DNA of 64,000 nt from Streptomyces sp. GQFP. Its GTDB lineage: Bacteria > Actinomycetota > Actinomycetes > Streptomycetales > Streptomycetaceae. The stretch's first letter is position 1. Each line of letters opens with the position of its first letter. This document shows, one piece after another, positions 1 through 64,000 of this stretch. The position numbers were made by a program, and so were the translations under genes. The notes beneath the pieces were generated by a model, which saw nothing but the letters and a program-made list of their open reading frames with translations, ran no database searches and was not told the origin of the DNA. The DNA lies in the NCBI RefSeq assembly GCF_021545335.1, contig NZ_CP089312.1, positions 5,580,001-5,644,000 on the forward strand, read 5' to 3'.

Positions 1-478
1 TCAGGCCCGTGGTCGCCTTCTGGCCCTGCCGGACCCGGCTGACGCCCTCCAGCCAGGCCTGCGGATCGTCGCTGAGCCACAGCCGCGCCTCCGGCGGCAG
101 GCCTCCGGAGCGGTACTGGGCGCGGGCGGCGGCACCCGCGCGGTCCTTCAACTCGGCCAGCCGCTCCTGCCCCTTGACGATCTCCCGGGCCAGTTCGACG
201 ATCTCGGTGGACTGGCGCTCGGTCTCCTCCTCCGCCGCGTTGTACGCGTCCGTGGCGACCGCGGCGTCGTGGTAGAGCTTCTCCAGCCGCTTGTGTACGG
301 CTTCCAGGTCCTTGTTCGGCGGCAGCGTCACGCTCGGGGCCGTCGGGGCCGTCGGGGTCGTCGTGGGCGACGGGGTCGGTGCCGGAGCCGCGAACGCGGT
401 GCCCGCTCCGCCGAGGACGGTGACCGCGCAGACCAGTCCCACGGCTGCCGCGCCCCAAATCCGCTTGCCGGCTCCCAT
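1..478 (-). CDS. Secreted coiled-coil protein, probably NlpC/P60 (C40) peptidase; C-terminus outside window
   Basis: The gene runs off the left edge; only the first 159 codons are visible. A positively charged start (MGAGKR) is followed by a hydrophobic stretch ending AFA-A, a normal Sec signal peptide. A short Thr/Pro-rich linker and a helical segment rich in Glu, Arg and Ala (about residues 60-120) look like a coiled coil. Streptomyces proteins with this layout usually end in an NlpC/P60 cell-wall endopeptidase domain (RipA-like). That domain is not in the window, so the enzyme call is inference. ATG at 478 is preceded by a G-rich ribosome site. It would act in the cell envelope. Confidence 0.6.
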   Translation of the reverse strand, partial: MGAGKRIWGAAAVGLVCAVTVLGGAGTAFAAPAPTPSPTTTPTAPTAPSVTLPPNKDLEAVHKRLEKLYHDAAVATDAYNAAEEETERQSTEIVELAREIVKGQERLAELKDRAGAAARAQYRSGGLPPEARLWLSDDPQAWLEGVSRVRQGQKATTGL

Positions 479-700
479 TCCCCGTACCCCCGAACCTCTC
501 GCCCACCTGATTAACCGTCAGTAACTTACGGACGCCTGGGGGATGGTGGCATGTCACCGCGAAAAGAAACAGGCCTCCTGCGAGGTGCCTGCCCTTCCCT
601 TGTCCCCCGCATGTGTGACGAACGAGGTACGGAGATCGTTGCCCGTGATTCGTGAGCAATTTGGGGCGCCAAGGAAGTAATCAAATACGCCAAAAGACAT
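479..700. other. Intergenic spacer between two minus-strand genes
   Basis: This lower-GC 222-base stretch separates the stop of the methyltransferase gene from the start of the secreted-protein gene and must hold the latter's promoter. I see no convincing -10/-35 pair, hairpin or ORF in it. Confidence 0.5.
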
Positions 701-1513
701 CTAAAGCGGCGCCAACGCCCCCCACCCCACGGTCACTTCCCCCTGCCGCCACCGCGCCGGCCCGTCCACCACGGGCCAGTCGCCCGTCAGGTCGCGCACC
801 GCCCGGATCCACCGCTGGCGTGCCCCGTACGAGGCGTAGGGCGCCGCCGCTGCCCACGCGCGGTCGAAGTCGCGCAGGAAGGCGTGCACCGGTTCGCCGG
901 GGACGTTGCGGTGGATGAGGGCCTTCGGGAGGCGCTCGGCGAGGTCGGAGGGGCGGTCCAGGGAGCCGAGCCGGGCCGCGAAGGTGACCGTGCGCGGCCC
1001 TTCCGGCCCGAGGGCGACCCACACGTGCCGCCGCCCGATCTCGTCGCACGTGCCCTCGACGAGCAGCCCGCCCCCGGGAACGTCGGTGGCCGGCGCGAGC
1101 CGCGCGCACAGCCGCGCCCACACCCCGGCGACCTCGCCCTCCTCGTACTGCCGCAGCACGTTCGCCGCGCGGATCAGCGCCGGCCGTTCCGGGACCGGGA
1201 TCTCGAAGCCGCCGTGCCGGAAGACGAGCCCCTCGCGCTCGTACGGTTTCGCCGCCGCGACCCGCGCCGGTTCGATCTCGACGCCCACCACGCGCGCGCG
1301 TGGCGCCACGGTACGCAGCCGCGCCAGCAGCTCGACGGCCGTCCAGGGCGCGGCGCCGTACCCGAGGTCGACCGCGACGGGGGAGGGGGTGCGGCGGAGC
1401 GCGGCGCCGTGCGTGGCCGCGATCCAGCGGTCCATCCGGCGCAGGCGGTTGGGGTTGGTCGTCCCGCGCGTGACTGATCCCACGGGTCGGGTCGTCGATG
1501 CGCGGGCAGCCAT
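701..1513 (-). CDS. Class I SAM-dependent methyltransferase-like protein
   Basis: About 270 aa, starting MAARASTT at the ATG at 1513; longer in-frame readings upstream have low coding quality. The segment VAVDLGYGAAPWTAVEL matches the glycine-rich SAM-binding motif I, and VVGVEIEP fits motif II with an acidic residue at the end of beta-2. The substrate is unknown. It is divergent from mshA with a 190-base spacer between the starts and ends far from the secreted-protein gene downstream, so it is probably monocistronic. The same gene sits next to mshA in other Streptomyces genomes as I recall, but no role in mycothiol synthesis is shown. Confidence 0.7.
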   Translation of the reverse strand: MAARASTTRPVGSVTRGTTNPNRLRRMDRWIAATHGAALRRTPSPVAVDLGYGAAPWTAVELLARLRTVAPRARVVGVEIEPARVAAAKPYEREGLVFRHGGFEIPVPERPALIRAANVLRQYEEGEVAGVWARLCARLAPATDVPGGGLLVEGTCDEIGRRHVWVALGPEGPRTVTFAARLGSLDRPSDLAERLPKALIHRNVPGEPVHAFLRDFDRAWAAAAPYASYGARQRWIRAVRDLTGDWPVVDGPARWRQGEVTVGWGALAPL

Positions 1514-1703
1514 GCGTATGAGGGTAAGGGGCGGCTTGGTGTCGAACGGTTGAGCGGTAAAAGGTAATGATTGGGCAAAGAGGAAATGGGTTGCGCTCTC
1601 CTGGCGTTGACCCTTCGGACCCCTGTCGGACCTCCGCGAAGAGCGATCCGCGAAGAGGGATCCACAGAGGACGGCAGGAACGAGGCTGGAGGAGGAACGC
1701 CAC

Positions 1704-3008
1704 GTGAGCCAGTACATGGGCAGGCTGGGCCGCCGACGCAGGCCCCGTCGCGTAGCCATGCTCTCCGTGCACACCTCCCCCCTCCACCAGCCCGGCACCG
1801 GTGACGCCGGCGGGATGAACGTCTACATCGTCGAGCTGGCGCAGCGCCTCGCCGCGATCAACATCGAGGTCGAGATCTTCACCCGGGCCACCACGGGCAC
1901 CCTCCCCCCGGCCGTCGAGCTGGCCCCCGGCGTCCTCGTCCGGCACGTCGACGCGGGCCCCTACGAGGGCCTCGCCAAGGAGGACCTCCCGGCCCAGCTG
2001 TGCGCCTTCACCCACGGCGTCATGCAGGCCTGGGCCGGCAACCGCCCCGGCTACTACGACCTGGTTCACTCGCACTACTGGCTCTCCGGCCACGTCGGCT
2101 GGCTCGCCGCGCAGCGCTGGGGCACCCCCCTGGTGCACGCCATGCACACCATGGCCAAGGTCAAGAACGCCGCCCTGGCCGACGGCGACAACCCCGAGCC
2201 CGCCGCCCGCGTCATCGGCGAGATGCAGGTCGTGGCCGCCGCCGACCGGCTCGTCGCCAACACCGCCGAAGAGGCCGACGAACTCGTCCGCCACTACGAC
2301 GCCGACCCGCGCAACGTCGCCGTCGTCCACCCGGGCGTCAACCTAGAACGCTTCTCCCCGGCCGACGGCCGCGCCGCCGCCCGCGCCCGTCTCGGCCTCC
2401 CGCAGGACGCCCTGATCCCCCTCTTCGCGGGCCGCATACAGCCCCTGAAGGCCCCCGACGTGCTGCTCCGCGCGGTCGCCGTCCTCCTGGACGAGCGCCC
2501 CGAGCTGCGCTCCCGGATCGTCGTCCCCGTAGTCGGCGGCCCGAGCGGCAGCGGCCTGGCCAAGCCGGAGGGCCTGCAGAAACTCGCCGCCCGCCTGGGC
2601 ATCGCGGACGTAGTGCGCTTCCGCCCGCCGGTCGGCCAGGAGCAGCTCGCGGACTGGTTCCGGGCGGCGTCCGTCCTGGTCATGCCGTCCTACAACGAAT
2701 CGTTCGGCCTGGTGGCGATAGAGGCGCAGGCGGCGGGCACACCGGTCCTGGCGGCAGCGGTGGGCGGCCTCCCGGTGGCGGTGGCGGAAGGACGTACGGG
2801 ATTCCTGGTCCAGGGCCACGATCCCGCCGCCTACGCGCGCGTGCTGCGCGATTTCGCCGACGACGAGACCCTGTCGGCCCGGATGGGCGAGACGGCTGCC
2901 CGGCACGCGAAACGTTTCGGCTGGGACGCCTCGGCGGCGGCCACGGCGGACGTCTACACGGCCGCGATGCAGGCCCACAGGCGTCGCGTACGCTCGCTGC
3001 ATGGCTGA
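1704..3008 (+). CDS. mshA: D-inositol-3-phosphate glycosyltransferase MshA (mycothiol biosynthesis)
   Basis: GT4-family glycosyltransferase, 434 aa, that joins UDP-GlcNAc to 1L-myo-inositol-1-phosphate, the first step of mycothiol synthesis in the cytoplasm. The N-terminal Rossmann half carries the family signature GDAGGMNVY (about residues 32-40) after the HTSP segment; the C-terminal half has the [10 protein letters not shown] segment and the EX7E nucleotide-sugar motif (ESFGLVAIE). Length is normal for the family. GTG at 1704 follows a strong GGAGGAG site. The stop overlaps the start of the ybjN-like gene by 8 bases, so the two are translationally coupled. Confidence 0.95.
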
Positions 3009-3498
3009 TGCGGCGTCGATCATCGAACAGGTCCTCACCGAGGCGGACCTGGAGTGGGAGAGCCCGGCGACCGGCAACTACGTGGTCAAACTCCCGGGCA
3101 CCCGCAAGCTGTCGACGACGGTGTCACTGCTGGTAGGCAAGCACTCCCTGTCTCTCAACGCGTTCGTGATCCGCCACCCCGACGAGAACGAGCCGGGCGT
3201 CCACCGCTGGCTCCTGGAACGCAACCTCAAGCTGTACGGCGTGAGTTACGCGGTGGACCGCCTGGGCGACGTCTACGTCACCTCCAAGCTCCCTCTCTCG
3301 GCGATCACCCCGGACGAGATCGACCGGCTGCTCGGCTCGGTCCTGGAGGCGGCCGACGGCGGCTTCAACACCCTGCTGGAGCTGGGTTTCGCGTCGGCGA
3401 TCCGCAAGGAGTACGCCTGGCGGGTGTCCCGGGGCGAGTCGACCCGCAACCTGGACGCCTTCGCCCACCTGACCCAGCGCCCCGGTCCTACGGACTGA
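3001..3498 (+). CDS. YbjN-domain protein (type III secretion chaperone-like fold)
   Basis: 165 aa cytoplasmic protein with the YbjN alpha/beta fold: an N-terminal helix, then beta strands ([28 protein letters not shown]), then the signature [19 protein letters not shown]. Members have no catalytic residues and are thought to act as small chaperone-like or stress proteins. ATG at 3001 lies inside the end of mshA (8-base overlap), a conserved Streptomyces arrangement. It converges on and overlaps the AraC-type gene by 11 bases. Confidence 0.85.
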
Positions 3499-4294
3499 CT
3501 CCGCCGCTGAGCCGATACCGCCCGGGCGGCACACCCACCAACTTCTTGAAGTGCCGCGTGAGATGGGCCTGGTCGTAGAACCCGGTGGCGGCGGCGACCT
3601 CGCCGGGAGCCTGCCCTTCGAGCAGCAGCCGCCGGGCGCGCTCGACCCGCCGCGCGGTCAGATACTGATGCGGCGGCATCCCGAAAGCGGTGCTGAACGC
3701 CCGTACGAGATGCGCGGGATGGGCATGCACGAGCCGCGCGGCCTCGTCGAGCGCGATCCCGTCGACGAGCCGCTCGTCGAGCAGCTCGCGCAGCCGGAGG
3801 GCGAGCGGCGGATCGGCGCGTGGCGCACGAGATACGCCGGTCTCCCGCAACCGAGCCCGCAGCCGTTCACCGACGAGCGCCAGCCGACTGGCGGCCTCGA
3901 ACTCCTCCCCGGCCCGCACGAGCGCCCCGTGCAGTTGCCCGACGCGCAGCCGCAGCAGGGGATCACGCAGGTCGGGCTGGTCGACGGCGGCCCCGATGAA
4001 CTCGTCGCCGAGGTGCGTGGAGTCGAGGTACAGCACCCGCTTGCGGAACCCGTCCGGCGTGGCGGCCGACCCGTTGTGCGGCACATGCGGCGGCAACAGG
4101 GTCACGGTGTCGTGCGGGGTACCGCGCTCATGCCGGTCGAGGTCGTACCGTACGGCGCCGTCGTCGACGATGAGCAGCGTCCAGGTGTCGTGTACGTGCA
4201 TCGGGTACGCGTACTCGGTGAAGTGGGCGTGGAAGACCTCGACGACGCCCGTCACGGCCGGGCGCCAGGCGGAGACTTCCTGCCGGGTGGCCAT
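3488..4294 (-). CDS. AraC-family transcriptional regulator
   Basis: About 268 aa. The N-terminal cupin-like sensing domain shows HVHDTWTLL and the conserved PPHVPHN segment. The C-terminal AraC DNA-binding domain (about residues 165-265) has two helix-turn-helix units; the second reads GFYDQAHLTRHFKKLVGVPPG, close to the family consensus. I chose the ATG at 4294 because the longer reading upstream crosses the promoter of the divergent DUF2000 gene. With 49 bases between the two starts it most likely controls that neighbour and itself. Confidence 0.9.
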   Translation of the reverse strand: MATRQEVSAWRPAVTGVVEVFHAHFTEYAYPMHVHDTWTLLIVDDGAVRYDLDRHERGTPHDTVTLLPPHVPHNGSAATPDGFRKRVLYLDSTHLGDEFIGAAVDQPDLRDPLLRLRVGQLHGALVRAGEEFEAASRLALVGERLRARLRETGVSRAPRADPPLALRLRELLDERLVDGIALDEAARLVHAHPAHLVRAFSTAFGMPPHQYLTARRVERARRLLLEGQAPGEVAAATGFYDQAHLTRHFKKLVGVPPGRYRLSGGVSP

Positions 4295-4343
4295 GCAAAG
4301 AACGTACAAGACGGGTGCGTACGAGGCTCGGCAGTCTCGAAGC

Positions 4344-4799
4344 ATGAGCACTGAGACCCCGACGGGCACCGCCCCCACCCCCGCTCCGATCCGCTTCGAC
4401 ACGAAGATCGCCGTCCTGCTGCGGGAGGACCTGGAGCCCTGGCAGCGTCTGAACGTGACGGCGTTCCTGGTCAGCGGCCTGGGGACGACGGTCCCCGAGG
4501 TGATCGGCGAGCCGTACGAGGACGGAGAGGGAGTGCGCTACCTCCCGATGTTCCGCCAGCCGGTCCTGGTCTTCGAGGCGACGAAGGAGACCCTGACCGC
4601 CGCCCACGCGCGCGTGCTGTCCCGTTCCCTCCCGCGCGCGGTGTTCACCGGCGACCTCTTCACCACCGGCAACGACCGCGACAACCGGGCGGCGGTACGG
4701 GCCGTGCGGACGGGGGAGCTGGATCTGGTGGGGCTCGCGGTGTACGGGCCTAAGAACGCGGTGGACAAGGTGGTGAAGGGGGCGCGGATGCATCCGTGA
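4344..4799 (+). CDS. DUF2000 family protein
   Basis: 151 aa cytoplasmic protein starting MSTETPTG. The core (FDTKIAVLLREDLEPWQRLNVTAF... through LDLVGLAVYGPK) matches DUF2000, a small alpha/beta fold often encoded next to AraC regulators. The biochemical function is unknown. It is transcribed divergently from the AraC gene, 49 bases away, which suggests a regulator-target pair responding to a small molecule. ATG at 4344 has no strong ribosome site, so the mRNA may be leaderless or nearly so. Confidence 0.8.
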   Translation: MSTETPTGTAPTPAPIRFDTKIAVLLREDLEPWQRLNVTAFLVSGLGTTVPEVIGEPYEDGEGVRYLPMFRQPVLVFEATKETLTAAHARVLSRSLPRAVFTGDLFTTGNDRDNRAAVRAVRTGELDLVGLAVYGPKNAVDKVVKGARMHP

Positions 4800-4877
4800 G
4801 CCGCGGTGTGATCCGCTCGGGAGTCGAGGCGGAGGAGCGGGCCTGAGCGACCTTCGGCCCACGCCGGGCGGCAGAAA

Positions 4878-4905
4878 GGCCCCGCCTTCCGAGGGAGACG
4901 GGGCT
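4878..4905. terminator. Hairpin between convergent genes
   Basis: The arms GCCCCG (4879-4884) and CGGGGC (4899-4904) pair around an imperfect inner stem. It lies between the convergent DUF2000 and toxin genes and could terminate both. There is no U-run, as is common in Streptomyces. Confidence 0.5.
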
Positions 4906-4917
4906 CAGGGTCCCGGC

Positions 4918-5235
4918 TCAGGTCAGGTCGAGGGCGACCCGCAACGCACGGTCCACCCGCTGCATGTCCGGCCCCGCGACAACCCCGAGAAACTCGCCGG
5001 AGACGACGGTGGAGATCCGCAGGGACGCGATGTCCACCGCCACGGCTACGCCCTTGACGGGGTCTGTGAGCGGGACGGTGACGACACTGTCGGGGGCTTG
5101 TCCGGTTTCGTCGATCATGAGAACGACGGCCGTACGGGGAAAGGTGAACAGAGCCGGGTCCGACTCGACGACGACCACTGCCCGTTCGAACGACCCGATG
5201 CGGACCCGCCAGACCTCGCCACGTGCGATGTTCAC
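4918..5235 (-). CDS. PemK/MazF-family toxin (type II toxin-antitoxin)
   Basis: 105 aa. It starts with GEVWRV, the usual first strand of PemK/MazF ribonucleases, followed by FTFPRTAVVLMID and VVTVPLTDP; the C-terminal helix GPDMQRVDRALR also fits. Family members cut mRNA at short sequences and are neutralised by the partner antitoxin. The GTG start at 5235 overlaps the antitoxin stop (GTGA), which couples their synthesis and supports this start over longer readings. It is the last gene of a four-cistron operon. The target sequence cannot be read from the gene. Confidence 0.8.
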   Translation of the reverse strand: MNIARGEVWRVRIGSFERAVVVVESDPALFTFPRTAVVLMIDETGQAPDSVVTVPLTDPVKGVAVAVDIASLRISTVVSGEFLGVVAGPDMQRVDRALRVALDLT

Positions 5236-5456
5236 TGCCCGCCGCCAAAGGTGTCGAGCGCGGCGGCTTCGAGGACCTCCGCGCGCTCCTCGCCGGTCTC
5301 CCGCTGCCAAGCGGCCAGCTTCTGGGCGTCGTCCATGAGCTGCTGCATGAGCAGTGCCCGTTCCACACGGGCGGAGAGGTTGCCGTCCGCGGCCTCCCGG
5401 GCAGTGGCCAGCACGTCGGGGCTCAAGGTCACGGTGACTCGCTCTTTGGTAGTCAT
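5232..5456 (-). CDS. Ribbon-helix-helix antitoxin of the PemK/MazF pair
   Basis: 74 aa from ATG 5456 (MTTKERVTVTLSPDVLATAR): a short N-terminal beta strand and two helices, the layout of a ribbon-helix-helix DNA-binding dimer, followed by an acidic, Ala-rich tail (ETGEERAEVLEAAAL) that would wrap the toxin. Antitoxins of this type also repress their own operon. Unusually, the same frame stays open upstream to another ATG at 5726, which itself overlaps the preceding gene's stop (ATGA). A 164-aa fused product is therefore possible; I prefer the short form because the extension has no recognisable domain. Confidence 0.75.
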   Translation of the reverse strand: MTTKERVTVTLSPDVLATAREAADGNLSARVERALLMQQLMDDAQKLAAWQRETGEERAEVLEAAALDTFGGGQ

Positions 5457-5726
5457 ACCGAGATCATACTGAAGTGTGACTCCGAAAGGGGTGCTCTTGT
5501 CGAGGCGCCCGAGATGCCGGGGAACACCGCTGTCACGTGGCTCTGAGTCCCGGGAACGGGGATGCTGGCCGAGAGAGCACCGGGGGACCGGTACGGCGCT
5601 TTCGGCGTCCACGTCGGCGCGGGGGAGGACGCACGCGCCCAGCTCGCTGAGGATGGGGGCGTGTTGGAGCAGGGAGGCGCGGGCTGTCCCGCACCGGTCC
5701 GTGTTCGTCTTCGGCGGAGTGGTCAT
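5457..5726 (-). other. In-frame upstream extension of the antitoxin ORF
   Basis: The frame of the antitoxin stays open to an ATG at 5724-5726 that overlaps the stop of the small Cys protein gene as ATGA. The extension would read MTTPPKTNTDRCGTARASLL and on for 90 residues in total. It shows no known domain. It could be a real coupled cistron whose stop was lost, an extended antitoxin, or a spacer. Confidence 0.35.
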
Positions 5727-5923
5727 CGGGACCCTTCGGCGTAGACGTGGCGGTAGGTCGCCCACAGGTCCCGTCCGCTCGCGCAGCAGTCCTGTGCCTT
5801 GCGGACGTTCTTGCACTCGGCGCATTTACGCGTGTGCTCCAACCACAGGCGGTACGCGCGCAGCATGGGCAACTCTGACTGTCGTACGGCCGCGCTCATG
5901 CTGGTGCTCCTCGCGCCGGTCAT
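5723..5923 (-). CDS. Small conserved Cys-containing protein of unknown function
   Basis: 66 aa from ATG 5923 or 58 aa from ATG 5899. The longer start overlaps the upstream stop (ATGA); the shorter has a GAGGAG ribosome site 8 bases upstream. The core CAECKNVRKAQDCCASGRD has four cysteines that could bind a metal, followed by LWATYRHV. Similar short proteins are common in accessory Streptomyces islands beside GntR genes, but I know no function for them. It is the second cistron of the operon that ends with the toxin pair. Confidence 0.6.
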   Translation of the reverse strand: MTGARSTSMSAAVRQSELPMLRAYRLWLEHTRKCAECKNVRKAQDCCASGRDLWATYRHVYAEGSR

Positions 5924-6369
5924 CGGACGCCACTCCCGGCCGGGACGGCGTAGATGTCGCGTCGGTCGAGGTCGAGCCGGAAGTGAGCCGCCAGCACGAG
6001 GACGCGCCGTCGCTTCCATCGCAGGGCACGTTCCCGGGCCGTCCAGCAGGGCCGTACACGGGCTGTACGAGGTGACTTGGCGGCCTCCTCTGGAGCCCAG
6101 CACCCCGTGAGGGCGGGCAGGTACGGCCGTGACAGGCGGGACGCGGAACCGTCGAGGGCTCCTCGGTCGGTGCTGTACGGCGACCTGCGCTGGGCCGGTA
6201 CTTGTGCGGCCGGGGGCGCGTGGTCTTTTGCGTTTCTGCTGGTGACGGCGGTTCGAGTCGCCGTCGGTGTCTTCCGGCGGGTGCCGGTGGCGGGCAGTAG
6301 ACGGGTGAGTCCCCAGAGGAACAGGGTCACCAGAAGCCAGTGCAGCGAGGTCGCGCTACGCTCGGCCAT
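5920..6369 (-). CDS. Small single-span membrane protein of unknown function
   Basis: 149 aa from ATG 6369 (MAERSATSLHW), which has an AGGAG site 9 bases upstream; ATG 6375 and TTG 6378 are alternatives. Residues about 8-27 are hydrophobic (LHWLLVTLFLWGLTRLLPA), a membrane anchor or uncleaved signal, followed by a very basic, low-complexity region rich in Arg and Pro. There is no domain I recognise. It is the promoter-proximal gene of the minus-strand operon and divergent from the GntR gene across a perfect operator. Confidence 0.55.
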   Translation of the reverse strand: MAERSATSLHWLLVTLFLWGLTRLLPATGTRRKTPTATRTAVTSRNAKDHAPPAAQVPAQRRSPYSTDRGALDGSASRLSRPYLPALTGCWAPEEAAKSPRTARVRPCWTARERALRWKRRRVLVLAAHFRLDLDRRDIYAVPAGSGVR

Positions 6370-6456
6370 GTTCATCAACTCCTGTCAGTTGGTGGGCCAT
6401 GCCCCCGGCCGTGACAGCGGCGCGGGGGCCTTCCTTTTCGTGAGTTTACGCGCTTA

Positions 6457-6492
6457 CGCGGTATCGCGGTAGCAGATCAACGCGATACCGCG
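6457..6492. promoter_or_regulatory. Perfect 12-bp inverted repeat, likely GntR operator
   Basis: CGCGGTATCGCG (6457-6468) and CGCGATACCGCG (6481-6492) are exact inverted copies separated by 12 bases. The repeat sits between the divergent membrane-protein operon and the GntR gene, ending 12 bases before the GntR start, so it is well placed to repress both promoters. The GntR gene is probably its regulator (inference). Confidence 0.8.
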
Positions 6493-6504
6493 CACGCTGG
6501 CCCT

Positions 6505-6746
6505 ATGGCTGAGCTTGATCGTTCCCGGAACCTCTGGCCCCAGATCGCCGACGATCTGCGTCGCCGGTTGCGCGCCGGCGAGTGGGCGTCCGGTGAGCGC
6601 TTCCCCGGCACGGTGGCGCTGGCCGCTGAGTACGGCGTAGCTCAGGCGACGACGCAGAAAGCCGTGGTGGCACTGCGTACGGAGGGGTGGCTACGGCTGG
6701 AAGTGGGGCAGGGGTCTTTCGTCACGGACGGCCCCAAGGGGGAGGA

Positions 6747-6750
<4 letters not shown>
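6505..6750 (+). CDS. Short GntR-family winged-helix regulator
   Basis: 81 aa, essentially a GntR winged helix-turn-helix domain alone: LWPQIADDLRRRLRAGEWASGERFPG, then LAAEYGVAQATTQKAVVALRTEGW, then the wing (LEVGQGSFV). The usual C-terminal effector domain (FCD, UTRA) is missing, as in many regulators from actinobacterial integrative elements. ATG at 6505 is 12 bases after the palindrome, so the transcript is probably leaderless. The stop overlaps the convergent CYTH stop by three bases. Confidence 0.85.
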
Positions 6751-7367
<617 letters not shown>

Positions 7368-7437
7368 GTTCCTTCGGTTCGACTGCTGAGGTGGACGTGG
7401 TGCGGCCCGCGCCGCATGGTCCGAGGGCCCGGGCGCC

Positions 7438-7449
7438 GTTGCATGCAAC
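7438..7449. promoter_or_regulatory. 12-bp perfect palindrome upstream of the CYTH gene
   Basis: GTTGCATGCAAC is self-complementary. It lies in the divergent spacer between the CYTH start and the gene at 7552, 71 bases upstream of the CYTH start. It may be an operator; the protein that binds it is unknown. Confidence 0.45.
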
Positions 7450-7472
7450 GGATCTCCTGACACGCCGTGGGC

Positions 7473-7488
7473 GCAATCTCGGGCAATC
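7473..7488 (+). promoter_or_regulatory. Direct repeat GCAATC-N4-GCAATC (copy 1)
   Basis: Two GCAATC hexamers at 7473-7478 and 7483-7488, one helical turn apart, about 64 bases before the gene at 7552. The same arrangement recurs at 9200-9215 upstream of the next transcription unit in this cassette, which suggests a shared regulator or promoter element. Confidence 0.5.
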
Positions 7489-7551
7489 CTTCACCGCGCC
7501 CGCGCCATCCGCAGCATGCTGGACCTTCAACCAGCGCAGATGGAGGGCGAC

Positions 7552-7788
7552 ATGACGCTCAGGTTCATCGGCACCACATCGGAACACGGCAACTGCCCCA
7601 CCCTCTACGAGGTCGTCGAGACCGGCGAGATCCTTGTCCAGGGCGAGCGGGAGACCGACCCCGAGCACCTTGCCCAGTTGCGGGACGTGAAGGACTCGGA
7701 GACGTTCGTACGCGTGCCCCGCGAGCTGCTGCTCCGCTTCGCTCCCCGCGCTGAGCAGCCCAACTCCACCGAGCAGACGAAGGAGTAG
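7552..7788 (+). CDS. Small conserved hypothetical protein
   Basis: 78 aa starting MTLRFIGTTSEHGNCPTLYE, with a near-perfect GGAGGG ribosome site before ATG 7552. No domain that I recognise; it is acidic, soluble and mostly beta-strand in appearance (TLYEVVETGEILVQGE). It is the first gene of a three-gene unit with a DUF6879-like protein and an XRE-DUF5753 regulator, a cassette repeated many times in Streptomyces genomes. Spacing to the next gene is 5 bases. Confidence 0.7.
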   Translation: MTLRFIGTTSEHGNCPTLYEVVETGEILVQGERETDPEHLAQLRDVKDSETFVRVPRELLLRFAPRAEQPNSTEQTKE

Positions 7789-7793
7789 ACCGC

Positions 7794-8330
7794 GTGCCGG
7801 ACCTGGTCCCGTTCGACGAGATCACCCACCTCTTCAAGGACTTCGAGCACACCGCTTGGCGACTGGAGACCCAGCGCGGCTACGCGACAGACCGCGTCAG
7901 CACCAATTGGGCACGCTTCCAGCGAGGGGAGACCTTCGACTACGACCCGGCCTCCCCCTGGCACGTAAACGTGCGTGAGCAGACCGAGGCCGGGAAGCGC
8001 TACGGGCGGGTTCGCCTCGTCGACGACCCGCCGACCGAAGGCCAGCGGTTCCTCCTCGCCAGCGGCCTCGGCAACGTGGCCGCAGGCGAGGACATCCGCA
8101 ATCTCTATCGGGCGGACGCCGTACGGATCGGCCTGCCGGACTTCGACTTCTGGCTGTTCGACTCCCGCACCCTCGTGAGATTCGTCATCGACAACGAGGG
8201 CGTGACGCTCGGCGTACAGGTCCTCGAAGACGCCGAGAGCGTCGTACGCGCCTGCCAGGCCCGGGACGCTGCTCTCCACTTCGCTGTGCCTACCAGCCAG
8301 TTCCAGGCGCGGGTACCGTCTGCCAAGTGA
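7794..8330 (+). CDS. DUF6879-like protein
   Basis: 178 aa starting MPDLVPFDEITHLF (GTG 7794, with AAGGAG 8 bases upstream). The sequence FEHTAWRLETQRGY... and the C-terminal half (DFWLFDSRTLVRFVIDNEG) match the family encoded before XRE-DUF5753 regulators in streptomycetes, now called DUF6879. The function is unknown; a partner or antitoxin-like role for the regulator has been guessed. Its stop overlaps the GTG of the XRE gene (GTGA), so the two proteins are made together. Confidence 0.7.
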   Translation: MPDLVPFDEITHLFKDFEHTAWRLETQRGYATDRVSTNWARFQRGETFDYDPASPWHVNVREQTEAGKRYGRVRLVDDPPTEGQRFLLASGLGNVAAGEDIRNLYRADAVRIGLPDFDFWLFDSRTLVRFVIDNEGVTLGVQVLEDAESVVRACQARDAALHFAVPTSQFQARVPSAK

Positions 8331-9169
8331 GTACGGATTTCCAGACCGCACGTGAGGCCCTCGGTGCGCGCCTGCGCGAGCTGCGCACCGAGGCCGGCCT
8401 GAACGGAAAGGACTTCGCCGAGCGCCTCGGCTGGCAGCGGTCGAAAGTGTCGCGGCTGGAGAACGGGAAGCAGACAGCGACGACCAAGGACTTGGACGCC
8501 TGGACCGAAGCGGCAAACGCCCCAGCCGAGGCCGCGGACCTCAAGAGCCGGTTGCGAGGGCTGGAGTCACAGGCTCGGTCGTGGCGCCGACAGCTCACTA
8601 CCGGGCACCGTGGCGTACAAGAGCGGTACATCGCCGAATACCGCCGTACGGCCACCGTGCGCGGGTATGAGGCCACCGTCGTTCCGGGGCTGTTCCAGAC
8701 CCCGGACTACGCACGCCATCTGCTCCTCCACAACGCCGAGTTGATGCAGTCGCCGCGCGACACAGACGATGCCGTCCGGGCGCGCATGAAGCGCCAGGAG
8801 GTGCTGTACGAGGCACATAGAGCCTTCCGTGTCCTGATCTGGGAGGGCGCCCTCCACGCCCTCGTATGCCCCTATGACGTGATGGCCGGACAGCTTGACC
8901 GGCTCGTCGGCCTGATCGGCATGAGTACCGTGACACTCGGCATCGTGCCGTTCGGCGTGCAGCTGAAGCTCACGCCGAAGCACGGGTTTTGGATCTTCGA
9001 CGAGGAACGCGTGATCGTCGAGACGATCAACACGGAGTTCACCCTCGAATCCGCCGAGGACGTCGCCCTGTACGGACGCGTGTGGGACCGCCTTGACGAG
9101 GGCGCTGTCTACGGGGCTCAGGCGCACCGGCTCATCGGCCGTGCGCGGGCCGCTCTGGACCTTGCATGA
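8327..9169 (+). CDS. XRE-family regulator with DUF5753 domain
   Basis: 280 aa. The N-terminal HTH_XRE domain (about residues 10-65) reads LGARLRELRTEAGLNGKDFAERLGW...KVSRLENGKQTAT. The rest (about 95-275) is the DUF5753 effector domain, with the usual YRRTATVRGYEATVVPGLFQTPDYAR segment. Such proteins are expanded in Streptomyces, usually with a small partner protein, and some control development or antibiotic production; the target here is unknown. Start GTG 8327 overlaps the upstream stop. Confidence 0.88.
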   Translation: MSTDFQTAREALGARLRELRTEAGLNGKDFAERLGWQRSKVSRLENGKQTATTKDLDAWTEAANAPAEAADLKSRLRGLESQARSWRRQLTTGHRGVQERYIAEYRRTATVRGYEATVVPGLFQTPDYARHLLLHNAELMQSPRDTDDAVRARMKRQEVLYEAHRAFRVLIWEGALHALVCPYDVMAGQLDRLVGLIGMSTVTLGIVPFGVQLKLTPKHGFWIFDEERVIVETINTEFTLESAEDVALYGRVWDRLDEGAVYGAQAHRLIGRARAALDLA

Positions 9170-9199
9170 GCAATCCACCTCAACACCTGTAGAGGGTTC

Positions 9200-9215
9200 G
9201 CAATCGCGCGCAATC
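9200..9215 (+). promoter_or_regulatory. Direct repeat GCAATC-N4-GCAATC (copy 2)
   Basis: GCAATC at 9200-9205 and 9210-9215, the same spacing as at 7473-7488, 40 bases before the start of the gene at 9256. Candidate activator site or promoter element shared by the two transcription units of the cassette. Confidence 0.5.
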
Positions 9216-9255
9216 GTCGCGCGGGCGCGCAACTGGACTCCCTACGGTCCTCGAC

Positions 9256-9717
9256 ATGGCCACACAGTCCGCCCAACGCATGTCGCAGGCAGGCCAGGAC
9301 TGGCTCCTGAACTGCGCCGCGCACCCAGCTGATGTGCAACGCACGTGGGACGTCGGGGAACTCGCCGAGTTCCCGACCGGCCCGCACTGGCACGTCGCCG
9401 AGGTACCGATCCCCCGCTCGCTCGAAGCCCTCGCAAGGATCGGCGGGGGCCGGATCGGTCCCGCCCTCGCGGACGTACACCGTGGCGTCGCGTGGTGGCT
9501 CCTCCCGCCAGACCTCACCGACGAACTGGACGGCATACGCCGACTCACCGTCCGCCCGCCCGGCTGGGTCCTCACGTGCCCTCCCGTCCTCCACTCGGTG
9601 AACGGCCGCTGGTGGATCGAACGCCCGGACGGCTCGGGCCGACTGACTGATCCCGTGCTGCTCGGCGCGGCTCTCAGCCTGGACGGTGCTCAACTCCCCA
9701 CGGAGGCAAACCGATGA
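9256..9717 (+). CDS. Conserved hypothetical protein of the XRE cassette
   Basis: 153 aa starting MATQSAQRMSQAGQDWLLNC. I recognise no domain. It is rich in Trp and Pro (WHVAEVPIPRSLEAL, WWLLPPDLTDEL, PPGWVLTCPP), suggesting a compact globular protein; there is no membrane segment. Bases 9714-9717 (ATGA) overlap the start of the next gene, so the two form an operon that starts just after the second GCAATC repeat. Confidence 0.6.
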   Translation: MATQSAQRMSQAGQDWLLNCAAHPADVQRTWDVGELAEFPTGPHWHVAEVPIPRSLEALARIGGGRIGPALADVHRGVAWWLLPPDLTDELDGIRRLTVRPPGWVLTCPPVLHSVNGRWWIERPDGSGRLTDPVLLGAALSLDGAQLPTEANR

Positions 9718-10109
9718 CCGCGACAACACCGCCCGACGACGACACCGAGGCCCCGCCGTTCGAAAAACAGCTCCTGAAAGCCGCCGTCACGCCCCGCGAG
9801 CAGGCCGCCGTACGGGCCCTGGTGGACGAGGAGCAGATCCTCGCCCGCCCCACCTTCCGCACGGCGCTCGCCCGGCAGACCGACGACGGCATCGAGTTCT
9901 CCTGGCAGAACCTCGCCTGCTACCTCTACGGCCTGGGGCTGGACGAGTCGGAGCGGGCCTTCGCCGACCTCGTCCTGTCCCTCGCGTGGCCACACCAGAC
10001 CAGCCTCACACGCGTGATGGACCTCGACGAGCGACGCCTCGCGATCCTCCTGCGCGCCATGATCAACCTGTCAGGGGTCGACACCCTCGCCGTGGGCACA
10101 CGCCTCTGA
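9714..10109 (+). CDS. Conserved hypothetical protein of the XRE cassette
   Basis: 131 aa, acidic, mostly helical. ATG 9714 overlaps the preceding stop. No known motif; the middle (EFSWQNLACYLYGLGLDESERAF) and the Leu-rich C-terminus are typical of small accessory proteins. Function unknown. It is the last gene of the 4.9-10.1 kb island before the MFS gene (convergent). Confidence 0.55.
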   Translation: MTATTPPDDDTEAPPFEKQLLKAAVTPREQAAVRALVDEEQILARPTFRTALARQTDDGIEFSWQNLACYLYGLGLDESERAFADLVLSLAWPHQTSLTRVMDLDERRLAILLRAMINLSGVDTLAVGTRL

Positions 10110-10169
10110 ACACTCGCGAACTCGCGTTCTCTCGCTGACGGCCCTGTAGTTGGCTGCGGGACGGTCAGG

Positions 10170-11447
10170 TCAGACTGCCTGTTCGGCCGCAGCCCCGGAC
10201 GCCGGAGCCTCCGCCGGGTGAGCCGGCGTGGTGTCCTCGTCCTCCGCCGGAACCCGCCCCATCAGCCCCCAATACCCCACCCCCGCCACCGTCCCCACGA
10301 CCGCGCACAGCCCCCACAGCCACTCCGCGCCGAGGTGGTCGATGATGAAGCCGGACATCAGCGGGGCGACGAGGCCGGCGACCGACCAGGCCATCGTGTA
10401 CATGCCCTGGTAGCGACCGCGCCCGTGCAGCGGGGACAGGCGGACGACCAGCCCGGTCTGGGTGGGCGCGTTGACGATCTCGGCCAGCGTCCAGACGCAC
10501 ACGGTGAGGATGAAGACGCCGACCGACCCGGCGAACGCGGTGAGCCCGAACCCGTACCCGGCGAGCAGGGACGAGGCCAGCAGCAGCCGGCGGGCGTCCC
10601 GGTGTTCGATGAACCGGGTGACGGGGATCTGCAGCACGACCACCAGTACGCCGTTGACGGCGACGACCATCCCGAAGTCCGCCGGGGTGAACCCGGCCTC
10701 GCCCATCGCGATCGGCAGCCCGACCAGGCCCTGCTGGAAGATGAGCGCGATGAGGAACGCCAGCCCGACGACGCTCATGAAGCGCCCGTCGCGCAGTACG
10801 GTCCCGAGGCCCACGGAGGCCTCCTCCGCCTGCTCGGTCTTCGTGCCTCGCGGCGGCCGTGACTCGGGCACCTTGAGGAAGATGATGATCGCGCAGGCCA
10901 GCGTCATACCGGCCTCGACGAGGAACCCGGCGACGTAACTGACCTCGATGATGAAGCCGGCCCCGGCGGAGGAGACGGCGAAGCCGAGGTTGATGGCCCA
11001 GTAGTTGAGGGAGAAGGCGCGGACTCGGTCCTCCGGTCGCACGATGTCGGCCATCATCGCCTGCACAGCCGGCCGCGAGGCGTTGCTCGCCATGCCCACC
11101 AGGAACGCCACGGCCGCGATGGCGACGGGGTCGTGCACGAAGCCGAGCAGGGCGACGGAGAAGGCGGTGGACGACTGGGCGATGAGGAGCGTGGGGCGTC
11201 GCCCGAGCCGGTCGGTCATGACGCCGCCGCCGATCGACGAGACCACCCCGCCGAGTCCGTGGAGGGCGACGACGAGACCGGCGTACGAGGCGGAGTACCC
11301 GCCGTCGAGGGTCAGATAGATCGCCATGAACGTGGCGACGAAGGCCCCGAGCCGGTTGACGAGGGTGCTGGTCCACAGCCACCAGAACTCGCGGGGCAAC
11401 CCGGAGACGGACTCGCGGGCGGCGCGCTTCAGGGCGGCGAGTGACAC
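10170..11447 (-). CDS. MFS transporter
   Basis: 425 aa with about twelve hydrophobic segments, so an inner-membrane major facilitator protein. Between TM2 and TM3 the sequence VSSIGGGVMTDRLGRRPTLL is the conserved MFS loop (GxxxDRxGRR). Substrate unknown; the drug-exporter-like layout suggests efflux of a small molecule. GTG 11447 (MSLAALKRAARES) has GGGGGA 5 bases upstream; a longer reading crosses the promoter. It is divergent from gpmA with 150 bases between the starts. The C-terminal tail is hydrophilic and acidic. Confidence 0.85.
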   Translation of the reverse strand: MSLAALKRAARESVSGLPREFWWLWTSTLVNRLGAFVATFMAIYLTLDGGYSASYAGLVVALHGLGGVVSSIGGGVMTDRLGRRPTLLIAQSSTAFSVALLGFVHDPVAIAAVAFLVGMASNASRPAVQAMMADIVRPEDRVRAFSLNYWAINLGFAVSSAGAGFIIEVSYVAGFLVEAGMTLACAIIIFLKVPESRPPRGTKTEQAEEASVGLGTVLRDGRFMSVVGLAFLIALIFQQGLVGLPIAMGEAGFTPADFGMVVAVNGVLVVVLQIPVTRFIEHRDARRLLLASSLLAGYGFGLTAFAGSVGVFILTVCVWTLAEIVNAPTQTGLVVRLSPLHGRGRYQGMYTMAWSVAGLVAPLMSGFIIDHLGAEWLWGLCAVVGTVAGVGYWGLMGRVPAEDEDTTPAHPAEAPASGAAAEQAV

Positions 11448-11597
11448 AGGGATCCCCCACGGACGTAAGCAGCACAGATGGTGATGACAACTTACGAGGG
11501 GGCCTCCTGGAGGAGCCACTCAATTAACAGATCCCGTCAACTGTCCGGTTGCCGGGCGGCCGAGCAAGCGATCGGGACGTTCTATTACGCTCTGGGC

Positions 11598-12359
11598 ATG
11601 GCCGACGCACCGTACAAGCTGATCCTCCTCCGCCACGGCGAGAGCGAATGGAACGCGAAGAACCTGTTCACCGGCTGGGTGGACGTCAACCTCACCGACA
11701 AGGGCGAGAAGGAGGCGGTCCGCGGCGGTGAGCTGCTCAAGGACGCCGGCCTGCTCCCCGACGTGCTCCACACCTCCCTCCAGAGGCGCGCGATCCGCAC
11801 GGCCCAGCTGGCCCTGGAGTCCGCGGACCGCCACTGGATCCCCGTCCACCGCAGCTGGCGCCTGAACGAGCGCCACTACGGCGCCCTCCAGGGCAAGGAC
11901 AAGGCCCAGACGCTCGCCGAGTTCGGCGAGGAGCAGTTCATGCTCTGGCGCCGCTCGTACGACACCCCGCCGCCGCCCCTCGAGGACGGCACGGAGTTCT
12001 CCCAGTCCGACGACCCGCGCTACGCGACGATCCCGCCGGAGCTGCGCCCGCGCACGGAGTGCCTGAAGGACGTCGTCGTCCGCATGCTCCCGTACTGGTA
12101 CGACGGCATCGTCCCGGACCTCCTTGCGGGCCGTACGGTCCTGGTCGCGGCCCACGGCAACAGCCTCCGCGGCCTGGTCAAGCACCTCGACGGCATCTCC
12201 GACGAGGCGATCTCCGGCCTGAACATCCCGACGGGCATCCCGCTCGCATACGAACTGGACGCCGACTTCAAGCCGGTGAAGCCGGGCGGCACCTACCTCG
12301 ACCCGGACGCGGCCGCGGCGGCGATCGAGGCGGTCAAGAACCAGGGCAAGAAAAAGTAG
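11598..12359 (+). CDS. gpmA: 2,3-bisphosphoglycerate-dependent phosphoglycerate mutase
   Basis: Interconverts 3- and 2-phosphoglycerate in glycolysis and gluconeogenesis. 253 aa, the normal length for the cofactor-dependent enzyme. [10 protein letters not shown] (about residues 10-19) holds the phospho-histidine (His13); the second histidine is in [11 protein letters not shown], and ERHYGALQG is the substrate-binding segment. Start ATG 11598 follows GGGC with no strong ribosome site. The gene is monocistronic and followed by a good hairpin terminator. Confidence 0.95.
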
Positions 12360-12371
12360 GTCGCACGATCG

Positions 12372-12412
12372 TGCCCCCGACCTGCGCACACGGCGCGGAT
12401 CGGGGGCATTTT
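12372..12412 (+). terminator. Rho-independent terminator after gpmA
   Basis: TGCCCCCGA (12372-12380) pairs perfectly with TCGGGGGCA (12400-12408), followed by TTTTC. It lies 12 bases after the gpmA stop. Confidence 0.85.
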
Positions 12413-12520
12413 CGTGGCCCGGGCCCGGTAGGTCCGCAAGACTGCACAACCCCCCACCCGCCCCGTCAGTCTCACGGAGTTGAAGGCACCACCGATTCAC
12501 CTAACAGGGGAAACCACGCC

Positions 12521-13327
12521 ATGCGCATACGCGCCACCGTCGCCACAGCTGCCGCCGCTGCCCTCAGCGCCGCTCTGGCCGTCACCGCTCTCGCCGTTCC
12601 GGCGGCCGGGGCCGAGCCGGACGACTCGGCCTCGAAGTTCTCGAACATCGACGTCAACCACGACTGGCAGAACTACACCGTCGGCGTCGAGGCCGCGAAG
12701 AGGAGACTGATCCCGATCTCCGCGACGGTCACCGACCCGTCCGGCATCAAGAGCGTGTCGGTCGAGCTGCGGCGCGGAGACGACCCGGAGAAGCCCGACG
12801 CGGTCATCACCGCGTCCGCCACCTGCCACGAGATCAACGAGATCACCTCCTGGTGCGAGGCCCTCCTGACCGCCGACCCGAAGGTCAACCTCCGCAGCAA
12901 CGCCCTCGCCGGTCTCTGGTACTTGAGCTTCACGGCTGTGGACGGTGACGGAAACGTCACCCGCGGGGACGGCCTCTACGACCTCACCTCCTTCGCCCGC
13001 ATCAAGCGCACGACCTACATGACCCAGACCGACGCCACCCCGGAGCCGGTGACGAAGGGCAAGAACCTCACGGTCAAGGCCCAGATGACCGTCGCCAGCT
13101 GGGAGAAGAACACGAACGTGCCCCTCATCGGGCACCAGGTGCTGCTCCAGTACCGCAAGGGCACGAGCGGCGCCTTCGTCACCCTGAAGAAGATCAAGAC
13201 CGACCGCAACGGCTGGGCCAAGACCACCGTGAAGGCGACGGCGGACGGCGCGTACCGCTACACCTTCGCGGGCACGAGCCTCACCCTGCCCGCGGCCGGC
13301 TGGACCGACTACGTCGATGTGAAGTAA
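12521..13327 (+). CDS. Secreted protein with Ig-like/calcium-binding-type C-terminal domain
   Basis: 268 aa. A clear Sec signal peptide (MRIRATVATAAAAALSAAL... ending AAGA-EP near residue 31) directs it out of the cell. The mature part looks all-beta: the first half (VTDPSGIKSVSVELRRG, SATCHEI...WCEALLTADP, with two cysteines that could form a disulfide) and a second half (ITERKGTSGAF-type LLQYRKGTSGAFVTLKKIKTD) like Streptomyces extracellular repeat domains. Function unknown. GGGGA lies 9 bases before ATG 12521. Monocistronic, with a very strong terminator downstream. Confidence 0.65.
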   Translation: MRIRATVATAAAAALSAALAVTALAVPAAGAEPDDSASKFSNIDVNHDWQNYTVGVEAAKRRLIPISATVTDPSGIKSVSVELRRGDDPEKPDAVITASATCHEINEITSWCEALLTADPKVNLRSNALAGLWYLSFTAVDGDGNVTRGDGLYDLTSFARIKRTTYMTQTDATPEPVTKGKNLTVKAQMTVASWEKNTNVPLIGHQVLLQYRKGTSGAFVTLKKIKTDRNGWAKTTVKATADGAYRYTFAGTSLTLPAAGWTDYVDVK

Positions 13328-13342
13328 GCCCGGACCGGCGAG

Positions 13343-13389
13343 ACGACGGCCCCCTGCCCCCGCGATACCGCCGGGCAGGGGGCCGTCGT
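13343..13389. terminator. Strong bidirectional hairpin
   Basis: ACGACGGCCCCCTGCCC (13343-13359) pairs exactly with its inverse at 13373-13389. It lies between the convergent secreted-protein gene and the first DUF4242 gene and can serve both. Confidence 0.85.
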
Positions 13390-13400
13390 GGGCGAGGGGG

Positions 13401-13652
13401 TCAGACGCTCAGCGGGACCGCGTGGATCTCATCGGGCGCGTCACTGCCCGCGTGTATGTGGGCACGTTGGACCGCGTCGGCCGAGGAGGCCTCGGTGAGG
13501 CAGTAGACGACTCCCGCCTCCGGGTCCGCCCAGGCCCGCTCGAAGCGCACGCCCTCTTCCTTCTGGATGGCGACGGCGGCGTCGTGGCCCTGCTGCAGCT
13601 GTTCGGCCGTGATGCCCTTCGCCCCGTGGTGGACGTCCATGAACTGGGTCAT
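13401..13652 (-). CDS. DUF4242 protein (SCO4226-type nickel-binding fold), copy A
   Basis: 83 aa ferredoxin-like (dimeric alpha/beta barrel) protein: MTQFMDVHHGAKGITAEQL, then FERAWADPEAGVVYCLTEASSADAVQRAH. The same family includes S. coelicolor SCO4226, whose structure with nickel has been described; the conserved MDVHHG histidines are present here. A paralogue lies 98 bases upstream on the same strand. Its biological role (metal storage or sensing) is unsettled. AGGAGGT-type ribosome site before ATG 13652. Confidence 0.8.
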   Translation of the reverse strand: MTQFMDVHHGAKGITAEQLQQGHDAAVAIQKEEGVRFERAWADPEAGVVYCLTEASSADAVQRAHIHAGSDAPDEIHAVPLSV

Positions 13653-13750
13653 GGGCTCGCACCTCCTTCATCTCCGTCCCCCTCCTTCCATGGTGCGCCT
13701 GTACGGGCACCCAGGCACCCTGCGGTGCGTCGGCGGGGCGGCGGACGTGT

Positions 13751-13999
13751 TCACACCGTCAGCGGGACCGGATGGATCTCGTCGGCGAGGTGACCGGCGC
13801 GCTCGTGGATACGCTGGACCGCTTCCGCGGAGGGGGCCTCCGAGAGGCAGTAGACCGTGCCGGAGGCGGGGTCCGCCCAGGCCTTCTCGAAGTGGACCGC
13901 CTCGTCCTTCTCTATGGCGAGGTCGGCGTTGTGGGCCTCACGCAGCTGGTCGGCCGTGATGCCCTTCATACCGTGGTGGACGTCCATGAACCGGGGCAT
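13751..13999 (-). CDS. DUF4242 protein (SCO4226-type nickel-binding fold), copy B
   Basis: 82 aa, start MPRFMDVHHGMKGITADQL at ATG 13999 with AGGAGGT upstream. It aligns with copy A over its whole length with most residues conserved (AWADPASGTVYCLSEAPSAEAVQRIH), so this is a tandem duplication. Both keep the two adjacent histidines and the single cysteine. The second copy starts the pair in transcription order; each has its own ribosome site. Confidence 0.8.
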   Translation of the reverse strand: MPRFMDVHHGMKGITADQLREAHNADLAIEKDEAVHFEKAWADPASGTVYCLSEAPSAEAVQRIHERAGHLADEIHPVPLTV

Positions 14000-14123
14000 G
14001 ACGTCGCACCTCCTATCCCTTATCCGATCTGCGATCTGAGATCTTCTGGCGTACGGGATGCCGCCTGCCTTCCATCCTCTGCCCGTACGCCCACCCTGGC
14101 GACCCCGTGCGCGGCCCCGCTCG

Positions 14124-15260
14124 CTACTTGAGGCCGATCTCCTCGCAGGCCGCCTCGTAGGCCGGGGTGCAGATGTCCTGGACGGTGTAGATGCCGTCCT
14201 GGATCACCGTGTCCTTGATGTTGTCCTCCGTGAGGGCCACCACCGGGACCAGCATCGACGGGATCTGCTCCTGCGTCGGGCTGTCGACGCTGTCGCGGGT
14301 CAGCGCGTCGAACTCGATCGAGCGGCCCTGGACCTTGGCCACCGCCACGGACGCGGCGTTGTTCGCCTCCAGGATGAACGACTTGTAGACGCTCATGTAC
14401 TGCTCGCCCGAGACGATCCGCTGCACGGCCGTCAGGTCCGCGTCCTGCCCGGTCACCGGCGGGATCTCGGAGGCGCCCGCCTCCTTCAGCGCGTCGATGA
14501 CGGCGCCGGCCATGCCGTCGTTCGCCGAGTAGACCGCGTCGATGTTGCTCAGCCCGACGGCCTTGATCGCGGTCTCCATGTTGGCCTTGGCGACCTCGGG
14601 CTCCCAGTCCTTGGTGTCGTACGACCCCGCGATCTGGACCTTGCCCTGGAGCTCGGTCATCGCGCCGTCCTTGAACAGCGCCGCGTTAGGGTCCGCGAGC
14701 GACCCGTTGATCATGACGACCTTGCTGGTCGCCGCCTTGGCACCGAGCGCCTCCATGAGCGAGCGGCCCTGCACCTCGCCGACGAGTTCGTTGTCGTGCG
14801 AGACGTACGCGTCGATCGGGCCCTCCGCGAGCCTGTCGTACGCGACGACGGGTATGTTCGCGTCCTTGGCCTTCTGGATGGCCGACGCGATGGCCTTGGA
14901 GTCCACCGCGGTCACGATGATCACGTCGACCTTGTCGGCGACCATCTGTTCGAGCTGCTGACTCTGCTTGTTCTCGTTGCCCTCGGCGTTGGCGGCGACG
15001 ACCTTGCCCTTGCCATTGGTGAGGGCGGTGACCTGCTTCTTGATGAGCGGGGAGTCGAACTTCTCGAAGCGCGTCGTCTTCCTGTCCGGCATGAGGAGCC
15101 CCACGGTGATGTCGTCGCCCTTCTTGGGCGCCGCGGAGCCGCTGCTTCCACTGGCGCTGTCGATGACGCCGCACGCGGCGAGCGAGAGGGCCGAGGCGGC
15201 GGCCGTCACCGCGATCGCGGTACGGCGTGCGGCGATCCGACGGGGGGTACGAGCGTTCAC
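14124..15260 (-). CDS. Sugar ABC transporter substrate-binding lipoprotein (XylF/ChvE-like)
   Basis: 378 aa from GTG 15260 (MNARTPRRIAARR), which has GGAAGG 7 bases upstream. A lipobox LSLAAC-G near residue 30 anchors it outside the membrane. The mature part is a periplasmic-binding-protein type 1 fold (VGLLMPDRKTTRFEKFD, then VDVIIVTAVDSKAIASAI, then YSANDGMAGAVIDALK), most like xylose-type binding proteins (family 4, rhizopine/xylose/ribose). No permease or ATPase gene is beside it, so its partners are elsewhere or it has a sensory role. The ligand is not provable from sequence. Confidence 0.85.
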   Translation of the reverse strand: MNARTPRRIAARRTAIAVTAAASALSLAACGVIDSASGSSGSAAPKKGDDITVGLLMPDRKTTRFEKFDSPLIKKQVTALTNGKGKVVAANAEGNENKQSQQLEQMVADKVDVIIVTAVDSKAIASAIQKAKDANIPVVAYDRLAEGPIDAYVSHDNELVGEVQGRSLMEALGAKAATSKVVMINGSLADPNAALFKDGAMTELQGKVQIAGSYDTKDWEPEVAKANMETAIKAVGLSNIDAVYSANDGMAGAVIDALKEAGASEIPPVTGQDADLTAVQRIVSGEQYMSVYKSFILEANNAASVAVAKVQGRSIEFDALTRDSVDSPTQEQIPSMLVPVVALTEDNIKDTVIQDGIYTVQDICTPAYEAACEEIGLK

Positions 15261-15495
15261 GGAGGTGCCTTCCAGGCGGGGAAGCATGACGAACCCAGAT
15301 ACAGATACGGAAGCCAACGCCGGGACAGCACGTAACGTCAAGAAGCACTGGTTAACGAGATGGCAGCAGGGTGCCTGTTGTGCATATACGGAGCCAGAGC
15401 GTCAACTGGTGTGAAGTGTATGCCCGTTCGGCGACGACCGTGGCCGCCGCCCCCCGGTCCGGAACAGGGCGAACGGCACCACCGCGCACAAAAGA

Positions 15496-15530
15496 ACCCC
15501 GCTCTCTCCACATTGGGGAGAGAGCGGGGT
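15496..15530 (-). terminator. Terminator after the Cys-rich gene
   Basis: ACCCCGCTCTCTCC (15496-15509) and its exact inverse at 15517-15530 form a 14-bp stem with a 7-base loop, just past the stop of the Cys-rich mini-protein gene on the minus strand. Confidence 0.8.
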
Positions 15531-15551
15531 CTCTGTTGCCGACGCCGAGCG

Positions 15552-15704
15552 TCAACCGCACTGACAAGGAGCGCCCGACTGGCATCCGCATCCGCAGCCG
15601 GAGCCGCAGCCGCAGGCGCCGAACAGGGGCAGATGCTTGATCTCGGCGGGATGCTGCGTCTCGCGCTCCTGCGTCGGGTCGGGCGTGCTGGGGGTCTCGG
15701 CCAT
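15552..15704 (-). CDS. Cys-rich 50-residue protein (possible metal-binding peptide)
   Basis: 50 aa, start MAETPSTPDPTQER at ATG 15704, with a strong GGAGG site about 8 bases upstream. The N-terminal 30 residues are hydrophilic; the last 20 residues hold seven cysteines as GC repeats (GACGCGSGCGCGCQSG then PCQCG). Such clusters suggest a metallothionein-like metal binder; a modified-peptide precursor is less likely because no modifying enzyme is nearby. It lies directly downstream of phoU on the same strand (122 bases) and has its own terminator. Too small for most gene callers but the ribosome site, terminator and codon bias support it. Confidence 0.7.
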   Translation of the reverse strand: MAETPSTPDPTQERETQHPAEIKHLPLFGACGCGSGCGCGCQSGAPCQCG

Positions 15705-15826
15705 GGGGCCCTCCTGGAGGGTGGTCCTGGAGATCCGGATCCGCTGGATCCTGGAGATCTGGTGCCTTCTCCCCATTGCATGCCCGTTCCGTCGGGCGCA
15801 TCAACGGCGCACAGGTGTACGGAGGT

Positions 15827-16516
15827 TCAGGCCCCCTCGACACCCGTGGGCGGCTGCACGTCCGGCTGCAGCTCGTCCGCGTGCTCGCCCGTCACCAGGA
15901 ACACCACACGCTTGGCGACCGACACCGCGTGGTCCGCGTAGCGCTCGTAGTACCGGCCGAGCAGCGTCACGTCGACCGCCGTCTCGATGCCGTGCTTCCA
16001 GCGGTCGTCGATCAGGTGCTGGAAGAGCGTGCGGTGCAGACGGTCCATCTCGTCGTCGTCCGTCTCCAGCTGCAGCGCCAGATCGACGTCCTTGGTGATG
16101 ATGACCTCGGCCGCCTTCGCCATCAGACGCTGGGCGAGCTGGCCCATCTCCAGGATCGTGGCGTGCAGGTCGCGCGGGACCGCACGCTCCGGGAAGCGCA
16201 GCCGGGCCAGCTTGGCGACATGCTGGGCGAGGTCGCCCGAGCGCTCCAGGTCGGCGCTCATCCGCAGCGACGTGACGACGATCCGCAGGTCGGTGGCGAC
16301 CGGCTGCTGGCGGGCCAGCAGCGCTATGGCGCGGCCCTCCAGGTCGTGCTGCAGCTCGTCGACCTTGTTGTCGGCCTCGATGACACTTTCGGCCAGCTTC
16401 AGGTCGGCGTCGAGGATCGCCGTCGTCGCGCGCCCGATCGCCGACCCGACGAGACGGGCCATCTCGACCAGACTGTCGCCGATCGAGTCAAGTTCTTCGT
16501 GGTACGCGTCACGCAT
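15827..16516 (-). CDS. phoU: Phosphate transport regulator PhoU
   Basis: 229 aa, two repeats of a three-helix bundle (residues about 1-110 and 115-215), each with the family E/D-rich metal motifs (SADLERSGDLAQHVAKLA and LGRYYERYADHAVSVAKR). PhoU restrains the PhoR kinase and the Pst transporter when phosphate is plentiful. It is divergent from phoR-phoP across a PHO box, the standard Streptomyces order, so it is likely activated by PhoP. AGGGA precedes ATG 16516. Confidence 0.95.
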   Translation of the reverse strand: MRDAYHEELDSIGDSLVEMARLVGSAIGRATTAILDADLKLAESVIEADNKVDELQHDLEGRAIALLARQQPVATDLRIVVTSLRMSADLERSGDLAQHVAKLARLRFPERAVPRDLHATILEMGQLAQRLMAKAAEVIITKDVDLALQLETDDDEMDRLHRTLFQHLIDDRWKHGIETAVDVTLLGRYYERYADHAVSVAKRVVFLVTGEHADELQPDVQPPTGVEGA

Positions 16517-16612
16517 CAGGTGTCCCTCTCTTGACGTCCATTCGGGGGCAGCACCAGGCCCCGTGACCCCCACGCTCCCACGTTCGGGCCCGGACGCGTC
16601 CTTTTCCGCCCC

Positions 16613-16645
16613 GACAAATGAACCAATACTGGCTCCAAGGTGAAC
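16613..16645 (-). promoter_or_regulatory. PHO box (PhoP binding site) in the phoU/phoR-phoP spacer
   Basis: On the minus strand three 11-base units follow one another: GTTCACCTTGG (16635-16645), a weaker AGCCAGTATTG, and GTTCATTTGTC (16613-16623). The first and third fit the 11-base PhoP direct-repeat unit (consensus near GTTCACC). The site lies about 97 bases before phoU and 74 before phoR, so it can act on both. Confidence 0.8.
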
Positions 16646-16718
16646 TCTGGGCGACGAGTGTTCGAGGTCGCACACTGATGGCTGTGGCCATGTCGTACCC
16701 CATGCCTAACCTGGAGGC

Positions 16719-18044
16719 ATGGACGTGAACGCGGCGGTCGCCGCAGCTGCAGCGATCGCCGGTGTGCTCACCGGCGTCATCGCCATGCTGGCGTTCCGCT
16801 GGAGCGAGCGCGACCAGAAGCGCCCCACCCGCACCTCGCTGCACACGGACCCCGTGCTGCCGCCCGGTGTGGACACGGTGCTGTCCGTGCTCCGCTCCTC
16901 CGCCGTCGTACTCGACGAAGCGGACGCGGTCGTCAAGGCAAGCTCGGCGGCGTACGCCCTCGGGCTGGTCCGCGGCGGAAAACTGTCGGTCGAGCCGATG
17001 CTCCAGATGGCCCGGGACACCCGCCGCGACGGCGAGATACGCCAGGTCGAGCTGGACCTCCCCCGGCGCGGCACCGGCCGCGGCGAGGCCCTCGCGGTCT
17101 CCGCCCGCGTCGCCCCGCTGGGCTCCCGCCTCGTCCTCCTCCTGGTCGAGGACCTCACCGAGGCCCGCCGCATCGAGGCCGTACGCCGCGACTTCGTCGC
17201 GAACGTCAGCCACGAGCTGAAGACCCCCACCGGCGCGCTCTCCCTCCTCTCCGAGGCCGTCATGGGCGCCTCGGACGACCCGGAGGCCGTCGAGCGCTTC
17301 GCCGGCCGCATGCAGATCGAGGCGACCCGCCTCACCAGCCTCGTCCAGGAACTCATCGACCTCTCCCGGGTGCAGAACGACGACCCGCTGGAGGACGCCG
17401 AACCGGTCCGCGTCGACGAACTCGTCGCCGAGGCCGTCGACCGCTGCCGCCACCAGGCCGGCACCAAACAGATCACCATGGCCGCCGGCGGCACCGCCGA
17501 CCTGCGCGTCTGGGGCAACCGCGGCCAGCTCGCCGCAGCCCTCGGCAACCTCGTCGAGAACGCCGTCAACTACTCGCCCTCCGCCACCCGCGTCGGCATA
17601 GCGGCCCGCCGGGTGAGCGCCACGGGCGGCGACCTGATCGAGGTCGCCGTCACCGACCAGGGCATCGGCATCTCCGACAAGGACAAGGAGCGCATCTTCG
17701 AGCGCTTCTACCGCGTCGACCCGGCCCGCTCCCGCGCCACCGGCGGTACGGGCCTCGGCCTGGCGATCGTCAAACACGTGGCCGCCTCGCACGGCGGAGA
17801 GGTCACCGTGTGGAGCTCCGAAGGCCAGGGCTCCACGTTCACCCTGCGGCTCCCGGAGGCGGGCGCCGCCCGCCGCGCCCGTGCGAACCGGGCGCATCTG
17901 TACGACCATGGCTCGCACCCCGAGTCACTCCCAGACTCCGACCCCGAAGCCGGGGACGGACCGTCCGACCCCGGCGAAGAGGCCGACCGGACCACCGGCA
18001 CATCCCCTTACGATCCGCTTCACGCCCCGGAGGTCCTTCCGTGA
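16719..18044 (+). CDS. phoR: Phosphate sensor histidine kinase PhoR (SenX3-like)
   Basis: 441 aa. One transmembrane helix at about residues 5-27, a short PAS-like region to 145, then the kinase: H box NVSHELKTP with His165, N box around Asn281 (NLVENAVNYS), and the G1/F/G2 boxes (DQGIGISDKDKERIFERFYR, GTGLGLAIVK). The long C-terminal tail after 390 is acidic and low complexity. It phosphorylates PhoP under phosphate limitation. Its stop overlaps the GTG of phoP (GTGA). Promoter region contains the PHO box, so autoregulation is expected. Confidence 0.95.
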   Translation: MDVNAAVAAAAAIAGVLTGVIAMLAFRWSERDQKRPTRTSLHTDPVLPPGVDTVLSVLRSSAVVLDEADAVVKASSAAYALGLVRGGKLSVEPMLQMARDTRRDGEIRQVELDLPRRGTGRGEALAVSARVAPLGSRLVLLLVEDLTEARRIEAVRRDFVANVSHELKTPTGALSLLSEAVMGASDDPEAVERFAGRMQIEATRLTSLVQELIDLSRVQNDDPLEDAEPVRVDELVAEAVDRCRHQAGTKQITMAAGGTADLRVWGNRGQLAAALGNLVENAVNYSPSATRVGIAARRVSATGGDLIEVAVTDQGIGISDKDKERIFERFYRVDPARSRATGGTGLGLAIVKHVAASHGGEVTVWSSEGQGSTFTLRLPEAGAARRARANRAHLYDHGSHPESLPDSDPEAGDGPSDPGEEADRTTGTSPYDPLHAPEVLP

Positions 18045-18721
18045 CCCGAGTGCTCGTCGTCGAGGACGAGGAATCCTTCTCCGACGCCCTTTCCTACATG
18101 CTCCGCAAAGAGGGCTTCGAGGTCGCCATCGCGGCCACCGGGCCCGACGGACTCGACGAGTTCGAGCGCAACGGCGCCGACCTCGTCCTGCTCGACCTGA
18201 TGCTGCCCGGCCTGCCCGGCACCGAGGTCTGCCGCCAGCTGCGGGGCAAGTCCAACGTCCCGGTGATCATGGTCACCGCCAAGGACAGCGAGATCGACAA
18301 GGTCGTCGGCCTGGAAATAGGAGCCGACGACTATGTCACCAAGCCCTTCTCCTCCCGCGAACTGGTCGCCCGCATCCGGGCCGTCCTGCGCCGCCGCGGC
18401 GAGCCCGAGGAGGTCACCCCGGCCGCGCTGGAGGCCGGCCCGGTCCGCATGGACGTGGACCGCCACGTGGTCACCGTCTCCGGCGCCAAGGTCGACCTCC
18501 CCCTCAAGGAGTTCGACCTGCTCGAAATGCTCCTGCGCAACGCGGGCCGCGTACTGACCCGCATGCAGCTCATCGACCGGGTCTGGGGCGCCGACTACGT
18601 CGGCGACACCAAGACCCTCGACGTCCACGTCAAGCGCCTCCGCGCCAAGATCGAACCGGACCCGGGCGCGCCGCGCTACCTGGTCACGGTTCGTGGCCTC
18701 GGCTACAAGTTTGAGCCGTAA
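18041..18721 (+). CDS. phoP: Response regulator PhoP
   Basis: 226 aa OmpR/PhoB-type regulator. Receiver domain: acidic pocket VVEDEE, phosphoacceptor Asp52 (LLDLMLPG), Lys101 (TKPFSS). C-terminal winged helix (about 130-224) with the recognition helix in TLDVHVKRLRAKIE. It switches on phosphate scavenging and represses nitrogen and antibiotic genes when phosphate is scarce (known for streptomycetes). GTG 18041 overlaps phoR, so the pair is translationally coupled. A very stable terminator follows. Confidence 0.95.
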   Translation: MTRVLVVEDEESFSDALSYMLRKEGFEVAIAATGPDGLDEFERNGADLVLLDLMLPGLPGTEVCRQLRGKSNVPVIMVTAKDSEIDKVVGLEIGADDYVTKPFSSRELVARIRAVLRRRGEPEEVTPAALEAGPVRMDVDRHVVTVSGAKVDLPLKEFDLLEMLLRNAGRVLTRMQLIDRVWGADYVGDTKTLDVHVKRLRAKIEPDPGAPRYLVTVRGLGYKFEP

Positions 18722-18747
18722 ACCGCCCCGTACAGCAGCTCGCCGGT

Positions 18748-18793
18748 ACGCCGAAGGGCGGGACCTCCCCGAGGAGGTCCCGCCCTTCGGCGT
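18748..18793. terminator. Very strong hairpin after phoP
   Basis: A perfect stem of about 21 bp with a 4-base loop: the left arm spans 18748-18768 (ACGCCGAAGGGCGGG...) and the right arm 18773-18793. It lies 26 bases after phoP and 11 before the convergent lipoprotein gene, so it can terminate both. Confidence 0.9.
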
Positions 18794-18803
18794 GTACGAC
18801 GGC

Positions 18804-19475
18804 TCAGTGATCGGCGGCGGCCGTGTCCGTCTCCGAGGCCGAGGTGCTCGGGGTCGCCCCCGCCGCAGCCGTCTCGGCGGCCCCGGTCGGGGTCGGGGAC
18901 CCGGACGTCTCCGGCTCCGCGGAGGTGGACGGTGAGGCACCGGTCTCCGCCGGGGCCGTCGGAACCTCGGTCGGGCCCCACGAGGAGAAGAAGCTCTCCG
19001 CCGGGACGACGAACGCGCGCAGGCTCACGTCACCGGTCTCGCTGAAGGCGAAGGTGATCTTCTGCGCGTTGCCGTCCTTGACCGCCTCACGGCTGCTCGG
19101 CAGCACGGCCGACGCGTTGTTCGCGCCGCCGATGACGAGCGAACCGCCGGCCGGGATGCTCAGGCTCCCGCCCTTCGCGGCCGTCAACTCGGCGGTCTTG
19201 CCGGTGCCGGGGACGGTGATCGACTCCAGCGTCTGGGCGGTCGTACCGCTGTTGAACACCGTCGCGGAGACGGCGGCCGGGCCGGTCGACTCCAGCTCCG
19301 GCTGGGTGATGATGACGACGTTCTGCAGCTTGATGTCACCGACGGAGGTGGCCGCGTTGTCCGGCTTGATCTCCAGCGTCTGGGCGTTGTTTCCGGCTGC
19401 GCACCCGGCGAGCGTGGCGACCGAGAACGCGAGGGCGGATGCGGCGAGGGCGCCGCGTCGAAGGCTGCTGCTCAC
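18804..19475 (-). CDS. Secreted lipoprotein, DUF461/PCuAC-like beta fold
   Basis: About 223 aa from GTG 19475 (MSSSLRRGALAASALAF). A lipoprotein signal ends in LAGC-A near residue 23. The mature domain (IKLQNVVIITQPELESTGPAAVSATVFNSGTTAQTLES...) resembles the DUF461/PCuAC family of copper-chaperone-like proteins, but the usual Met and His copper ligands are not evident. The C-terminal 60 residues are Ser/Thr/Pro/Ala-rich and probably a surface linker. Extracellular, function unknown. It converges on phoP. Confidence 0.65.
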   Translation of the reverse strand: MSSSLRRGALAASALAFSVATLAGCAAGNNAQTLEIKPDNAATSVGDIKLQNVVIITQPELESTGPAAVSATVFNSGTTAQTLESITVPGTGKTAELTAAKGGSLSIPAGGSLVIGGANNASAVLPSSREAVKDGNAQKITFAFSETGDVSLRAFVVPAESFFSSWGPTEVPTAPAETGASPSTSAEPETSGSPTPTGAAETAAAGATPSTSASETDTAAADH

Positions 19476-20031
19476 GGCGGCGGCAACTCCTTGGAACGCG
19501 CGGGCAGCTCCTTGTAAAGCCACCCTAAGTGTCTGTCAGCGGCCTTAGGTTACCGAGCCGTTCCCACGCCACCGCACCCGACCCGCCTCTAACGACGGAC
19601 GGGGGTGGTGGCGTGGGAGTGCGGGGCTGTCCGCAAGAGCCACTTCGACATTCACATTTACCGTGAAGGAATGAAGGGTTCGGAAATTGATCACCCGTAG
19701 ATCACCAAGCGGTGATCAATTCCGGATTCGTCGTACAGCCGACTCCGCTCACCGAACGGAGTAGCGTAAGTCGCACACTTGGAAGCGGACATAAGTGGAT
19801 GTTTGGTCGTCCGGCGGGGTCTCCAGGTGTGTGTAACGCCCGGGTTTCACTTCGTTCGGAGAGCCGCTCCGACCTGCGAATACCCCCCTCCCGTTCGCCT
19901 CCGGGGCCCTTCCGAAGCACGTTCCTGTCGCTGTTGTCAAGCCCCGAGATATGCCCTGACCTGCGAAAACGCCATTCAGAAGCGGCCGTTTCCGTGTTAC
20001 CCTGGATAGCCACGGAAGGGGTACCTGTCAC
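19476..20031. promoter_or_regulatory. Long divergent spacer with an 11-bp inverted repeat upstream of carD
   Basis: This 556-base spacer between the lipoprotein gene and carD has no good ORF. AATTGATCACC (19685-19695) and GGTGATCAATT (19711-19721) are exact inverted copies around a 15-base centre that holds another GATCACC. This could be an operator. Nearer carD, GTTACCCTGGATAG (from 19996) has a TACCCT candidate -10. The lower GC between 19640 and 20030 fits a promoter-rich region. Confidence 0.5.
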
Positions 20032-20514
20032 ATGACGTTCAAGGTTGGCGACACCGTGGTCTATCCCCATCACGGGGCCGCGCTGATCGAGGCCATCGAA
20101 ACTCGCCAGATCAAAGGCGTGGACAAGACCTACTTGGTGCTGAAGGTCGCCCAGGGTGACCTGACTGTACGTGTGCCAGCGGACAATGCGGAGTTCGTCG
20201 GCGTACGTGACGTGGTCGGTCAGGACGGGCTGGACCGGGTCTTCGAGGTGCTGCGCGCTCCGTATGCCGAGGAGCCCACGAACTGGTCACGTCGCTACAA
20301 GGCAAATCTGGAGAAGCTCGCCTCCGGTGATGTCATCAAGGTCGCGGAAGTCGTACGTGACCTGTGGCGTCGTGAGCGGGAGCGCGGACTGTCCGCCGGT
20401 GAGAAGCGCATGCTCGCCAAGGCTCGCCAGATCCTGGTGAGTGAGCTCGCGCTCGCGGAGAACACGAACGAGGACAAGGCCGAAGCACTGCTCGACGAGG
20501 TGCTCGCGTCCTGA
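20032..20514 (+). CDS. carD: CarD-family RNA polymerase-binding regulator
   Basis: 160 aa. N-terminal RID/Tudor-like domain ([18 protein letters not shown]...) that binds the RNA polymerase beta subunit, and a C-terminal helical DNA-binding domain ([41 protein letters not shown]). CarD stabilises open promoter complexes, notably at rRNA promoters, and is essential in mycobacteria. The length is normal. It sits upstream of ispD as in mycobacteria, but with a 316-base spacer here, so they are probably separate units. Confidence 0.95.
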
Positions 20515-20830
20515 CCCTGACTGAACTCAGGCCCTGAAAAGCCCACTGGGTTCAGGCAGCACACTGAAAATGCCGCGGTGCCCGATGACGTATCCAATGT
20601 CGCCGGGCGCTGCGGCATGTTCGTGCCCGGAAGTAAATTCTCCAGCACCCATTGAACTTTGAACTGAAGAGCACCCACTGAAGCCGTCAGTAGTACCGAC
20701 GTACTGATATTGGTGCCGGGCCCGGAGACCGCTCGACCGGATGTCACGGAAGGGTCCGATCGAGGCTCGCGCCCGGCACTCCTCCAGGCCATACCCACGA
20801 GGGCTCGGCACACAAACCTGACAGGAACCG
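20515..20830 (+). other. carD-ispD spacer
   Basis: 316 bases without an ORF. CTGAAC (20521-20526) can pair with GTTCAG (20550-20555) as a weak terminator for carD. The rest, which has lower GC than the genes, must carry the ispD promoter; I cannot place a -10 with confidence. Confidence 0.4.
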
Positions 20831-21583
20831 ATGTCTGACGAATCGCGCCCCACACCGCCCGGGGCACGTACGGCCGCCGTCATTCCGGCCGCCGGCCGGG
20901 GCGTACGCCTCGGTCCGGGCGCCCCCAAGGCGCTTCGCGCGCTGAACGGCACGCCCATGCTCATCCACGCGGTGCGCGCGATGGCCGCGTCCCGTGCCGT
21001 CTCCCTGGTCGTCGTCGTGGCCCCGCCGGACGGCGCCGCCGAGGTGAAGACCCTCCTCGACGCTCACGCGCTCCCAGACCGCACCGACTTCCTGGTCGTC
21101 CCCGGCGGCGAGTCCAGGCAGGAGTCGGTGAAGCTCGGCCTGGACGCCCTCCCGCCCGGCATCGACATCGTCCTCGTCCACGACGCCGCCCGCCCGCTCG
21201 TCCCGGTGGACACCGTGGACGCGGTGATCGAGGCGGTACGGGAGGGCGCGCAGGCCGTCGTCCCCGCGCTGCCGCTCGCGGACACCGTCAAGGAGGTCGA
21301 GCCCGCCACGACGCCCGGCGAACCGGAGCCGGTGCTGGCGACGCCGGAGCGGGCGCGACTGCGGGCGGTCCAGACACCGCAGGGCTTCGCGCGCGACACC
21401 CTGGTCCGGGCCCACGAGACGGTGACCGAGAACGTCACCGACGACGCGAGCATGGTCGAACAGCTGGGCCTGCGGGTGGTGGTCGTGCCCGGGCACGAGG
21501 AGGCGTTCAAGGTGACGCGGCCGCTGGATCTGGTGCTGGCGGAAGCGGTACTGGCCCGGAGGAGGCTCAACGATGGCTTCTGA
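20831..21583 (+). CDS. ispD: 2-C-methyl-D-erythritol 4-phosphate cytidylyltransferase
   Basis: 250 aa cytidylyltransferase of the MEP isoprenoid pathway; joins CTP and MEP to give CDP-ME. The N-terminal nucleotide-binding loop reads [19 protein letters not shown], with the [12 protein letters not shown] and [10 protein letters not shown] segments following in the usual order. The C-terminus overlaps the start of ispF by 11 bases. CAGGAA precedes ATG 20831. The gene context (carD, ispD, ispF, cysS) is conserved in actinobacteria. Confidence 0.95.
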
Positions 21584-22073
21584 GAGCCAGTTCCCGGTGC
21601 TGCCCCAGGTCGGCATCGGTACCGACATTCACGCTTTCGAGGAGGGCCGGGAGCTGTGGTGCGCCGGCCTGAAGTGGGAGGGCGAGGGGGCGGGCCTCGC
21701 GGGCCACTCCGACGCGGACGTCGTCGCCCACGCGGCGTGCAACGCGCTGTTCTCGGCGGCGGGGCTTGGTGACCTGGGCCAGCACTTCGGCACCGGGCGG
21801 CCGGAGTGGTCCGGGGCGTCCGGGGTCACGCTGCTGACGGAGGCGGCGCGGATCGTACGGGCGGCGGGGTTCACGATCGGCAATGTCGCGGTGCAGGTGG
21901 TGGGGCCGCGGCCGAAGATCGGGAAGCGGCGCGAGGAGGCGCAGAAGGTGTTGTCGGAGGCGGTGGGGGCGCCGGTCTCGGTCTCCGGCGCGACGACGGA
22001 CGGCCTCGGCTTCCCGGGCCGCGGCGAGGGCCTGATGGCGGTGGCGACGGCCCTGGTGGCCCGACTGGGCTGA
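21573..22073 (+). CDS. ispF: 2-C-methyl-D-erythritol 2,4-cyclodiphosphate synthase
   Basis: 166 aa trimeric enzyme that closes CDP-ME 2-phosphate into MEcPP. Metal ligands are in GIGTDIHAF (Asp and His) and the [13 protein letters not shown] motif. [13 protein letters not shown] is the conserved C-terminal loop. ATG 21573 lies in the end of ispD (11-base overlap), so the two are coupled; in several bacteria they are fused as one polypeptide. Confidence 0.95.
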
Positions 22074-22086
22074 GGTCCAGTGTCCT

Positions 22087-22379
22087 CGCCCCCGCCGCCC
22101 CTACCCGTCCCATCCCTGGGGGCTGCGCCCCCAGACCCCCCTTTCGGCCTGAACGGCCTCGTCCTCAAACGCCGGACGGGCTGGGTGGGGGTGCGGGCGG
22201 CGTTCGAGGACGACCGCCGCTCAGCCCACCCTTTCCCCGCCCACCCGCCCCCGCCGCACTTCAGCACCGGCCCGCGCATCTCAGCCCGTCCGGCGATTGA
22301 GGACGAGCGCGTTCAGCGCGATACGGGGGTTCGGGGGCGGAGCCCCCGAGGGATGGGACGGGTAGGGGCGGCGGGGGCG
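22087..22379. repeat. Long inverted repeat family 1, copy A
   Basis: A left arm (22087 to about 22180, beginning CGCCCCCGCCGCCCCTACCC) and an inverted right arm (about 22280-22379) flank 100 bases of unrelated sequence. Each arm carries a nested hairpin of the type GGGGGCTGCGCCCCC and a CGTCCTCAAACGCCGG-like segment. The same element recurs at 43960-44236 and 57001-57185. It fills the ispF-cysS gap. Confidence 0.85.
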
Positions 22380-22437
22380 AATGTCACGAATACGTGGCCT
22401 TGTGGGTAAGGGTCGCCGGGCACTCCGTGTGGGCCAC

Positions 22438-22443
22438 TACCCT
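22438..22443 (+). promoter_or_regulatory. Candidate -10 element for a leaderless cysS transcript
   Basis: TACCCT lies 7 bases before the GTG of cysS. With no Shine-Dalgarno in between, the message probably starts at the GTG itself. Confidence 0.5.
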
Positions 22444-22449
22444 TGTCTC

Positions 22450-23853
22450 GTGACCATTCGCCTGTACGACACCAGCGCCCGGCAGATCCGTGACTTCGCC
22501 CCGCTCGCGCCGGGTTGTGTCTCGATCTACCTCTGTGGCGCCACCGTGCAGGCCGCCCCCCACATCGGGCATATCCGCTCTGGCCTCAACTTCGACATCC
22601 TGCGCCGCTGGTTCACGTACCGCGGATACGACGTCACCTTCATCCGCAACGTCACCGACATCGACGACAAGATCATCAGGAAGGCCGACGAACAGGGCCG
22701 CCCCTGGTGGTCCATCGGCTTCGAGAACGAGCGCGCCTTCAACGACGGGTACAGCGCGCTCGGCTGCCTCCCCCCGACCTACGAACCGCGTGCCACCGGG
22801 CACGTGACCGAGATGGTCGAGATGATGCGCGGCCTCATCGAACGCGGACACGCGTACGAGGCCGACGGCAACGTCTACTTCGACGTGCGCTCCTTCCCCG
22901 GCTACCTGCAGCTGTCCAACCAGGAACTCGACAACCTGCTCCAGCCCTCGGGGGACGGCGAGACCGGCAAGCGCGACCTCCGTGACTTCGCCATGTGGAA
23001 GGCCGTAAAGCCTGGTGAGCCGAGCTGGGAGACACCCTGGGGGCGGGGACGGCCCGGCTGGCATCTCGAGTGCTCCGCCATGGCCCACAAGTACCTGGGT
23101 ACCGCCTTCGACATCCACGGCGGCGGCCTCGACCTGATCTTCCCCCACCACGAGAACGAGATCGCCCAGGCCAAGGCCTTCGGCGACGACTTCGCCGCGT
23201 ACTGGGTGCACAACGCCTGGGTCACCATGAGCGGCGAGAAGATGTCGAAGTCCCTCGGCAACTCCGTCCTCGTCAGCGAGATGGTCAAGACCTGGCGGCC
23301 CATCGTCCTGCGCTACTACCTCGGCACCCCGCACTACCGCTCGATGATCGAGTACAGCGAAGAAGCCCTGCGCGAGGCCGAGTCGGCGTTCGCCCGGATC
23401 GAGGGCTTCGTGCAGCGTGTCGTCGAGAAGGCCGGGGGTGTCGTCGAGCCCGCCGCCGAGGTGCCGCCCGCCTTCGCCGAGGCCATGGACGACGACCTGG
23501 GCGTGCCGCAGGCCCTCGCCGTCGTGCACACCACCGTCCGGCAGGGCAACTCCGCCCTCGCCGCCGACGACAAGGAAGCCGCCGTGGCCCGCCTCGCCGA
23601 GGTGCGCGCCATGCTCGGCGTCCTCGGCCTCGACCCCCTCGACCCGCACTGGGCCGGGGACGGCGCGGACCGCGGCGAGGATCTGCACGGGGTCGTCGAC
23701 AGCCTCGTACGACTGGTCCTCGATCAGCGCGAGGCGGCCCGTGGACGCAAGGACTGGGGCACCGCCGACGCCATCCGCGACCAGCTCAACCAGTCGGGGC
23801 TCGTCATCGAGGACGGCCCGCAGGGGCCGCGCTGGAGCCTGGGCCCGCGCTGA
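22450..23853 (+). CDS. cysS: Cysteinyl-tRNA synthetase
   Basis: Class I aminoacyl-tRNA synthetase, about 467 aa. Zinc and cysteine site YLCGATVQAAPHIGH with the HIGH motif at about residues 38-41; KMSKS present in GEKMSKSLGN; the other zinc ligands are in WHLECSAM and HHENEIAQ. Full length, so this is CysS and not the shorter mycothiol ligase MshC. I chose GTG 22450 (MTIRLYDTSARQ) over the longer reading because TACCCT lies just upstream and the extra residues are not family-like. Confidence 0.95.
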   Translation: MTIRLYDTSARQIRDFAPLAPGCVSIYLCGATVQAAPHIGHIRSGLNFDILRRWFTYRGYDVTFIRNVTDIDDKIIRKADEQGRPWWSIGFENERAFNDGYSALGCLPPTYEPRATGHVTEMVEMMRGLIERGHAYEADGNVYFDVRSFPGYLQLSNQELDNLLQPSGDGETGKRDLRDFAMWKAVKPGEPSWETPWGRGRPGWHLECSAMAHKYLGTAFDIHGGGLDLIFPHHENEIAQAKAFGDDFAAYWVHNAWVTMSGEKMSKSLGNSVLVSEMVKTWRPIVLRYYLGTPHYRSMIEYSEEALREAESAFARIEGFVQRVVEKAGGVVEPAAEVPPAFAEAMDDDLGVPQALAVVHTTVRQGNSALAADDKEAAVARLAEVRAMLGVLGLDPLDPHWAGDGADRGEDLHGVVDSLVRLVLDQREAARGRKDWGTADAIRDQLNQSGLVIEDGPQGPRWSLGPR

Positions 23854-23973
23854 GCATTTCCCCGCAAATTCCCCACAAACACGTACATCTCCTTGATCGA
23901 TTGTGCCGCCCGGGCCCCCGGGCGGCACACTCATAGACGTACACACGCACGCCTTCACACAGACAGGTAGGTC

Positions 23974-24915
23974 ATGGCCGCTAACAACCGCCGCATGTCC
24001 GGCAAGAAGGGCGCGCAGGTCGGCAGTGGCGGCCAGCGGCGCCGGGGGCTCGAAGGCAAGGGGCCGACGCCGCCCGCCGAGATGCGCAAGGGGCACAAGA
24101 AGAACCGTATTGCCGGTGCGAAGGCCAAGCAGATCCAGCGGCGGCCCGCACCCAAGGGACGCGGCGGGAAGGCCTCCTCCGAACTCGTCGTCGGGCGCAA
24201 CTCGGTCGTCGAGGCGCTCCGCGAGGGCGTGCCGGCCTCGATGCTGTACGTCCAGCAGTTCATCGACAACGACGAGCGGGTGCGGGAAGCGCTCCAGCTG
24301 GCCGGTGAGCGCGGCGGCATCCATCTCATGGAGGCTCCGCGTCCCGAGCTGGACCGCATGACCAACGGGCTCAACCACCAGGGGCTCGTCCTCCAGGTCC
24401 CGCCGTACGAGTACGCCCACCCCGAGGACCTCGCCAACGCCGCCTACGACAACGGCGTCGACCCGCTCATCGTCGTCCTCGACGGTGTCACCGACCCGCG
24501 CAACCTCGGCGCCGTCGTCCGCTCCGTCTCCGCCTTCGGCGGCCACGGCGTCGTCGTGCCCGAGCGGCGCGCCGCCGGCATGACCGCCGGCGCCTGGAAG
24601 ACCTCCGCCGGCGCCGCCGCCCGTACGCCCGTCGCCCGCGCCACCAATCTGACGCGCACCCTGGAGGCGTACCAGAAGGCGGGCATCGTGGTGGTCGGGC
24701 TGGCCGCCGACGGGGACGCCGAGGTCGGCGAGCTGCCCGCGCTCGGCGGGCCCGTCGTCATCGTCGTCGGCAGCGAGGGCAAGGGACTGTCCCGGCTGGT
24801 CGGGGAGACCTGCGACCACCTCGTCCGCATCCCGATGCCCGGCGGCACCGAGTCCCTCAACGCCGGTGTCGCGGCCGGGATCGTGCTCTACGAGGCGGCC
24901 CGCCGACGCGCCTGA
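23974..24915 (+). CDS. rlmB: 23S rRNA (guanosine-2'-O-)-methyltransferase RlmB (TrmH/SpoU family)
   Basis: 313 aa. The basic N-terminal 65 residues ([19 protein letters not shown]) bind RNA; then a SpoU substrate-binding domain ([13 protein letters not shown]) and the knotted SPOUT catalytic domain with its three motifs ([53 protein letters not shown]). It methylates the 2'-O of a 23S rRNA guanosine. The position right after cysS is conserved in actinobacteria and other bacteria. Confidence 0.92.
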
Positions 24916-24929
24916 ACACGCGTGCGCGA

Positions 24930-24963
24930 CGTCACCCGTACGGGCGGATCCGGGCGGGTGACG
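24930..24963 (+). terminator. Hairpin after rlmB
   Basis: CGTCACCCG (24930-24938) and CGGGTGACG (24955-24963) form a 9-bp stem just past the rlmB stop. Confidence 0.65.
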
Positions 24964-25032
24964 TGACCTTGACGCGGTCCGGACACATCCGCCAAGTCAA
25001 AGCAGTGTCCTAACCACACGTCACTCGGTTAG

Positions 25033-26718
25033 ATGAGTGTGGACACCAGAACACCGTCGGGATACGACGACGCTCCCGCGCTGAGCATGGTGAAAGTGCC
25101 GAGCGATCCGGCGCAGGTCATCGTCAACCATGCGAGCTTCCGCGTGCAGTTGGGGGCCTCGACGCGGCGGGCCGCACCGTCGTCCCGCGTCGCCCGGCAC
25201 CTCAGCGCCTCCGAGGACACGGCTCGCATCCCCGTCGTCGGCGCCGGCGGCGCCACGCCCGGCCGCCGCCGCGCGGTCGTCTGGAGCGGGAAGTCCGCAC
25301 CCGACGACACCGGCGCGCACCGGCTGCTCCAGGCCGTACGGGGCTCCAGCGTGCGCCACGGCGAACAGCCGCCGACCGCCGACGCCGGAGCGACGCAGGT
25401 CATCCCCCGCATCGGCGACGACGACCTCGACTACGCCGGCAGCACCCTCGACCAGACCGTCGAGACGCCCATCGTCGGCAGCCAGCGCACCCACGGCCCC
25501 GACTCCGGCCGCCTCCTCCCCAACATGCGCACCGTCGGCAGCGCGTACGAGGAGCCCGGGTACGACGACTCCGGGTACGGCCAATCCGGCTATGGGGACG
25601 CCGAGTTCGACGAGGACGGCTACGAACGGCGCACCGGCGCCAAGCGTCACGCGGGCGACCCGGTCCGGCACGCCTATTACCCCGGCCGCCGGATGAACCT
25701 CGGCGTCGTCCTGCTCCCGCTGCGCATCTTCCTCGGCTTCATCTCCATCTACGCCGGCATGGGCAAGCTCTGCGACCCCGTCTACTTCGACGGCGGCAAA
25801 CGCGGCTCCATGATGAAGTGGCTCAACACCCTGCACCCCTGGGAAGTCGCCGAGCCGCTACGGCAGTTCGCGCTCCAGCACCCCGTCGGCTCCGGCCTCG
25901 TCATCGCCTTCCTCCAGGTCATCGTGGGCGTCCTCACGGTCCTGGGCCTGTGGCAGCGGGTCGCCGCGGTCGGCGGCGCCCTGCTCTCCGCCGCACTGCT
26001 CGTCACCGTCAGCTGGAAGAGCGTCCCCGTCTACGACGCCCCCGACATCATCTACCTGGCCGCCTGGTCGCCACTGATCATCGCCGGCGCCCCCGTCTAC
26101 TCCATCGACGGCCGCCTCGCGGGCAGCGCCTGGCGACGCCTCGGACCCCGTACGGACATCTGGGAGCTGCGCAGTTACGTCCTGCGGCGCGGCGCCCTCG
26201 TCACCGCCGTCGTCGTCGGGCTCACGCTCCTCATCGGCTCGCTCCTCGGCGGCGCCGTCCGCGACGCCGACCGCGTGGTCGTCCCCGGCCCCGGCGAGGC
26301 CCCGCGCAACGAACTCCCCGGCTCCCCGCTCCCCGAGGAGTCCGGCGAACGGCAGGCCTCGAAGAGCCCCTCGGCGGCCACCAAGTCGCCGACGCAGGAC
26401 GCGACTTCGGCGACTCCCACGACAGGCGACGCCGCGACCACCCCCGAGGAGGCCCGCGAGAGCGGCAGCGTCACCGGAAGCCGGCCCAGCCAGACCCAGG
26501 GCAGCGACGGCGGCGGCCAGGCCCCGCCGCAGCAGACCACCCCGGTCCAGGAGGCGCCCAGCACCAGCGCCGGACCGTCCTCGTCGGGCGGCTCCACGGG
26601 CACGCCGGGCGGCACCAGCGGCGGCTCCACGGGCGGCAGCACCGGCGGAAGCGGCGACGGCAGCACCGGGGGCTCCTCGACGGGGCAGCCGGGGCTGGTG
26701 GGTGGCCTTCTGGGCTAG
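25033..26718 (+). CDS. DoxX-family membrane protein with long cytoplasmic and Ser/Gly-rich tails
   Basis: 561 aa. The first 215 residues are hydrophilic and cytoplasmic, with a Tyr/Gly/Asp-rich repeat (about 175-205). Residues about 218-385 hold four to five membrane segments of the DoxX type (LLPLRIFLGFISIYAGMGKL, LVIAFLQVIVGVLTVLGLW, AALLVTVSWKSVPVYD). After a last transmembrane helix, residues 410-561 are rich in Ser, Thr, Gly and Pro and end in a tandem GGST-type repeat. DoxX proteins are linked to redox homeostasis; the role of the tails is unknown. -10-like TTAGAT is just upstream. Confidence 0.8.
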   Translation: MSVDTRTPSGYDDAPALSMVKVPSDPAQVIVNHASFRVQLGASTRRAAPSSRVARHLSASEDTARIPVVGAGGATPGRRRAVVWSGKSAPDDTGAHRLLQAVRGSSVRHGEQPPTADAGATQVIPRIGDDDLDYAGSTLDQTVETPIVGSQRTHGPDSGRLLPNMRTVGSAYEEPGYDDSGYGQSGYGDAEFDEDGYERRTGAKRHAGDPVRHAYYPGRRMNLGVVLLPLRIFLGFISIYAGMGKLCDPVYFDGGKRGSMMKWLNTLHPWEVAEPLRQFALQHPVGSGLVIAFLQVIVGVLTVLGLWQRVAAVGGALLSAALLVTVSWKSVPVYDAPDIIYLAAWSPLIIAGAPVYSIDGRLAGSAWRRLGPRTDIWELRSYVLRRGALVTAVVVGLTLLIGSLLGGAVRDADRVVVPGPGEAPRNELPGSPLPEESGERQASKSPSAATKSPTQDATSATPTTGDAATTPEEARESGSVTGSRPSQTQGSDGGGQAPPQQTTPVQEAPSTSAGPSSSGGSTGTPGGTSGGSTGGSTGGSGDGSTGGSSTGQPGLVGGLLG

Positions 26719-26734
26719 CAGCGGTAGTTGAGCG

Positions 26735-26771
26735 AATGGGGTCCCGCGCTGTCACAGCGCGGGACCCCATT
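26735..26771. terminator. 17-bp perfect hairpin between convergent genes
   Basis: AATGGGGTCCCGCGCTG (26735-26751) and its exact inverse (26755-26771) with a 3-base loop, between the convergent DoxX and nucleotidyltransferase genes. Confidence 0.9.
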
Positions 26772-26819
26772 GACGTACGTAATTGATGTATGCGCAAAGG
26801 CCGTTGGTGAACCGTCGGC

Positions 26820-27551
26820 TCAACGGCCCAGCGCAGCCAACTCCTTCGCGGCCTCCGTGAGGTCCTTCGCGGTGTCGATGGCGCGCCAGTAGGCGCCGTG
26901 CGGGATCGGGAAGCCGGCCAGGCGGCGTTCGCGGGCCAGGTGGGGGAACGTGGTGCGCTCGTGGTCGCCGCGCTCCGGGAGCAGGGCGGCGAACTCGGGG
27001 GAGAAGACGTACACGCCCGCGTTGATCTCGAAGGTCGACGGAGGGGACTCTATGAAGTCCGTGATCTGACCGAAGCCGTCCGTCTGGACGGCGCCCCACG
27101 GCAGCCGCGGACGGGCCAGCGCGAGGGTCGCGACGGCGTCCCGCTCGGCGTGGAAGTCGGCCATGTCGCGCAGCGAGAAGCGGGTCCAGATGTCGCCGTT
27201 GGTGGCGTACCAGGGCCGGTCCGGGGCGGGGAGGTGCGCGGCGGCGTACTTGAGGCCGCCGCCACGGCCGAGGGGTTCCGTCTCGACGACCGTCGTGACG
27301 TTCAGCGGCAGGTCGGTCGTCTCCAGCCACTTCTGGAGGACCTCGGCGAGATGACCGCAGCTGACGACGACGTCCGTCACGCCCTCCTCGGCCAGCCAGA
27401 CGAGCTGGTGGCCGATGATCGGCGTTCCCGTGCCGGGGATCTCGACCATCGGCTTGGGGCGGTCGTCGGTGTACGGACGGAGCCTGGAGCCCTGGCCTCC
27501 TGCCAGGACCACGGCTTGAGTGGGGCGTGTCGTGGCTTGGGGAGCGGTCAT
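26820..27551 (-). CDS. Sugar-phosphate nucleotidyltransferase
   Basis: 243 aa. The first Rossmann segment holds the nucleotidyltransferase signature VVLAGGQGSRLRPYT-DDRPKPMVEIPG. A Gly-rich catalytic segment (VETEPLGRGGGLKYAA) and NGDIWTRF (metal-binding Asp) follow. It resembles ManC/RfbA-like mannose-1-phosphate or glucose-1-phosphate nucleotidyltransferases without the C-terminal left-handed helix. The sugar is unknown. A short repeat element lies between it and the upstream gene at 27673 on the same strand. Confidence 0.85.
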   Translation of the reverse strand: MTAPQATTRPTQAVVLAGGQGSRLRPYTDDRPKPMVEIPGTGTPIIGHQLVWLAEEGVTDVVVSCGHLAEVLQKWLETTDLPLNVTTVVETEPLGRGGGLKYAAAHLPAPDRPWYATNGDIWTRFSLRDMADFHAERDAVATLALARPRLPWGAVQTDGFGQITDFIESPPSTFEINAGVYVFSPEFAALLPERGDHERTTFPHLARERRLAGFPIPHGAYWRAIDTAKDLTEAAKELAALGR

Positions 27552-27593
27552 GCCATGAACTTTACGGTGCGCTCCGCGGGGGCTGCGGGTCCG

Positions 27594-27660
27594 GTGGGGG
27601 CTGGGCGCGCAGTTCCCCGCGCCCCTGTGGGCAACGCCCCTACGGGGCTGCCCACAGGGG
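27594..27660. repeat. Short terminator-like repeat family 2 (copy 1) with hairpin
   Basis: GTGGGGGCTGGGCGCGCAGT at 27594 runs into TCCCCGCGCCCCTGTGGGCA. The segment CCCCTGTGGGCA (27622-27633) pairs exactly with TGCCCACAGGGG (27649-27660), making a stable nested hairpin. It lies just past the stop of the gene at 27673 (minus strand) and can terminate it. The core recurs at 40731, 50705, 52879 and 62170. Confidence 0.8.
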
Positions 27661-27672
27661 CCTGTGACGCTG

Positions 27673-28122
27673 CTAGCTGTGGGCCGCTGCCACCCCTGTC
27701 GCGAAGGACGTGTCGCAGACCGGGCGGGAGTACGACTGCGCTCGCGACGGGCCGTACACGCGGACCGCGGCGCGGCCGAGGGCGCGGGCGATCGACGTGC
27801 AGTGCTTCGCCAGGGACGGTTGGCCGTTCACCGCCTGCTGGAGGTGGGTGAGGGCGGTGCCGGGGTCCTTGTCCTGGAGTTCCAGGAGCAGTTGGTCGCG
27901 CAGGACGTCCTGGGGGGCGGGGGCAGCGGCGGCTCGGGCGGCCAGGTCCTCGGAGGACGCCGTGAGCACCGAGTCCGAGGGATTCCCCGACCAGTTGACT
28001 CGGGTGACCGCGAGGGTCCCGGACAGCACCAGGACGACGGGCAGGACAAGGGCGAGGCTACGGCCGATCCGGCGGGCGGGGCCACGGCCACTTCGCGTCA
28101 GTTGGTTAGTGGAGTGCTTCAC
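27673..28122 (-). CDS. Small membrane-anchored protein of unknown function
   Basis: 149 aa from GTG 28122 (MKHSTNQLTRSGR). One hydrophobic segment (about residues 24-40, LALVLPVVLVLSGTLAV) anchors it or acts as a signal; the remainder is extracytoplasmic with two cysteines (KHCTS and RPVCDTS) that could form a disulfide. A TACCCT -10 lies 7 bases upstream of the GTG, so the mRNA is probably leaderless. No known domain. Confidence 0.65.
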   Translation of the reverse strand: MKHSTNQLTRSGRGPARRIGRSLALVLPVVLVLSGTLAVTRVNWSGNPSDSVLTASSEDLAARAAAAPAPQDVLRDQLLLELQDKDPGTALTHLQQAVNGQPSLAKHCTSIARALGRAAVRVYGPSRAQSYSRPVCDTSFATGVAAAHS

Positions 28123-28129
28123 GCGAGTG

Positions 28130-28135
28130 AGGGTA
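28130..28135 (-). promoter_or_regulatory. Candidate -10 for the leaderless small-membrane-protein gene
   Basis: On the minus strand TACCCT stands 7 bases before the GTG at 28122, the same arrangement as at cysS. Confidence 0.45.
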
Positions 28136-28165
28136 GCGCTCGGTGCTGATTTGGCGACATTTAGT

Positions 28166-28190
28166 CACCAATTTGGGGGATGAATTGGTG
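28166..28190. promoter_or_regulatory. Inverted repeat in the spacer downstream of msiK
   Basis: CACCAATT (28166-28173) and AATTGGTG (28183-28190), a perfect 8-bp inverted repeat with a 9-base centre, in a lower-GC spacer upstream of the small membrane-protein gene. Possible operator. Confidence 0.35.
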
Positions 28191-28275
28191 CCGTTCACTG
28201 GGTATGGCGTTGACGCACGTGATTCGAAATGACCGGTGTGCCGGGGTATCGGGCGCACGGTTCATGGGTATGGGA

Positions 28276-28305
28276 AAGGGCCCCGCGGCAAGCCGCGGGG
28301 CCCTT
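28276..28305 (-). terminator. Terminator after msiK
   Basis: AAGGGCCCCGCGGC (28276-28289) pairs with its exact inverse at 28292-28305 across a 2-base loop, 18 bases past the msiK stop. Confidence 0.85.
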
Positions 28306-28323
28306 CGCCGATCAGGTCGGGTC

Positions 28324-29460
<1,137 letters not shown>

Positions 29461-29514
29461 GGTGATGGGCCCCCTTCTACCGGCAGGAACGTGCCGGACG
29501 ATCCGTTGTAGGAA

Positions 29515-29530
29515 GGTGGTGTAGTCCACA
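29515..29530 (-). promoter_or_regulatory. DasR-type (dre-like) site upstream of msiK
   Basis: GGTGGTGTAGTCCACA fits the 16-base dre consensus (ACTGGTCTAGACCACT family) at about 12 positions. It lies 55-70 bases upstream of the msiK start. DasR control of msiK is an inference from this match. Confidence 0.45.
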
Positions 29531-29752
29531 TACGCGGACTGAAACTGGACGGTACCTGGGGATTCGGGTTCTGTCAGTAGTTGGGGGAGTGTGAACTTCG
29601 CGGAAATTTTCGAGGCGGAAACTCACGAGAAGTCAGAGCACCGCACTTTTGACCTCGCCTGAAGGCTTCCTGCTTCATCACGCACCGCCGACGCACACAG
29701 CTCTCATGAACTGCGCCCGAACGGTCTTACACGCGCTCCACAGGCGTTCCGG

Positions 29753-29767
29753 CCGACGGCCCGTCGG
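29753..29767 (-). other. Hairpin past the tnpB stop (possible transposon right end / omega RNA)
   Basis: CCGACGGCCCGTCGG is a nearly perfect palindrome 20 bases beyond the tnpB stop. IS200/IS605-type elements end in subterminal hairpins, and TnpB guide RNAs usually span the 3' end of tnpB and the right end. The boundary of this element is not determined. Confidence 0.35.
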
Positions 29768-29787
29768 TCCGTACCACCCAGCCGTCC

Positions 29788-31206
29788 CTAAGCGGCCAGC
29801 GAGCAGTCATCCTCCAGCTCCGACGCCCTGATCACAGCCGGAACCTTCTTCGAGGGCGGCAGCCCGGCCGCCACCAGCCAATACAGCCGTAGCCCCTCGT
29901 CCCGAAGGTTCACGGCGGCGTTCACATCCCGGTCATGGACGACTCCGCACTCGGCACACGTCCACTCCCGGACCGAGACATCCAACTTCGGCCCCTTGCT
30001 GTGACAGGCGGAACAACGCCGCGTCGAGGGGAAGAAACGGTCGACGATCACCAGCGTCCGGCCGTACCACTCGCACTTGTACCGCAGCTGCCGCACCAAC
30101 TCACCCCATCCGGCATCGAGGATCGCCTCGTTCAGCTTCGCCTTCCGCCGACGACCCTTGCCACGCGCCGGACGCATCAGATTCGCAACGGCCAGATCCT
30201 CCACCACGAGCACTTGGTTCTCGCGCACCAGGCGGGTCGTGAACTGGTCCAACAGATCCCTGCGTACGTCACTGATGAGCGCGTAGAGCCGCGCGATCCT
30301 CCGCCTCACCTTGTCGCGGTTGGCCGAACCTCTCACCTTCTGGTGCAGCTCCCGCTGCAACCGGGCCAACTTCTCCGCGTACCGCCTCAACAGCCGCGGA
30401 TGATCGACCTTCGTCCCGTCATCCAGGGTGACGAGCGACGCCAGCCCCAGATCCAGCCCCACAGCCTTCGGCGCCCGCGACCCCGGCACGAAGGCGGCGG
30501 GCAGAGGCGCAATTCGTTCCTCCACGAGCGTCGACACGAAGTAGCGCCCGGCCCGGTCCCGCGTCACCGACAAACGCACCGGCACGACCCCCACGGGCAG
30601 CGCCCGCGACCACCGAACATCCAACGGCCCTGACTGCTTCGCCAGCGTGATGAGCCCTGTGCCTGGCCGCTCCGGATCCTCCACCCACTTGAAACCGGTC
30701 CGGACGTAGGTCGCCGAATCCCGTGAACGCCCCTTCTTCTTCCGGCGCGGATACTTCCCGGAGCCCTTGAAGAACCGGCCATAAGCCTGATCGAGATGCC
30801 GCAACGACTGCTGAAGCACCGTCGACGACACCTCCCCCAGCCACGCCGTCTGTTCGGCCCGCTTCCACCCCGTCAACGCCCGGCACGACTCCGCGAAGCC
30901 CACATTCACCCGGTGCCGCTCCCAGGCCCCGGCCCGCAACGCCAGCCCCTCGTTGTAGACCCACCGACAGGCACCGAACGTCTTCGCCAGCTGCTCCGCC
31001 TGCTCGGCGGTCGGAGAGAAGCGGAAGCGGTACAAGCGGTGCTGCGTGTCCGGTTCTTTGACGTGTGCCTTCAGTGGAGTCGCCGCGCGCTTGTGGTGCT
31101 TGCGGCGGTCGCCGATCCCGAGGGCCTCGCGCTTGATGCGCTTGCCCTCTTCGCCCTTCACTGCTTCCGGCCTCGGCTTGCACGCCGACTCCCCCGGCTC
31201 CACCAT
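29788..31206 (-). CDS. tnpB: IS200/IS605-family TnpB RNA-guided nuclease
   Basis: 472 aa from ATG 31206 (MVEPGESACKPR), which has GGGAGGGG upstream. HTH-like N-terminal domain starts near residue 55 (HRLYRFRFSPTAEQAEQLAKTFGACRWVYN). The RuvC triad is intact: Asp252 (VGLDLGLAS), Glu336 (VVEDLAV), Asp427 (HDRDVNAAVN). The zinc finger is CSAC (398-401) and CAEC (417-420). No tnpA lies nearby, so it cannot move alone or relies on a relative elsewhere. The 50-residue basic N-terminal extension is unusual for the family. It lies 178 bases from tRNA-Thr, outside the att-bounded island. Confidence 0.9.
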   Translation of the reverse strand: MVEPGESACKPRPEAVKGEEGKRIKREALGIGDRRKHHKRAATPLKAHVKEPDTQHRLYRFRFSPTAEQAEQLAKTFGACRWVYNEGLALRAGAWERHRVNVGFAESCRALTGWKRAEQTAWLGEVSSTVLQQSLRHLDQAYGRFFKGSGKYPRRKKKGRSRDSATYVRTGFKWVEDPERPGTGLITLAKQSGPLDVRWSRALPVGVVPVRLSVTRDRAGRYFVSTLVEERIAPLPAAFVPGSRAPKAVGLDLGLASLVTLDDGTKVDHPRLLRRYAEKLARLQRELHQKVRGSANRDKVRRRIARLYALISDVRRDLLDQFTTRLVRENQVLVVEDLAVANLMRPARGKGRRRKAKLNEAILDAGWGELVRQLRYKCEWYGRTLVIVDRFFPSTRRCSACHSKGPKLDVSVREWTCAECGVVHDRDVNAAVNLRDEGLRLYWLVAAGLPPSKKVPAVIRASELEDDCSLAA

Positions 31207-31383
31207 GATCCCCTCCCTGACGATCCGATCTTCGGAACAGCACGTCAGAGCGATCAACGAACGGGTGCGCGGATGGTTACGTTTGGTTTTCGAGGCCGAG
31301 GCGAGCTGCGAACTCCGTGGCTCGGGGGATCGCGCTCTGTGTACAGTGGAGCCGCTTTCGCGTGCGGCTTTGTGGTGCGCGGT

Positions 31384-31457
31384 GCCTCCTTAGCTCAGAT
31401 GGCCAGAGCAGATCACTTGTAATGATCAGGTCGTCGGTTCGAATCCGACAGGGGGCT
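31384..31457 (+). tRNA. tRNA-Thr (anticodon TGT)
   Basis: GCCTCCT acceptor pairs with AGGGGGC (one G-U), D stem GCTC/GAGC, anticodon stem GATCA/TGATC with loop CTTGTAA, T arm GTCGG TTCGAAT CCGAC. No CCA is encoded. The anticodon TGT reads ACA and related threonine codons. The 3' half is repeated at 37636-37679, marking an integration site. Confidence 0.95.
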
Positions 31458-31463
31458 CTGTTG

Positions 31464-31499
31464 AAGGCCAGGTCACATATCCCGTGACCTGGCCTTTTC
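31464..31499 (+). terminator. Rho-independent terminator of tRNA-Thr
   Basis: AAGGCCAGGTCAC (31464-31476) and GTGACCTGGCCTT (31484-31496) form a 13-bp perfect stem followed by TTCT. Confidence 0.9.
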
Positions 31500-31638
31500 T
31501 GCCTTTCAGGGCATGACGCGTCACGCGGCGAAATCTGCCACGCAGCAGAGTCCTAACCCCAGCGCGCAGGGGCGACGACGCCCACCGACCAGGAGCACTA
31601 CCTTCACCGGTAGGTGGCAGAAGATCCGCTTTTCTGCG

Positions 31639-32217
31639 CTATGTAGCTTTTGCTTCGCTTGAACCGTCGAAGGCAGCAGCTGGTGTGAAGGGCAACAGAG
31701 CGGCCCGCCCCAGAACTTCGACCAGGTGCTCGGCCAGGAGGCCGATGTGGGGATCGGGCTGAACAAGGGCGGTCGCGTGGCCGCGTGCGGTGCGTTCTGC
31801 GGCCCATTCGTGGTCGAGGTTGGTGAAGTCGTCGTCGATCCAGATGGCGGGTGTGTCGCCGAGCCAGGTGTCGACGTGGTCGCGTTTCCAGAGGTAGCCG
31901 TTGGGGTGGCTGGTGGTGATCTGCGGGCGTGGGAGGTCGACGTGCGGTAGGTCCGGGAGGCCGAGGAGGGGGCCGATCAGCTTGGTGGCGTCGTGGCGCC
32001 AGCTGGTGCACCAGAGGGGAGTGACCAGGCCGGTCCGGATCACGTGCATGAGCAGGGGGCCGTGTGCGGGGTTGAGCCAGATGCTGACCGGGTTGTCGGC
32101 GCTCCGGTCAGCGGGCACGACGGTGTGCCGGGTGTGAGTCGCTGGGCTGCTGCCTTCCGTGTCGGGGAAGGGGATGAGGACGCCGTCGATGTCGAGGAGC
32201 AGGTAGGGCGGGCGCAT
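31639..32217 (-). CDS. HAD-superfamily protein (HAD_SAK_2-type, RNA-repair associated)
   Basis: 192 aa. Motif I LLLDIDGVLIPF contains the nucleophile Asp; motif II is likely WCTSWRH; motif III/IV appear as WKRDHVDTW and IWIDDDF. This short domain without a cap resembles the HAD domain called Swiss Army Knife in RNA-repair proteins (Pfam HAD_SAK_2). It could be a phosphatase or polynucleotide end-processing enzyme; the substrate is unknown. ATG 32217. It is the last gene of the island's minus-strand operon, 28 bases after the methyltransferase gene. Confidence 0.7.
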   Translation of the reverse strand: MRPPYLLLDIDGVLIPFPDTEGSSPATHTRHTVVPADRSADNPVSIWLNPAHGPLLMHVIRTGLVTPLWCTSWRHDATKLIGPLLGLPDLPHVDLPRPQITTSHPNGYLWKRDHVDTWLGDTPAIWIDDDFTNLDHEWAAERTARGHATALVQPDPHIGLLAEHLVEVLGRAALLPFTPAAAFDGSSEAKAT

Positions 32218-32245
32218 CGAGTCTCCCGAGGTAGCCGGGTGGAGG

Positions 32246-32938
32246 TCAGGGTTTGCGCGCGGTGATCAGCAGGGTGGTGGGCCGGCGCCCCTGGTGTGCG
32301 TCGTGGAACTCCCGGGTCGAGGTGAGCCGGAGGCCTGCTTGGGCGAGGTGTTTCTCCCAGAGGTTGGCGTCGAAGTCCCAGCGGGCGATGGGGAGTCGGG
32401 CTCCGTCGGGGAGGGTGACGTGGTCCCGGCTTGGACGGCCGCTGGTTGAGGGGGGTCTGCCGCCGCGTTGGGGGTGGGGGACGGAGAAGGCGAGGGTGCC
32501 GTCGGGCTTGAGGTGCTGGGCGACGGCTGGGAGCAGGAGTTCGGGGGCTACGAGGCCGATGGCTCCGAAGACGGAGTAGATGGCGTCGAAGTGTTCGTCG
32601 GAGGCCTGCAGGTAGTGCAGGGCGTGGCCGGCCGCGAAGGTGAGGTTGTTCAGTCGGCCGTAGTGCGAGCGGGCTCGGCGGACCTGGAGGCCGACGAGGT
32701 CGACGCCGGTGACCTGGGCGCCGTAGCGGGTGGCGAGGTGGGCGGCGTTGTGGCCGGGGCCGCAGCCGAGTTCCAGTAGTTGCTTGCGGTGCAGGTCCGG
32801 GGCGAGGATCTCGGCGCCGGGGCCGCTGCCCGGCCGGGTGGTCCATTCCATCCGTCCGGGTACGGTCAGTGCCTCGGCGGGGCTGGCCGTGGTGCGCTGG
32901 AGGGCGTGGACGTACCAGGGGGAGGCCTGGGCGGGCAC
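32246..32938 (-). CDS. SAM-dependent methyltransferase (UbiE/class I type)
   Basis: 230 aa. LLELGCGPGHNAAHLATRYG is motif I of class I methyltransferases and VTGVDLVGLQV fits motif II; FDAIYSVFGAIGLV and LKPDGTLAFSVPHPQ fit motifs IV and V. The substrate is unknown. GTG 32938 begins one base after the kinase-like stop, with GGAG 7 bases upstream, so the genes are coupled. Confidence 0.85.
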   Translation of the reverse strand: MPAQASPWYVHALQRTTASPAEALTVPGRMEWTTRPGSGPGAEILAPDLHRKQLLELGCGPGHNAAHLATRYGAQVTGVDLVGLQVRRARSHYGRLNNLTFAAGHALHYLQASDEHFDAIYSVFGAIGLVAPELLLPAVAQHLKPDGTLAFSVPHPQRGGRPPSTSGRPSRDHVTLPDGARLPIARWDFDANLWEKHLAQAGLRLTSTREFHDAHQGRRPTTLLITARKP

Positions 32939-32939
32939 G

Positions 32940-33851
32940 TCAGATCTCCAGGAGGTGGAGTACGTCGGTGAGGTGGCGGCGTACGGCCTTGATGTAGGCG
33001 GGGTCGGTGGCCGGGTCGTTGATCCAGCGGATGGACTGTTCCATGAACCACTCGACGGCCCACATGCGGTGCCAGCCCAGCGCCCACTTCTCGGCGGGGA
33101 GGCCGCCGCGTTCGGCGAGGGCGTCGGGGGTGCCGCCTTCGGTGACGTAGGTGTCCAGGAAGACGCGCAGGCGTACGGGGTCGGGGGTGTCGAGGGTGCC
33201 GTGCCAGCTGGCGGGGTCTAGCAGGCCGGGGCCGGTGAAGGCGCGGGCGAAGTCCAGTAGCCGCCAGCCGTGTTGGCCGATGTGGAGGCTGGTGGGGTGG
33301 AACTCGGAGTGCACCCAGCCGAAGGGAGCCGTCGTCGTACCGGTCGAGCGTGCTTCAGCTGCCTGGGCGATGCGGTCGAGGGCGTCCTCGATGTCGTCCG
33401 CGTTCTGCCACCGCTCGGCATTGCGGAGTCGGCCGAGATGCTCCAGCGCCCGGCTGGGAAGCCGGCGCAGCGCTTCCCGATCGAGGACCGGCAGTGCGGC
33501 GGCGATGCGGGTGCGGTGCAGGACGACGGCCGCGGTGGCGCCATCGAGGTCGTCGGCCTCGCGGGCGGCAGGGCCGAGGTCCTCCAGCAGCATCCCGAGC
33601 CAGCCGTCCACGACTGCGGAGGCGCGAACGGCAGGTACCGGGACACCGAGGGTTTGGGCCAGCCGGAGAGCCTGATCCTCGCTGTCGAAGGGCCTCTTGG
33701 CGTACTTGAAGATGGCGGTGGTGCCGTCGGTGAAGGTCAGGCGCTCGACGCCGGACATGGACCACACCCGCACCTCCTCACGCACTGCGTTGGACCGGCC
33801 GGCGATGGTCAGCAGGTTGTCCAGAAGATCGGTGTTGAGGCTCGTTTCCAT
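32940..33851 (-). CDS. Aminoglycoside-phosphotransferase-fold protein with altered catalytic motif
   Basis: 303 aa from ATG 33851 (METSLNTDLLDN), GGAG 6 bases upstream. The APH-like kinase layout is visible: IFKYAKRPFDSEDQAL (Lys49), GWLGMLLEDLG (hinge), then HSEFHPTSLH where the family has HxDxxxxN, and LLDFARA (Asp200). The catalytic Asp is Glu183 and the metal Asn is Ser188, so activity is doubtful; a pseudokinase or a different chemistry is possible. It forms a tight unit with the methyltransferase. Confidence 0.7.
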   Translation of the reverse strand: METSLNTDLLDNLLTIAGRSNAVREEVRVWSMSGVERLTFTDGTTAIFKYAKRPFDSEDQALRLAQTLGVPVPAVRASAVVDGWLGMLLEDLGPAAREADDLDGATAAVVLHRTRIAAALPVLDREALRRLPSRALEHLGRLRNAERWQNADDIEDALDRIAQAAEARSTGTTTAPFGWVHSEFHPTSLHIGQHGWRLLDFARAFTGPGLLDPASWHGTLDTPDPVRLRVFLDTYVTEGGTPDALAERGGLPAEKWALGWHRMWAVEWFMEQSIRWINDPATDPAYIKAVRRHLTDVLHLLEI

Positions 33852-33927
33852 CAAGGGCTCCAGTGCTGTTGAAGGCGTCCGGGGCGGGTGAGAGGTGCCG
33901 GCCCGCCCCGGAGCCGAGACGGTGGTG

Positions 33928-34677
33928 CTACGCGGCAGGGCTCACGCGGTGGGCGTAGACCTGCTCGATCCATCCGGCCTTGAATGCGGCGAGGTCGTCG
34001 CGGAAGACGGCCATCGAGGCACCGTAGGGCGCCACGACCCCACCGGTCTGGTCGGGTACGGACTGGCAGCCGTGCACGAGCCGTCCGCCGAGGGCGGCGT
34101 GGGCCTTGATGGACTCGATGCGGGGGTGTTCGTTGAACCAGCCGCCGTGGTAGACCTCGTCGAGCATGCCGCCCGTCTCGTCGGCCAGGTCGAAGACGAC
34201 GGAGGTGGCGGCGGGGAAGAACCAGCACGGGCCGACGTTGGAGATACGCCCGTCCAGTTCCACCTTGTTGAGCGCCATCAGCGTGGCCGCCTGGCGCAGC
34301 ATCCGCAGGTGGTCGGCGGTGATCTGCGGCAGGCCGAGGCCGACGAGGTGCTCGTCGCGGAAGAGGTAGGCGTATACCTCGTAGGCGGTGGCGAGGACGC
34401 GGGCGGCGTCCGAGGTGGACTTGGTGTGGGTCTTGATGAACTCCAGCGCGAGTTGCTCGACCGCGCTCTCGGTGGTCTCCTCCACGTCCAGGAGCTGGGA
34501 CCTGACCAGCTCCCAGTCGGCGACGAGCCAGGTGTTGGACTCGAAGCGGAAGAAGTACTGGGCCGGGTCGATGGTGATGCGCCGGCCGTCGACCTGGATG
34601 CCGGGCAGGCGGCTCCAGCGCTCGTCGAACGCCTCGGGCAGTACGGCCGTGATGGCCGCGGTGTGGATGGTGGTCAC
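33928..34677 (-). CDS. Protein of unknown family, first gene of the island operon
   Basis: 249 aa from GTG 34677 (MTTIHTAAITAVLPEAF), which has GGAGA 4 bases upstream. I recognise no family. It has no signal or membrane segment. Features worth noting: ITIDPAQYFFRFESNTWLVADW early, a helical middle (ESAVEQLALEFIKTHT), and a conserved-looking NKVELDGRISNVGPCWFFPAAT then YHGGWFNEHPRIESI. As the promoter-proximal gene it may define the system. Divergent from the TPR/HTH regulator. Confidence 0.6.
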   Translation of the reverse strand: MTTIHTAAITAVLPEAFDERWSRLPGIQVDGRRITIDPAQYFFRFESNTWLVADWELVRSQLLDVEETTESAVEQLALEFIKTHTKSTSDAARVLATAYEVYAYLFRDEHLVGLGLPQITADHLRMLRQAATLMALNKVELDGRISNVGPCWFFPAATSVVFDLADETGGMLDEVYHGGWFNEHPRIESIKAHAALGGRLVHGCQSVPDQTGGVVAPYGASMAVFRDDLAAFKAGWIEQVYAHRVSPAA

Positions 34678-34903
34678 CGTGTCTCCGTCTCTGATCGGCC
34701 GGGATCGGGCACAGGAATGCCCGAACCCGGTGTAGGCGTACGGAACTTCAGGGGCCGCCCGGCCGAAGGGGGGAGCCTGGTCACGGTGTCGGACCGGGGG
34801 CCGGGCGGCTGATGATTAGTGAACACTCCGTCACGCACAGTGGGTACGGTGAGAGGCAGTCGAAGCGGTATACGCGGTTTACAGCCCCGGATGGGAGGCG
34901 AGC

Positions 34904-36259
34904 GTGGCAGCACAGAAGGCCTCCAACTCCCGCCTGCGCGGCACCATCGAGGCAACCGGCTGCACGTACGAAGCCCTGGCAAAGGACGTCCGGCGTATCG
35001 CGGCCGAGAACGGCGAGATCCTCCAGACCAACAAGTCGGCCGTCTCCCACTGGGCCAACGGCACCCGCCAGCCCACCGGCCGGACCGGCCAGTACCTTGC
35101 CGAAGCACTTTCCCGCCGCACGGGCCGCATCATCACCCAGACCGAGATCGGCCTACGCGCGCCGGACGCTGAGGAGTCAGCCGAAGGGGATCCCGTCGTA
35201 GCTGCAACTGACCTCGGCCGGGCCGATGTTGAGCGTCGCCGCTTCCTCGCGGTGGCCGCCTTCACCACGGCCGGCGTCGCCATGCCGCTTGCCCACGACC
35301 ACGAGGCCACCGCCCGCATGCTCCGCGCCCGCACCGGCACGTCCGCGGTCGGAACGGACGACGTGGACGTCGTACGGCAGATCACTGCGGCGTTCAGCGC
35401 GGCAGACGAACGCCTCGGCGGAGGGCACGGACTGACCACGGTCACCGCATACCTCGCCGACACCGCCGCCCCCATGCTTAGAGGCCGCTTCCCGAACGAA
35501 GCCTTACGCCGTGGAGCCTTCGGCGCCGTGGCCGAACTCGCCTACCTGGCAGGCTGGAAGCACCACGACCTCGGCCACGAAGGCGCCGCCCAGCGCTACT
35601 ACCAGGTCGGCTACCAACTCGCCTGCGAAGCCGACCCGCACGGCCACGCCGCCTGGATGATGCGCGCCCTCGCCCACCAGGCCCTCAGCCTCAAACAGCC
35701 CCACCACTGCGTCGACCTCGTCGAAGGCGCCCTACGGCGGGGCCTGGGCCACGTCGACGGCCAGACCGAAGCCCTCCTCCACATCACCCATGCCCGCGCC
35801 TACGCTGCCACCGGCGAGAAGCCCGCAGCGGCCCGCGCCCTGCTCGCAGCCGAGAACGCCCTCCTACGCGACGACGACCCCCAGCCCAGCTACTCCCGCG
35901 TCAGCGGCCCTGCCGCCGGCACCGTGGCCAGCCACACCGCGCGCACGCTCACCGACCTCGCCGATCACGTCGGCACCGAGCAACAGCACCGCGATGCCCT
36001 GATCCGCTGGGATCGCGAGAAGTACAAGCGCGTGCACGCCCTGACGTATGCCGATCTCGGCGACAGCCTTGCCGCTCAGGCCCGCGCTGACGAGGCTGTC
36101 GCTGCTTGGTCCCAGGCCCTGACCCTCATGGAGGGCATGACCTCCGACCGCACCCGCAAGGCCATCACCTCGCTCCGATCAACGGTCGCCGTCTACCAGC
36201 GCCGCAAGGTGCGGGGAGCCTCCGAACTCGCCCGCCGCGCACGGGAAGCGCTGGCTTAG
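34904..36259 (+). CDS. HTH/TPR-repeat transcriptional regulator
   Basis: 451 aa from GTG 34904 with GGGAGG upstream. N-terminal helix-turn-helix (about 5-70; KSAVSHWANGTRQPTGRTGQYLAEALS) of the kind used by streptomycete XRE/TPR regulators, then a short hydrophobic segment (RRRFLAVAAFTTAGVAM, about 109-125, probably buried and not a Tat signal), then helical TPR-like repeats to the end (ALAHQALSLKQPHHCVDLVEGAL, ARAYAATGEKPAAARALLAAENAL). Such proteins sense peptides or proteins through the TPRs. It faces the four-gene operon across a 226-base spacer and is followed by the Nudix gene. Confidence 0.8.
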   Translation: MAAQKASNSRLRGTIEATGCTYEALAKDVRRIAAENGEILQTNKSAVSHWANGTRQPTGRTGQYLAEALSRRTGRIITQTEIGLRAPDAEESAEGDPVVAATDLGRADVERRRFLAVAAFTTAGVAMPLAHDHEATARMLRARTGTSAVGTDDVDVVRQITAAFSAADERLGGGHGLTTVTAYLADTAAPMLRGRFPNEALRRGAFGAVAELAYLAGWKHHDLGHEGAAQRYYQVGYQLACEADPHGHAAWMMRALAHQALSLKQPHHCVDLVEGALRRGLGHVDGQTEALLHITHARAYAATGEKPAAARALLAAENALLRDDDPQPSYSRVSGPAAGTVASHTARTLTDLADHVGTEQQHRDALIRWDREKYKRVHALTYADLGDSLAAQARADEAVAAWSQALTLMEGMTSDRTRKAITSLRSTVAVYQRRKVRGASELARRAREALA

Positions 36260-36295
36260 GCTGACAACCAACCGGCCGATGAAGGGACACCAGCC

Positions 36296-36796
36296 GTGGC
36301 TCAGCGGACAACCGACGACCAGCCCAAAGCCCTACCGCCCGCCCTCGAATCCATGACCCTGCTGGTCGCCGCCGTCATCGTCCACGATCAGGCCACCAAC
36401 CGCGTCGTTCTCCTCCAGCGCAGCAAGAACGCCAAGTTCGCCCAGGGCATGTGGGATCTTCCCGTTGGCAAGAGCGAACCCGGCGAGCCTGTCACCGAGA
36501 CTGCGGTGCGGGAGCTGTACGAGGAGACCGGCCTGACGGTGAAACCGGGGTCCCTGAAGGTTGCTCACATCATTCACGGCGCCTGGGGCGTCGAAGCCCC
36601 CAACGGCTTCCTCACCGTCGTCTTCGCTGCCCACGAATGGACCGGCGAACCCGAAAACCGTGAACCCCACAAGCACGCTCAGGTCTGCTGGGTTGACGCT
36701 GACACCATTCCCGAAAACTTCGTAGACACTACCGCCAGTGCTCTCCGCGACTACCTGACGGACGGCCCTCAGGTCTCGCTTGACGGTTGGCGCTAA
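36296..36796 (+). CDS. Nudix hydrolase
   Basis: 166 aa. The Nudix box is complete: G-KSEPG-E-PVTETAV-REL-Y-EE-T-G-L, matching GX5EX7REUXEEXGU. Members hydrolyse nucleoside diphosphates linked to another moiety (dNTPs, ADP-ribose, NADH, cap structures). GTG 36296 is 36 bases after the regulator with GAAGGGA 8 bases upstream, so both are probably one transcript. Next to HAD and methyltransferase genes it suggests a nucleotide-handling module. Confidence 0.85.
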   Translation: MAQRTTDDQPKALPPALESMTLLVAAVIVHDQATNRVVLLQRSKNAKFAQGMWDLPVGKSEPGEPVTETAVRELYEETGLTVKPGSLKVAHIIHGAWGVEAPNGFLTVVFAAHEWTGEPENREPHKHAQVCWVDADTIPENFVDTTASALRDYLTDGPQVSLDGWR

Positions 36797-37121
36797 CACC
36801 ACCTTCTACTGGCCGCATGACGTCAGAGGGCCTGTGGATAGTGTTGTGCCGAGTCCATGCCTGAAGGAGCGCCGCTGAATGTCGGACCTGCTTGTCGCTG
36901 CGGCAATGTCGGAAGCGGTGGAGAACATCTCAACTGTACGGCCTCTCGGATCGCGGGGTTCCCGCAACGAGGTGGCAGACAGTGGCGCCAGTGAGTTGAC
37001 GCCCACAGCTGCGGCAGTACTGGCTGCCATTCGCCTGGTGGAAGGCCCGAGCTTCTGCCGTCGGCCTCGCCGGTCGTTGGCTGGACGTTGAGGATGCCTT
37101 GCAGGCAACCCACCAGCTGAG
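36797..37121 (+). other. Spacer with a doubtful 70-aa ORF
   Basis: Between the Nudix gene and the restriction-enzyme remnant. An ORF at 36879-37091 has an AAGGAG site but no recognisable domain and poor codon bias, so I do not call it. The stretch may contain decayed sequence of the lost restriction-modification genes. Confidence 0.35.
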
Positions 37122-37485
37122 ATGCCAGTAGATCCCCCCTCGGCGACTCGTGGAGTTCCCTCAATCAAAATTGATGTCAAGAATGTTCTGTCTGATGTGA
37201 TAATCGCAGACATTGGCGATAATCCGGTCCGATTCTGGATTATTGAGGCTGTGGCGACAGGTGGTGTCGTGATGAACCAGCGCCGGAAGGCGCTACTCGA
37301 ATGGGCTGCGCAACAGAATATTAAGGCGCGCGTGTTCCTTCTTGACGGCCTTCGAGTCACGAAATTCGGCGCCAGCTCGAAAGCGACTCAAGGATCTTGC
37401 TACCGGGACATGGGCCTGGTTCGCCGACGAACCACACCACGAACTCGCTTGGTACAAGGTCAAGCTGGACGCTGACGATATGTGA
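37122..37485 (+). pseudogene. Truncated and frameshifted BsuBI/PstI-type restriction endonuclease
   Basis: Only the C-terminal catalytic domain remains. The first frame reads DVIIADIGDNPVRFWIIEAVATGGVV and LLEWAAQQNI, the BsuBI/PstI family hallmark (D...ExxxxxG). Near 37337-37345 the frame breaks after VFLL; the next frame continues as TAFESR, KRLKDLATGTWAWFADEP and HHELAWYKV, ending at the TGA 37485. The N-terminus and the partner methyltransferase are missing. Codon use is lower in GC than neighbours. Non-functional. Confidence 0.8.
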
Positions 37486-37635
37486 GTTACACCATGTTGT
37501 TGGCGGCCCGGCGTAGTTAACCTTGATCGAATATCCTGGGTGTTAGATGTCGGACGCATTCGAGGCTAGGTTTCCGGCCGAGGGAAATGGGATATGAGGG
37601 CATGACCTAACACCATTTGGAATGATCATGCAGGG

Positions 37636-37679
37636 ACTTGTAATGCGTAGGTCGTCGGTTCGAATCCGACGGGGGGCTC
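37636..37679 (+). repeat. attR: duplicate of the tRNA-Thr 3' half
   Basis: Repeats 31415-31458 with only 4 differences; AGGTCGTCGGTTCGAATCCG and the next two bases are identical in both. It has no 5' tRNA half, so it is not a tRNA gene; it marks the right end of the integrated element. Confidence 0.85.
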
Positions 37680-37684
37680 CAGTA

Positions 37685-38584
37685 CTACGAATTCCGCAGC
37701 CGCCGCCCGATCTCCAGCCCCGTCTCCTCCACCGGATCCCCGTCCTCGATGTTCCACAGGGCGTTCTGGAGGACCCGGGCCAGCGTCCACGCGCGTGCCC
37801 GTTCCCGGTCGAGGCTCAGTACCGCCGTCATGGCGTCGAAGCGCCAGAGGATGTCGTTGGCGTCGAAGCGGTTGTTGAGGGCTGGGTAGAGGTCGAAGCC
37901 GGGGTCTCCTGTTAGGGGTTTTGGGTCGATGGCCAGCCAGGGGGCTCGGGTGGCGGCCAGGACGTTCTCGAAGTGGAGGTCCCAGTGGAGGAGGCGGTCG
38001 CCGGGGAGCGTGGCCACTTCGCGTAGGGCTGCCGCGCAGTCCGCGATCAGGTTCCGGGATGTCCGGTCCGGGATCTGGGGGAGTGCCTGTGGTGTTCGGG
38101 CCAGCATGCGTTCCGCGATGTCGCCCAGGCGGCGGATGCCCGGTGGGGCCGGGACCGATGTGAGGTGGGACAGCAGGGTCGCGATGACCAGGGTGGCCTC
38201 GTGGGCGTCCGGGACCGTGGACAGCATTCGGGTGTGGTCCAGGCGTTCCAGGAGCATCGTGCCCGTGGTGGGGTCGTGGTTCAGGAGGCGTACCGCGTGG
38301 TTGCCGTTCCAGTGGTGGAGGGCCGGTGCCTCGCCTTCGCTCTCCTCGTCCAGGAGTTGGAGTTTGAGGGCGGCCGGGGTGTTGTCGGTGGTGACGACCG
38401 GGAGGACCAGGGCTGTTACGCCGTGCATTGAGGGGCCGTCCACGCGTAGGTTCCAGCGGTCCAGGAAGTCGGCCGTGCGGGTGGGGAGTTCGGTGATGAA
38501 GGCGCGGCCCGCCTCCCCGTTGTACTTGAGCTGTGTGGCGGCCAGTTCGGCGGGGATGTGGATGGGGGTGGGGGTGGGGGTCAC
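37685..38584 (-). CDS. APH(6)/hydroxyurea-kinase family aminoglycoside phosphotransferase-like protein
   Basis: 299 aa with full kinase motifs: LHWDLHFENVLA (HxDxxxxN) and the metal Asp in LAIDPKPLTGD. The family includes streptomycin 6-phosphotransferases and the hydroxyurea phosphotransferase, which inactivate the antibiotic by phosphorylation. The actual substrate needs testing. GTG 38584 follows a -10-like TAAAGT by a few bases with no ribosome site, so the message is probably leaderless. It starts immediately outside the integrated element. Confidence 0.8.
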   Translation of the reverse strand: MTPTPTPIHIPAELAATQLKYNGEAGRAFITELPTRTADFLDRWNLRVDGPSMHGVTALVLPVVTTDNTPAALKLQLLDEESEGEAPALHHWNGNHAVRLLNHDPTTGTMLLERLDHTRMLSTVPDAHEATLVIATLLSHLTSVPAPPGIRRLGDIAERMLARTPQALPQIPDRTSRNLIADCAAALREVATLPGDRLLHWDLHFENVLAATRAPWLAIDPKPLTGDPGFDLYPALNNRFDANDILWRFDAMTAVLSLDRERARAWTLARVLQNALWNIEDGDPVEETGLEIGRRLRNS

Positions 38585-38617
38585 CTGGCGACTTTATGTG
38601 CGTGCGTAAATTGGGGC
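38585..38617. promoter_or_regulatory. Divergent leaderless promoters
   Basis: TAAAGT on the minus strand and TAAATT (38607-38612) on the plus strand each lie about 6 bases before the starts at 38584 and 38618. The 33-base spacer thus carries both promoters. Confidence 0.45.
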
Positions 38618-39271
38618 ATGCGATTTCCGGTCCGCCCGCGCGGGGTGTGGGCTTACGTCCGTAGTGCTCCGGGCACGTATGTGTGGCTGCTCGTGCTGTT
38701 CTTCACGACTGTGGCCGTGCATCACATGTCGGCGGAGTTCCAGGAGGAGTTCCTGCGGCAGCGGTCGACCAACATCAATGAGCTGTCGGACCGTCCGGTG
38801 CGGGTGCTGATCTCCAGTGCGATGTGGATCGACGGGTGGTGGACGCCGTACGTCGTGCTGTATTCGGTGTTTCACGCGTCGGTCGAGCGGTGGCTCGGGA
38901 CTGTGCGGTGGCTGGTGGTGTGCGTGGCCTCGCATGTGCTGGCGACGCTGATCAGTCAGGGTGCGGTGTGGCGGGCGATCCGGGACGGTTCGGCGCCGGC
39001 CTCGGCGGCGGACACGATGGATTTCGGGGTGAGTTACGCGCTGGCGGGGGTGGTCGCCGTGCTGGCGTATCGGATCGCTCGGCCTTGGCGGTATGGGTAT
39101 GTGGCCGGCGTTCTTGGTGTGTGTGTAGTGCCGCTTGTCTTCTCTCGTACCTTCACCGATCTCGGGCACTTCACTGCGGCCCTTGTCGGGTTCTGCTGTT
39201 GGCCGTTGACGCGTGGGCGGGGTGGGGAGGTGTGGAATCCGGAGGAGACAGTGGGGGCTTTGAGGCGTTAG
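38618..39271 (+). CDS. Rhomboid-like membrane protein
   Basis: 217 aa with about six hydrophobic segments. A serine (DFGVSYALAG) and a histidine (DLGHFTAALVG) sit in late membrane helices as expected for a rhomboid Ser-His dyad, but the usual GxSG is GVSY, so protease activity is uncertain. TYVWLLVLFFTTVAV is the first helix. ATG 38618. The FAD oxidase gene follows 11 bases downstream, suggesting an operon. Confidence 0.65.
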   Translation: MRFPVRPRGVWAYVRSAPGTYVWLLVLFFTTVAVHHMSAEFQEEFLRQRSTNINELSDRPVRVLISSAMWIDGWWTPYVVLYSVFHASVERWLGTVRWLVVCVASHVLATLISQGAVWRAIRDGSAPASAADTMDFGVSYALAGVVAVLAYRIARPWRYGYVAGVLGVCVVPLVFSRTFTDLGHFTAALVGFCCWPLTRGRGGEVWNPEETVGALRR

Positions 39272-39282
39272 CGTCCGGCGCT

Positions 39283-40680
39283 ATGAGCAGCGGGATCGTC
39301 AATGGGCGGGTTTCCTTTTGGTACGCGGAGGACGGGCTGCCTGTTCTTCGTGCGCCTCTTGATGGGGATGCGGCGGCTGACGTCGTCATCGTCGGGGGTG
39401 GCTATACCGGGTTGTGGACGGCCTACTACCTCAAGAAGGCCGCGCCTTTTCTTCGGATCGTCGTTCTGGAGAAGGAGTTCTGTGGGTACGGGGCTTCCGG
39501 GCGCAACGGGGGCTGGCTGTACAACGGGGTCGCGGGGAGGGACCGGTACGCGCGCGTGCACGGTCATGAGGCCGCCGTACGGCTGCAGCGGGCCATGAAC
39601 GACACCGTTGGGGAAGTGGTGCGGGTCGTGGGGGAGGAGGGGTTCGACGCCGGCATTCATCAGGGGGGTGTGCTGGAAGTCGCTTACACGTCCGCTCAGT
39701 TGGCTCGGTTGAGGGACTTCCATGACGTGGAGGTGTCGTACGGGGAGGGCGACCGTGAGTTGTACGGCGCCGAGGCGACCGCCGAGCGGGTGCGGGTGGC
39801 CGGTGCTCTCGGGTCGTCGTGGACGCCGCACGGGGCGCGGGTGCATCCGGTGAAGCTGGTCAAAGGGCTCGCGGCGGCTGTTGAGGGGTTGGGTGTTGTC
39901 GTCTGCGAACGGACGCCTGTTACGGAGATCAGGGCGAAGCATGCGGTCACGCCGTACGGGACGGTTCGTGCGCCCTATGTGCTGCGCTGTACGGAGGGGT
40001 TCACGGCCTCGCTCAAGGGGCAGCGGCGGACCTGGCTGCCGATGAACTCGTCGATGATCGCGACCGAGCCGTTGACGGACGCCCAGTGGGACGAGATCGG
40101 CTGGGCGGGGCGGGAGGCGCTGGGCGACATGGCGCACGCGTACATGTACGCGCAGCGGACGGAGGACGGGCGGATCGCGTTGGGCGGGCGCGGGGTGCCG
40201 TACCGGTTCGGGTCGCGGACGGACAACGACGGGCGTACGCAGGTGGCGACGGTCGAGGCGTTGCGGGGGATTCTCGTGCGGCTCTTTCCCGTGCTGCGTG
40301 ATGTGCGGGTCGCGCATGCCTGGTCGGGAGTGCTGGGGGTGCCGCGCGACTGGTGTGCCTCGGTGACGCTGGACCGGTCGACCGGGCTCGGGTGGGCGGG
40401 GGGTTACGTCGGTTCGGGCGTCGCCACCGCCAATCTCGCGGCGCGGACGCTGCGGGATCTGGTGCGGCTGGACTCGGGGCAGGCGGGGCGTACCGGGCTG
40501 ACCGGTCTGCCGTGGGTGGGGCACCGGGTGCGGAAGTGGGAGCCGGAGCCGTTGCGGTGGGTGGGGGTGCGGGGGATGTACGCGACCTATCGTGCCGCGG
40601 ATCGGAGGGAGTCTGCCGGGGGTGGGGAGCGGTCTTCGAGGCTGGCGCGGGTGGCGGATCGGGTGGCTGGGCGGCACTGA
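39283..40680 (+). CDS. FAD-dependent oxidoreductase (DAO family)
   Basis: 465 aa. DVVIVGGGYTGLWTAYYLKK is the dinucleotide-binding GxGxxG motif near residue 30, followed by VVLEKEFCGYGASGRNGG, where the GASGRNGG loop is typical of glycine/D-amino-acid oxidase-type (DAO) enzymes. The C-terminal half has DGRIALGGRG and GYVGSGVATANLAARTL. The substrate is likely an amine (gamma-glutamyl-amine or similar), not provable here. The start ATG 39283 has a weak ribosome site but is closely spaced to the upstream gene. Confidence 0.85.
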   Translation: MSSGIVNGRVSFWYAEDGLPVLRAPLDGDAAADVVIVGGGYTGLWTAYYLKKAAPFLRIVVLEKEFCGYGASGRNGGWLYNGVAGRDRYARVHGHEAAVRLQRAMNDTVGEVVRVVGEEGFDAGIHQGGVLEVAYTSAQLARLRDFHDVEVSYGEGDRELYGAEATAERVRVAGALGSSWTPHGARVHPVKLVKGLAAAVEGLGVVVCERTPVTEIRAKHAVTPYGTVRAPYVLRCTEGFTASLKGQRRTWLPMNSSMIATEPLTDAQWDEIGWAGREALGDMAHAYMYAQRTEDGRIALGGRGVPYRFGSRTDNDGRTQVATVEALRGILVRLFPVLRDVRVAHAWSGVLGVPRDWCASVTLDRSTGLGWAGGYVGSGVATANLAARTLRDLVRLDSGQAGRTGLTGLPWVGHRVRKWEPEPLRWVGVRGMYATYRAADRRESAGGGERSSRLARVADRVAGRH

Positions 40681-40730
40681 GTCCCCTGCGGGGGCGGTTG
40701 CTGGGTGCTGGGTTGGTGCGGCGCCGTCGT

Positions 40731-40768
40731 GGCTGGTCGCGCAGTTCCTCGCGCTCCTATTGGGGCGC
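40731..40768 (+). repeat. Short terminator-like repeat family 2 (copy 2, diverged)
   Basis: GGCTGGTCGCGCAGTTCCTC at 40731 then GCGCTCCTATTGGGGCGC. It differs from the other copies at several bases. It lies after the DAO gene stop. Confidence 0.75.
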
Positions 40769-40800
40769 TTCTCGGCCGGGGTGGCTCCCCCCACCGTGAG

Positions 40801-41781
40801 TCACGGCTCAAGCACCACCTTGCCCGTCGTGCCGCGGTTTTCGAGGGCTCGGTGGGCGGTGGCCGCCTCCGCGAGGGGGAAGCGGTGTACGGACGGGGTC
40901 AGGTGGCCGGTGGCTGCTTCGGTGAGGGCGCGGAGTTCGAGGGTGCGTAGGGGGTCGGGGCCGCCGGCCCTGCTCAGCATCGCCGGGCCGAGGACCTGTT
41001 CGGAGACGCCCTCGACGAGGTAGGGGGTGCCGTCGTGGAGGCCCTCGCCCGACCAGCCGAAGACCAGGTGCTGTCCGGTGGGGGAGAGGAGGGACGTCGC
41101 CTCGCGGGCGATCTCGCCGCCGACCCCGTCGAAGACGACGGTGGCGGGCCGTCCGCCGAGATACGCGCGGACCTTCTCCGGCCACGCGGGGTCCGTGTAG
41201 TCGACGGCGAGGTCGGCGCCGTTCGCCTCGACGAGGGCCGTCTTCGCGGGGCCGCCCGCAAGGCCGATCACGGTGGCGCCTGTGTGCCGGGCGTACTGCA
41301 CGAGCAGGGTGCCGATGCCACCGGCGGCGGCCGGCACGACGGCCACGGAGTCGGGGCCGAGGTCGGTGAACTGCAGGATCCCCATCGCCGTACGCCCGGT
41401 GCCGATCATCGCGACGGCCTGGGCGAAGTCGAGGCCGGCCGGGATCTCGTGCAGGCGTTCCATGTCGGTGACGGCGAGTTCGGCGTAGCCGCCGGGCTGG
41501 AAGCCGAGGTGGGCGACGACGCGCTTGCCGCGCCACAGCTCCGGGGTGCCTTCGCCGAGGGCGTCGACGGTGCCGGCGACCTCGCGGCCGGGGATGGTCG
41601 GCAGGGGGGTCGGCTCCGGTGCCGGGCCTTGCATGCCCTCGCGGAGGGCGGTGTCCAGGAGGTGTACGCCGGCTGCGGCGACGGCGATACGGACCTGGCC
41701 GGGGCCGGGGGTCGGGTCGTCCACCTGTTCGTAGGTGAGGTTTTCGGCGGGGCCGAAGGTGTGCAGGCGGATGGCGTGCAT
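40801..41781 (-). CDS. NADPH:quinone oxidoreductase-like zinc-free dehydrogenase
   Basis: 326 aa, MDR superfamily. N-terminal GroES-like domain (MHAIRLHTFGPAENLTYEQV, IPGREVAGTVDALG), then a Rossmann domain (VVPAAAGGIGTLLVQYA) and the LTPSVHRFPLAEAATAH end. The zinc-binding residues of alcohol dehydrogenases are absent, as in quinone reductases. ATG 41781 has GGGGGA upstream. The neighbour on the same strand is an FAD-dependent protein; whether the two cooperate is unknown. Confidence 0.85.
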   Translation of the reverse strand: MHAIRLHTFGPAENLTYEQVDDPTPGPGQVRIAVAAAGVHLLDTALREGMQGPAPEPTPLPTIPGREVAGTVDALGEGTPELWRGKRVVAHLGFQPGGYAELAVTDMERLHEIPAGLDFAQAVAMIGTGRTAMGILQFTDLGPDSVAVVPAAAGGIGTLLVQYARHTGATVIGLAGGPAKTALVEANGADLAVDYTDPAWPEKVRAYLGGRPATVVFDGVGGEIAREATSLLSPTGQHLVFGWSGEGLHDGTPYLVEGVSEQVLGPAMLSRAGGPDPLRTLELRALTEAATGHLTPSVHRFPLAEAATAHRALENRGTTGKVVLEP

Positions 41782-41849
41782 GGGGTCCCCCAGGGTGCGT
41801 GTGGGTGTGGCTCTCGTTGTGGTGTCGCAGGAGTCCCCACTCTTCAACC

Positions 41850-43109
41850 TCAAGCTTGCTTCAGGTCAAGAGGGTCGAGAGGGTCGAGAGGGCTGAGGGG
41901 GCTGCGGGGGCCGCGAGGTTTTTTGGGGCGGCCGTGGTGTCGTCGGGTTCCCAGTGCCAGTGATACGGCCGTCAGCGCGCTGTTGAACGAGACCTCCGCG
42001 AGGACGCCCGGGGCAGCCACCTGGTCGCCGGCGAGGTAGACGCCGTCGCCGCGTTCGATCGCGGGGCGGTCGCGCCAGCTCGTGCCGGGCAGGTCGACCG
42101 CGCCGGTGCGGCCGTTCGAGGTGGCCTCGCGGCGCCAGGTGACGCGGTCGCGCCAGCCGTCGAAGGCCAGGTCGAGCAGTTCCTCGGCACGGGCGATGCC
42201 CTCGGCGCGGGAGGCGCCCGGGGCGATCGGGAACTGGCCCTGGAGGAGCTGCTCGCCGGGCGGGGCGAGGGTGTGGTCCTGTGCGGTGAAGCGTTCCAGT
42301 CGGCCGGGGGCGTCCAGGTCGGAGACGACGTAGGGGTCGCCGCGCCGGGTCCGTACGGCGAGGTCGAGGAGGACGGTACGGGCGCCGGTCCAGGTGAGGG
42401 TGTCGTCGTGGAGGAGGCTGCGGGCGGCGGCCAGGGAGGTGGCGACGATGACCGGGGTGTCCGTGGGGAGCGTGTCGACGTGGGACAGGGTCTCCATCCG
42501 TACGCCCAGGTTCCAGGCGCGGGCGGCCATGCGGTCGATCACCGTGGCCCAGCCGCCGCGCGGGTGGTTGGCCTCGGGCGGGAGGGTCGCGGCTCGGCGC
42601 AGCCGTTCCTGGACGAAGGCGGCGGACAGGGCCCCCGGGGCGTGGTGGAAGAGGGTGACGGCGGAGTAGTGCGCGGCGGCCTGGGCGCCCTTCTCGCCCG
42701 CCTGCTCGGTGGCCCAGGTCATGAAGTCGACGTCCACAGGCGCCTGGTGGGCGCTGCGGCGGAGCAGCTTGAGCATCGCGAGGGGCGGGGTGCGGCGCAG
42801 GGTGCCCTGGTGACGGAAGTGGAATCGGGCGGCTTCGAGGGGCGGGAGTGGGGCGAGGGGGCCGATGAGGTCGCGGCGGGTGAGCCAGGTCCAGTGCGGG
42901 CCGCCGTTGTAGAGGGCGTGCGGGCCGTCGTTCGTGCGGTACGGCCCCTCGGCGGTGCGGCCTCGGCCGCCGAGGGTGTGGTGGGCCTCGTACACCGTGA
43001 CCTTGGCGCCTGCCTCCGCGGCGGCGATGGCGGCGGTGAGGCCGGCGAGGCCGCCGCCTATGACGGTGAGGGGGGTGTGGGGGCGGGTGTGGGTGTGGGT
43101 GCGGGCCAT
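41850..43109 (-). CDS. FAD-dependent NAD(P)-binding protein (phytoene-desaturase-like)
   Basis: 419 aa from ATG 43109 (MARTHTHTRPH), which has AAGGAG upstream. TVIGGGLAGLTAAIAAAEAG is the FAD Rossmann motif, VTVYEAHHTLGGRGRTAEGP the conserved GGR loop typical of phytoene desaturases and amine oxidases. The C-terminal DGVYLAGDQV motif completes the FAD site. The last 25 residues contain a Pro-Leu-Asp microrepeat (PLDPLDPLD) made by tandem DNA repeats at about 41870-41900. Substrate unknown; no carotenoid genes are adjacent. Confidence 0.8.
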   Translation of the reverse strand: MARTHTHTRPHTPLTVIGGGLAGLTAAIAAAEAGAKVTVYEAHHTLGGRGRTAEGPYRTNDGPHALYNGGPHWTWLTRRDLIGPLAPLPPLEAARFHFRHQGTLRRTPPLAMLKLLRRSAHQAPVDVDFMTWATEQAGEKGAQAAAHYSAVTLFHHAPGALSAAFVQERLRRAATLPPEANHPRGGWATVIDRMAARAWNLGVRMETLSHVDTLPTDTPVIVATSLAAARSLLHDDTLTWTGARTVLLDLAVRTRRGDPYVVSDLDAPGRLERFTAQDHTLAPPGEQLLQGQFPIAPGASRAEGIARAEELLDLAFDGWRDRVTWRREATSNGRTGAVDLPGTSWRDRPAIERGDGVYLAGDQVAAPGVLAEVSFNSALTAVSLALGTRRHHGRPKKPRGPRSPLSPLDPLDPLDLKQA

Positions 43110-43253
43110 GTCCGGGGGCTCCTTCTGGTGGGTGCCTTTCTGGGTTCCGTCGGTACGACTGGTTGAGGGGGCCGGAATGTGACATGAGGCGTGGTTCGGG
43201 GTGTGTTTTCGCAGGTCAGGTGGATTGTCGGTGGTGGGGTGCAGTATGGGGGC

Positions 43254-43952
43254 ATGGCTAGGCGTGTGGTGGGTGGAGCGGGTGGTCCCGGGGCCGGGGT
43301 GAAGGCTGCTCGGCGGGCCGAGGTGCGGTTGCCGGTGCTGGAGCCGTTCGGGGGTGGGGAGTTGGCGCCGGACGGGGACTATGACGGGCTGGAGTTCCGG
43401 GACGTCGACTTCGCGGGGCAGAACGGTGGGGGTGCCCGGTTCATGGACTGTGCGCTGACGGGGTGCGCGCTGGACGAGACCCGGCTGCACCATGCCCGGC
43501 TGCTCGACTCCGTCCTCACGGGCATACGGGGTGTCGGCACGAACCTTGCCGAGTCGACTCTGCGTGATGTGGAGCTGGTCGATGCGCGGTTGGGTGGGGT
43601 GCAGTTGCATGGGGCTGTGCTGGAGCGGGTGGTCGTGCGGGGCGGGAAGATCGACTATCTGAACCTGCGCAAGGCGAAGTTGAAGGACGTCGTCTTCGAG
43701 GGGTGCGTGTTGGTGGAGCCGGACTTCGGGGGTGCGGTGCTGGAGCGGGTGGAGTTTGTGGGCTGTGTGGTGAAGGGGGCGGACTTCAGTGCGGCGACGC
43801 TGAGGGATGTGGATTTGCGGGGGGCTGTGGAGTTGGGGTTCGCGCGGGGGGTGGATCGGTTGGCGGGGGCGGTGATCAGTCCTGTGCAGTTGCTTGATCT
43901 GGCGGGGGTGTTTGCGGCGGAGTTGGGGGTGCGGGTGGAGGGGGTTGGGTAG
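43254..43952 (+). CDS. Pentapeptide-repeat protein
   Basis: 232 aa. From about residue 45 it shows repeats with a hydrophobic residue every five positions (LEFRDVDFAG, CALTGCALDETRLHHARLLDSVLTG, STLRDVELVDARLGGVQLHGAVLERV, KLKDVVFEGCVLVEPDF), forming a right-handed quadrilateral beta helix. Some members mimic DNA and protect gyrase from quinolones; without further data no function is assigned. The gene starts about 145 bases from the FAD gene and is divergent from it. A repeat element follows its stop. Confidence 0.85.
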   Translation: MARRVVGGAGGPGAGVKAARRAEVRLPVLEPFGGGELAPDGDYDGLEFRDVDFAGQNGGGARFMDCALTGCALDETRLHHARLLDSVLTGIRGVGTNLAESTLRDVELVDARLGGVQLHGAVLERVVVRGGKIDYLNLRKAKLKDVVFEGCVLVEPDFGGAVLERVEFVGCVVKGADFSAATLRDVDLRGAVELGFARGVDRLAGAVISPVQLLDLAGVFAAELGVRVEGVG

Positions 43953-43959
43953 TTGTTTT

Positions 43960-44236
43960 CGCCCCCGCCGCCCCTACCCGTCCCATCCTTCTGGGGGCTG
44001 CGCCCCCAGACCCCCCTTTCGGCCTGAACGGCCTCGTCCTCAAACGCCGGACGGGCTGGAGGGTGGTGGCGGCCGGGTGGGTGGGAAAGTCGCGCTGAAC
44101 GCGCTCGTCCTCAAGCGCCGGATGGGCTGGTTTGTCAGCCCGTCCGGCGCTTGAGGACAAGGCCCGTTCAGGGCCGTAGCGGGGGTCTGGGGGCGCAGCC
44201 CCCAGAAGGATGGGACGGGTAGGGGCGGCGGGGGCG
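43960..44236. repeat. Long inverted repeat family 1, copy B
   Basis: Starts CGCCCCCGCCGCCCCTACCC at 43960; the inverse arm ends at 44236. The two halves are longer and less regular than copy C, with extra CGTCCTCAAGCGCCGG segments in the middle (44107-44160). It fills the space between the convergent pentapeptide and hypothetical genes. Confidence 0.85.
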
Positions 44237-44254
44237 AGAAACCTCCAGAATCGG

Positions 44255-44755
44255 TCAGCGCACCCTCGGGAAGCGGGCCTGCAGTGTCCAGATGGCCGGG
44301 TTCTCGCCGAGGGCGTCGTGGAGGTCCGTCAGGTCCGCCACGATGTCGTGGAGGAAATCCCTTGCCTCCTTGCGGAGTTCGGCGTGGGAGAAGGTGAGCG
44401 GAGGCTCCTCCGCCGGCATCCAGTCGGACTCGATGTCCACCCACCCGAAGCGGCGCTGGAACAGCATGCGGTCGGTGGACTCGGTGAAGTCCAGTTCCGC
44501 GTACTGGGGGCGGGAGGCGCGGGAGCCCGCGGGGTCCTGGTCCAGCTGTTCCACGATGTCGCACAGCGCCCACGCGAAGTCGAGCACCGGCACCCATCCC
44601 CAGGCTGTGGACAACTCCCGGTCCGCCTTGGTGTCCGCGAGGTAGACGTCACCGCAGAACAGATCGTGGCGGAGTGTGTGGACGTCCGCGCGGCGGTAGT
44701 CGGTCTGCGGGGGGTCCGGGAAGCGGTTGGAGAGGGCGTAGCCGATATCGAGCAC
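44255..44755 (-). CDS. Conserved hypothetical protein
   Basis: About 166 aa from GTG 44755 (MLDIGYALSNRFPDPPQ). Earlier in-frame starts would need to lie in the terminator of terD, so I prefer this one; no strong ribosome site is visible. The sequence is rich in aromatic and acidic residues (STAWGWVPVLDFAWALCDIVEQLD, FQRRFGWVDIESDW) and fits small soluble proteins found in Streptomyces near terD. I know no function; an immunity-type role is only a guess. Confidence 0.6.
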   Translation of the reverse strand: MLDIGYALSNRFPDPPQTDYRRADVHTLRHDLFCGDVYLADTKADRELSTAWGWVPVLDFAWALCDIVEQLDQDPAGSRASRPQYAELDFTESTDRMLFQRRFGWVDIESDWMPAEEPPLTFSHAELRKEARDFLHDIVADLTDLHDALGENPAIWTLQARFPRVR

Positions 44756-44810
44756 GGAGGTGATGGTGTCATGGCACGGCGGGATTCCCGTCCGGGAACC
44801 TTGAACCGCG

Positions 44811-44854
44811 AAAGCCCCCGGCCCAGACGCCAATCGCGCTCGGCCAGGGGCTTT
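44811..44854. terminator. Terminator after terD
   Basis: AAAGCCCCCGGCC (44811-44823) pairs with GGCCAGGGGCTTT (44842-44854) with one mismatch, flanked by A and T runs so that it can work in both directions. It sits 30 bases past the terD stop. Confidence 0.8.
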
Positions 44855-44883
44855 TCAGCCGCCGTTACGACTCAGACCACGGC

Positions 44884-45459
44884 TCAGACGTTGACGCCGA
44901 AGTCCTGGGCGATGCCCACCAGGCCCGAGGCGTAGCCCTGGCCGACCGCGCGGAACTTCCACTCCGCGCCGTTGCGGTACAGCTCGCCGAAGACCATCGC
45001 CGTCTCCGTCGCCGCGTCCTCCGAGAGGTCGTAGCGGGCGATCTCCGCGCCGCCGGCCTCGTTCAGGATGCGGATGTAGGCGTTGCGGACCTGGCCGAAG
45101 TTCTGCGAGCGGTTCTCGGCGTCGTAGATCGAGACCGGGAAGACGATCTTGTCGATGTCGGCCGGGAGGCCGGCGAGGTTGACCTTGATCGCCTCGTCGT
45201 CGCCCGCGCCCTCGCCCGTGCGGTTGTCGCCGGTGTGGACGATCGTGCTGTCCGGGGTCTGCTTGTTGTTGAAGAAGACGAAGTGGCCGTCCGAGTAGAC
45301 CTTGCCTTCCAGGTTGACCGCGATCGCCGAGGCGTCGAGGTCGAAGTCCGTGCCGGTGGTGGTGCGGACGTCCCAGCCGAGGCCCACGGTGACGGCGGTC
45401 AGGCCCGGAGCCTCCTTGGTGAGCGAGACGTTGCCACCCTTGGACAGGCTTACAGCCAT
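44884..45459 (-). CDS. terD: TerD-family stress / tellurium resistance protein
   Basis: 191 aa. The TerD fold binds calcium; the conserved acidic segments [12 protein letters not shown] and [21 protein letters not shown] are present, and [25 protein letters not shown] is typical. Such proteins take part in stress signalling and tellurite resistance, often in several copies per Streptomyces genome. ATG 45459 with an AAGGA site. No other ter genes are adjacent. Confidence 0.9.
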
Positions 45460-45643
45460 TGTTGGGAGTCCTTCCCTCGTTTTTTGACGTACGTGCGTGC
45501 GGTGACGAAGCTACCGTCACCTCCTTGAACGCCGACGGGGGTACCGAAGGTTCCGCGCGGCTTTACTTTCTTTACCTGTTTTGACGGCCCGCCCGGCGAA
45601 AACGGGGTGACGTGGACCGGACAGCCGCGCGACCATGGTGGGC

Positions 45644-46072
45644 ATGTCCGGTCCCTACCTCATCCGTGGCTCCGTCTCGCTCCCCGAGGCCGAGCTGATG
45701 TGGCGTTTCTCGCGGTCCGGCGGGCCGGGCGGGCAGCACGTCAACACCAGTGACTCCAAGGTCGAGCTGAGCCTCGACCTCGCGAACACCGAGTCGCTGC
45801 CCGAGGTGTGGAAGCGGCGCGCCCTGGAGCGTCTCGCCGGACGGCTCGTCGACGGAGTCGTCACCGTCCGCTCCTCCGAGCACCGCTCGCAGTGGCGCAA
45901 CCGTGAGGCGGCGGCCGTACGCCTGGCCGCCCTGCTCGCCGAGGCCACCGCGCCGCCGCCGAAGCCGCGCACCCCCACCCGTATCCCGCGCGGAATCAAT
46001 GAACGCCGTTTGCGGCAGAAGAAAGCGCGCGCGGATGTGAAGCGGGGCCGTACCGGACGTGACTGGGGTTAG
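45644..46072 (+). CDS. arfB: Peptidyl-tRNA hydrolase ArfB (class I release-factor-like, YaeJ)
   Basis: 142 aa. The core SRSGGPGGQHVNTSDSKVEL contains the GGQ catalytic motif of release factors without a codon-recognition domain, and the basic C-terminal tail (RRLRQKKARADVKRGR) enters the ribosomal mRNA channel. It frees ribosomes stalled without a stop codon. The start ATG 45644 was chosen over 45635 by similarity to the family N-terminus (MSGPYLIRG). Confidence 0.92.
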   Translation: MSGPYLIRGSVSLPEAELMWRFSRSGGPGGQHVNTSDSKVELSLDLANTESLPEVWKRRALERLAGRLVDGVVTVRSSEHRSQWRNREAAAVRLAALLAEATAPPPKPRTPTRIPRGINERRLRQKKARADVKRGRTGRDWG

Positions 46073-46284
46073 CGGGACCGGAGTTGGTCGGTAACCGGTC
46101 GCCGCGATCACCGGATCGGTGGCGCCGGATGAATGATCGTGAATTTCCGAACGGCCGGGAGAAAGAACCGTGGAACGGCCCCGGGAATGAATTTCTCGCC
46201 GTGGGATGCGAATCACACCGATGGTGATGGTGATGGTGATGGCCGACCCCGACCCTAGCCCCAACCCCAACCCCAAGCCCTCGT
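46073..46284. other. Spacer with microsatellites
   Basis: Between convergent arfB and GNAT genes. The stretch 46217-46240 has ATGGTG repeats, and 46243-46280 has CCCCAA/CCCGAC-type repeats. There are no ORFs of note. The region from 46110 to 46210 has lower GC. Confidence 0.5.
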
Positions 46285-46755
46285 CTACGTCAGTTTCAGT
46301 ACCCCTACCGTCTGGCCCCCGCTCGTCTCCCCGGTCGGGGTGAAGCCCAGCGCCAGATAGAAGGGCTCGGGGCCGGTCGGGCCGGGGTGCCAGGTGACGT
46401 ATAGGTCGGTGCCGCCTCGGCGGCGGATCTCGGCTGCGACGGACTCGACGGCGAAGCGGCCGTAGCCCTTGCCCTGTTCGGCGGCCGCGATGTTCAGGCG
46501 CCAGAGGCCGGAGCGCAGGTCGGCGCCCGTGCCGTCCCAGGCGATGTCGAAGAAGGCCATGAGGAAACCGACGGGCCGCTCCCCGTCGAGGATCAGCCGG
46601 GGCCAGGCGGTGCGCGGATGGACGTACGCCTCCGCCAGGGACTTCATGACCGGCGAGACCGCGTGTTCCTGGTCCGGGCGGACCCGTACGGCGACGGCCG
46701 CGTCGAAGTTGTCGGAGCTGATCCGCTCCAGCCGCAGCGCGTCGTTCGTCGTCAT
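46285..46755 (-). CDS. GNAT-family N-acetyltransferase
   Basis: 156 aa. The acetyl-CoA loop reads IAAAEQGKGYGRFAVESV (Q/RxxGxG/A), followed by GGTDLYVTWHPGPTGPEPFYLALGF, the usual last strand and helix. Substrate unknown. ATG 46755. Monocistronic. Confidence 0.85.
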   Translation of the reverse strand: MTTNDALRLERISSDNFDAAVAVRVRPDQEHAVSPVMKSLAEAYVHPRTAWPRLILDGERPVGFLMAFFDIAWDGTGADLRSGLWRLNIAAAEQGKGYGRFAVESVAAEIRRRGGTDLYVTWHPGPTGPEPFYLALGFTPTGETSGGQTVGVLKLT

Positions 46756-46803
46756 ACGGGCAACCTAAGCAGCCCGGTACCTACGTGACCAGCGAGTTTC
46801 CCG

Positions 46804-47322
46804 TCAGCCCAGCTGGCGGTAGCGGCCCCGGAAGTACGCCAGCGGGCCGCCGTCCGCGCTCGGTGTCGTCGCCGTCAGGACGCGGCCGATGATCAGGGTG
46901 TGGTCGCCCGCCGGGATCCGCTGCTCCGTGCGGCACTCCAGGTTCGCCAGGGCGCCGCCCACCAGGGGAGCGCCGGACGCGCCGCCCCGGACGTACGGGA
47001 TGTCCTCGAAGAGGAGGCGGTCGCTGATGCGGCCCTTCATGGCGAAGCGGCCCGCGATGTGCCGCTGGCTCTCGGCGAGGACGGAGACCGCCCACAGGGG
47101 CTGTTCGGCGAGCAGGTCGTCCATCCGGGAGCCCTCGCGCACGCTGACCATGACCAGGGGCGGGTCCAGGGAGACCGACAGGAAGGCGGTCGCCGTCATG
47201 CCGACGTCCTCGCCGACCGGCGCCTGGGGGTCGTCGGCGTCGAGGGACGCCTCCCGTGCGGTCACCAGGACCACGCCCGAGGCCAGGCGGGACATGGCGG
47301 CGCGGAAGTCGTCGTTGCTCAC
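46804..47322 (-). CDS. Flavin reductase-like domain protein
   Basis: 172 aa from GTG 47322 (MSNDDFRAAMSRLASG); a Pro-rich extension of 29 residues from GTG 47409 is possible. The flavin-reductase fold is shown by FRAAMSRLASGVVLVTA, MTATAFLSVSLDPPLVMVSV and GDHTLIIGRVL. Such proteins pass reduced FMN or FAD to a monooxygenase; the partner is not apparent. Confidence 0.85.
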   Translation of the reverse strand: MSNDDFRAAMSRLASGVVLVTAREASLDADDPQAPVGEDVGMTATAFLSVSLDPPLVMVSVREGSRMDDLLAEQPLWAVSVLAESQRHIAGRFAMKGRISDRLLFEDIPYVRGGASGAPLVGGALANLECRTEQRIPAGDHTLIIGRVLTATTPSADGGPLAYFRGRYRQLG

Positions 47323-47409
47323 GCCCCCAGGATGCCCGCCCGGAGGGGCAGGGGTGGCATGGGGGGCGGGCGAGGCGGGTACGGCAGGTACGGCAGGGGG
47401 AGTCAGCAC

Positions 47410-47775
47410 ACTGGAAAACGTATGCGGCGTTCCTGTCCCACCACATCGGACCAGCGCCCGAACCCGGACCTAGGACTCCCGACCGAGATCCCGACCGAGA
47501 TCCCGATCAAGGTCCTTGCCGATTCCCAACGGGCGGTAAAGATCGGGAACGGCCACGCCGACCTCTTCTCCCCCGTATCCTCGCTCGTAGTATCCGCACA
47601 GATACAAAGTTTGCGTTCAGTAAACGCACAGGGGGAACCCAGAAACTCCACTCAATTGCTCATCTTTCGCTGTGACTTGAGTCACAGGTGCCCCTTTTTG
47701 TTGACCCTGTGTACCGAGTGGGCAGCGCGCTGTGATTCAGTGGCGGGGATGGTGGGATAGGCGGAGGGAGGGCGA
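47410..47775. promoter_or_regulatory. Spacer upstream of cdgB with a tandem 12-mer
   Basis: 366 bases between the divergent flavin reductase gene and cdgB. GACCGAGATCCC occurs twice in tandem near 47480-47505. A BldD-like site lies at 47701-47717. No gene called. Confidence 0.5.
47701..47717 (+). promoter_or_regulatory. BldD box upstream of cdgB
   Basis: TTGACCCTGTGTACCGA matches the BldD consensus nTnACnCnGnGTnAnTn at 9 of 11 fixed positions. It is 59 bases before the ATG. BldD control of cdgB is known in S. coelicolor; that this site is used here is inference. Confidence 0.65.
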
Positions 47776-49512
47776 ATGGAGACCGACCAGGAGCCGTACG
47801 TCCGTCTCGCGACCTTGCGGCAGCTGCACCAGGTCATGGCGGACATGAACACCGCGCGCAGTCTGGCGGACACACTCCAGACCGTCGCCGACGGGGTCGT
47901 GAACGGCCTCGGTTACGAGCTGGCGTGCGTCAATCTCGTCCGCCCCGACGGCGATCTCGTCGTCGCCGCCTTCGCCGGGAACTCCGCCGCCGAGGCCCTC
48001 ATCACCGGCCGGGTCGGCTCCCGCGACTCCTGGGAGCGCCGGCTCGCGATGGGCGAGGTCTGGGGCGATCTGGTCTTCATACCGCACACCGAGGGCTGGG
48101 TCCTCGACGACGACGACGTCCCGCAGTGGTACACCGACGGCCCCGCCCCGCGTTTCGAGGACGAGTGGCACCCCTCGGACCGGCTCTTCGCCCCGATGTT
48201 CACGCCCAGCGTGCCCGGCGGCAGCAGCTGCGGCGAACTGATCGGCGTCCTGTCCGTGGACCGGCCCCGCAACGGCCGCCGGCCGGGCGCTTGGGGCAAG
48301 GAAGCGCTCCAGATGTACGCCTTTCAGGCCGCGATCGCGATCAGCAACGCACGTCTACGCGCGAATATGCAGCGGGCACTGGTCAGACTCGAACGCGAGC
48401 AGCAGGCGCTGCGGGCCAGCGAGGAGAGTTTCCGGCAGGCCTTCGAGTACGCCCCCTCCGGCATGGCCATAGCCGAGATGGGCGGCGACCAGCACGGGCG
48501 AATACTCCGCACCAACGACGCCCTGTGCCGCCTCCTGGGCCGCCCCGCCTCCGCGATGCGCCGCTACGCCTTCTCCGACCTCGTGCACCCCGAGGACATC
48601 GGCACCCTGCTCCGCACCTCCGCCGAGGGCGGGCGCGCCGAACTCCGGCTCTGTCGCCGTGACGGCTCCTATCTGTGGGTGTCGCTGCGCAACTCGGTCG
48701 TCGCGGACGCCGCCGACGGCCCGCGCTTCCTGCTCACCCACGTCGAGGACATAGAGGAGCGCAAGCGCCGCGAGCTGCAGCTCGCCCACCGCGCCTCCCA
48801 CGACTCCCTGACCGGCCTGCCGAACTCCGCCGAACTGCGCTCCCGGCTCAGCGCCCGCCTCTGCCAGCGCCCGCAGTCGGCGGAGCCAGGGCTGGTCGAG
48901 TCGGTCGACGCGGCCTACGGCAACACCCAGCCCGACCCGTACGGCCGCAACGACCAGTACACGGCGACGGCGACGCCCGTGGCGGCCGACGGCACGCTCC
49001 AGACGTACGACGCGAACGGCCACGCCTTCGCCCTCCGCGGCGCCTCCGAGGGGTACGGCGCCTACGACCACCACGTCCACACGGTCGCCCCCGAGGGTGA
49101 GAAGGACGACGGCACGAAGGGGCTCGCGGTTCTCTTCTGCGACCTCGACGGCTTCAAGTCGATCAACGACCGCTTCGGGCACAACGCCGGCGACGCGGTA
49201 CTGATCGAGGTGGCCCGGCGGCTCGGCCGCGCCGTGCGAGACGGCGACACGGTGGCCCGGCTCGGCGGCGACGAGTTCGTCGTACTCGCCGACGGCCTCG
49301 GCCGGGCCGACGCCCAGGACCTGGCCGTACGCCTGCGCAACGAGATCATCCAGCCCATCCGGGTCGACGGCCGCGCGATGCGGGTCGGCGGGAGCTTCGG
49401 CATCGGGTGGGCCCAGTGCGGGATGACGGCGGACGAGGTCCTGAAGTCCGCCGACGAACGGATGTACGTCGAGAAACGATCTCGTCCCAAACAGCACCGC
49501 CGGGCTGGATGA
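47776..49512 (+). CDS. cdgB: Diguanylate cyclase CdgB (GAF-PAS-GGDEF)
   Basis: 578 aa. GAF-like domain (about 10-200), PAS/PAC (about 215-330, with SGMAIAEMGGDQHGRILRTND), then GGDEF (about 340-570). The active motif RLGGDEFVV is intact and an RxxD inhibitory site (RDGD) lies five residues upstream. The GGDEF domain is interrupted by a 90-residue low-complexity Tyr/Gly insert (about 375-460). It makes cyclic di-GMP, the BldD cofactor that holds streptomycetes in vegetative growth. Matches the position and domain order of S. coelicolor SCO4281 as I remember it. Confidence 0.9.
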   Translation: METDQEPYVRLATLRQLHQVMADMNTARSLADTLQTVADGVVNGLGYELACVNLVRPDGDLVVAAFAGNSAAEALITGRVGSRDSWERRLAMGEVWGDLVFIPHTEGWVLDDDDVPQWYTDGPAPRFEDEWHPSDRLFAPMFTPSVPGGSSCGELIGVLSVDRPRNGRRPGAWGKEALQMYAFQAAIAISNARLRANMQRALVRLEREQQALRASEESFRQAFEYAPSGMAIAEMGGDQHGRILRTNDALCRLLGRPASAMRRYAFSDLVHPEDIGTLLRTSAEGGRAELRLCRRDGSYLWVSLRNSVVADAADGPRFLLTHVEDIEERKRRELQLAHRASHDSLTGLPNSAELRSRLSARLCQRPQSAEPGLVESVDAAYGNTQPDPYGRNDQYTATATPVAADGTLQTYDANGHAFALRGASEGYGAYDHHVHTVAPEGEKDDGTKGLAVLFCDLDGFKSINDRFGHNAGDAVLIEVARRLGRAVRDGDTVARLGGDEFVVLADGLGRADAQDLAVRLRNEIIQPIRVDGRAMRVGGSFGIGWAQCGMTADEVLKSADERMYVEKRSRPKQHRRAG

Positions 49513-49670
49513 TCACCAGGTCGGTGGCCTGCCGGTGACCCCGTGCGGGCAGAGTCACCCGTTTGGGGCAGTGGGAGCGGGTAGGCTCGCTATTCGCATT
49601 GCATGTTTCACAGAACCCCGCAACACCCCCGCAGTAGTCCCACCCCGCACCTGTTGAGGAGTACCAAGGG

Positions 49671-50669
49671 ATGACGCCCGGCAACAGCGGCGCGAGCACG
49701 CCCGAGGACGACGATCCGTTCGGCTACCTGTACGAAGACGGTCAGGCCAACGGAGCACAGCCGCCGTCCGGCGGTTACGGCTACCCGAACTCGGTCGGCC
49801 GGGTGCGGCCGGTCGGCGAGCGTCAGTACAGCCCGTCGGCGGGCCCGGGACAGGGTCCCGGCCAGGGCCCGCAGCCGGCGTACGGCCAGACCGCCCCGAC
49901 CGCGCAGTACGGCCAGGCGGTCCCGCAGCAGGGGGCGTACGGCAGCAGCCCGAACGCCCACTACCAGGCCCCCGAGGCCTTCGGCGGCGGCCCCACGGGT
50001 CCCCAGCAGCAGCACGCGTACAGCGGTGGCAACGGCAGAGGCGGGCGGGGCGGCGGGCCCAACACCAAGGGGCTGCTGATCGGCGCGATCGCGGTGGTCG
50101 CCGCGGTCGTCATCGGGATCGGCGTGGCCATGATGGGCGGCGACGGCGACAACGAGGGCGCGGGCGGCGACGCCAGCGCGTCCGCGTCGACCGGGCAGAG
50201 CGCGTCGCCGTCCCCGTCGGCCAGCGCCTCGGCGTCCGCCGACGCGGAGCTGCCGACCATCGACGCGAAGGCGCTGCTGCTCGGCGGTGGCGCCAGCGCG
50301 GTGTCGGACGTCGAGGGTGCGCAGGCCGCCGGCGGTGTCTATGTGGGCAACTTCAACAACGTGGGCGCGTCGGTCACGTGGAACGTGAGCGGGATCGCGA
50401 AGGAGGGGGAGTACCGGCTGTACGTCAACTACGGCGTGCCCGGTAAGGACGCCTCCGCGACGCTGACGGTCAATGGGACGGCGCAGTCTCGGCCGCTGAA
50501 CCTGAGCAACTTCGCGAAGGCCGCCGAGGGGGACTATGCGAAGGGGTGGACGAACACGTGGGCGTCCGTCCAGCTGAACAAGGGCACGAACACGATCAAG
50601 ATCTCCTGTGAGCAGGGGGATCAGTGTGATGTGAATCTGGATCAGCTGTATCTGGCTGCTGCTGAGTAG
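49671..50669 (+). CDS. Membrane-anchored protein with C-terminal carbohydrate-binding (CBM6/35-like) domain
   Basis: 332 aa. A low-complexity cytoplasmic part rich in Gly, Pro, Gln and Tyr (1-130), a single transmembrane helix (GLLIGAIAVVAAVVIGIGVAMM, about 134-155), an Ala/Ser stalk, and a C-terminal jelly-roll (about 215-332: GAQAAGGVYVGNFNNVGASVTWNVSGI...DQLYL) like family 6/35 carbohydrate-binding modules. It probably displays the module outside to bind a polysaccharide. TTGAGGAG lies 12 bases before ATG 49671. Confidence 0.75.
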   Translation: MTPGNSGASTPEDDDPFGYLYEDGQANGAQPPSGGYGYPNSVGRVRPVGERQYSPSAGPGQGPGQGPQPAYGQTAPTAQYGQAVPQQGAYGSSPNAHYQAPEAFGGGPTGPQQQHAYSGGNGRGGRGGGPNTKGLLIGAIAVVAAVVIGIGVAMMGGDGDNEGAGGDASASASTGQSASPSPSASASASADAELPTIDAKALLLGGGASAVSDVEGAQAAGGVYVGNFNNVGASVTWNVSGIAKEGEYRLYVNYGVPGKDASATLTVNGTAQSRPLNLSNFAKAAEGDYAKGWTNTWASVQLNKGTNTIKISCEQGDQCDVNLDQLYLAAAE

Positions 50670-50704
50670 GGGCTGCTGGGGTTCGGGGTTTCGTCCGCGG
50701 GCCG

Positions 50705-50748
50705 GTGGGGGTTTGTCGCGCAGTTCCCCGCGCCCCTGAAGGGGCGCG
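50705..50748 (+). repeat. Short terminator-like repeat family 2 (copy 3)
   Basis: GTGGGGGTTTGTCGCGCAGT then TCCCCGCGCCCCTGAAGGGG with the CGCG hairpin CGCGCCCCTgaaGGGGCGCG. It lies after the carbohydrate-binding gene and just past the convergent kinase gene, so it can terminate either. Confidence 0.8.
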
Positions 50749-50749
50749 T

Positions 50750-51690
50750 CTACGCGGCCGTTGCTTCAGTTGTCACCGTTACTCGGCTCAGTAGCTGCTC
50801 GTACGTTGGTCTGTCGAACTCGCCTGCCGTTGGGGACATGACCGTTGCCGTTGACAGGGCTGTTGCTCTGGTCAGGCGTTCGGGCCAGGGGAGTTGGTCG
50901 ATCAGGCCCGACAGCAGGCCCGCGACCGCCGAGTCGCCCGCGCCTGTCGGGTTGCCCCTGACGCAGGTTGGCGGGGTCGCTCGCCAGCGGCCCTCCGGGG
51001 TCACCGCGAGCAGGCCGTCCGGGCCCAGTGAGGCCACCACCGCCCGTGCGCCGCGTCTGCGGACGTCCCGGGTGGCCTGTGACGGCTCGTGGGAGCCGGT
51101 GAGTTCGGTGAGTTCGGCGGCGTTCGGCTTGACCAGGTCGGGGCGGGCCGCGACCCCGCGCCTGAGCGGCTCCCCGCTGGTGTCGAGCAGCACGGGTACG
51201 CCGGCTGCCCGTGCGGTGCGGATGAGGTGGGCGTACGCGCCCCCGGCACCCCCGGCGGCAGGCTTCCGCAGAGGGCCACCACCGAGACCGACGGCAGCAG
51301 CCCCTCGTACACGTCCTGGAAGGCGGACCACTCTGCCGGGGTGACCTGCGGGCCCGGTTCGTTGAGTTGGGTCGCTTCCGGTGTCAGGTTCGCGGCCGTC
51401 TCCTCGACCACCGCTATCGTGCGGCGAGTTGAGCCCGCCACCGGGACCAGGGCGTCCAACACACCTGGTGTGGCGGTGAGTTGGTCCTGTACCGCCCGTC
51501 CGGCCGGGCCGCCCGCGAAGCCGGTGACCGTCACCTCGTGGCCGAGGGCGGCCAGGACCCGGGCCACGTTCAGGCCCTTGCCGCCCGGGCGTTCGGTCAC
51601 CGAGGTGACCCGATGGGAGGCGTACGGGCGCAACTCCCGTACGCGGTACGTGATGTCCAGCGCGGTGTTCAGCGTGACCGTGAGGATCAC
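50750..51690 (-). pseudogene. PfkB-family sugar kinase (1-phosphofructokinase/tagatose-6-phosphate-kinase type), frameshifted
   Basis: GTG 51690 with GGGAGGGAGG upstream. The N-terminal half reads MILTVTLNTALDITYRV, RPGGKGLNVARVLAALGH, VVALCGSLPPGVPG. After a run of five Cs (51240-51244 on the plus strand) the frame breaks; the C-terminal half continues in another frame with AYAHLIRTARAAGVPVLLDT, VKPNAAEL and the ATP/catalytic NPTGAGDSAVAGLL. One base is missing, so this is either a real pseudogene or a sequencing error in a homopolymer. If intact it would phosphorylate a sugar phosphate next to nagA. Confidence 0.75.
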
Positions 51691-51722
51691 CGGGGCTGCC
51701 TCCCTCCCTCGGCGCAGGCCGG

Positions 51723-52925
51723 TTACGGCAGTTGAGGCTTCAATACCCAACTCCCCTTGCGCATCACGCCCTTGAGCGCGAAGTCCGCGTCGAGCAGTAC
51801 CAGGTCCGCGTCCTTGCCCGGTTCCAGGGAGCCCACCCGGTCGTACATACCCAGCAGGCGGGCCGGGTTGGCGGAGAGGGCGGCGACCGCGTCCACGACG
51901 GGGATGTGGTCGACGGTGACCGCTCGGCGGAACGCGCGGTCCAGGGTGAGGGTCGAGCCCGCGATCGAGCCGCCCTCGACCAGCCGTGCCACGCCCTCGC
52001 TGACCTCGACCTCCAGCGGGCCGAGGAGGTAACGGCCGTCGCCGAAGCCGGCCGCGTCCATCGCGTCCGTGATGAACGCCACGCGGTCCGCTCCCGCGCT
52101 GTGGAAGGCGAGTTGGAGGGAGGCGGGGTGGAGGTGGGTTCCGTCGTTGATGAGTTCTACTGTGATCCGTTCGTCTTCCAGTAGCGCGGCGATCGGGCCC
52201 GGGGCGCGGTGGCCCAGCGCCGGCATCGCGTTGAAGAGGTGTGTCGCCACCGTCGCGCCCGCGTCGATGGCCTCCACCGTCTGTTCGTACGTCGCGTCCG
52301 TGTGGCCGATCGCCGCGATGACGCCGTGCTCGGCGAGCAGCCGTACGGAGTCGAGGCCGCCGGGGAGTTCGGTGGCGAGGGTGACCATGCGGGCGTGGCC
52401 GCGCGCCGCGTCGATCAGCTTGCGGACCTCCGCCGGGTCCGGGTCGCGCAGCAGCTCCTCGGAGTGGGCGCCCTTGCGGCACGGGGAGATGAAGGGGCCC
52501 TCGAAGTGGACGCCGGCGATGTCGCCCTGTTCGGCCAGTTCGGAGAGGAGGCCGGCCTGGGCGGTGAGGGTGTCCATGTCGCCGGTGACCGTGCTGGCTA
52601 CGAGGGTGGTGGTGCCGTGGGTTCGGTGGGTGTGGATGCCCTTGAGTACGTCTTCCGCTGTGCCGGAGGTGAAGGAGGCTCCGCCGCCGCCGTGGTTGTG
52701 CAGGTCCACGAAACCGGGGATCAGCCAGTGGCCTCGTACGTCGATCTCGTGGGCGTTTTGGTGTGGGTGCTCGGCGATTCGCGTGCCCTCGATGGCCAGT
52801 TGGGCGCCGTCGGTGATTCCTGTGGGGAGTACCAGCTTGGCGCCCTTGAGTACCAGGTTGTGTGCGTGGTGCGGGGCGGTGGGGGCTGGTCGCGCAGTTC
52901 CCCGCGCCCCTAGGTGGGTTGCCAT
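51723..52925 (-). CDS. nagA: N-acetylglucosamine-6-phosphate deacetylase
   Basis: About 400 aa, amidohydrolase superfamily. Metal-binding VDLHNHGGGG, then IAGVHFEGPFISPCRKGAH, the substrate loop IGHTDATYEQTVEA, THLFNAMP, and FITDAMDAAG. It removes acetate from GlcNAc-6-phosphate, giving glucosamine-6-phosphate. ATG 52925 overlaps the upstream kinase stop by one base. The first 18 residues (MATHLGARGTARPAP...) are encoded by a copy of the short repeat element and are not family-like; the normal fold starts at LVLKGAKLVLPTG. Confidence 0.92.
   Translation of the reverse strand: MATHLGARGTARPAPTAPHHAHNLVLKGAKLVLPTGITDGAQLAIEGTRIAEHPHQNAHEIDVRGHWLIPGFVDLHNHGGGGASFTSGTAEDVLKGIHTHRTHGTTTLVASTVTGDMDTLTAQAGLLSELAEQGDIAGVHFEGPFISPCRKGAHSEELLRDPDPAEVRKLIDAARGHARMVTLATELPGGLDSVRLLAEHGVIAAIGHTDATYEQTVEAIDAGATVATHLFNAMPALGHRAPGPIAALLEDERITVELINDGTHLHPASLQLAFHSAGADRVAFITDAMDAAGFGDGRYLLGPLEVEVSEGVARLVEGGSIAGSTLTLDRAFRRAVTVDHIPVVDAVAALSANPARLLGMYDRVGSLEPGKDADLVLLDADFALKGVMRKGSWVLKPQLP
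52879..52911 (+). repeat. Short terminator-like repeat family 2 (copy 4), inside nagA
   Basis: GTGGGGGCTGGTCGCGCAGT and TCCCCGCGCCCCT on the plus strand lie inside the 5' end of nagA (minus strand) and code for its N-terminal ARGTARPAPTAP segment. Confidence 0.85.
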
Positions 52926-53866
52926 CAGGGCGTTGCCTCCGTGAGGTCGGTGACGGTCAGGAGATCCCAGGCCAGCAGGCCCGCGCCGAGGCAGCCTGCG
53001 GTGTCTCCGAGGGCTGCGGGGACGATGGTTGGGAGCTTTTGGAAGGTGATTCGCTGTTGTACGGCGGTGCGTAGCGGGGTGAACAGGGTGTCGCCCGCCT
53101 CTGCCAGGCCGCCGCCGATGATCAGGGTGCGGGGGTCCAGGAGGGTGAGGGCGGTGACCAGGCCGTCGGCCAGGGCGTCGATTGCCGCATGCCAGACTTC
53201 GTGGGCGCGTGGGTCGCCTGCGTCCACCGCTCTTGCGCAGTCCGCCGCGTCCGCGCCGGGGGTCTGCGAGGCCGTCGCCCAGGCCTCGCTCACCGCCGAC
53301 GCCGATGCGTACCGTTCCAGGCAGCCTCGCTGGCCGCATGGGCAGGGGGTGCCGCCGGGGCGTACGACGATGTGGCCGATCTCGCCCGCGAAGCCGTGTG
53401 CGCCCGCCTCCACACGGCCGTCGATGCCGATCGCGCCCGCGATGCCGGTGCCGAGGGGGACGAAGAGGAAGCGGTCGGCTCCCTGGCCGGCCCCGATCCG
53501 GCCCTCCGCCAAGCCGCCCGTGCGGACGTCGTGGCCCAGGGCGACCGGCAGGCCGAGCCGTTCGGTGAGCAGGGCGCGCAGGGGTACGTCGCGCCAGCCG
53601 AGGTTCGCCGCGTAGACGGCGAGGCCCCGGTCGGCGTCGACGATGCCGGGGACGGAGACCCCGGCGGCCACGGCGCTCTCGCCGAGGTGGGCGATGCCGT
53701 GGGCGCGCAGGTCGGCGGCGAAGCCGAGGATCGTCTCGACCACGGCGTCGGGGCCGTGCTCGCGTCCGGTCGCACGGCGCGCCTGGTGCAGCAGGGCGCC
53801 GTCCGGCCCGATCAGGGCGGCTTTCATCGCGGTGCCGCCCACATCGAGGGCGATGACATGTCTCAC
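52925..53866 (-). CDS. nagK: ROK-family kinase, probably N-acetylglucosamine kinase NagK
   Basis: 313 aa. ATP-binding VIALDVGGTAMKAALIG, the ROK histidine-cysteine zinc motif EIGHIVVRPGGTPCPCGQRGCLE, LGTGIAGAIGIDG and DPRTLIIGGGLAEAG near the end. Upstream of nagA with one-base overlap and behind two dre sites, as in the S. coelicolor nagKA operon, it most likely phosphorylates GlcNAc. GTG 53866; the transcript may be leaderless. Confidence 0.9.
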   Translation of the reverse strand: MRHVIALDVGGTAMKAALIGPDGALLHQARRATGREHGPDAVVETILGFAADLRAHGIAHLGESAVAAGVSVPGIVDADRGLAVYAANLGWRDVPLRALLTERLGLPVALGHDVRTGGLAEGRIGAGQGADRFLFVPLGTGIAGAIGIDGRVEAGAHGFAGEIGHIVVRPGGTPCPCGQRGCLERYASASAVSEAWATASQTPGADAADCARAVDAGDPRAHEVWHAAIDALADGLVTALTLLDPRTLIIGGGLAEAGDTLFTPLRTAVQQRITFQKLPTIVPAALGDTAGCLGAGLLAWDLLTVTDLTEATP

Positions 53867-53893
53867 GGGGACAGTGTGGCCCGTCGACCCGCA

Positions 53894-53909
53894 AGAGGTC
53901 TAGTCCACT
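53894..53909 (-). promoter_or_regulatory. dre site 1 (DasR operator) for nagKA
   Basis: AGAGGTCTAGTCCACT fits the DasR consensus A(G/C)TGGTCTAGACCA(G/C)T at 14 of 16 positions, 28 bases upstream of nagK. Confidence 0.8.
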
Positions 53910-53911
53910 CA

Positions 53912-53927
53912 CGTGGTGTAGACCTGA
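53912..53927 (+). promoter_or_regulatory. dre site 2 (DasR operator) shared with the binding-protein gene
   Basis: CGTGGTGTAGACCTGA fits the DasR consensus at 12 of 16. Next to site 1, it can control both nagK and the divergent substrate-binding gene. Confidence 0.6.
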
Positions 53928-54001
53928 TGGCTCGGACAAATAAATTGAACGTACCAATGAACACATGTGTGAACGTTCGGTCGGGGTTTGGGGTTGAAGC
54001 A

Positions 54002-55276
54002 GTGCAGCGGCACAGGACAGGCATGATCGCGGCGGTGTCCGCACTCGGGATGACGGCGGCCCTCGGGGGCTGCGGAGCCACCGGCTCGGGTGAGGTCACC
54101 CTGAAGCTGGTCGCCGCCGACTACGGCGACTCCGACGCCAACAGCTCCCAGAAGTACTGGGACGACCTGGTCGCGGCGTACGAGGACGCCAACCCGGAGG
54201 TGAAGGTCGACGTCAGCGTCTACTCCTGGAACGACGTCGACCGCAAGGTCAAGGAGATGGTCGCCGCCGGTGACGCGCCCGACCTGGCGCAGATCGGCGC
54301 GTACGCCGACTACGCGGCCGAGGGCGACCTGTACCAGGCCGACGAGCTGCTCTCCATCCCGACGCAGGCCGACTTCGTCGCCCAGCTGGCCGACGCCGGC
54401 AAGGTCAAGCGCACCCAGTACGGCATGCCCTTCGCCGCCTCCACCCGCCTGCTCTTCTACAACAAGAAGCTCTTCACCGAGGCCGGTCTCACCCCGCCCA
54501 CCACCTGGAGCGAGCTGGCCGCCGACGCCGCCGCGCTGAAGGAGACGGGCGTGAAATACCCGTACGCGCTGCCTCTCGGCCCCGAGGAGGCGCAGGCCGA
54601 GACCCTCCAGTGGCTGCTCAGCGGCGGCGACGGCTACACCAGCGCCGTCGGGACGTACGGCATCGACTCCCCGCAGAACATCAAGACGTTCACCTGGCTC
54701 AAGGACGAACTCGTCGACAAGGGCCTCACCGGTCCCGTCGCCCCCGGCAAGCTCAACCGGGCCGACGCCTTCGCCGCGTTCGCGCGCGGTGAGGTCGGCA
54801 TGCTCAACGGCCATCCCTCGCTGATGAAGACGGCGGTGGCGCAGGGCGTGGACGTCGGCATGGTGCCGATGCCGGGGGAGGAGCGGTCGACGCGGGCCGC
54901 GATGGGCGTCGCCGACTGGATGATGGCGTTCAAGCAGAACGGCCACCGAAACGAGGTCGGCAAGTTCCTCGACTTCGTCTACGACGAGAAGAACGTGCTC
55001 GCCTTCTCGCGCAAGTACGACCTGCTGCCGGTCACCACCTCGGCCTCCACGGCGATGTCCGCCGCCGCCCAGGACAAGGACCTCGCCCCCTTCCTGGAGG
55101 AACTCCCGACCGCGCAGCTCTACCCGGTCGGCAAGACGTCCTGGGCGCAGGTCAGCGCGGACATCAAGAAGCGGATCGGTACGGCGTTCGCGGCGAACGG
55201 CAGCCCGGAAGCGGTCCTGACGACGCTTCAGGCGGAGGCCAACTCGGCGCAGAACGAGGCCGATTCCGCCGAATAG
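54002..55276 (+). CDS. ABC transporter substrate-binding lipoprotein (family 1), first of two
   Basis: About 424 aa from GTG 54002 (MQRHRTGMIAAVSALGM); in-frame ATG 53957 or 53927 would give longer signal peptides. Lipobox LGGC-G near residue 25. Mature protein: family-1 solute-binding fold (VTLKLVAADYGD, AGDAPDLAQIGAYADYAAEGDLYQADELL, MPFAASTRLLFYNK, YALPLGPEEAQAETLQWLL). No permease or ATPase gene is adjacent; the ligand is unknown but the nagKA/DasR context suggests an amino sugar or oligosaccharide. It is divergent from nagK. Confidence 0.85.
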   Translation: MQRHRTGMIAAVSALGMTAALGGCGATGSGEVTLKLVAADYGDSDANSSQKYWDDLVAAYEDANPEVKVDVSVYSWNDVDRKVKEMVAAGDAPDLAQIGAYADYAAEGDLYQADELLSIPTQADFVAQLADAGKVKRTQYGMPFAASTRLLFYNKKLFTEAGLTPPTTWSELAADAAALKETGVKYPYALPLGPEEAQAETLQWLLSGGDGYTSAVGTYGIDSPQNIKTFTWLKDELVDKGLTGPVAPGKLNRADAFAAFARGEVGMLNGHPSLMKTAVAQGVDVGMVPMPGEERSTRAAMGVADWMMAFKQNGHRNEVGKFLDFVYDEKNVLAFSRKYDLLPVTTSASTAMSAAAQDKDLAPFLEELPTAQLYPVGKTSWAQVSADIKKRIGTAFAANGSPEAVLTTLQAEANSAQNEADSAE

Positions 55277-55416
55277 GGCGGTGCACGAAGGGCTGGGCGG
55301 CCGGAAATGTTGCACGGCCGAAACGCCCGGGGCATTGGACTCGACCCCATGGTGCGGGAGGCTCTACGCGCGTCCACAGAGCGTGACGCGTGTGCCTCCC
55401 CGGGGAGGGGTCTGCC

Positions 55417-56700
55417 GTGCGAGAAGTGTGGGGCGGGAGTCGTTGGCCGGTCTTCGCCGCCGTGACGGTTCTGAGCATGGGGTCCGTCCTGGTGCTGGGC
55501 GGCTGCGGCGCGAGCGGTGAGGGATCCGGCGGGGTCACCCTCACCGTGGTCGCCACGAACTACGGCGACGGCGTCGTCAAGAACTCGGAGTCGTACTGGA
55601 ACCGGGTCGACACCGCCTTCGAGGCCGCCAACCCCGGCATCCGGATCGACGTCAAGGTGTACGAGCCCGGCGAGGCCGAGACGCAGGTCGCCAAGATGGT
55701 CGCGGCCGGCGACCCGCCCGACATCGCCCAGATCGGCAACTACGCGGACTACGCCGCCGACGGCCTCCTCTATCCGGCCGACGACCTGCTCTCCATCCGC
55801 GTCCAGGGCAACTTCCTGCCCAACCTCGTCGACGCGGGCACCACGGACCGCACCCAGTACGGCCTGCCCTTCCTCGCCTCGACCCGCCTCCTCTACGTCA
55901 ACAAGACCCTCTTCGCCGAGGCCGACCTCGAACCCCCCACCACCTGGGCGGAGTTGAGGGACGCGGCGCAGATCCTGGACGAGCGGGGAGTGAAATACCC
56001 GTACGCGCTCCCCCTCGGCCCCGAGGAGGCGCAGGCGGAAACTCTCCAATGGCTGCTCGGCGGAGGCGGCGGATACACGGGTGACACCGGCGAGTACGAC
56101 ATCGCCTCCGCCCGGAACATCTCCACCCTCACCTGGCTGCGCGACCGCCTCGTGGGCGAGGGCCTGACCGGCCCGATCCCACCCGACCTCCTCAACCGCA
56201 AGGCCGCGCTCGAGGCCTTCGTGGACGGCGAGGCGGGCATGGTCAGCGCGCCCGGCGCGCTCGTACGGGACATCGCGCGGTCCGTCGACCCCGTGGCGTA
56301 CGAGGCCGTCCCGATGCCGGGGCGCACGGCGGGCGTGATGACGGCGACGGTCGGTACGTCGGACTGGATCGCCGCGTTCAAGGACGGCGGCCATGTCGAG
56401 GAGATCGGTGAGTATCTCAACTTCCTGTACGAGGACAAGAACGTGGTGGATCTCGCGGGCACGTACCAGTTGCTGCCGGTGACGTCGTCGGCGTCCACGT
56501 CGATGCGGGCGAACAAGACGTACGAGGACCTGTGGGACGGCCTGGACGCGCTCGGCACCGCCCAGCTGTACCCGGTCGGCAAGCCGTCGTGGGCGGCCAC
56601 GAGCCGGAACATCCAGAAGACGGTCGGTGGGGCTGTGGTGGGGGAGGGGGAGCCGGGGGAGGTGCTGGGGGCGATACAGCGGGCGGCGACGGTGGAGTGA
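55417..56700 (+). CDS. ABC transporter substrate-binding lipoprotein (family 1), second of two
   Basis: 427 aa from GTG 55417 with GGGGAGGGG upstream. Lipobox VLGGC-G near residue 30. It is a clear paralogue of the gene before it, sharing GVKYPYALPLGPEEAQAETLQ, PADDLLSI and STRLLYVNK-type segments in the same order and ending with TAQLYPVGKPSWA. Duplicate binding proteins behind one regulator may take up related ligands. The spacer between the two (140 bases) has no strong terminator. Confidence 0.85.
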   Translation: MREVWGGSRWPVFAAVTVLSMGSVLVLGGCGASGEGSGGVTLTVVATNYGDGVVKNSESYWNRVDTAFEAANPGIRIDVKVYEPGEAETQVAKMVAAGDPPDIAQIGNYADYAADGLLYPADDLLSIRVQGNFLPNLVDAGTTDRTQYGLPFLASTRLLYVNKTLFAEADLEPPTTWAELRDAAQILDERGVKYPYALPLGPEEAQAETLQWLLGGGGGYTGDTGEYDIASARNISTLTWLRDRLVGEGLTGPIPPDLLNRKAALEAFVDGEAGMVSAPGALVRDIARSVDPVAYEAVPMPGRTAGVMTATVGTSDWIAAFKDGGHVEEIGEYLNFLYEDKNVVDLAGTYQLLPVTSSASTSMRANKTYEDLWDGLDALGTAQLYPVGKPSWAATSRNIQKTVGGAVVGEGEPGEVLGAIQRAATVE

Positions 56701-56736
56701 CTCCGGGTGTCAGTGGTGGGGGCTACGGTTCCTTGT

Positions 56737-56982
56737 ATGAACGACGGGGAGCGGCTGGGCCGGCTTGGGCAACGCGAGCAGGACATTCTCGCGTTGGAGC
56801 GGCGGGGGTTCTCGGGGCCGGGGGCGAAGGAGCGGGCGATACGGGAGGAGCTGGGGTTGGCGCCTGTGCGCTACTACCAGCTGCTGAACGCGCTGCTGGA
56901 CGATGAGCGGGCGTTGGCGTGTGATCCGGTGACGGTGAATCGGTTGCGGAGGGTGCGGGAGGGGAGGCGGGGTGAGCGGTAG
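56737..56982 (+). CDS. DUF3263 protein
   Basis: 81 aa small helical protein: LGQREQDILALERRGFSGPGAKERAIREELGLAPVRYYQLLNALLD, the DUF3263 core with a helix-turn-helix look. Function unknown, common in actinobacteria. TACGGT (56724-56729) lies 7 bases before the ATG, so the message is probably leaderless. A large inverted repeat follows. Confidence 0.8.
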   Translation: MNDGERLGRLGQREQDILALERRGFSGPGAKERAIREELGLAPVRYYQLLNALLDDERALACDPVTVNRLRRVREGRRGER

Positions 56983-57000
56983 GGGGTGCCGGGTTGGTTT

Positions 57001-57185
57001 CGCCCCCGCCGCCCCTACCCGTTCCCATCCCCTGGGGGCTGCGCCCCCAGACCCCCGCTGTCGGCCTGAACGGCCTCGTCCTCAAACGCCGGACGGGCTG
57101 GTTTGTCAGCCTGTCCGGCGTTTGAGGACAAGGGGGTTCGGGGGCGGAGCCCCCGAGGATGGGACGGGTAGGGGCGGCGGGGGCG
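57001..57185. repeat. Long inverted repeat family 1, copy C (most regular copy)
   Basis: Left arm from 57001 (CGCCCCCGCCGCCCCTACCC) to about 57105 and inverted right arm to 57185. GGTTTGTCAGCC lies at the centre. This copy could form a cruciform of about 90 bases per arm with nested hairpins. It separates DUF3263 from otsB. Confidence 0.88.
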
Positions 57186-57204
57186 AGGAAGATAGGGTCG
57201 GGAC

Positions 57205-58050
57205 ATGGACTCGCTGCCTACGCCCGTGACGCAGGCCGGGCGGGACGGGCTCGATGCCGTCCTGTCGCAGCCCCGCGGCGCCGTCGTCGTCCTCGACTTC
57301 GACGGAACCCTCGCTCCCATCGTCGCCGACCCCGAGCAGGCCCGCGCCCACCCCCGGACACTCGACGCCCTCTCCACCCTCGCCCCCCACATCGCCTCCG
57401 TCGCCGTCCTCACCGGCCGCCCCGCCGCCGTCGCCGTCCGGCTCGGCGGCTTCGCGGGCGCCCCCGGCCTCGAACACCTCACCGTCCTCGGCCACTACGG
57501 CACCGAACGCTGGGACGCCGCCACCGGCACGGTCACCGCCCCCGCCCCCCACCCCGGCGTCGCCGCCGTCCGCGCCGAACTCCCCGGATTCCTCGACCGC
57601 CACGGCGCCTCGCAGGGCACCTGGGTCGAAGAGAAGGGGCGGGCCGTCGCCGTCCACACCCGGCGTGCAGCGGACCCGCAGGCCGCCTTTGACGCCCTGC
57701 GCGAACCCCTCGCCGACCTCGCCACCCGCCACGGCCTCATCGTCGAACCCGGCCGCCTCGTACTGGAACTGCGCCCACCCGGCATGGACAAGGGCGTCGC
57801 CCTCCAGGAGTACGTCCGCGAGACCGGCGCCACCTCGGTCCTCTACGCCGGCGACGACCTCGGCGACCTCCCGGCGTTCGCGGCGGTGGAGAAGCTCCGC
57901 CAGAACGGCATCCCGGGGCTGCTGGTCTGCAGCGGCAACGGCACCGAGGAGGTCACGGAGATCGCGGAACGCGCCGACCTCGTCGTCGACGGGCCCGCCG
58001 GCGTCGTACACCTGCTTCACGTCCTTGGGCAGGCCGTCGTCAGTCGCTAG
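57205..58050 (+). CDS. otsB: Trehalose-6-phosphate phosphatase
   Basis: 281 aa HAD-type phosphatase that removes phosphate from trehalose-6-phosphate. Motif I VVVLDFDGTLAPIV, motif II VAVLTGRP, LEHLTVLGHYGTERW (substrate), and GDDLGDLPAF (motif IV, metal). TAGGGT (57192-57197) lies 7 bases before ATG 57205, so the mRNA is likely leaderless. It converges on otsA with only 3 bases between the stops. Confidence 0.93.
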   Translation: MDSLPTPVTQAGRDGLDAVLSQPRGAVVVLDFDGTLAPIVADPEQARAHPRTLDALSTLAPHIASVAVLTGRPAAVAVRLGGFAGAPGLEHLTVLGHYGTERWDAATGTVTAPAPHPGVAAVRAELPGFLDRHGASQGTWVEEKGRAVAVHTRRAADPQAAFDALREPLADLATRHGLIVEPGRLVLELRPPGMDKGVALQEYVRETGATSVLYAGDDLGDLPAFAAVEKLRQNGIPGLLVCSGNGTEEVTEIAERADLVVDGPAGVVHLLHVLGQAVVSR

Positions 58051-58053
58051 TCG

Positions 58054-59484
58054 TCAGTCGTTCAGTGCGGTCAGCTGGTCCAGGAACCACTGCGCCGGTG
58101 GCAGTGCCGTCGCCGCCGCTGCCAGGCGTTTCGTGCGTTCCGCCCGTTCCCCCGGCCCCATGTTCAGCGCCTCCTCCAGCGCCCGCGCCGTCTCCATCAC
58201 GTCGTACGGGTTCACCACGATCGCGTCCTCGCCCAGCTCCTCGTACGCCCCCGCCTCCCGCGACAGCACCAGCGCGCACCCCTCGTCGGAGACCACCGGG
58301 ATCTCCTTGGCGACCAGGTTCATGCCGTCGCGGATGGGGTTGACCAGGGCCACGTCGGCCAGGCGGTAGGCCGCCAGGGAGCGGGCGAAGTCGTCCTTCA
58401 CGTGGAGGACGACCGGGGTCCAGGTCGGGGTGCCGTACGACGAGTTGATGTCGTCCGCCACTCGCTGAACCTCCGCCGTGTAGTCGCGGTAGACCGCCAG
58501 GTCCTGGCGGGAGGGGTACGCGAACGCCACGTGGACGACCCGTTCTCGCCACTCCGGGCGGTTCTCCAGCAGCTGCCGGTACGCCAGCAGGCCCCGCACG
58601 ATGTTCTTCGACAGCTCGGTGCGGTCGACTCGGACGATGGTCTTTCGGTCGGTTCCGCCGATTTCCGCGCGCAGGGCCGCCATCCGGTCCGCCACGTCCG
58701 GCTCGTGCGCGCGTCGGCGCAGGAAGTCCGCGTCCGCGCCCAGGCCGTGCACCCCGATACGGGTGTCGCCCAGGCCGCCTAGCAGGTCCGTACAGCAGGC
58801 CGTGAACGCGTCGGCCCAGCGTTGGGTGAGGAAGCCCAGGCGGTCCGCGCCGAGCATGCCGCGCAGGAGCTGTGCGGAGATGTCGTACGGCAGCATCCGG
58901 AAGTAGTCCGCCGGTGCCCACGGCGTGTGGGAGAAGTGGCCGATGCGGAGGTCCGGGCGGAGGGCGCGCAGCATGCCGGGGACCAGGCACAGGTGGTAGT
59001 CCTGGACCACCACCGACGCGCCCTCGGCCGCCTCCTTCGCCAGCGCCTCCGCGAACGCGCGGTTGTAGGCCTCGTACGACGCCCACTGGCGCCGGAACTC
59101 CGCGTCGAAGACCGGCTCCAGCGGGGTCTGGTACAGCATGTGGTTCACGAACCAGAGCACCGAGTTGGCGATGCCGTTGTACGCGTCCGCGTGGACGTCG
59201 GCCGGGACCGCGAGCATCCGTACGCCCGGCTCGCCCTCGCCGCGCCGTACCGCCTCGCGGTCGCCGTCGCCGAGGGCCGAGCAGACCCACAGGGCGCCCG
59301 CGTCCGGGCCGATCGCCGAGAGCCCGGAGACCAGCCCGCCGCCGCCGCGCCTGGCGTGCAGCGAGCCGTCCTCGCGGACCTCGTACGTGACCGGGCCGCG
59401 GTTGGACGCGACCAGCACCCGGTAGTCGCCCGGACTGTGGCCCGGACTGTCCTGCACATCCTGTGCACCCTGCGTTGAAGCCAT
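58054..59484 (-). CDS. otsA: Trehalose-6-phosphate synthase (GT20)
   Basis: 476 aa glycosyltransferase that joins UDP- or GDP-glucose to glucose-6-phosphate. RVLVASNRGPVTYEVREDG, NGIANSVLWFVNHMLY, QDYHLCLVPGMLR, FSHTPWAPADYFRMLPY, VDRTELSKNI, and the catalytic VNPIRDGMNLVAKEI and SREAGAYEEL segments are all present. Convergent with otsB. An MASTQ start at ATG 59484. Confidence 0.93.
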   Translation of the reverse strand: MASTQGAQDVQDSPGHSPGDYRVLVASNRGPVTYEVREDGSLHARRGGGGLVSGLSAIGPDAGALWVCSALGDGDREAVRRGEGEPGVRMLAVPADVHADAYNGIANSVLWFVNHMLYQTPLEPVFDAEFRRQWASYEAYNRAFAEALAKEAAEGASVVVQDYHLCLVPGMLRALRPDLRIGHFSHTPWAPADYFRMLPYDISAQLLRGMLGADRLGFLTQRWADAFTACCTDLLGGLGDTRIGVHGLGADADFLRRRAHEPDVADRMAALRAEIGGTDRKTIVRVDRTELSKNIVRGLLAYRQLLENRPEWRERVVHVAFAYPSRQDLAVYRDYTAEVQRVADDINSSYGTPTWTPVVLHVKDDFARSLAAYRLADVALVNPIRDGMNLVAKEIPVVSDEGCALVLSREAGAYEELGEDAIVVNPYDVMETARALEEALNMGPGERAERTKRLAAAATALPPAQWFLDQLTALND

Positions 59485-59572
59485 ACGCCTCAACCTAGCC
59501 CGGGCCGGAAACACTCAAACGTACACACGTACGCCTCAGCCGTATACAAGCCCCCACGGGGCCCGCACTGGG

Positions 59573-60517
59573 CTACGCGGCCTTCCTTCGCGCGTACTCC
59601 GCGATGTCCGCCATCGGCGGGCGTTCCTCCGTGTCCACCGAGTACGTGCGTGGCTCGAAACCGTCCTCCCCGCGTTCGAACTGGGTGAGGGAGGGGCGGA
59701 TCAGATGGCCGCGGGCCAGGCGGAGCTGGGCCGTGCGGTAGATCGCGGCGGACATCCGGCCCAGGGCCTGGCCGTCCTGGTGGCGGTGCTTGCGCACGCC
59801 CACGTCGACCTGGGCCAGCGCGTCGAGGCCGACCAGGTGCAGGGCGTCGATCAGCATGCCCAGCTCCACGCCGTAGCCGACGGGGAACGGGAGCTGTTCG
59901 AGGAGCGAGCGGCGGGCCGCGTACTCACCGCCGAGCGGCTGGACGAAACCGGCCAGCTGCGGCCAGTGCATGTTCAGGAGGGGGCGGGCCATGAGCTCGG
60001 TCACACGGCCGCCCTGGCCGGCCGCCTGGCCGAGCGGGCGGTCGTACATCGCCTTGACGAGGTCCACGCCGGGGTCGGTGAGCAGCGGGCCCACGATCCC
60101 GGAGACGAAGTCCGACGAGAACTCCTTCAGGTCGGCGTCGATGAAGCAGACGATGTCCCCGCTGGTGACCAGGAGCGAGCGCCACAGGACCTCGCCCTTG
60201 CCCGGCACGGCCGGGATACGCGGCAGGATGTCGTCGCGGTGGACGACCCGGGCGCCCGCCGCGGCGGCCACCTCGGAGGTGCGGTCGGTCGAGCCCGAGT
60301 CGATGACGACGATCTCGTCGACGAGGGGGACCTTCAGCATCAGGTCGCGGCGAATGACGGCGACGATCTCACCGACCGTCGCCTCTTCGTTGAGCGCGGG
60401 CAGGACGACACTCACCGTGGCGTTCGAGGAACGCTTCGCGGCGATCAGCTTCTTGAGCGGGCGGTCCTTGACGGACCAGGAGCGCGTGCTCAGCCAGCGC
60501 TCGACGTTCTCCAGCAC
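59573..60517 (-). CDS. gpgS: Glucosyl-3-phosphoglycerate synthase (GT81-type)
   Basis: 314 aa. GT-A fold with the metal-binding IDADLKEFSSDF (DxD) and VVLPALNEEATVGEIV. It links glucose to 3-phosphoglycerate, the first step of glucosylglycerate and methylglucose lipopolysaccharide synthesis; it lies beside the trehalose genes. GTG 60517 has GGGAGAGC upstream. A function in osmoprotection or lipopolysaccharide precursor synthesis is inferred from the family. Confidence 0.9.
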   Translation of the reverse strand: MLENVERWLSTRSWSVKDRPLKKLIAAKRSSNATVSVVLPALNEEATVGEIVAVIRRDLMLKVPLVDEIVVIDSGSTDRTSEVAAAAGARVVHRDDILPRIPAVPGKGEVLWRSLLVTSGDIVCFIDADLKEFSSDFVSGIVGPLLTDPGVDLVKAMYDRPLGQAAGQGGRVTELMARPLLNMHWPQLAGFVQPLGGEYAARRSLLEQLPFPVGYGVELGMLIDALHLVGLDALAQVDVGVRKHRHQDGQALGRMSAAIYRTAQLRLARGHLIRPSLTQFERGEDGFEPRTYSVDTEERPPMADIAEYARRKAA

Positions 60518-60680
60518 GTGCGGCTCTCCCTTGCGTTCTCATTCGGGGAAGCGCGTGATCTTCATCTCGCGGTTCGGACGGCTCCCTCCACCATCCAAGC
60601 CTTCGGTTACAGTCTTGAACAACGCGGATGACCATCGCATGTCCGAGGTCGTCGGTGTTCACAACCTCACAACTTCATAC

Positions 60681-60827
60681 CGCTCATCCAGAGGGGCAGA
60701 GGGATACGGCCCGTTGAAGCCCCGGCAACCCTCCAGCCGGTCTTGTCGCATGTCATGCGCGGGGCTGCCGGCTCGGGAAGGTGCCAAATCCGTCTCATGG
60801 CGAGATGCGCCATGAGGAAGATGAGGA
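60681..60827 (+). ncRNA. SAM-I (S-box) riboswitch upstream of thrC
   Basis: P1 arms CTCATC (60683-60688) and GATGAG (60820-60825); the core AGGGATACGGCCCGTTGAAGC and CCCGGCAACCCTCC, then GGTGCCAAATCC and the P4 hairpin CTCATGGC...GCCATGAG are all in the class-I order. The 3' P1 strand runs into GAGGAG, so SAM binding could hide a ribosome site of thrC. Length and spacing are normal. Confidence 0.85.
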
Positions 60828-60844
60828 GAAAGGGCCTCGCCTCC

Positions 60845-62143
60845 ATGGCTGCGCAAACTGTCGAGAGCACCACGACGACCAGCAACAACTCCGTAGACCT
60901 CGGTCCCGCCGCCGCGCTCTCCTGCCGCGAATGCGGCCACCGTGTCCCGCTCGGTCCGGTGTTCGCCTGCGAGGAGTGTTTCGGCCCGCTGGAGATCGCC
61001 TACGACTTCTCCTCGTACGACACCGAGGAACTCCGCAAGCGCATCGAAGCGGGACCCGCGAACATCTGGCGCTACGCGCCGCTGCTGCCCGTCCCCGCGG
61101 ACGTGGCCACCAAGCCCAACATCAACCCCGGCTGGACCAAGCTCGTCCAGGCCGACAACCTGGCCCGCGAGCTGGGCGTCGACGCCGGCAAGCTGTTCGT
61201 GAAGGACGACTCCGGCAACCCGACGCACTCCTTCAAGGACCGGGTCGTCGCCCAGGCCATCGAGGCCGCCCGCGTCTTCGGCTTCACCACCCTCTCCTGC
61301 TCCTCCACGGGCAACCTGGCCGGTGCCGTCGGCGCCGCCGCCGCCCGCGCCGGCTTCCGCTCCTGCGTGTTCATCCCGCACGACCTGGAGCAGGGCAAGG
61401 TCGTCATGGCCGCGGTGTACGGCGGTGAGCTGGTCGGCATCGAGGGCAACTACGACGACGTGAACCGTTTCTGCTCCGAGCTGATCGGCGACCCGGCCGG
61501 CGAGGGCTGGGGCTTCGTCAACGTCAACCTGCGGCCGTACTACGCGGAGGGCAGCAAGACCCTGGCGTACGAGATCTGCGAGCAGCTCGGCTGGCGGCTG
61601 CCGGACCAGCTCGTCGTGCCCATCGCCTCCGGGTCGCAGCTCACGAAGATCGACAAGGGGCTCCAGGAGCTGATCAAGCTCGGGCTCGTCGAGGACAAGC
61701 CGTACAAGATCTTCGGTGCGCAGGCGGAGGGGTGCTCGCCGGTGTCCGTGGCCTACAAGGCCGGGCAGGACGTCGTACGGCCGCAGAAGCCGAACACGAT
61801 CGCGAAGTCGCTTGCGATCGGGAACCCTGCGGACGGGCCGTACGTGCTGGATATCGCGCGGCGGACGGGTGGGGCTGTCGAGGACGTCAATGACGAGCAG
61901 GTCGTTGACGCGATTCGGTTGCTTGCGCGGACCGAGGGGATCTTTGCGGAGACCGCCGGTGGGGTGACGGTGGGGGTCGCCAAGAAGCTGATCGAGAACG
62001 GGTTGCTGGATCCGACGCTCACGACCGTTGTGCTCAACACTGGTGATGGGCTCAAGACGTTGGACGCTGTGGCCGATACCGGGCTGACTGCGACGATTCG
62101 GCCCAGTCTTGAGTCGTTCCGGGATGCAGGGCTCGCTTCTTAA
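60845..62143 (+). CDS. thrC: Threonine synthase
   Basis: 432 aa PLP enzyme making threonine from O-phosphohomoserine. Starts MAAQTVESTTTTSNN at ATG 60845. An N-terminal zinc-ribbon-like CREC...CEEC (about 21-45), the PLP lysine in NPTHSFKDRVV, and the SxSxGNL phosphate loop (SCSSTGNLAGAV) are present. Upstream ATGs at 60812 and 60821 would include riboswitch sequence. The SAM riboswitch suggests expression is tuned to methionine/SAM status. Confidence 0.93.
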   Translation: MAAQTVESTTTTSNNSVDLGPAAALSCRECGHRVPLGPVFACEECFGPLEIAYDFSSYDTEELRKRIEAGPANIWRYAPLLPVPADVATKPNINPGWTKLVQADNLARELGVDAGKLFVKDDSGNPTHSFKDRVVAQAIEAARVFGFTTLSCSSTGNLAGAVGAAAARAGFRSCVFIPHDLEQGKVVMAAVYGGELVGIEGNYDDVNRFCSELIGDPAGEGWGFVNVNLRPYYAEGSKTLAYEICEQLGWRLPDQLVVPIASGSQLTKIDKGLQELIKLGLVEDKPYKIFGAQAEGCSPVSVAYKAGQDVVRPQKPNTIAKSLAIGNPADGPYVLDIARRTGGAVEDVNDEQVVDAIRLLARTEGIFAETAGGVTVGVAKKLIENGLLDPTLTTVVLNTGDGLKTLDAVADTGLTATIRPSLESFRDAGLAS

Positions 62144-62169
62144 GAGGTAGTTGTTCGTCTGCGTCGCCG

Positions 62170-62214
62170 GTGGGGGCTGGTCGCGCAGTTCCCCGCGCCC
62201 CTTCGGGGGCGCTC
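62170..62214 (+). repeat. Short terminator-like repeat family 2 (copy 5)
   Basis: GTGGGGGCTGGTCGCGCAGT then TCCCCGCGCCCCTTCGGGGG with the hairpin GCGCCCCttcgGGGGCGC. It follows thrC and precedes the sulfur-carrier gene. Confidence 0.85.
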
Positions 62215-62235
62215 CACCTGACCGGAGGTTCCATC

Positions 62236-62511
62236 GTGAGCGTCAAAGTCCGCATCCCCACCATCCTGCGTACCTACACCGGTGGGCAGGCCGAGGTGGC
62301 CGCCGAGGGCGGGACCCTTGCCGAGGTCATCGCTGATCTGGAGAAGAACCACACGGGGATCGCTGCCCGGGTGCTCGATGATCAGGGCAAGCTGCGGCGG
62401 TTCGTCAATGTGTACGTCAATGACGACGACGTCCGGTTCGAGCAGGGGCTGGAGACGGCGACGCCGGACGGTGCGGGTGTGTCGATCATTCCCGCTGTCG
62501 CGGGCGGCTGA
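62236..62511 (+). CDS. MoaD/ThiS-family sulfur carrier (CysO-like)
   Basis: 91 aa ubiquitin-like protein ending in the Gly-Gly C-terminus (AVAGG) that carries a thiocarboxylate. The sequence, especially VRIPTILRTYTGGQ, VIADLEKNHTGIAARVLDD and VNVYVNDDDVRFEQGLET, aligns with mycobacterial CysO, which donates sulfur to make cysteine from O-phosphoserine with CysM and Mec. No cysM or mec gene is adjacent, so partners lie elsewhere. GTG 62236 with GGAGG upstream. Confidence 0.85.
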   Translation: MSVKVRIPTILRTYTGGQAEVAAEGGTLAEVIADLEKNHTGIAARVLDDQGKLRRFVNVYVNDDDVRFEQGLETATPDGAGVSIIPAVAGG

Positions 62512-62571
62512 TCAAGGGTTCGGTACCCACCAGTAGTAACCGTCGGTAACTTCGATTACCGAGAGTTCATC

Positions 62572-62610
62572 GAATTGCCCCCTCCGTGAGAGAAGCGGAG
62601 GGGGCAATTC
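62572..62610 (+). terminator. Terminator after the sulfur-carrier gene
   Basis: GAATTGCCCCCTCCG (62572-62586) and CGGAGGGGGCAATTC (62596-62610) form a perfect 15-bp stem with a 9-base loop. Confidence 0.88.
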
Positions 62611-62964
62611 TGTATGGTTGAGCGGGGTACAGTTGGGGAAGCCGCACCACTTCGACTGCCGCACGAGTATGAATTCCTGCCGCGCACCCATTGAGAAGTA
62701 GCCAAAGTGTGCAGGCCTTTTGCGTTTTTTGCTCCCTTTGTGGGGCCCGACTTGCCCTGAATTCGCGTGAATTCTCCGCATATTCCATGACCTGGTCTGC
62801 CCGGATTTCTCGTCCGATTGACCTGTTGCAGAGGGCAGTTGGACAGATACATTCGGCCGCGGTCGACGCGTTCCGGCGCACACCCCCACCGGTTGGGGGG
62901 TGAGGTCTGACCCGGATCCGCGAAGTGTGGATCTGTGCAAGGGCCAGTAATAGGGGAGTTAGGC
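62611..62964 (+). promoter_or_regulatory. Long lower-GC leader upstream of the cold-shock gene
   Basis: 354 bases with no gene and markedly lower GC than its neighbours, preceding the cold-shock ORF. Long structured leaders are usual for csp mRNAs and act in cold induction; I cannot mark the promoter itself. AATTCGCGTGAATT (62759-62772) is an inverted-repeat-like motif. Confidence 0.4.
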
Positions 62965-63171
62965 ATGGCTCAGGGCACCGTCAAGTGGTTCAACGCGGAG
63001 AAGGGGTACGGCTTCATCGCGGTCGACGGTGGTGCGGATGTTTTCGTCCACTACAGCGCGATTCAGATGGACGGCTACCGCACCCTCGAGGAAGGTCAGC
63101 GGGTCGATTTCGAGATCTCGCAGGGCCAGAAGGGGCCGCAGGCGGACATGGTCCGTCTGGCGACCAGCTGA
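62965..63171 (+). CDS. Cold-shock protein (CspA family)
   Basis: 68 aa OB-fold protein that binds single-stranded RNA and [23 protein letters not shown] (RNP1) and VFVHYSAI (RNP2) are intact, so it can act as an RNA chaperone at low temperature. ATG 62965 has GGGGAGTTAGGC upstream. It follows a long leader and precedes groEL, as in other Streptomyces genomes. Confidence 0.93.
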
Positions 63172-63233
63172 AGCACGCGCCGGCGCACCGCAGCGACGTT
63201 CTTCTTCCTTCATTGAAGGATTCGAAGGGCTCG

Positions 63234-63267
63234 TACCTCGTGGGACCTCACGGGGTGCGGGCCCTTC
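63234..63267 (+). terminator. Hairpin after the cold-shock gene
   Basis: GAAGGGC (63234-63240) and GCCCTTC (63261-63267) flank a second inner hairpin (CGTGGGACCTCACG). Confidence 0.6.
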
Positions 63268-63278
63268 GGCGTGTCCGC

Positions 63279-63312
63279 ATGCCTGTCGGCGTGCCTGTCG
63301 GCGTGCCTGTCA
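63279..63312 (+). repeat. 12-base tandem repeat in the csp-groEL spacer
   Basis: Three nearly exact copies of GTGCCTGTCGGC (beginning CATGCCTGTCGGC) follow one another. No function is apparent. Confidence 0.75.
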
Positions 63313-63367
63313 GTGGCCTACCGGCCCGTAGGCGTCCCCCTGTTCACCTGCGGATCTTCGAGAGCCG

Positions 63368-63394
63368 CTTGCACTCGACAGGGGCGAGTGCTAA
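63368..63394 (+). promoter_or_regulatory. CIRCE element 1 (HrcA operator), overlapping the promoter
   Basis: CTTGCACTC (63368-63376), nine bases, GAGTGCTAA (63386-63394); two mismatches in the left arm. The -35 TTGCAC (63369-63374) and -10 TAATCA (63392-63397), 17 bases apart, lie in it. Confidence 0.85.
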
Positions 63395-63403
63395 TCATTG
63401 GCG

Positions 63404-63430
63404 TTAGCACTCTGAAGGTGAGAGTGATAA
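63404..63430 (+). promoter_or_regulatory. CIRCE element 2 (HrcA operator)
   Basis: TTAGCACTC (63404-63412), nine bases, GAGTGATAA (63422-63430); one mismatch in the right arm. It starts where transcription from the promoter should begin. Confidence 0.9.
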
Positions 63431-63449
63431 CGAAGGACCGGGTCGGTGA

Positions 63450-64000
<551 letters not shown>

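What the first reader, a model, noticed from the sequence alone, without database searches (positions are those of the whole stretch)
29753..31206. TnpB with intact RuvC triad, basic N-terminal extension and nearby hairpin
The nuclease triad (Asp252, Glu336, Asp427) and zinc finger are complete, so this can be an active RNA-guided nuclease. It lacks a tnpA partner, has an extra 50-residue basic N-terminus, and has a hairpin 20 bases after the stop where guide RNAs normally lie. It sits beside a tRNA gene and outside the att repeats. Lone TnpBs may be co-opted.
Basis: partly seen in the sequence, partly recalled or inferred. Interest (0 to 1): 0.55.

Follow-up and report, generated by a model that had tools for sequence, protein, structure and literature searches.

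The report
TnpB guided against foreign tRNA-Thr genes
A former transposon nuclease in soil bacteria of the genus Streptomyces has settled beside the cell's gene for one threonine tRNA, and its guide RNA matches versions of that tRNA gene found in phages and other strains but not the altered version it sits next to, which looks like a natural weapon with a built-in antidote.

Summary
In detail: an intact TnpB (RuvC D252/E336/D427, four-Cys zinc finger) lies at 29788-31206(-), without tnpA nearby. It is not a stray copy. In 66 of 67 analysed Streptomyces loci it sits between tRNA-Thr(TGT) and msiK, under purifying selection (dN/dS about 0.2), with the triad kept in 51/51, 51/51 and 50/51 full-length proteins. 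The hairpin is part of a strongly covarying omegaRNA scaffold ending ...GGTCAA; mobile cousins end in GTCAA. What follows is a guide of about 15-17 nt, antisense to tRNA-Thr(UGU) D-stem/anticodon stem, next to a TTAC motif. Fourteen of 59 loci carry arrays of 2-4 such guides. Guides fit tRNA-Thr(UGU) alleles of other Streptomyces and of Streptomyces phages (consensus guide = phage pSt2308, 17/17), but not their own linked tRNA (first guide: 0 of 53 loci with <=2 mismatches over 14 nt, 6.4 expected, P=0.0004). The linked tRNA is recoded there (49 alleles in 59 tnpB loci, 11 in 35 non-carriers), while tRNA-Thr(CGT) is not. Best reading: a nuclease that cuts non-self tRNA-Thr(UGU) genes, with the recoded tRNA as linked immunity. 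Whether the enemy is phage or rival alleles is open. Expression and cleavage are untested.

The parts
29788..31206 (-). tnpB (472 aa): N-extension 1-56, RuvC D252/E336/D427, zinc finger C398/C401/C417/C420
   Evidence: conservation in 49 loci; covariation in 56 sequences, all five measures 0 of 500 shuffles; right end GTCAA in 21 of 23 mobile-cousin stretches. RNA 5' end and transcription not tested
29632..29648 (-). guide AAGTGCGGTGCTCTGAC, antisense to the tRNA-Thr(UGU) D-stem/anticodon stem
31384..31458 (+). tRNA-Thr(TGT) gene, the only one found in G000, divergent from tnpB, carrying a recoded anticodon stem (GATCA 31411-31415 / TGATC 31423-31427); proposed immune copy
31402..31418 (-). 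site in the own tRNA that corresponds to the guide target (TTAC then AAGTGATCTGCTCTGGC): 4 mismatches to the own guide over 17 nt, 3 over 14
31219..31281 (-). conserved leader/promoter block of tnpB (GCGTAACCATCCGCGCACCCGTTCGTTGATCGC...)
   Evidence: alignment of 59 loci; function not tested
28324..29524 (-). msiK with its msiK leader RNA (RF01747, 29465-29524): the fixed neighbour on the other side

Best explanation
An immobilised, nuclease-intact TnpB has become a self/non-self discriminator for one gene, tRNA-Thr(UGU). Its omegaRNA carries one or several guides that read the antisense strand of tRNA-Thr(UGU) genes from the anticodon loop (TTAC motif) into the D-stem, and would cut DNA with a foreign allele of that gene: phage-borne copies, and alleles of other Streptomyces brought in by recombination or conjugation. 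The cell's own tRNA-Thr(UGU), about 180 bp away and divergently transcribed, has changes (mostly with compensation in the anticodon stem) that mismatch the resident guide, so weapon and antidote stay linked. Shown by sequence: fixed locus, selection, omegaRNA structure, guide position, guide-tRNA complementarity, self-avoidance, localised recoding. Inferred: expression, TTAC as the target-adjacent motif, DNA cleavage, and the biological opponent. It works like a restriction-modification pair in which protection is a sequence change, or like a free-standing homing endonuclease with a linked resistant allele.
For: Fixed locus: 66 of 67 loci (picked for holding both tnpB and msiK) have tRNA-Thr(TGT); the other contig is cut short. 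Unconditionally, all 27 genomes with a copy of 67% identity or more have both neighbours. dN/dS about 0.2; triad kept. omegaRNA covariation. Guide start fixed independently by the right ends of mobile cousins, GTCAA then flank. The guide block, by the motifs searched, is absent from 38 of 39 loci without an intact tnpB; the exception, L144, holds a tnpB relic. Own tRNA: 0 of 53 loci with <=2 mismatches over 14 nt, 6.4 expected by shuffling, P=0.0004; with array guides, 1 of 69 (exactly 2 mismatches), 8.9 expected, P=0.0002. Guides of 45 of 53 loci come within 1 mismatch of another tnpB locus's tRNA, 38 of 53 tRNAs are so hit, and 13 pairs are reciprocal. Phage alleles: 30 of 74 guides <=1 mismatch over 17 nt, column-permuted mean 15.7, 0 of 2000. 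28 guides far from the phage and non-carrier panels: 16 within 1 mismatch of another locus's recoded tRNA, 7.7 expected, 0 of 3000 permutations. Recoding is local: anticodon-stem entropy 1.60/1.75 bits at tnpB loci, 0.74/0.79 in non-carriers, T-arm 0.12/0.09. tRNA-Thr(CGT) anticodon stem identical in 28 of 28 carriers. The tRNA-Thr(TGT) pattern has one place in each of the 259 matching genomes, two in G195 (table read by eye); 36 of 295 did not match.
Against: No expression or cleavage data. The unrecoded own tRNA-Thr(CGT) has the same TTAC and is closer to many guides than the own UGU gene: 29 of 74 guides have only 1-2 mismatches over 14 nt; 73 of 74 differ from it at position 1. In G000 two other TTAC sites have 2 mismatches over 13 nt (counted by eye), fewer than the own tRNA. 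The model therefore needs strict seed reading. Guide matches depend on length: over 14 nt phage and non-carrier panels fit equally (39 v 40 of 74 within 1 mismatch), and exact 17-nt phage matches (5) are not above permutation (2.8, P=0.13). Four of 59 loci have no recognisable guide, and about ten tnpB copies are broken or partial. Permutations do not correct for relatedness. At <=1 mismatch the self-avoidance test is weak (0 v 2.83 expected, P=0.04). TTAC is inferred: the mobile cousins read have TCAT at that place (one TTAT). The RNA could pair with tRNA rather than DNA.
Confidence: 0.62

Rival explanations
1. Phage defence only: the guides were selected against tRNA-Thr(UGU) genes of large tRNA-carrying Streptomyces phages; recoding of the host tRNA is only avoidance of autoimmunity.
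For: Consensus guide AAGTGCGTTGCTCTGCC equals phage pSt2308 with TTAC, 17/17. Guide positions 14-17 are TGCC in 46 of 74, as in 3 of the 8 phage alleles, but in 0 of 35 non-carrier chromosomes. 110 Streptomyces phage records (some entered twice) match a phage tRNA-Thr(TGT) query. Over 17 nt phage alleles are closer for 50 guides, chromosomal for 11, tie 13.
Against: Over 14 nt there is no difference (16 v 16 closer); exact 17-nt matches are not above permutation (P=0.13). Sixteen of 28 unusual guides fit recoded alleles of other tnpB loci. TGCC persists in the L005 guide, whose stem matches a chromosomal TGGC allele, so positions 15-17 may not track targets. Only 18 phage records (8 distinct alleles) were read. 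The L019/L027 guides have 0 hits in IMG/VR.
Confidence: 0.35
2. Allele drive: a natural cleave-and-rescue or intronless-homing unit. TnpB cuts the tRNA-Thr(UGU) allele of a recipient or rival chromosome, and repair or selection installs the linked tnpB plus resistant tRNA; rival haplotypes target each other.
For: Weapon and resistant allele adjacent in 66 of 67 loci. Reciprocal targeting in 13 pairs, L001/L041 among them. The tRNA target allele differs in 13 of the 14 rows listed for nearest tnpB relatives (some pairs appear twice). L041 keeps a wild-type stem but its guide fits the GATC allele of this window.
Against: tnpB is almost never less diverged than msiK (2 of 1081 pairs by dS) and the two dS values correlate (rho 0.53), so no recent sweeps between species are seen; transfer within species was not examined. 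Only 27 of 295 genomes carry it.
Confidence: 0.3
3. Non-cutting regulator: TnpB-omegaRNA binds tRNA genes or tRNAs and tunes tRNA-Thr or msiK expression, as TldR regulates flagellin genes.
For: The guide is complementary to the tRNA itself; TldR shows that a TnpB relative can become an RNA-guided transcription factor (abstract of PMC13418256).
Against: RuvC triad and zinc finger kept in nearly all full-length copies; the guides avoid the resident UGU copy.
Confidence: 0.1
4. Fossil: an old IS605-type insertion near the tRNA; the tRNA-like guide is leftover target sequence, and tRNA variation has another cause.
For: Patchy distribution and broken copies.
Against: Purifying selection, omegaRNA covariation, guide arrays and matching to other alleles above permutation are not expected of a relic.
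Confidence: 0.08
5. Defence against integrative elements that use tRNA-Thr(UGU) as attB, by targeting their attP.
For: An element seems to be integrated at this tRNA in the window.
Against: The repeat copy at 37642-37679 shares the tRNA only from about position 31 onward, so it lacks most of the guide target. One element read.
Confidence: 0.05

Closest known systems
IS200/IS605 TnpB-omegaRNA (ISDra2 type)
   Same: Fold, catalytic residues, structured scaffold 3' of the gene, guide starting after ...TCAA
   Different: Immobile, no TnpA beside it, fixed locus, guide is a tRNA-Thr antisense and not random flank, tandem guides in some loci, family-specific N-extension
TldR (TnpB-related RNA-guided transcription factors; abstract of PMC13418256)
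   Same: Exapted TnpB family member with a conserved guide
   Different: Here the nuclease triad is intact and the guides avoid the resident target gene; that TldR has lost the RuvC residues is recalled, not read here
TnpB gene drive of insertion sequences in plasmids (abstract of PMC11870625)
   Same: TnpB cutting DNA that lacks the element
   Different: Here protection comes from a recoded target gene, not from the insertion occupying the site
T4 SegB and other free-standing homing endonucleases (intronless homing; passages of PMC2988022, PMC13096335)
   Same: Free-standing nuclease beside tRNA genes favouring its own tRNA region over that of a relative
   Different: Protein-read site, phage-borne; here RNA-guided, chromosomal, with changeable guides
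Engineered Cleave-and-Rescue elements (start of abstract of PMC7951863 in a search listing, rest recalled)
   Same: Programmed nuclease against an essential gene plus linked resistant copy
   Different: Engineered; the present one is natural and its cutting unproven

Membership tests
RNA-guided TnpB (OMEGA) nucleases | TnpB fold with RuvC D/E/D and zinc finger | tested here: met
RNA-guided TnpB (OMEGA) nucleases | structured omegaRNA at the 3' end, guide directly after it | tested here: met
   (sequence and covariation only)
RNA-guided TnpB (OMEGA) nucleases | guided DNA cleavage next to a TAM | not testable with these tools
   needs biochemistry; TTAC inferred from target context
IS200/IS605 or IS607 mobile element | multiple or varying insertion sites, ends, transposase in cis or trans | tested here: not met
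   one copy in G000, same site in 66 of 67 loci, only a Y1_Tnp fragment in the genome; the IS607 serine transposase was not searched for genome-wide
TldR repressors | loss of the RuvC catalytic residues (recalled definition) | tested here: not met
CRISPR-Cas type V-F | CRISPR array and adaptation genes | tested here: inconclusive
   2-4 short tandem guide units in 14 of 59 loci, but cas1/cas2 were not searched for; Cas12f-type PADLOC models match, as expected for a TnpB
Toxin-antidote / homing element | target of the nuclease altered in the carrier | tested here: met
   (mismatch to the guide; resistance to cutting not tested)
Toxin-antidote / homing element | biased inheritance or killing of non-carriers | not testable with these tools
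   needs crosses

The most novel reading that the evidence does not exclude
A natural RNA-guided cleave-and-rescue system: Streptomyces strains carry a TnpB whose changeable guide array destroys tRNA-Thr(UGU) alleles other than their own, and an arms race between such haplotypes and tRNA-carrying phages drives the anticodon stem of one essential tRNA to change faster than the nuclease gene beside it.
Probability: 0.4. Interest if true: 0.95.

Novelty: new variant of a known kind. Interest (0 to 1): 0.85.

Why it matters
If true, an RNA-guided nuclease has been turned into a self/non-self system in nature by recoding a tRNA gene, a logic otherwise met in engineered gene drives. It would give a new reason why phages carry divergent tRNAs and why one tRNA is hypervariable in a genus, offer compact TnpBs with conserved native targets and multi-guide omegaRNAs, and make the question of what exapted, catalytically intact TnpBs do directly testable.

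Tried and rejected
Guide-like block as msiK promoter: rejected; it is absent upstream of msiK in 38 of 39 loci without an intact tnpB, though all 39 have the msiK leader.

attP targeting: disfavoured, see rivals.

Early view that the guides fit only chromosomal wild-type alleles: revised when phage alleles fitted better over 17 nt, then softened because over 14 nt the panels tie and unusual guides fit other tnpB loci.

Recent lateral spread between species: not seen in dS.

Guide pattern search of 295 genomes: my pattern had one N too many and returned 0 even in G000; uninformative.

IMG/VR scans with phage-type D-loop patterns gave 1 contig each; the L019/L027 guides gave none. The first viral scan stopped at its 120-contig limit.

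Rows dropped: seven loci with duplicate proteins; L040 (guide one base short), dropped by hand and missed by the rule; loci without a recognisable guide (L015, L061, L076), L073 (no scaffold) and L057 (rearranged); L060 from tests that need its own tRNA; broken or partial tnpB copies (nine), though they stay in the tRNA and guide counts. L079, a broken copy of the same class with the same neighbours, was noticed late and is in no count. Non-carrier genomes were a hand-picked 40 (20 without any hit at 1e-20, 20 with distant hits only); 39 stretches were fetched, 35 gave a tRNA-Thr(TGT), one of them (L144) with a tnpB relic.

A phylogenetic correction of the permutation tests and a formal tree test of tnpB against msiK were not done.

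Full report
WHAT IS THERE. The window is Streptomyces-type chromosome (G000:C1:5580001-5644000). tnpB runs 29788-31206 on the minus strand (472 aa). Pfam, NCBIfam and PDB sequence searches place it in the RNA-guided TnpB family. An AlphaFold model with 26 aligned sequences reached mean pLDDT 82.5 and matched TnpB complexes best, 8h1j at 1.1e-27, 8iaz at 1.0e-26 and 8exa at 1.9e-24. The genome holds no other close copy (next 32% identity) and only one fragment matching the Y1 transposase family.

A FIXED LOCUS. In 295 Streptomyces genomes, 27 have a copy of 67-100% identity, one place each; the next class is at most about 54%, often in several copies, apart from two partial hits of 76% and 69%. 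All 27 lie between tRNA-Thr(TGT) and msiK. With a second collection I analysed 67 loci that hold both tnpB and msiK; 66 have tRNA-Thr(TGT) on the other side, and the remaining contig (L060) is cut short there. Three cousins of about 50% (L030-L032) have neither neighbour. At family level, 4 of 150 genomes matched at E<=1e-130, all of the window's genus. Among 51 distinct full-length proteins D252 and E336 are invariant, D427 is present in 50, and the zinc-finger cysteines in 50-51. Median dN/dS over 1081 pairs is 0.23, and 0.20 for 185 close pairs, against 0.18 for msiK; tnpB and msiK dS correlate (rho 0.53), and tnpB is less diverged than msiK in only 2 pairs, as sorted. The N-extension (residues 18-52) has pooled dN/dS 0.40.

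THE OMEGARNA. Right after the stop codon comes a block of about 120 nt whose core is conserved above 90% in 49 loci. Aligned over 56 loci it gives six helices and 27 pairs; 95.9% of cells pair, 13 pairs show compensatory change, and every measure exceeds all 500 shuffles and all slid controls. In the cousin stretches the element ends in GTCAA (21 of 23; GCCAA in L259, none seen in L032; one place was fetched twice) and is followed by differing flank, which fixes, independently of this locus, that the guide starts after TCAA.

THE GUIDE. In this family the sequence after GGTCAA is not random: consensus AAGTGCGTTGCTCTGCC, with positions 1-3 and 10-14 nearly fixed and 4-9 variable (50 distinct guide strings that the rule found). 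Its reverse complement reads as tRNA: GGCAGAGC (D-stem), A26, a variable anticodon stem and CTT of the anticodon loop; in every tRNA-Thr(UGU) target listed the antisense bases before it are TTAC. The block is missing in 38 of 39 loci without an intact tnpB; the exception holds a tnpB relic. Of 66 loci scanned, 47 have one guide, 11 two, 3 three, 1 four and 4 none; without the seven duplicates, 14 of 59 have arrays and there are 74 guides. The array unit is often about 36 bp, a GG(T/C)CAA end plus guide.

THE LINKED tRNA IS RECODED. The 35 non-carrier loci that gave a tRNA-Thr(TGT) have 11 distinct target alleles (17 nt), mostly AACGCA or (G/A)CCGCT stems; 59 tnpB loci (nine of them with broken or partial tnpB) have 49, and subsampling these to 35 gives 31.2 on average and never below 27 in 2000 draws. 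Change is concentrated in the guide-facing region and its pairing partner: anticodon-stem entropy 1.60/1.75 bits at tnpB loci, 0.74/0.79 in non-carriers; T-arm 0.12 and 0.09; acceptor 0.21 and 0.15. The stems mostly still pair (5 of 5 pairs in 32, 4 in 17, 3 in 10 of 59). tRNA-Thr(CGT) in carriers keeps AACGCA...TGCGT in 28 of 28. The tRNA-Thr(TGT) pattern has one place in each of the 259 genomes that match, two in G195 (read by eye); 36 of 295 did not match it.

SELF-AVOIDANCE AND NON-SELF MATCHING. Over 14 nt the first guide has 3-7 mismatches to its own tRNA in all 53 loci tested; shuffling tRNAs among loci gives 6.4 loci with <=2 (P=0.0004), and giving each a random non-carrier allele gives 22.2 (0 of 10000 draws as low). 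Counting array guides, 1 of 69 has 2 mismatches and none fewer; 8.9 expected, P=0.0002. At <=1 mismatch the test is weaker (0 v 2.83, P=0.04). By contrast, guides of 45 of 53 loci come within 1 mismatch of some other locus's tRNA, 38 of 53 tRNAs are so hit, and 13 pairs are reciprocal; the tRNA of this window is hit by guides of L012, L034 and L041, and its guide hits L012, L029, L041 and L058. Twenty-eight guides lie at least 2 mismatches from the phage and non-carrier panels; 16 of them are within 1 mismatch of another locus's recoded allele (7.7 expected, 0 of 3000 permutations) and 3 are exact (0.7 expected, P=0.03).

PHAGES. Many large Streptomyces phages carry tRNA-Thr(UGU): 110 Streptomyces records, some entered twice, match a phage tRNA-Thr query. 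I read 18 named phages, 8 distinct 17-nt alleles. Phage pSt2308 matches the consensus guide 17/17 after TTAC. Over 17 nt, 30 of 74 guides are within 1 mismatch of this panel (column-permuted mean 15.7, 0 of 2000), against 10 of 74 for non-carrier chromosomes (P=0.25); exact phage matches, 5, are not above permutation (P=0.13); over 14 nt the two panels tie, 39 v 40. So the case for phages rests on positions 15-17. In IMG/VR, TTAC plus 14 nt of common guides lies in at least 120 contigs, in a tRNA-like context at 116-119 of 121 sites; this window's own guide with TTAC (one position left free) has 5 contigs, the consensus/L023 pattern 14, and the L019/L027 guides none. It has been proposed that phage tRNAs counter tRNA-cutting defences (abstract of PMC10264068), which would make such genes useful targets.

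WHAT SPEAKS AGAINST. Nothing here shows expression or cutting. The own, unrecoded tRNA-Thr(CGT) keeps TTAC and differs from 29 of 74 guides by only 1-2 of 14 nt, with 73 of 74 differing at position 1; in G000 two other TTAC sites have 2 mismatches over 13 nt (counted by eye). A tolerant nuclease would be suicidal, so the model requires strict reading near the TAM. Cousins show TCAT, once TTAT, at the left end, similar to but not the same as TTAC; that IS608 uses TTAC is recalled, not tested. Relatedness among loci inflates the permutation tests to an unknown degree.

RELATION TO THE KNOWN. As a protein it is a TnpB. As an element it fails the test for a mobile insertion sequence, and it fails the TldR test because the triad is intact. 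In logic it is nearest to free-standing homing endonucleases such as T4 SegB, which promotes inheritance of its own tRNA region (passages of PMC2988022 and PMC13096335), to IS gene drive in plasmids (abstract of PMC11870625) and to engineered Cleave-and-Rescue (search listing). A natural, RNA-guided version with a recoded tRNA as antidote and tandem guides appeared in none of the listings of the ten paper searches named under Why it matters.

Noticed in passing
window 31459-37679: Apparent integrative element at the 3' end of tRNA-Thr(TGT): the repeat copy ACTTGTAATGCGTAGGTCGTCGGTTCGAATCCGACGGGGGGCTC, ending at 37679, carries the wild-type stem TGCGT, unlike the recoded resident gene. Contents include a HAD_SAK_2 RNA-repair-type protein, a methyltransferase and a NUDIX protein; no integrase was looked for.
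   Followed up: partly
window 37685-38584 (-): Aminoglycoside/hydroxyurea kinase family protein (APH_6_hur, 2.8e-37) just outside the att repeat.
   Followed up: no
window 60681-60827 (+): SAM riboswitch (RF00162, 76.4 bits).
   Followed up: no
L068, L054, L035, L260: Arrays of 3-4 tRNA-Thr guides; several proximal guides fit recoded alleles of other tnpB loci, some distal ones fit wild-type alleles, as if guides were added next to the scaffold over time.
   Followed up: partly
L041: A carrier with the wild-type tRNA-Thr(UGU) anticodon stem but a guide exactly fitting (14 nt) the GATC allele of this window: protection here is by retargeting, not recoding.
   Followed up: partly
L044: One guide starts GAG instead of AAG and would fit a CGT-anticodon tRNA-Thr.
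   Followed up: no
L139, L141, L143, L147, L148: Genomes without tnpB whose tRNA-Thr(UGU) has recoded stems (GGCTGT, AGCTGT); possibly former carriers.
   Followed up: no
window 31219-31281 (-): Strongly conserved tnpB leader with GTAAC...CGTT spacing that resembles an ECF-sigma promoter (resemblance recalled, not tested).
   Followed up: no
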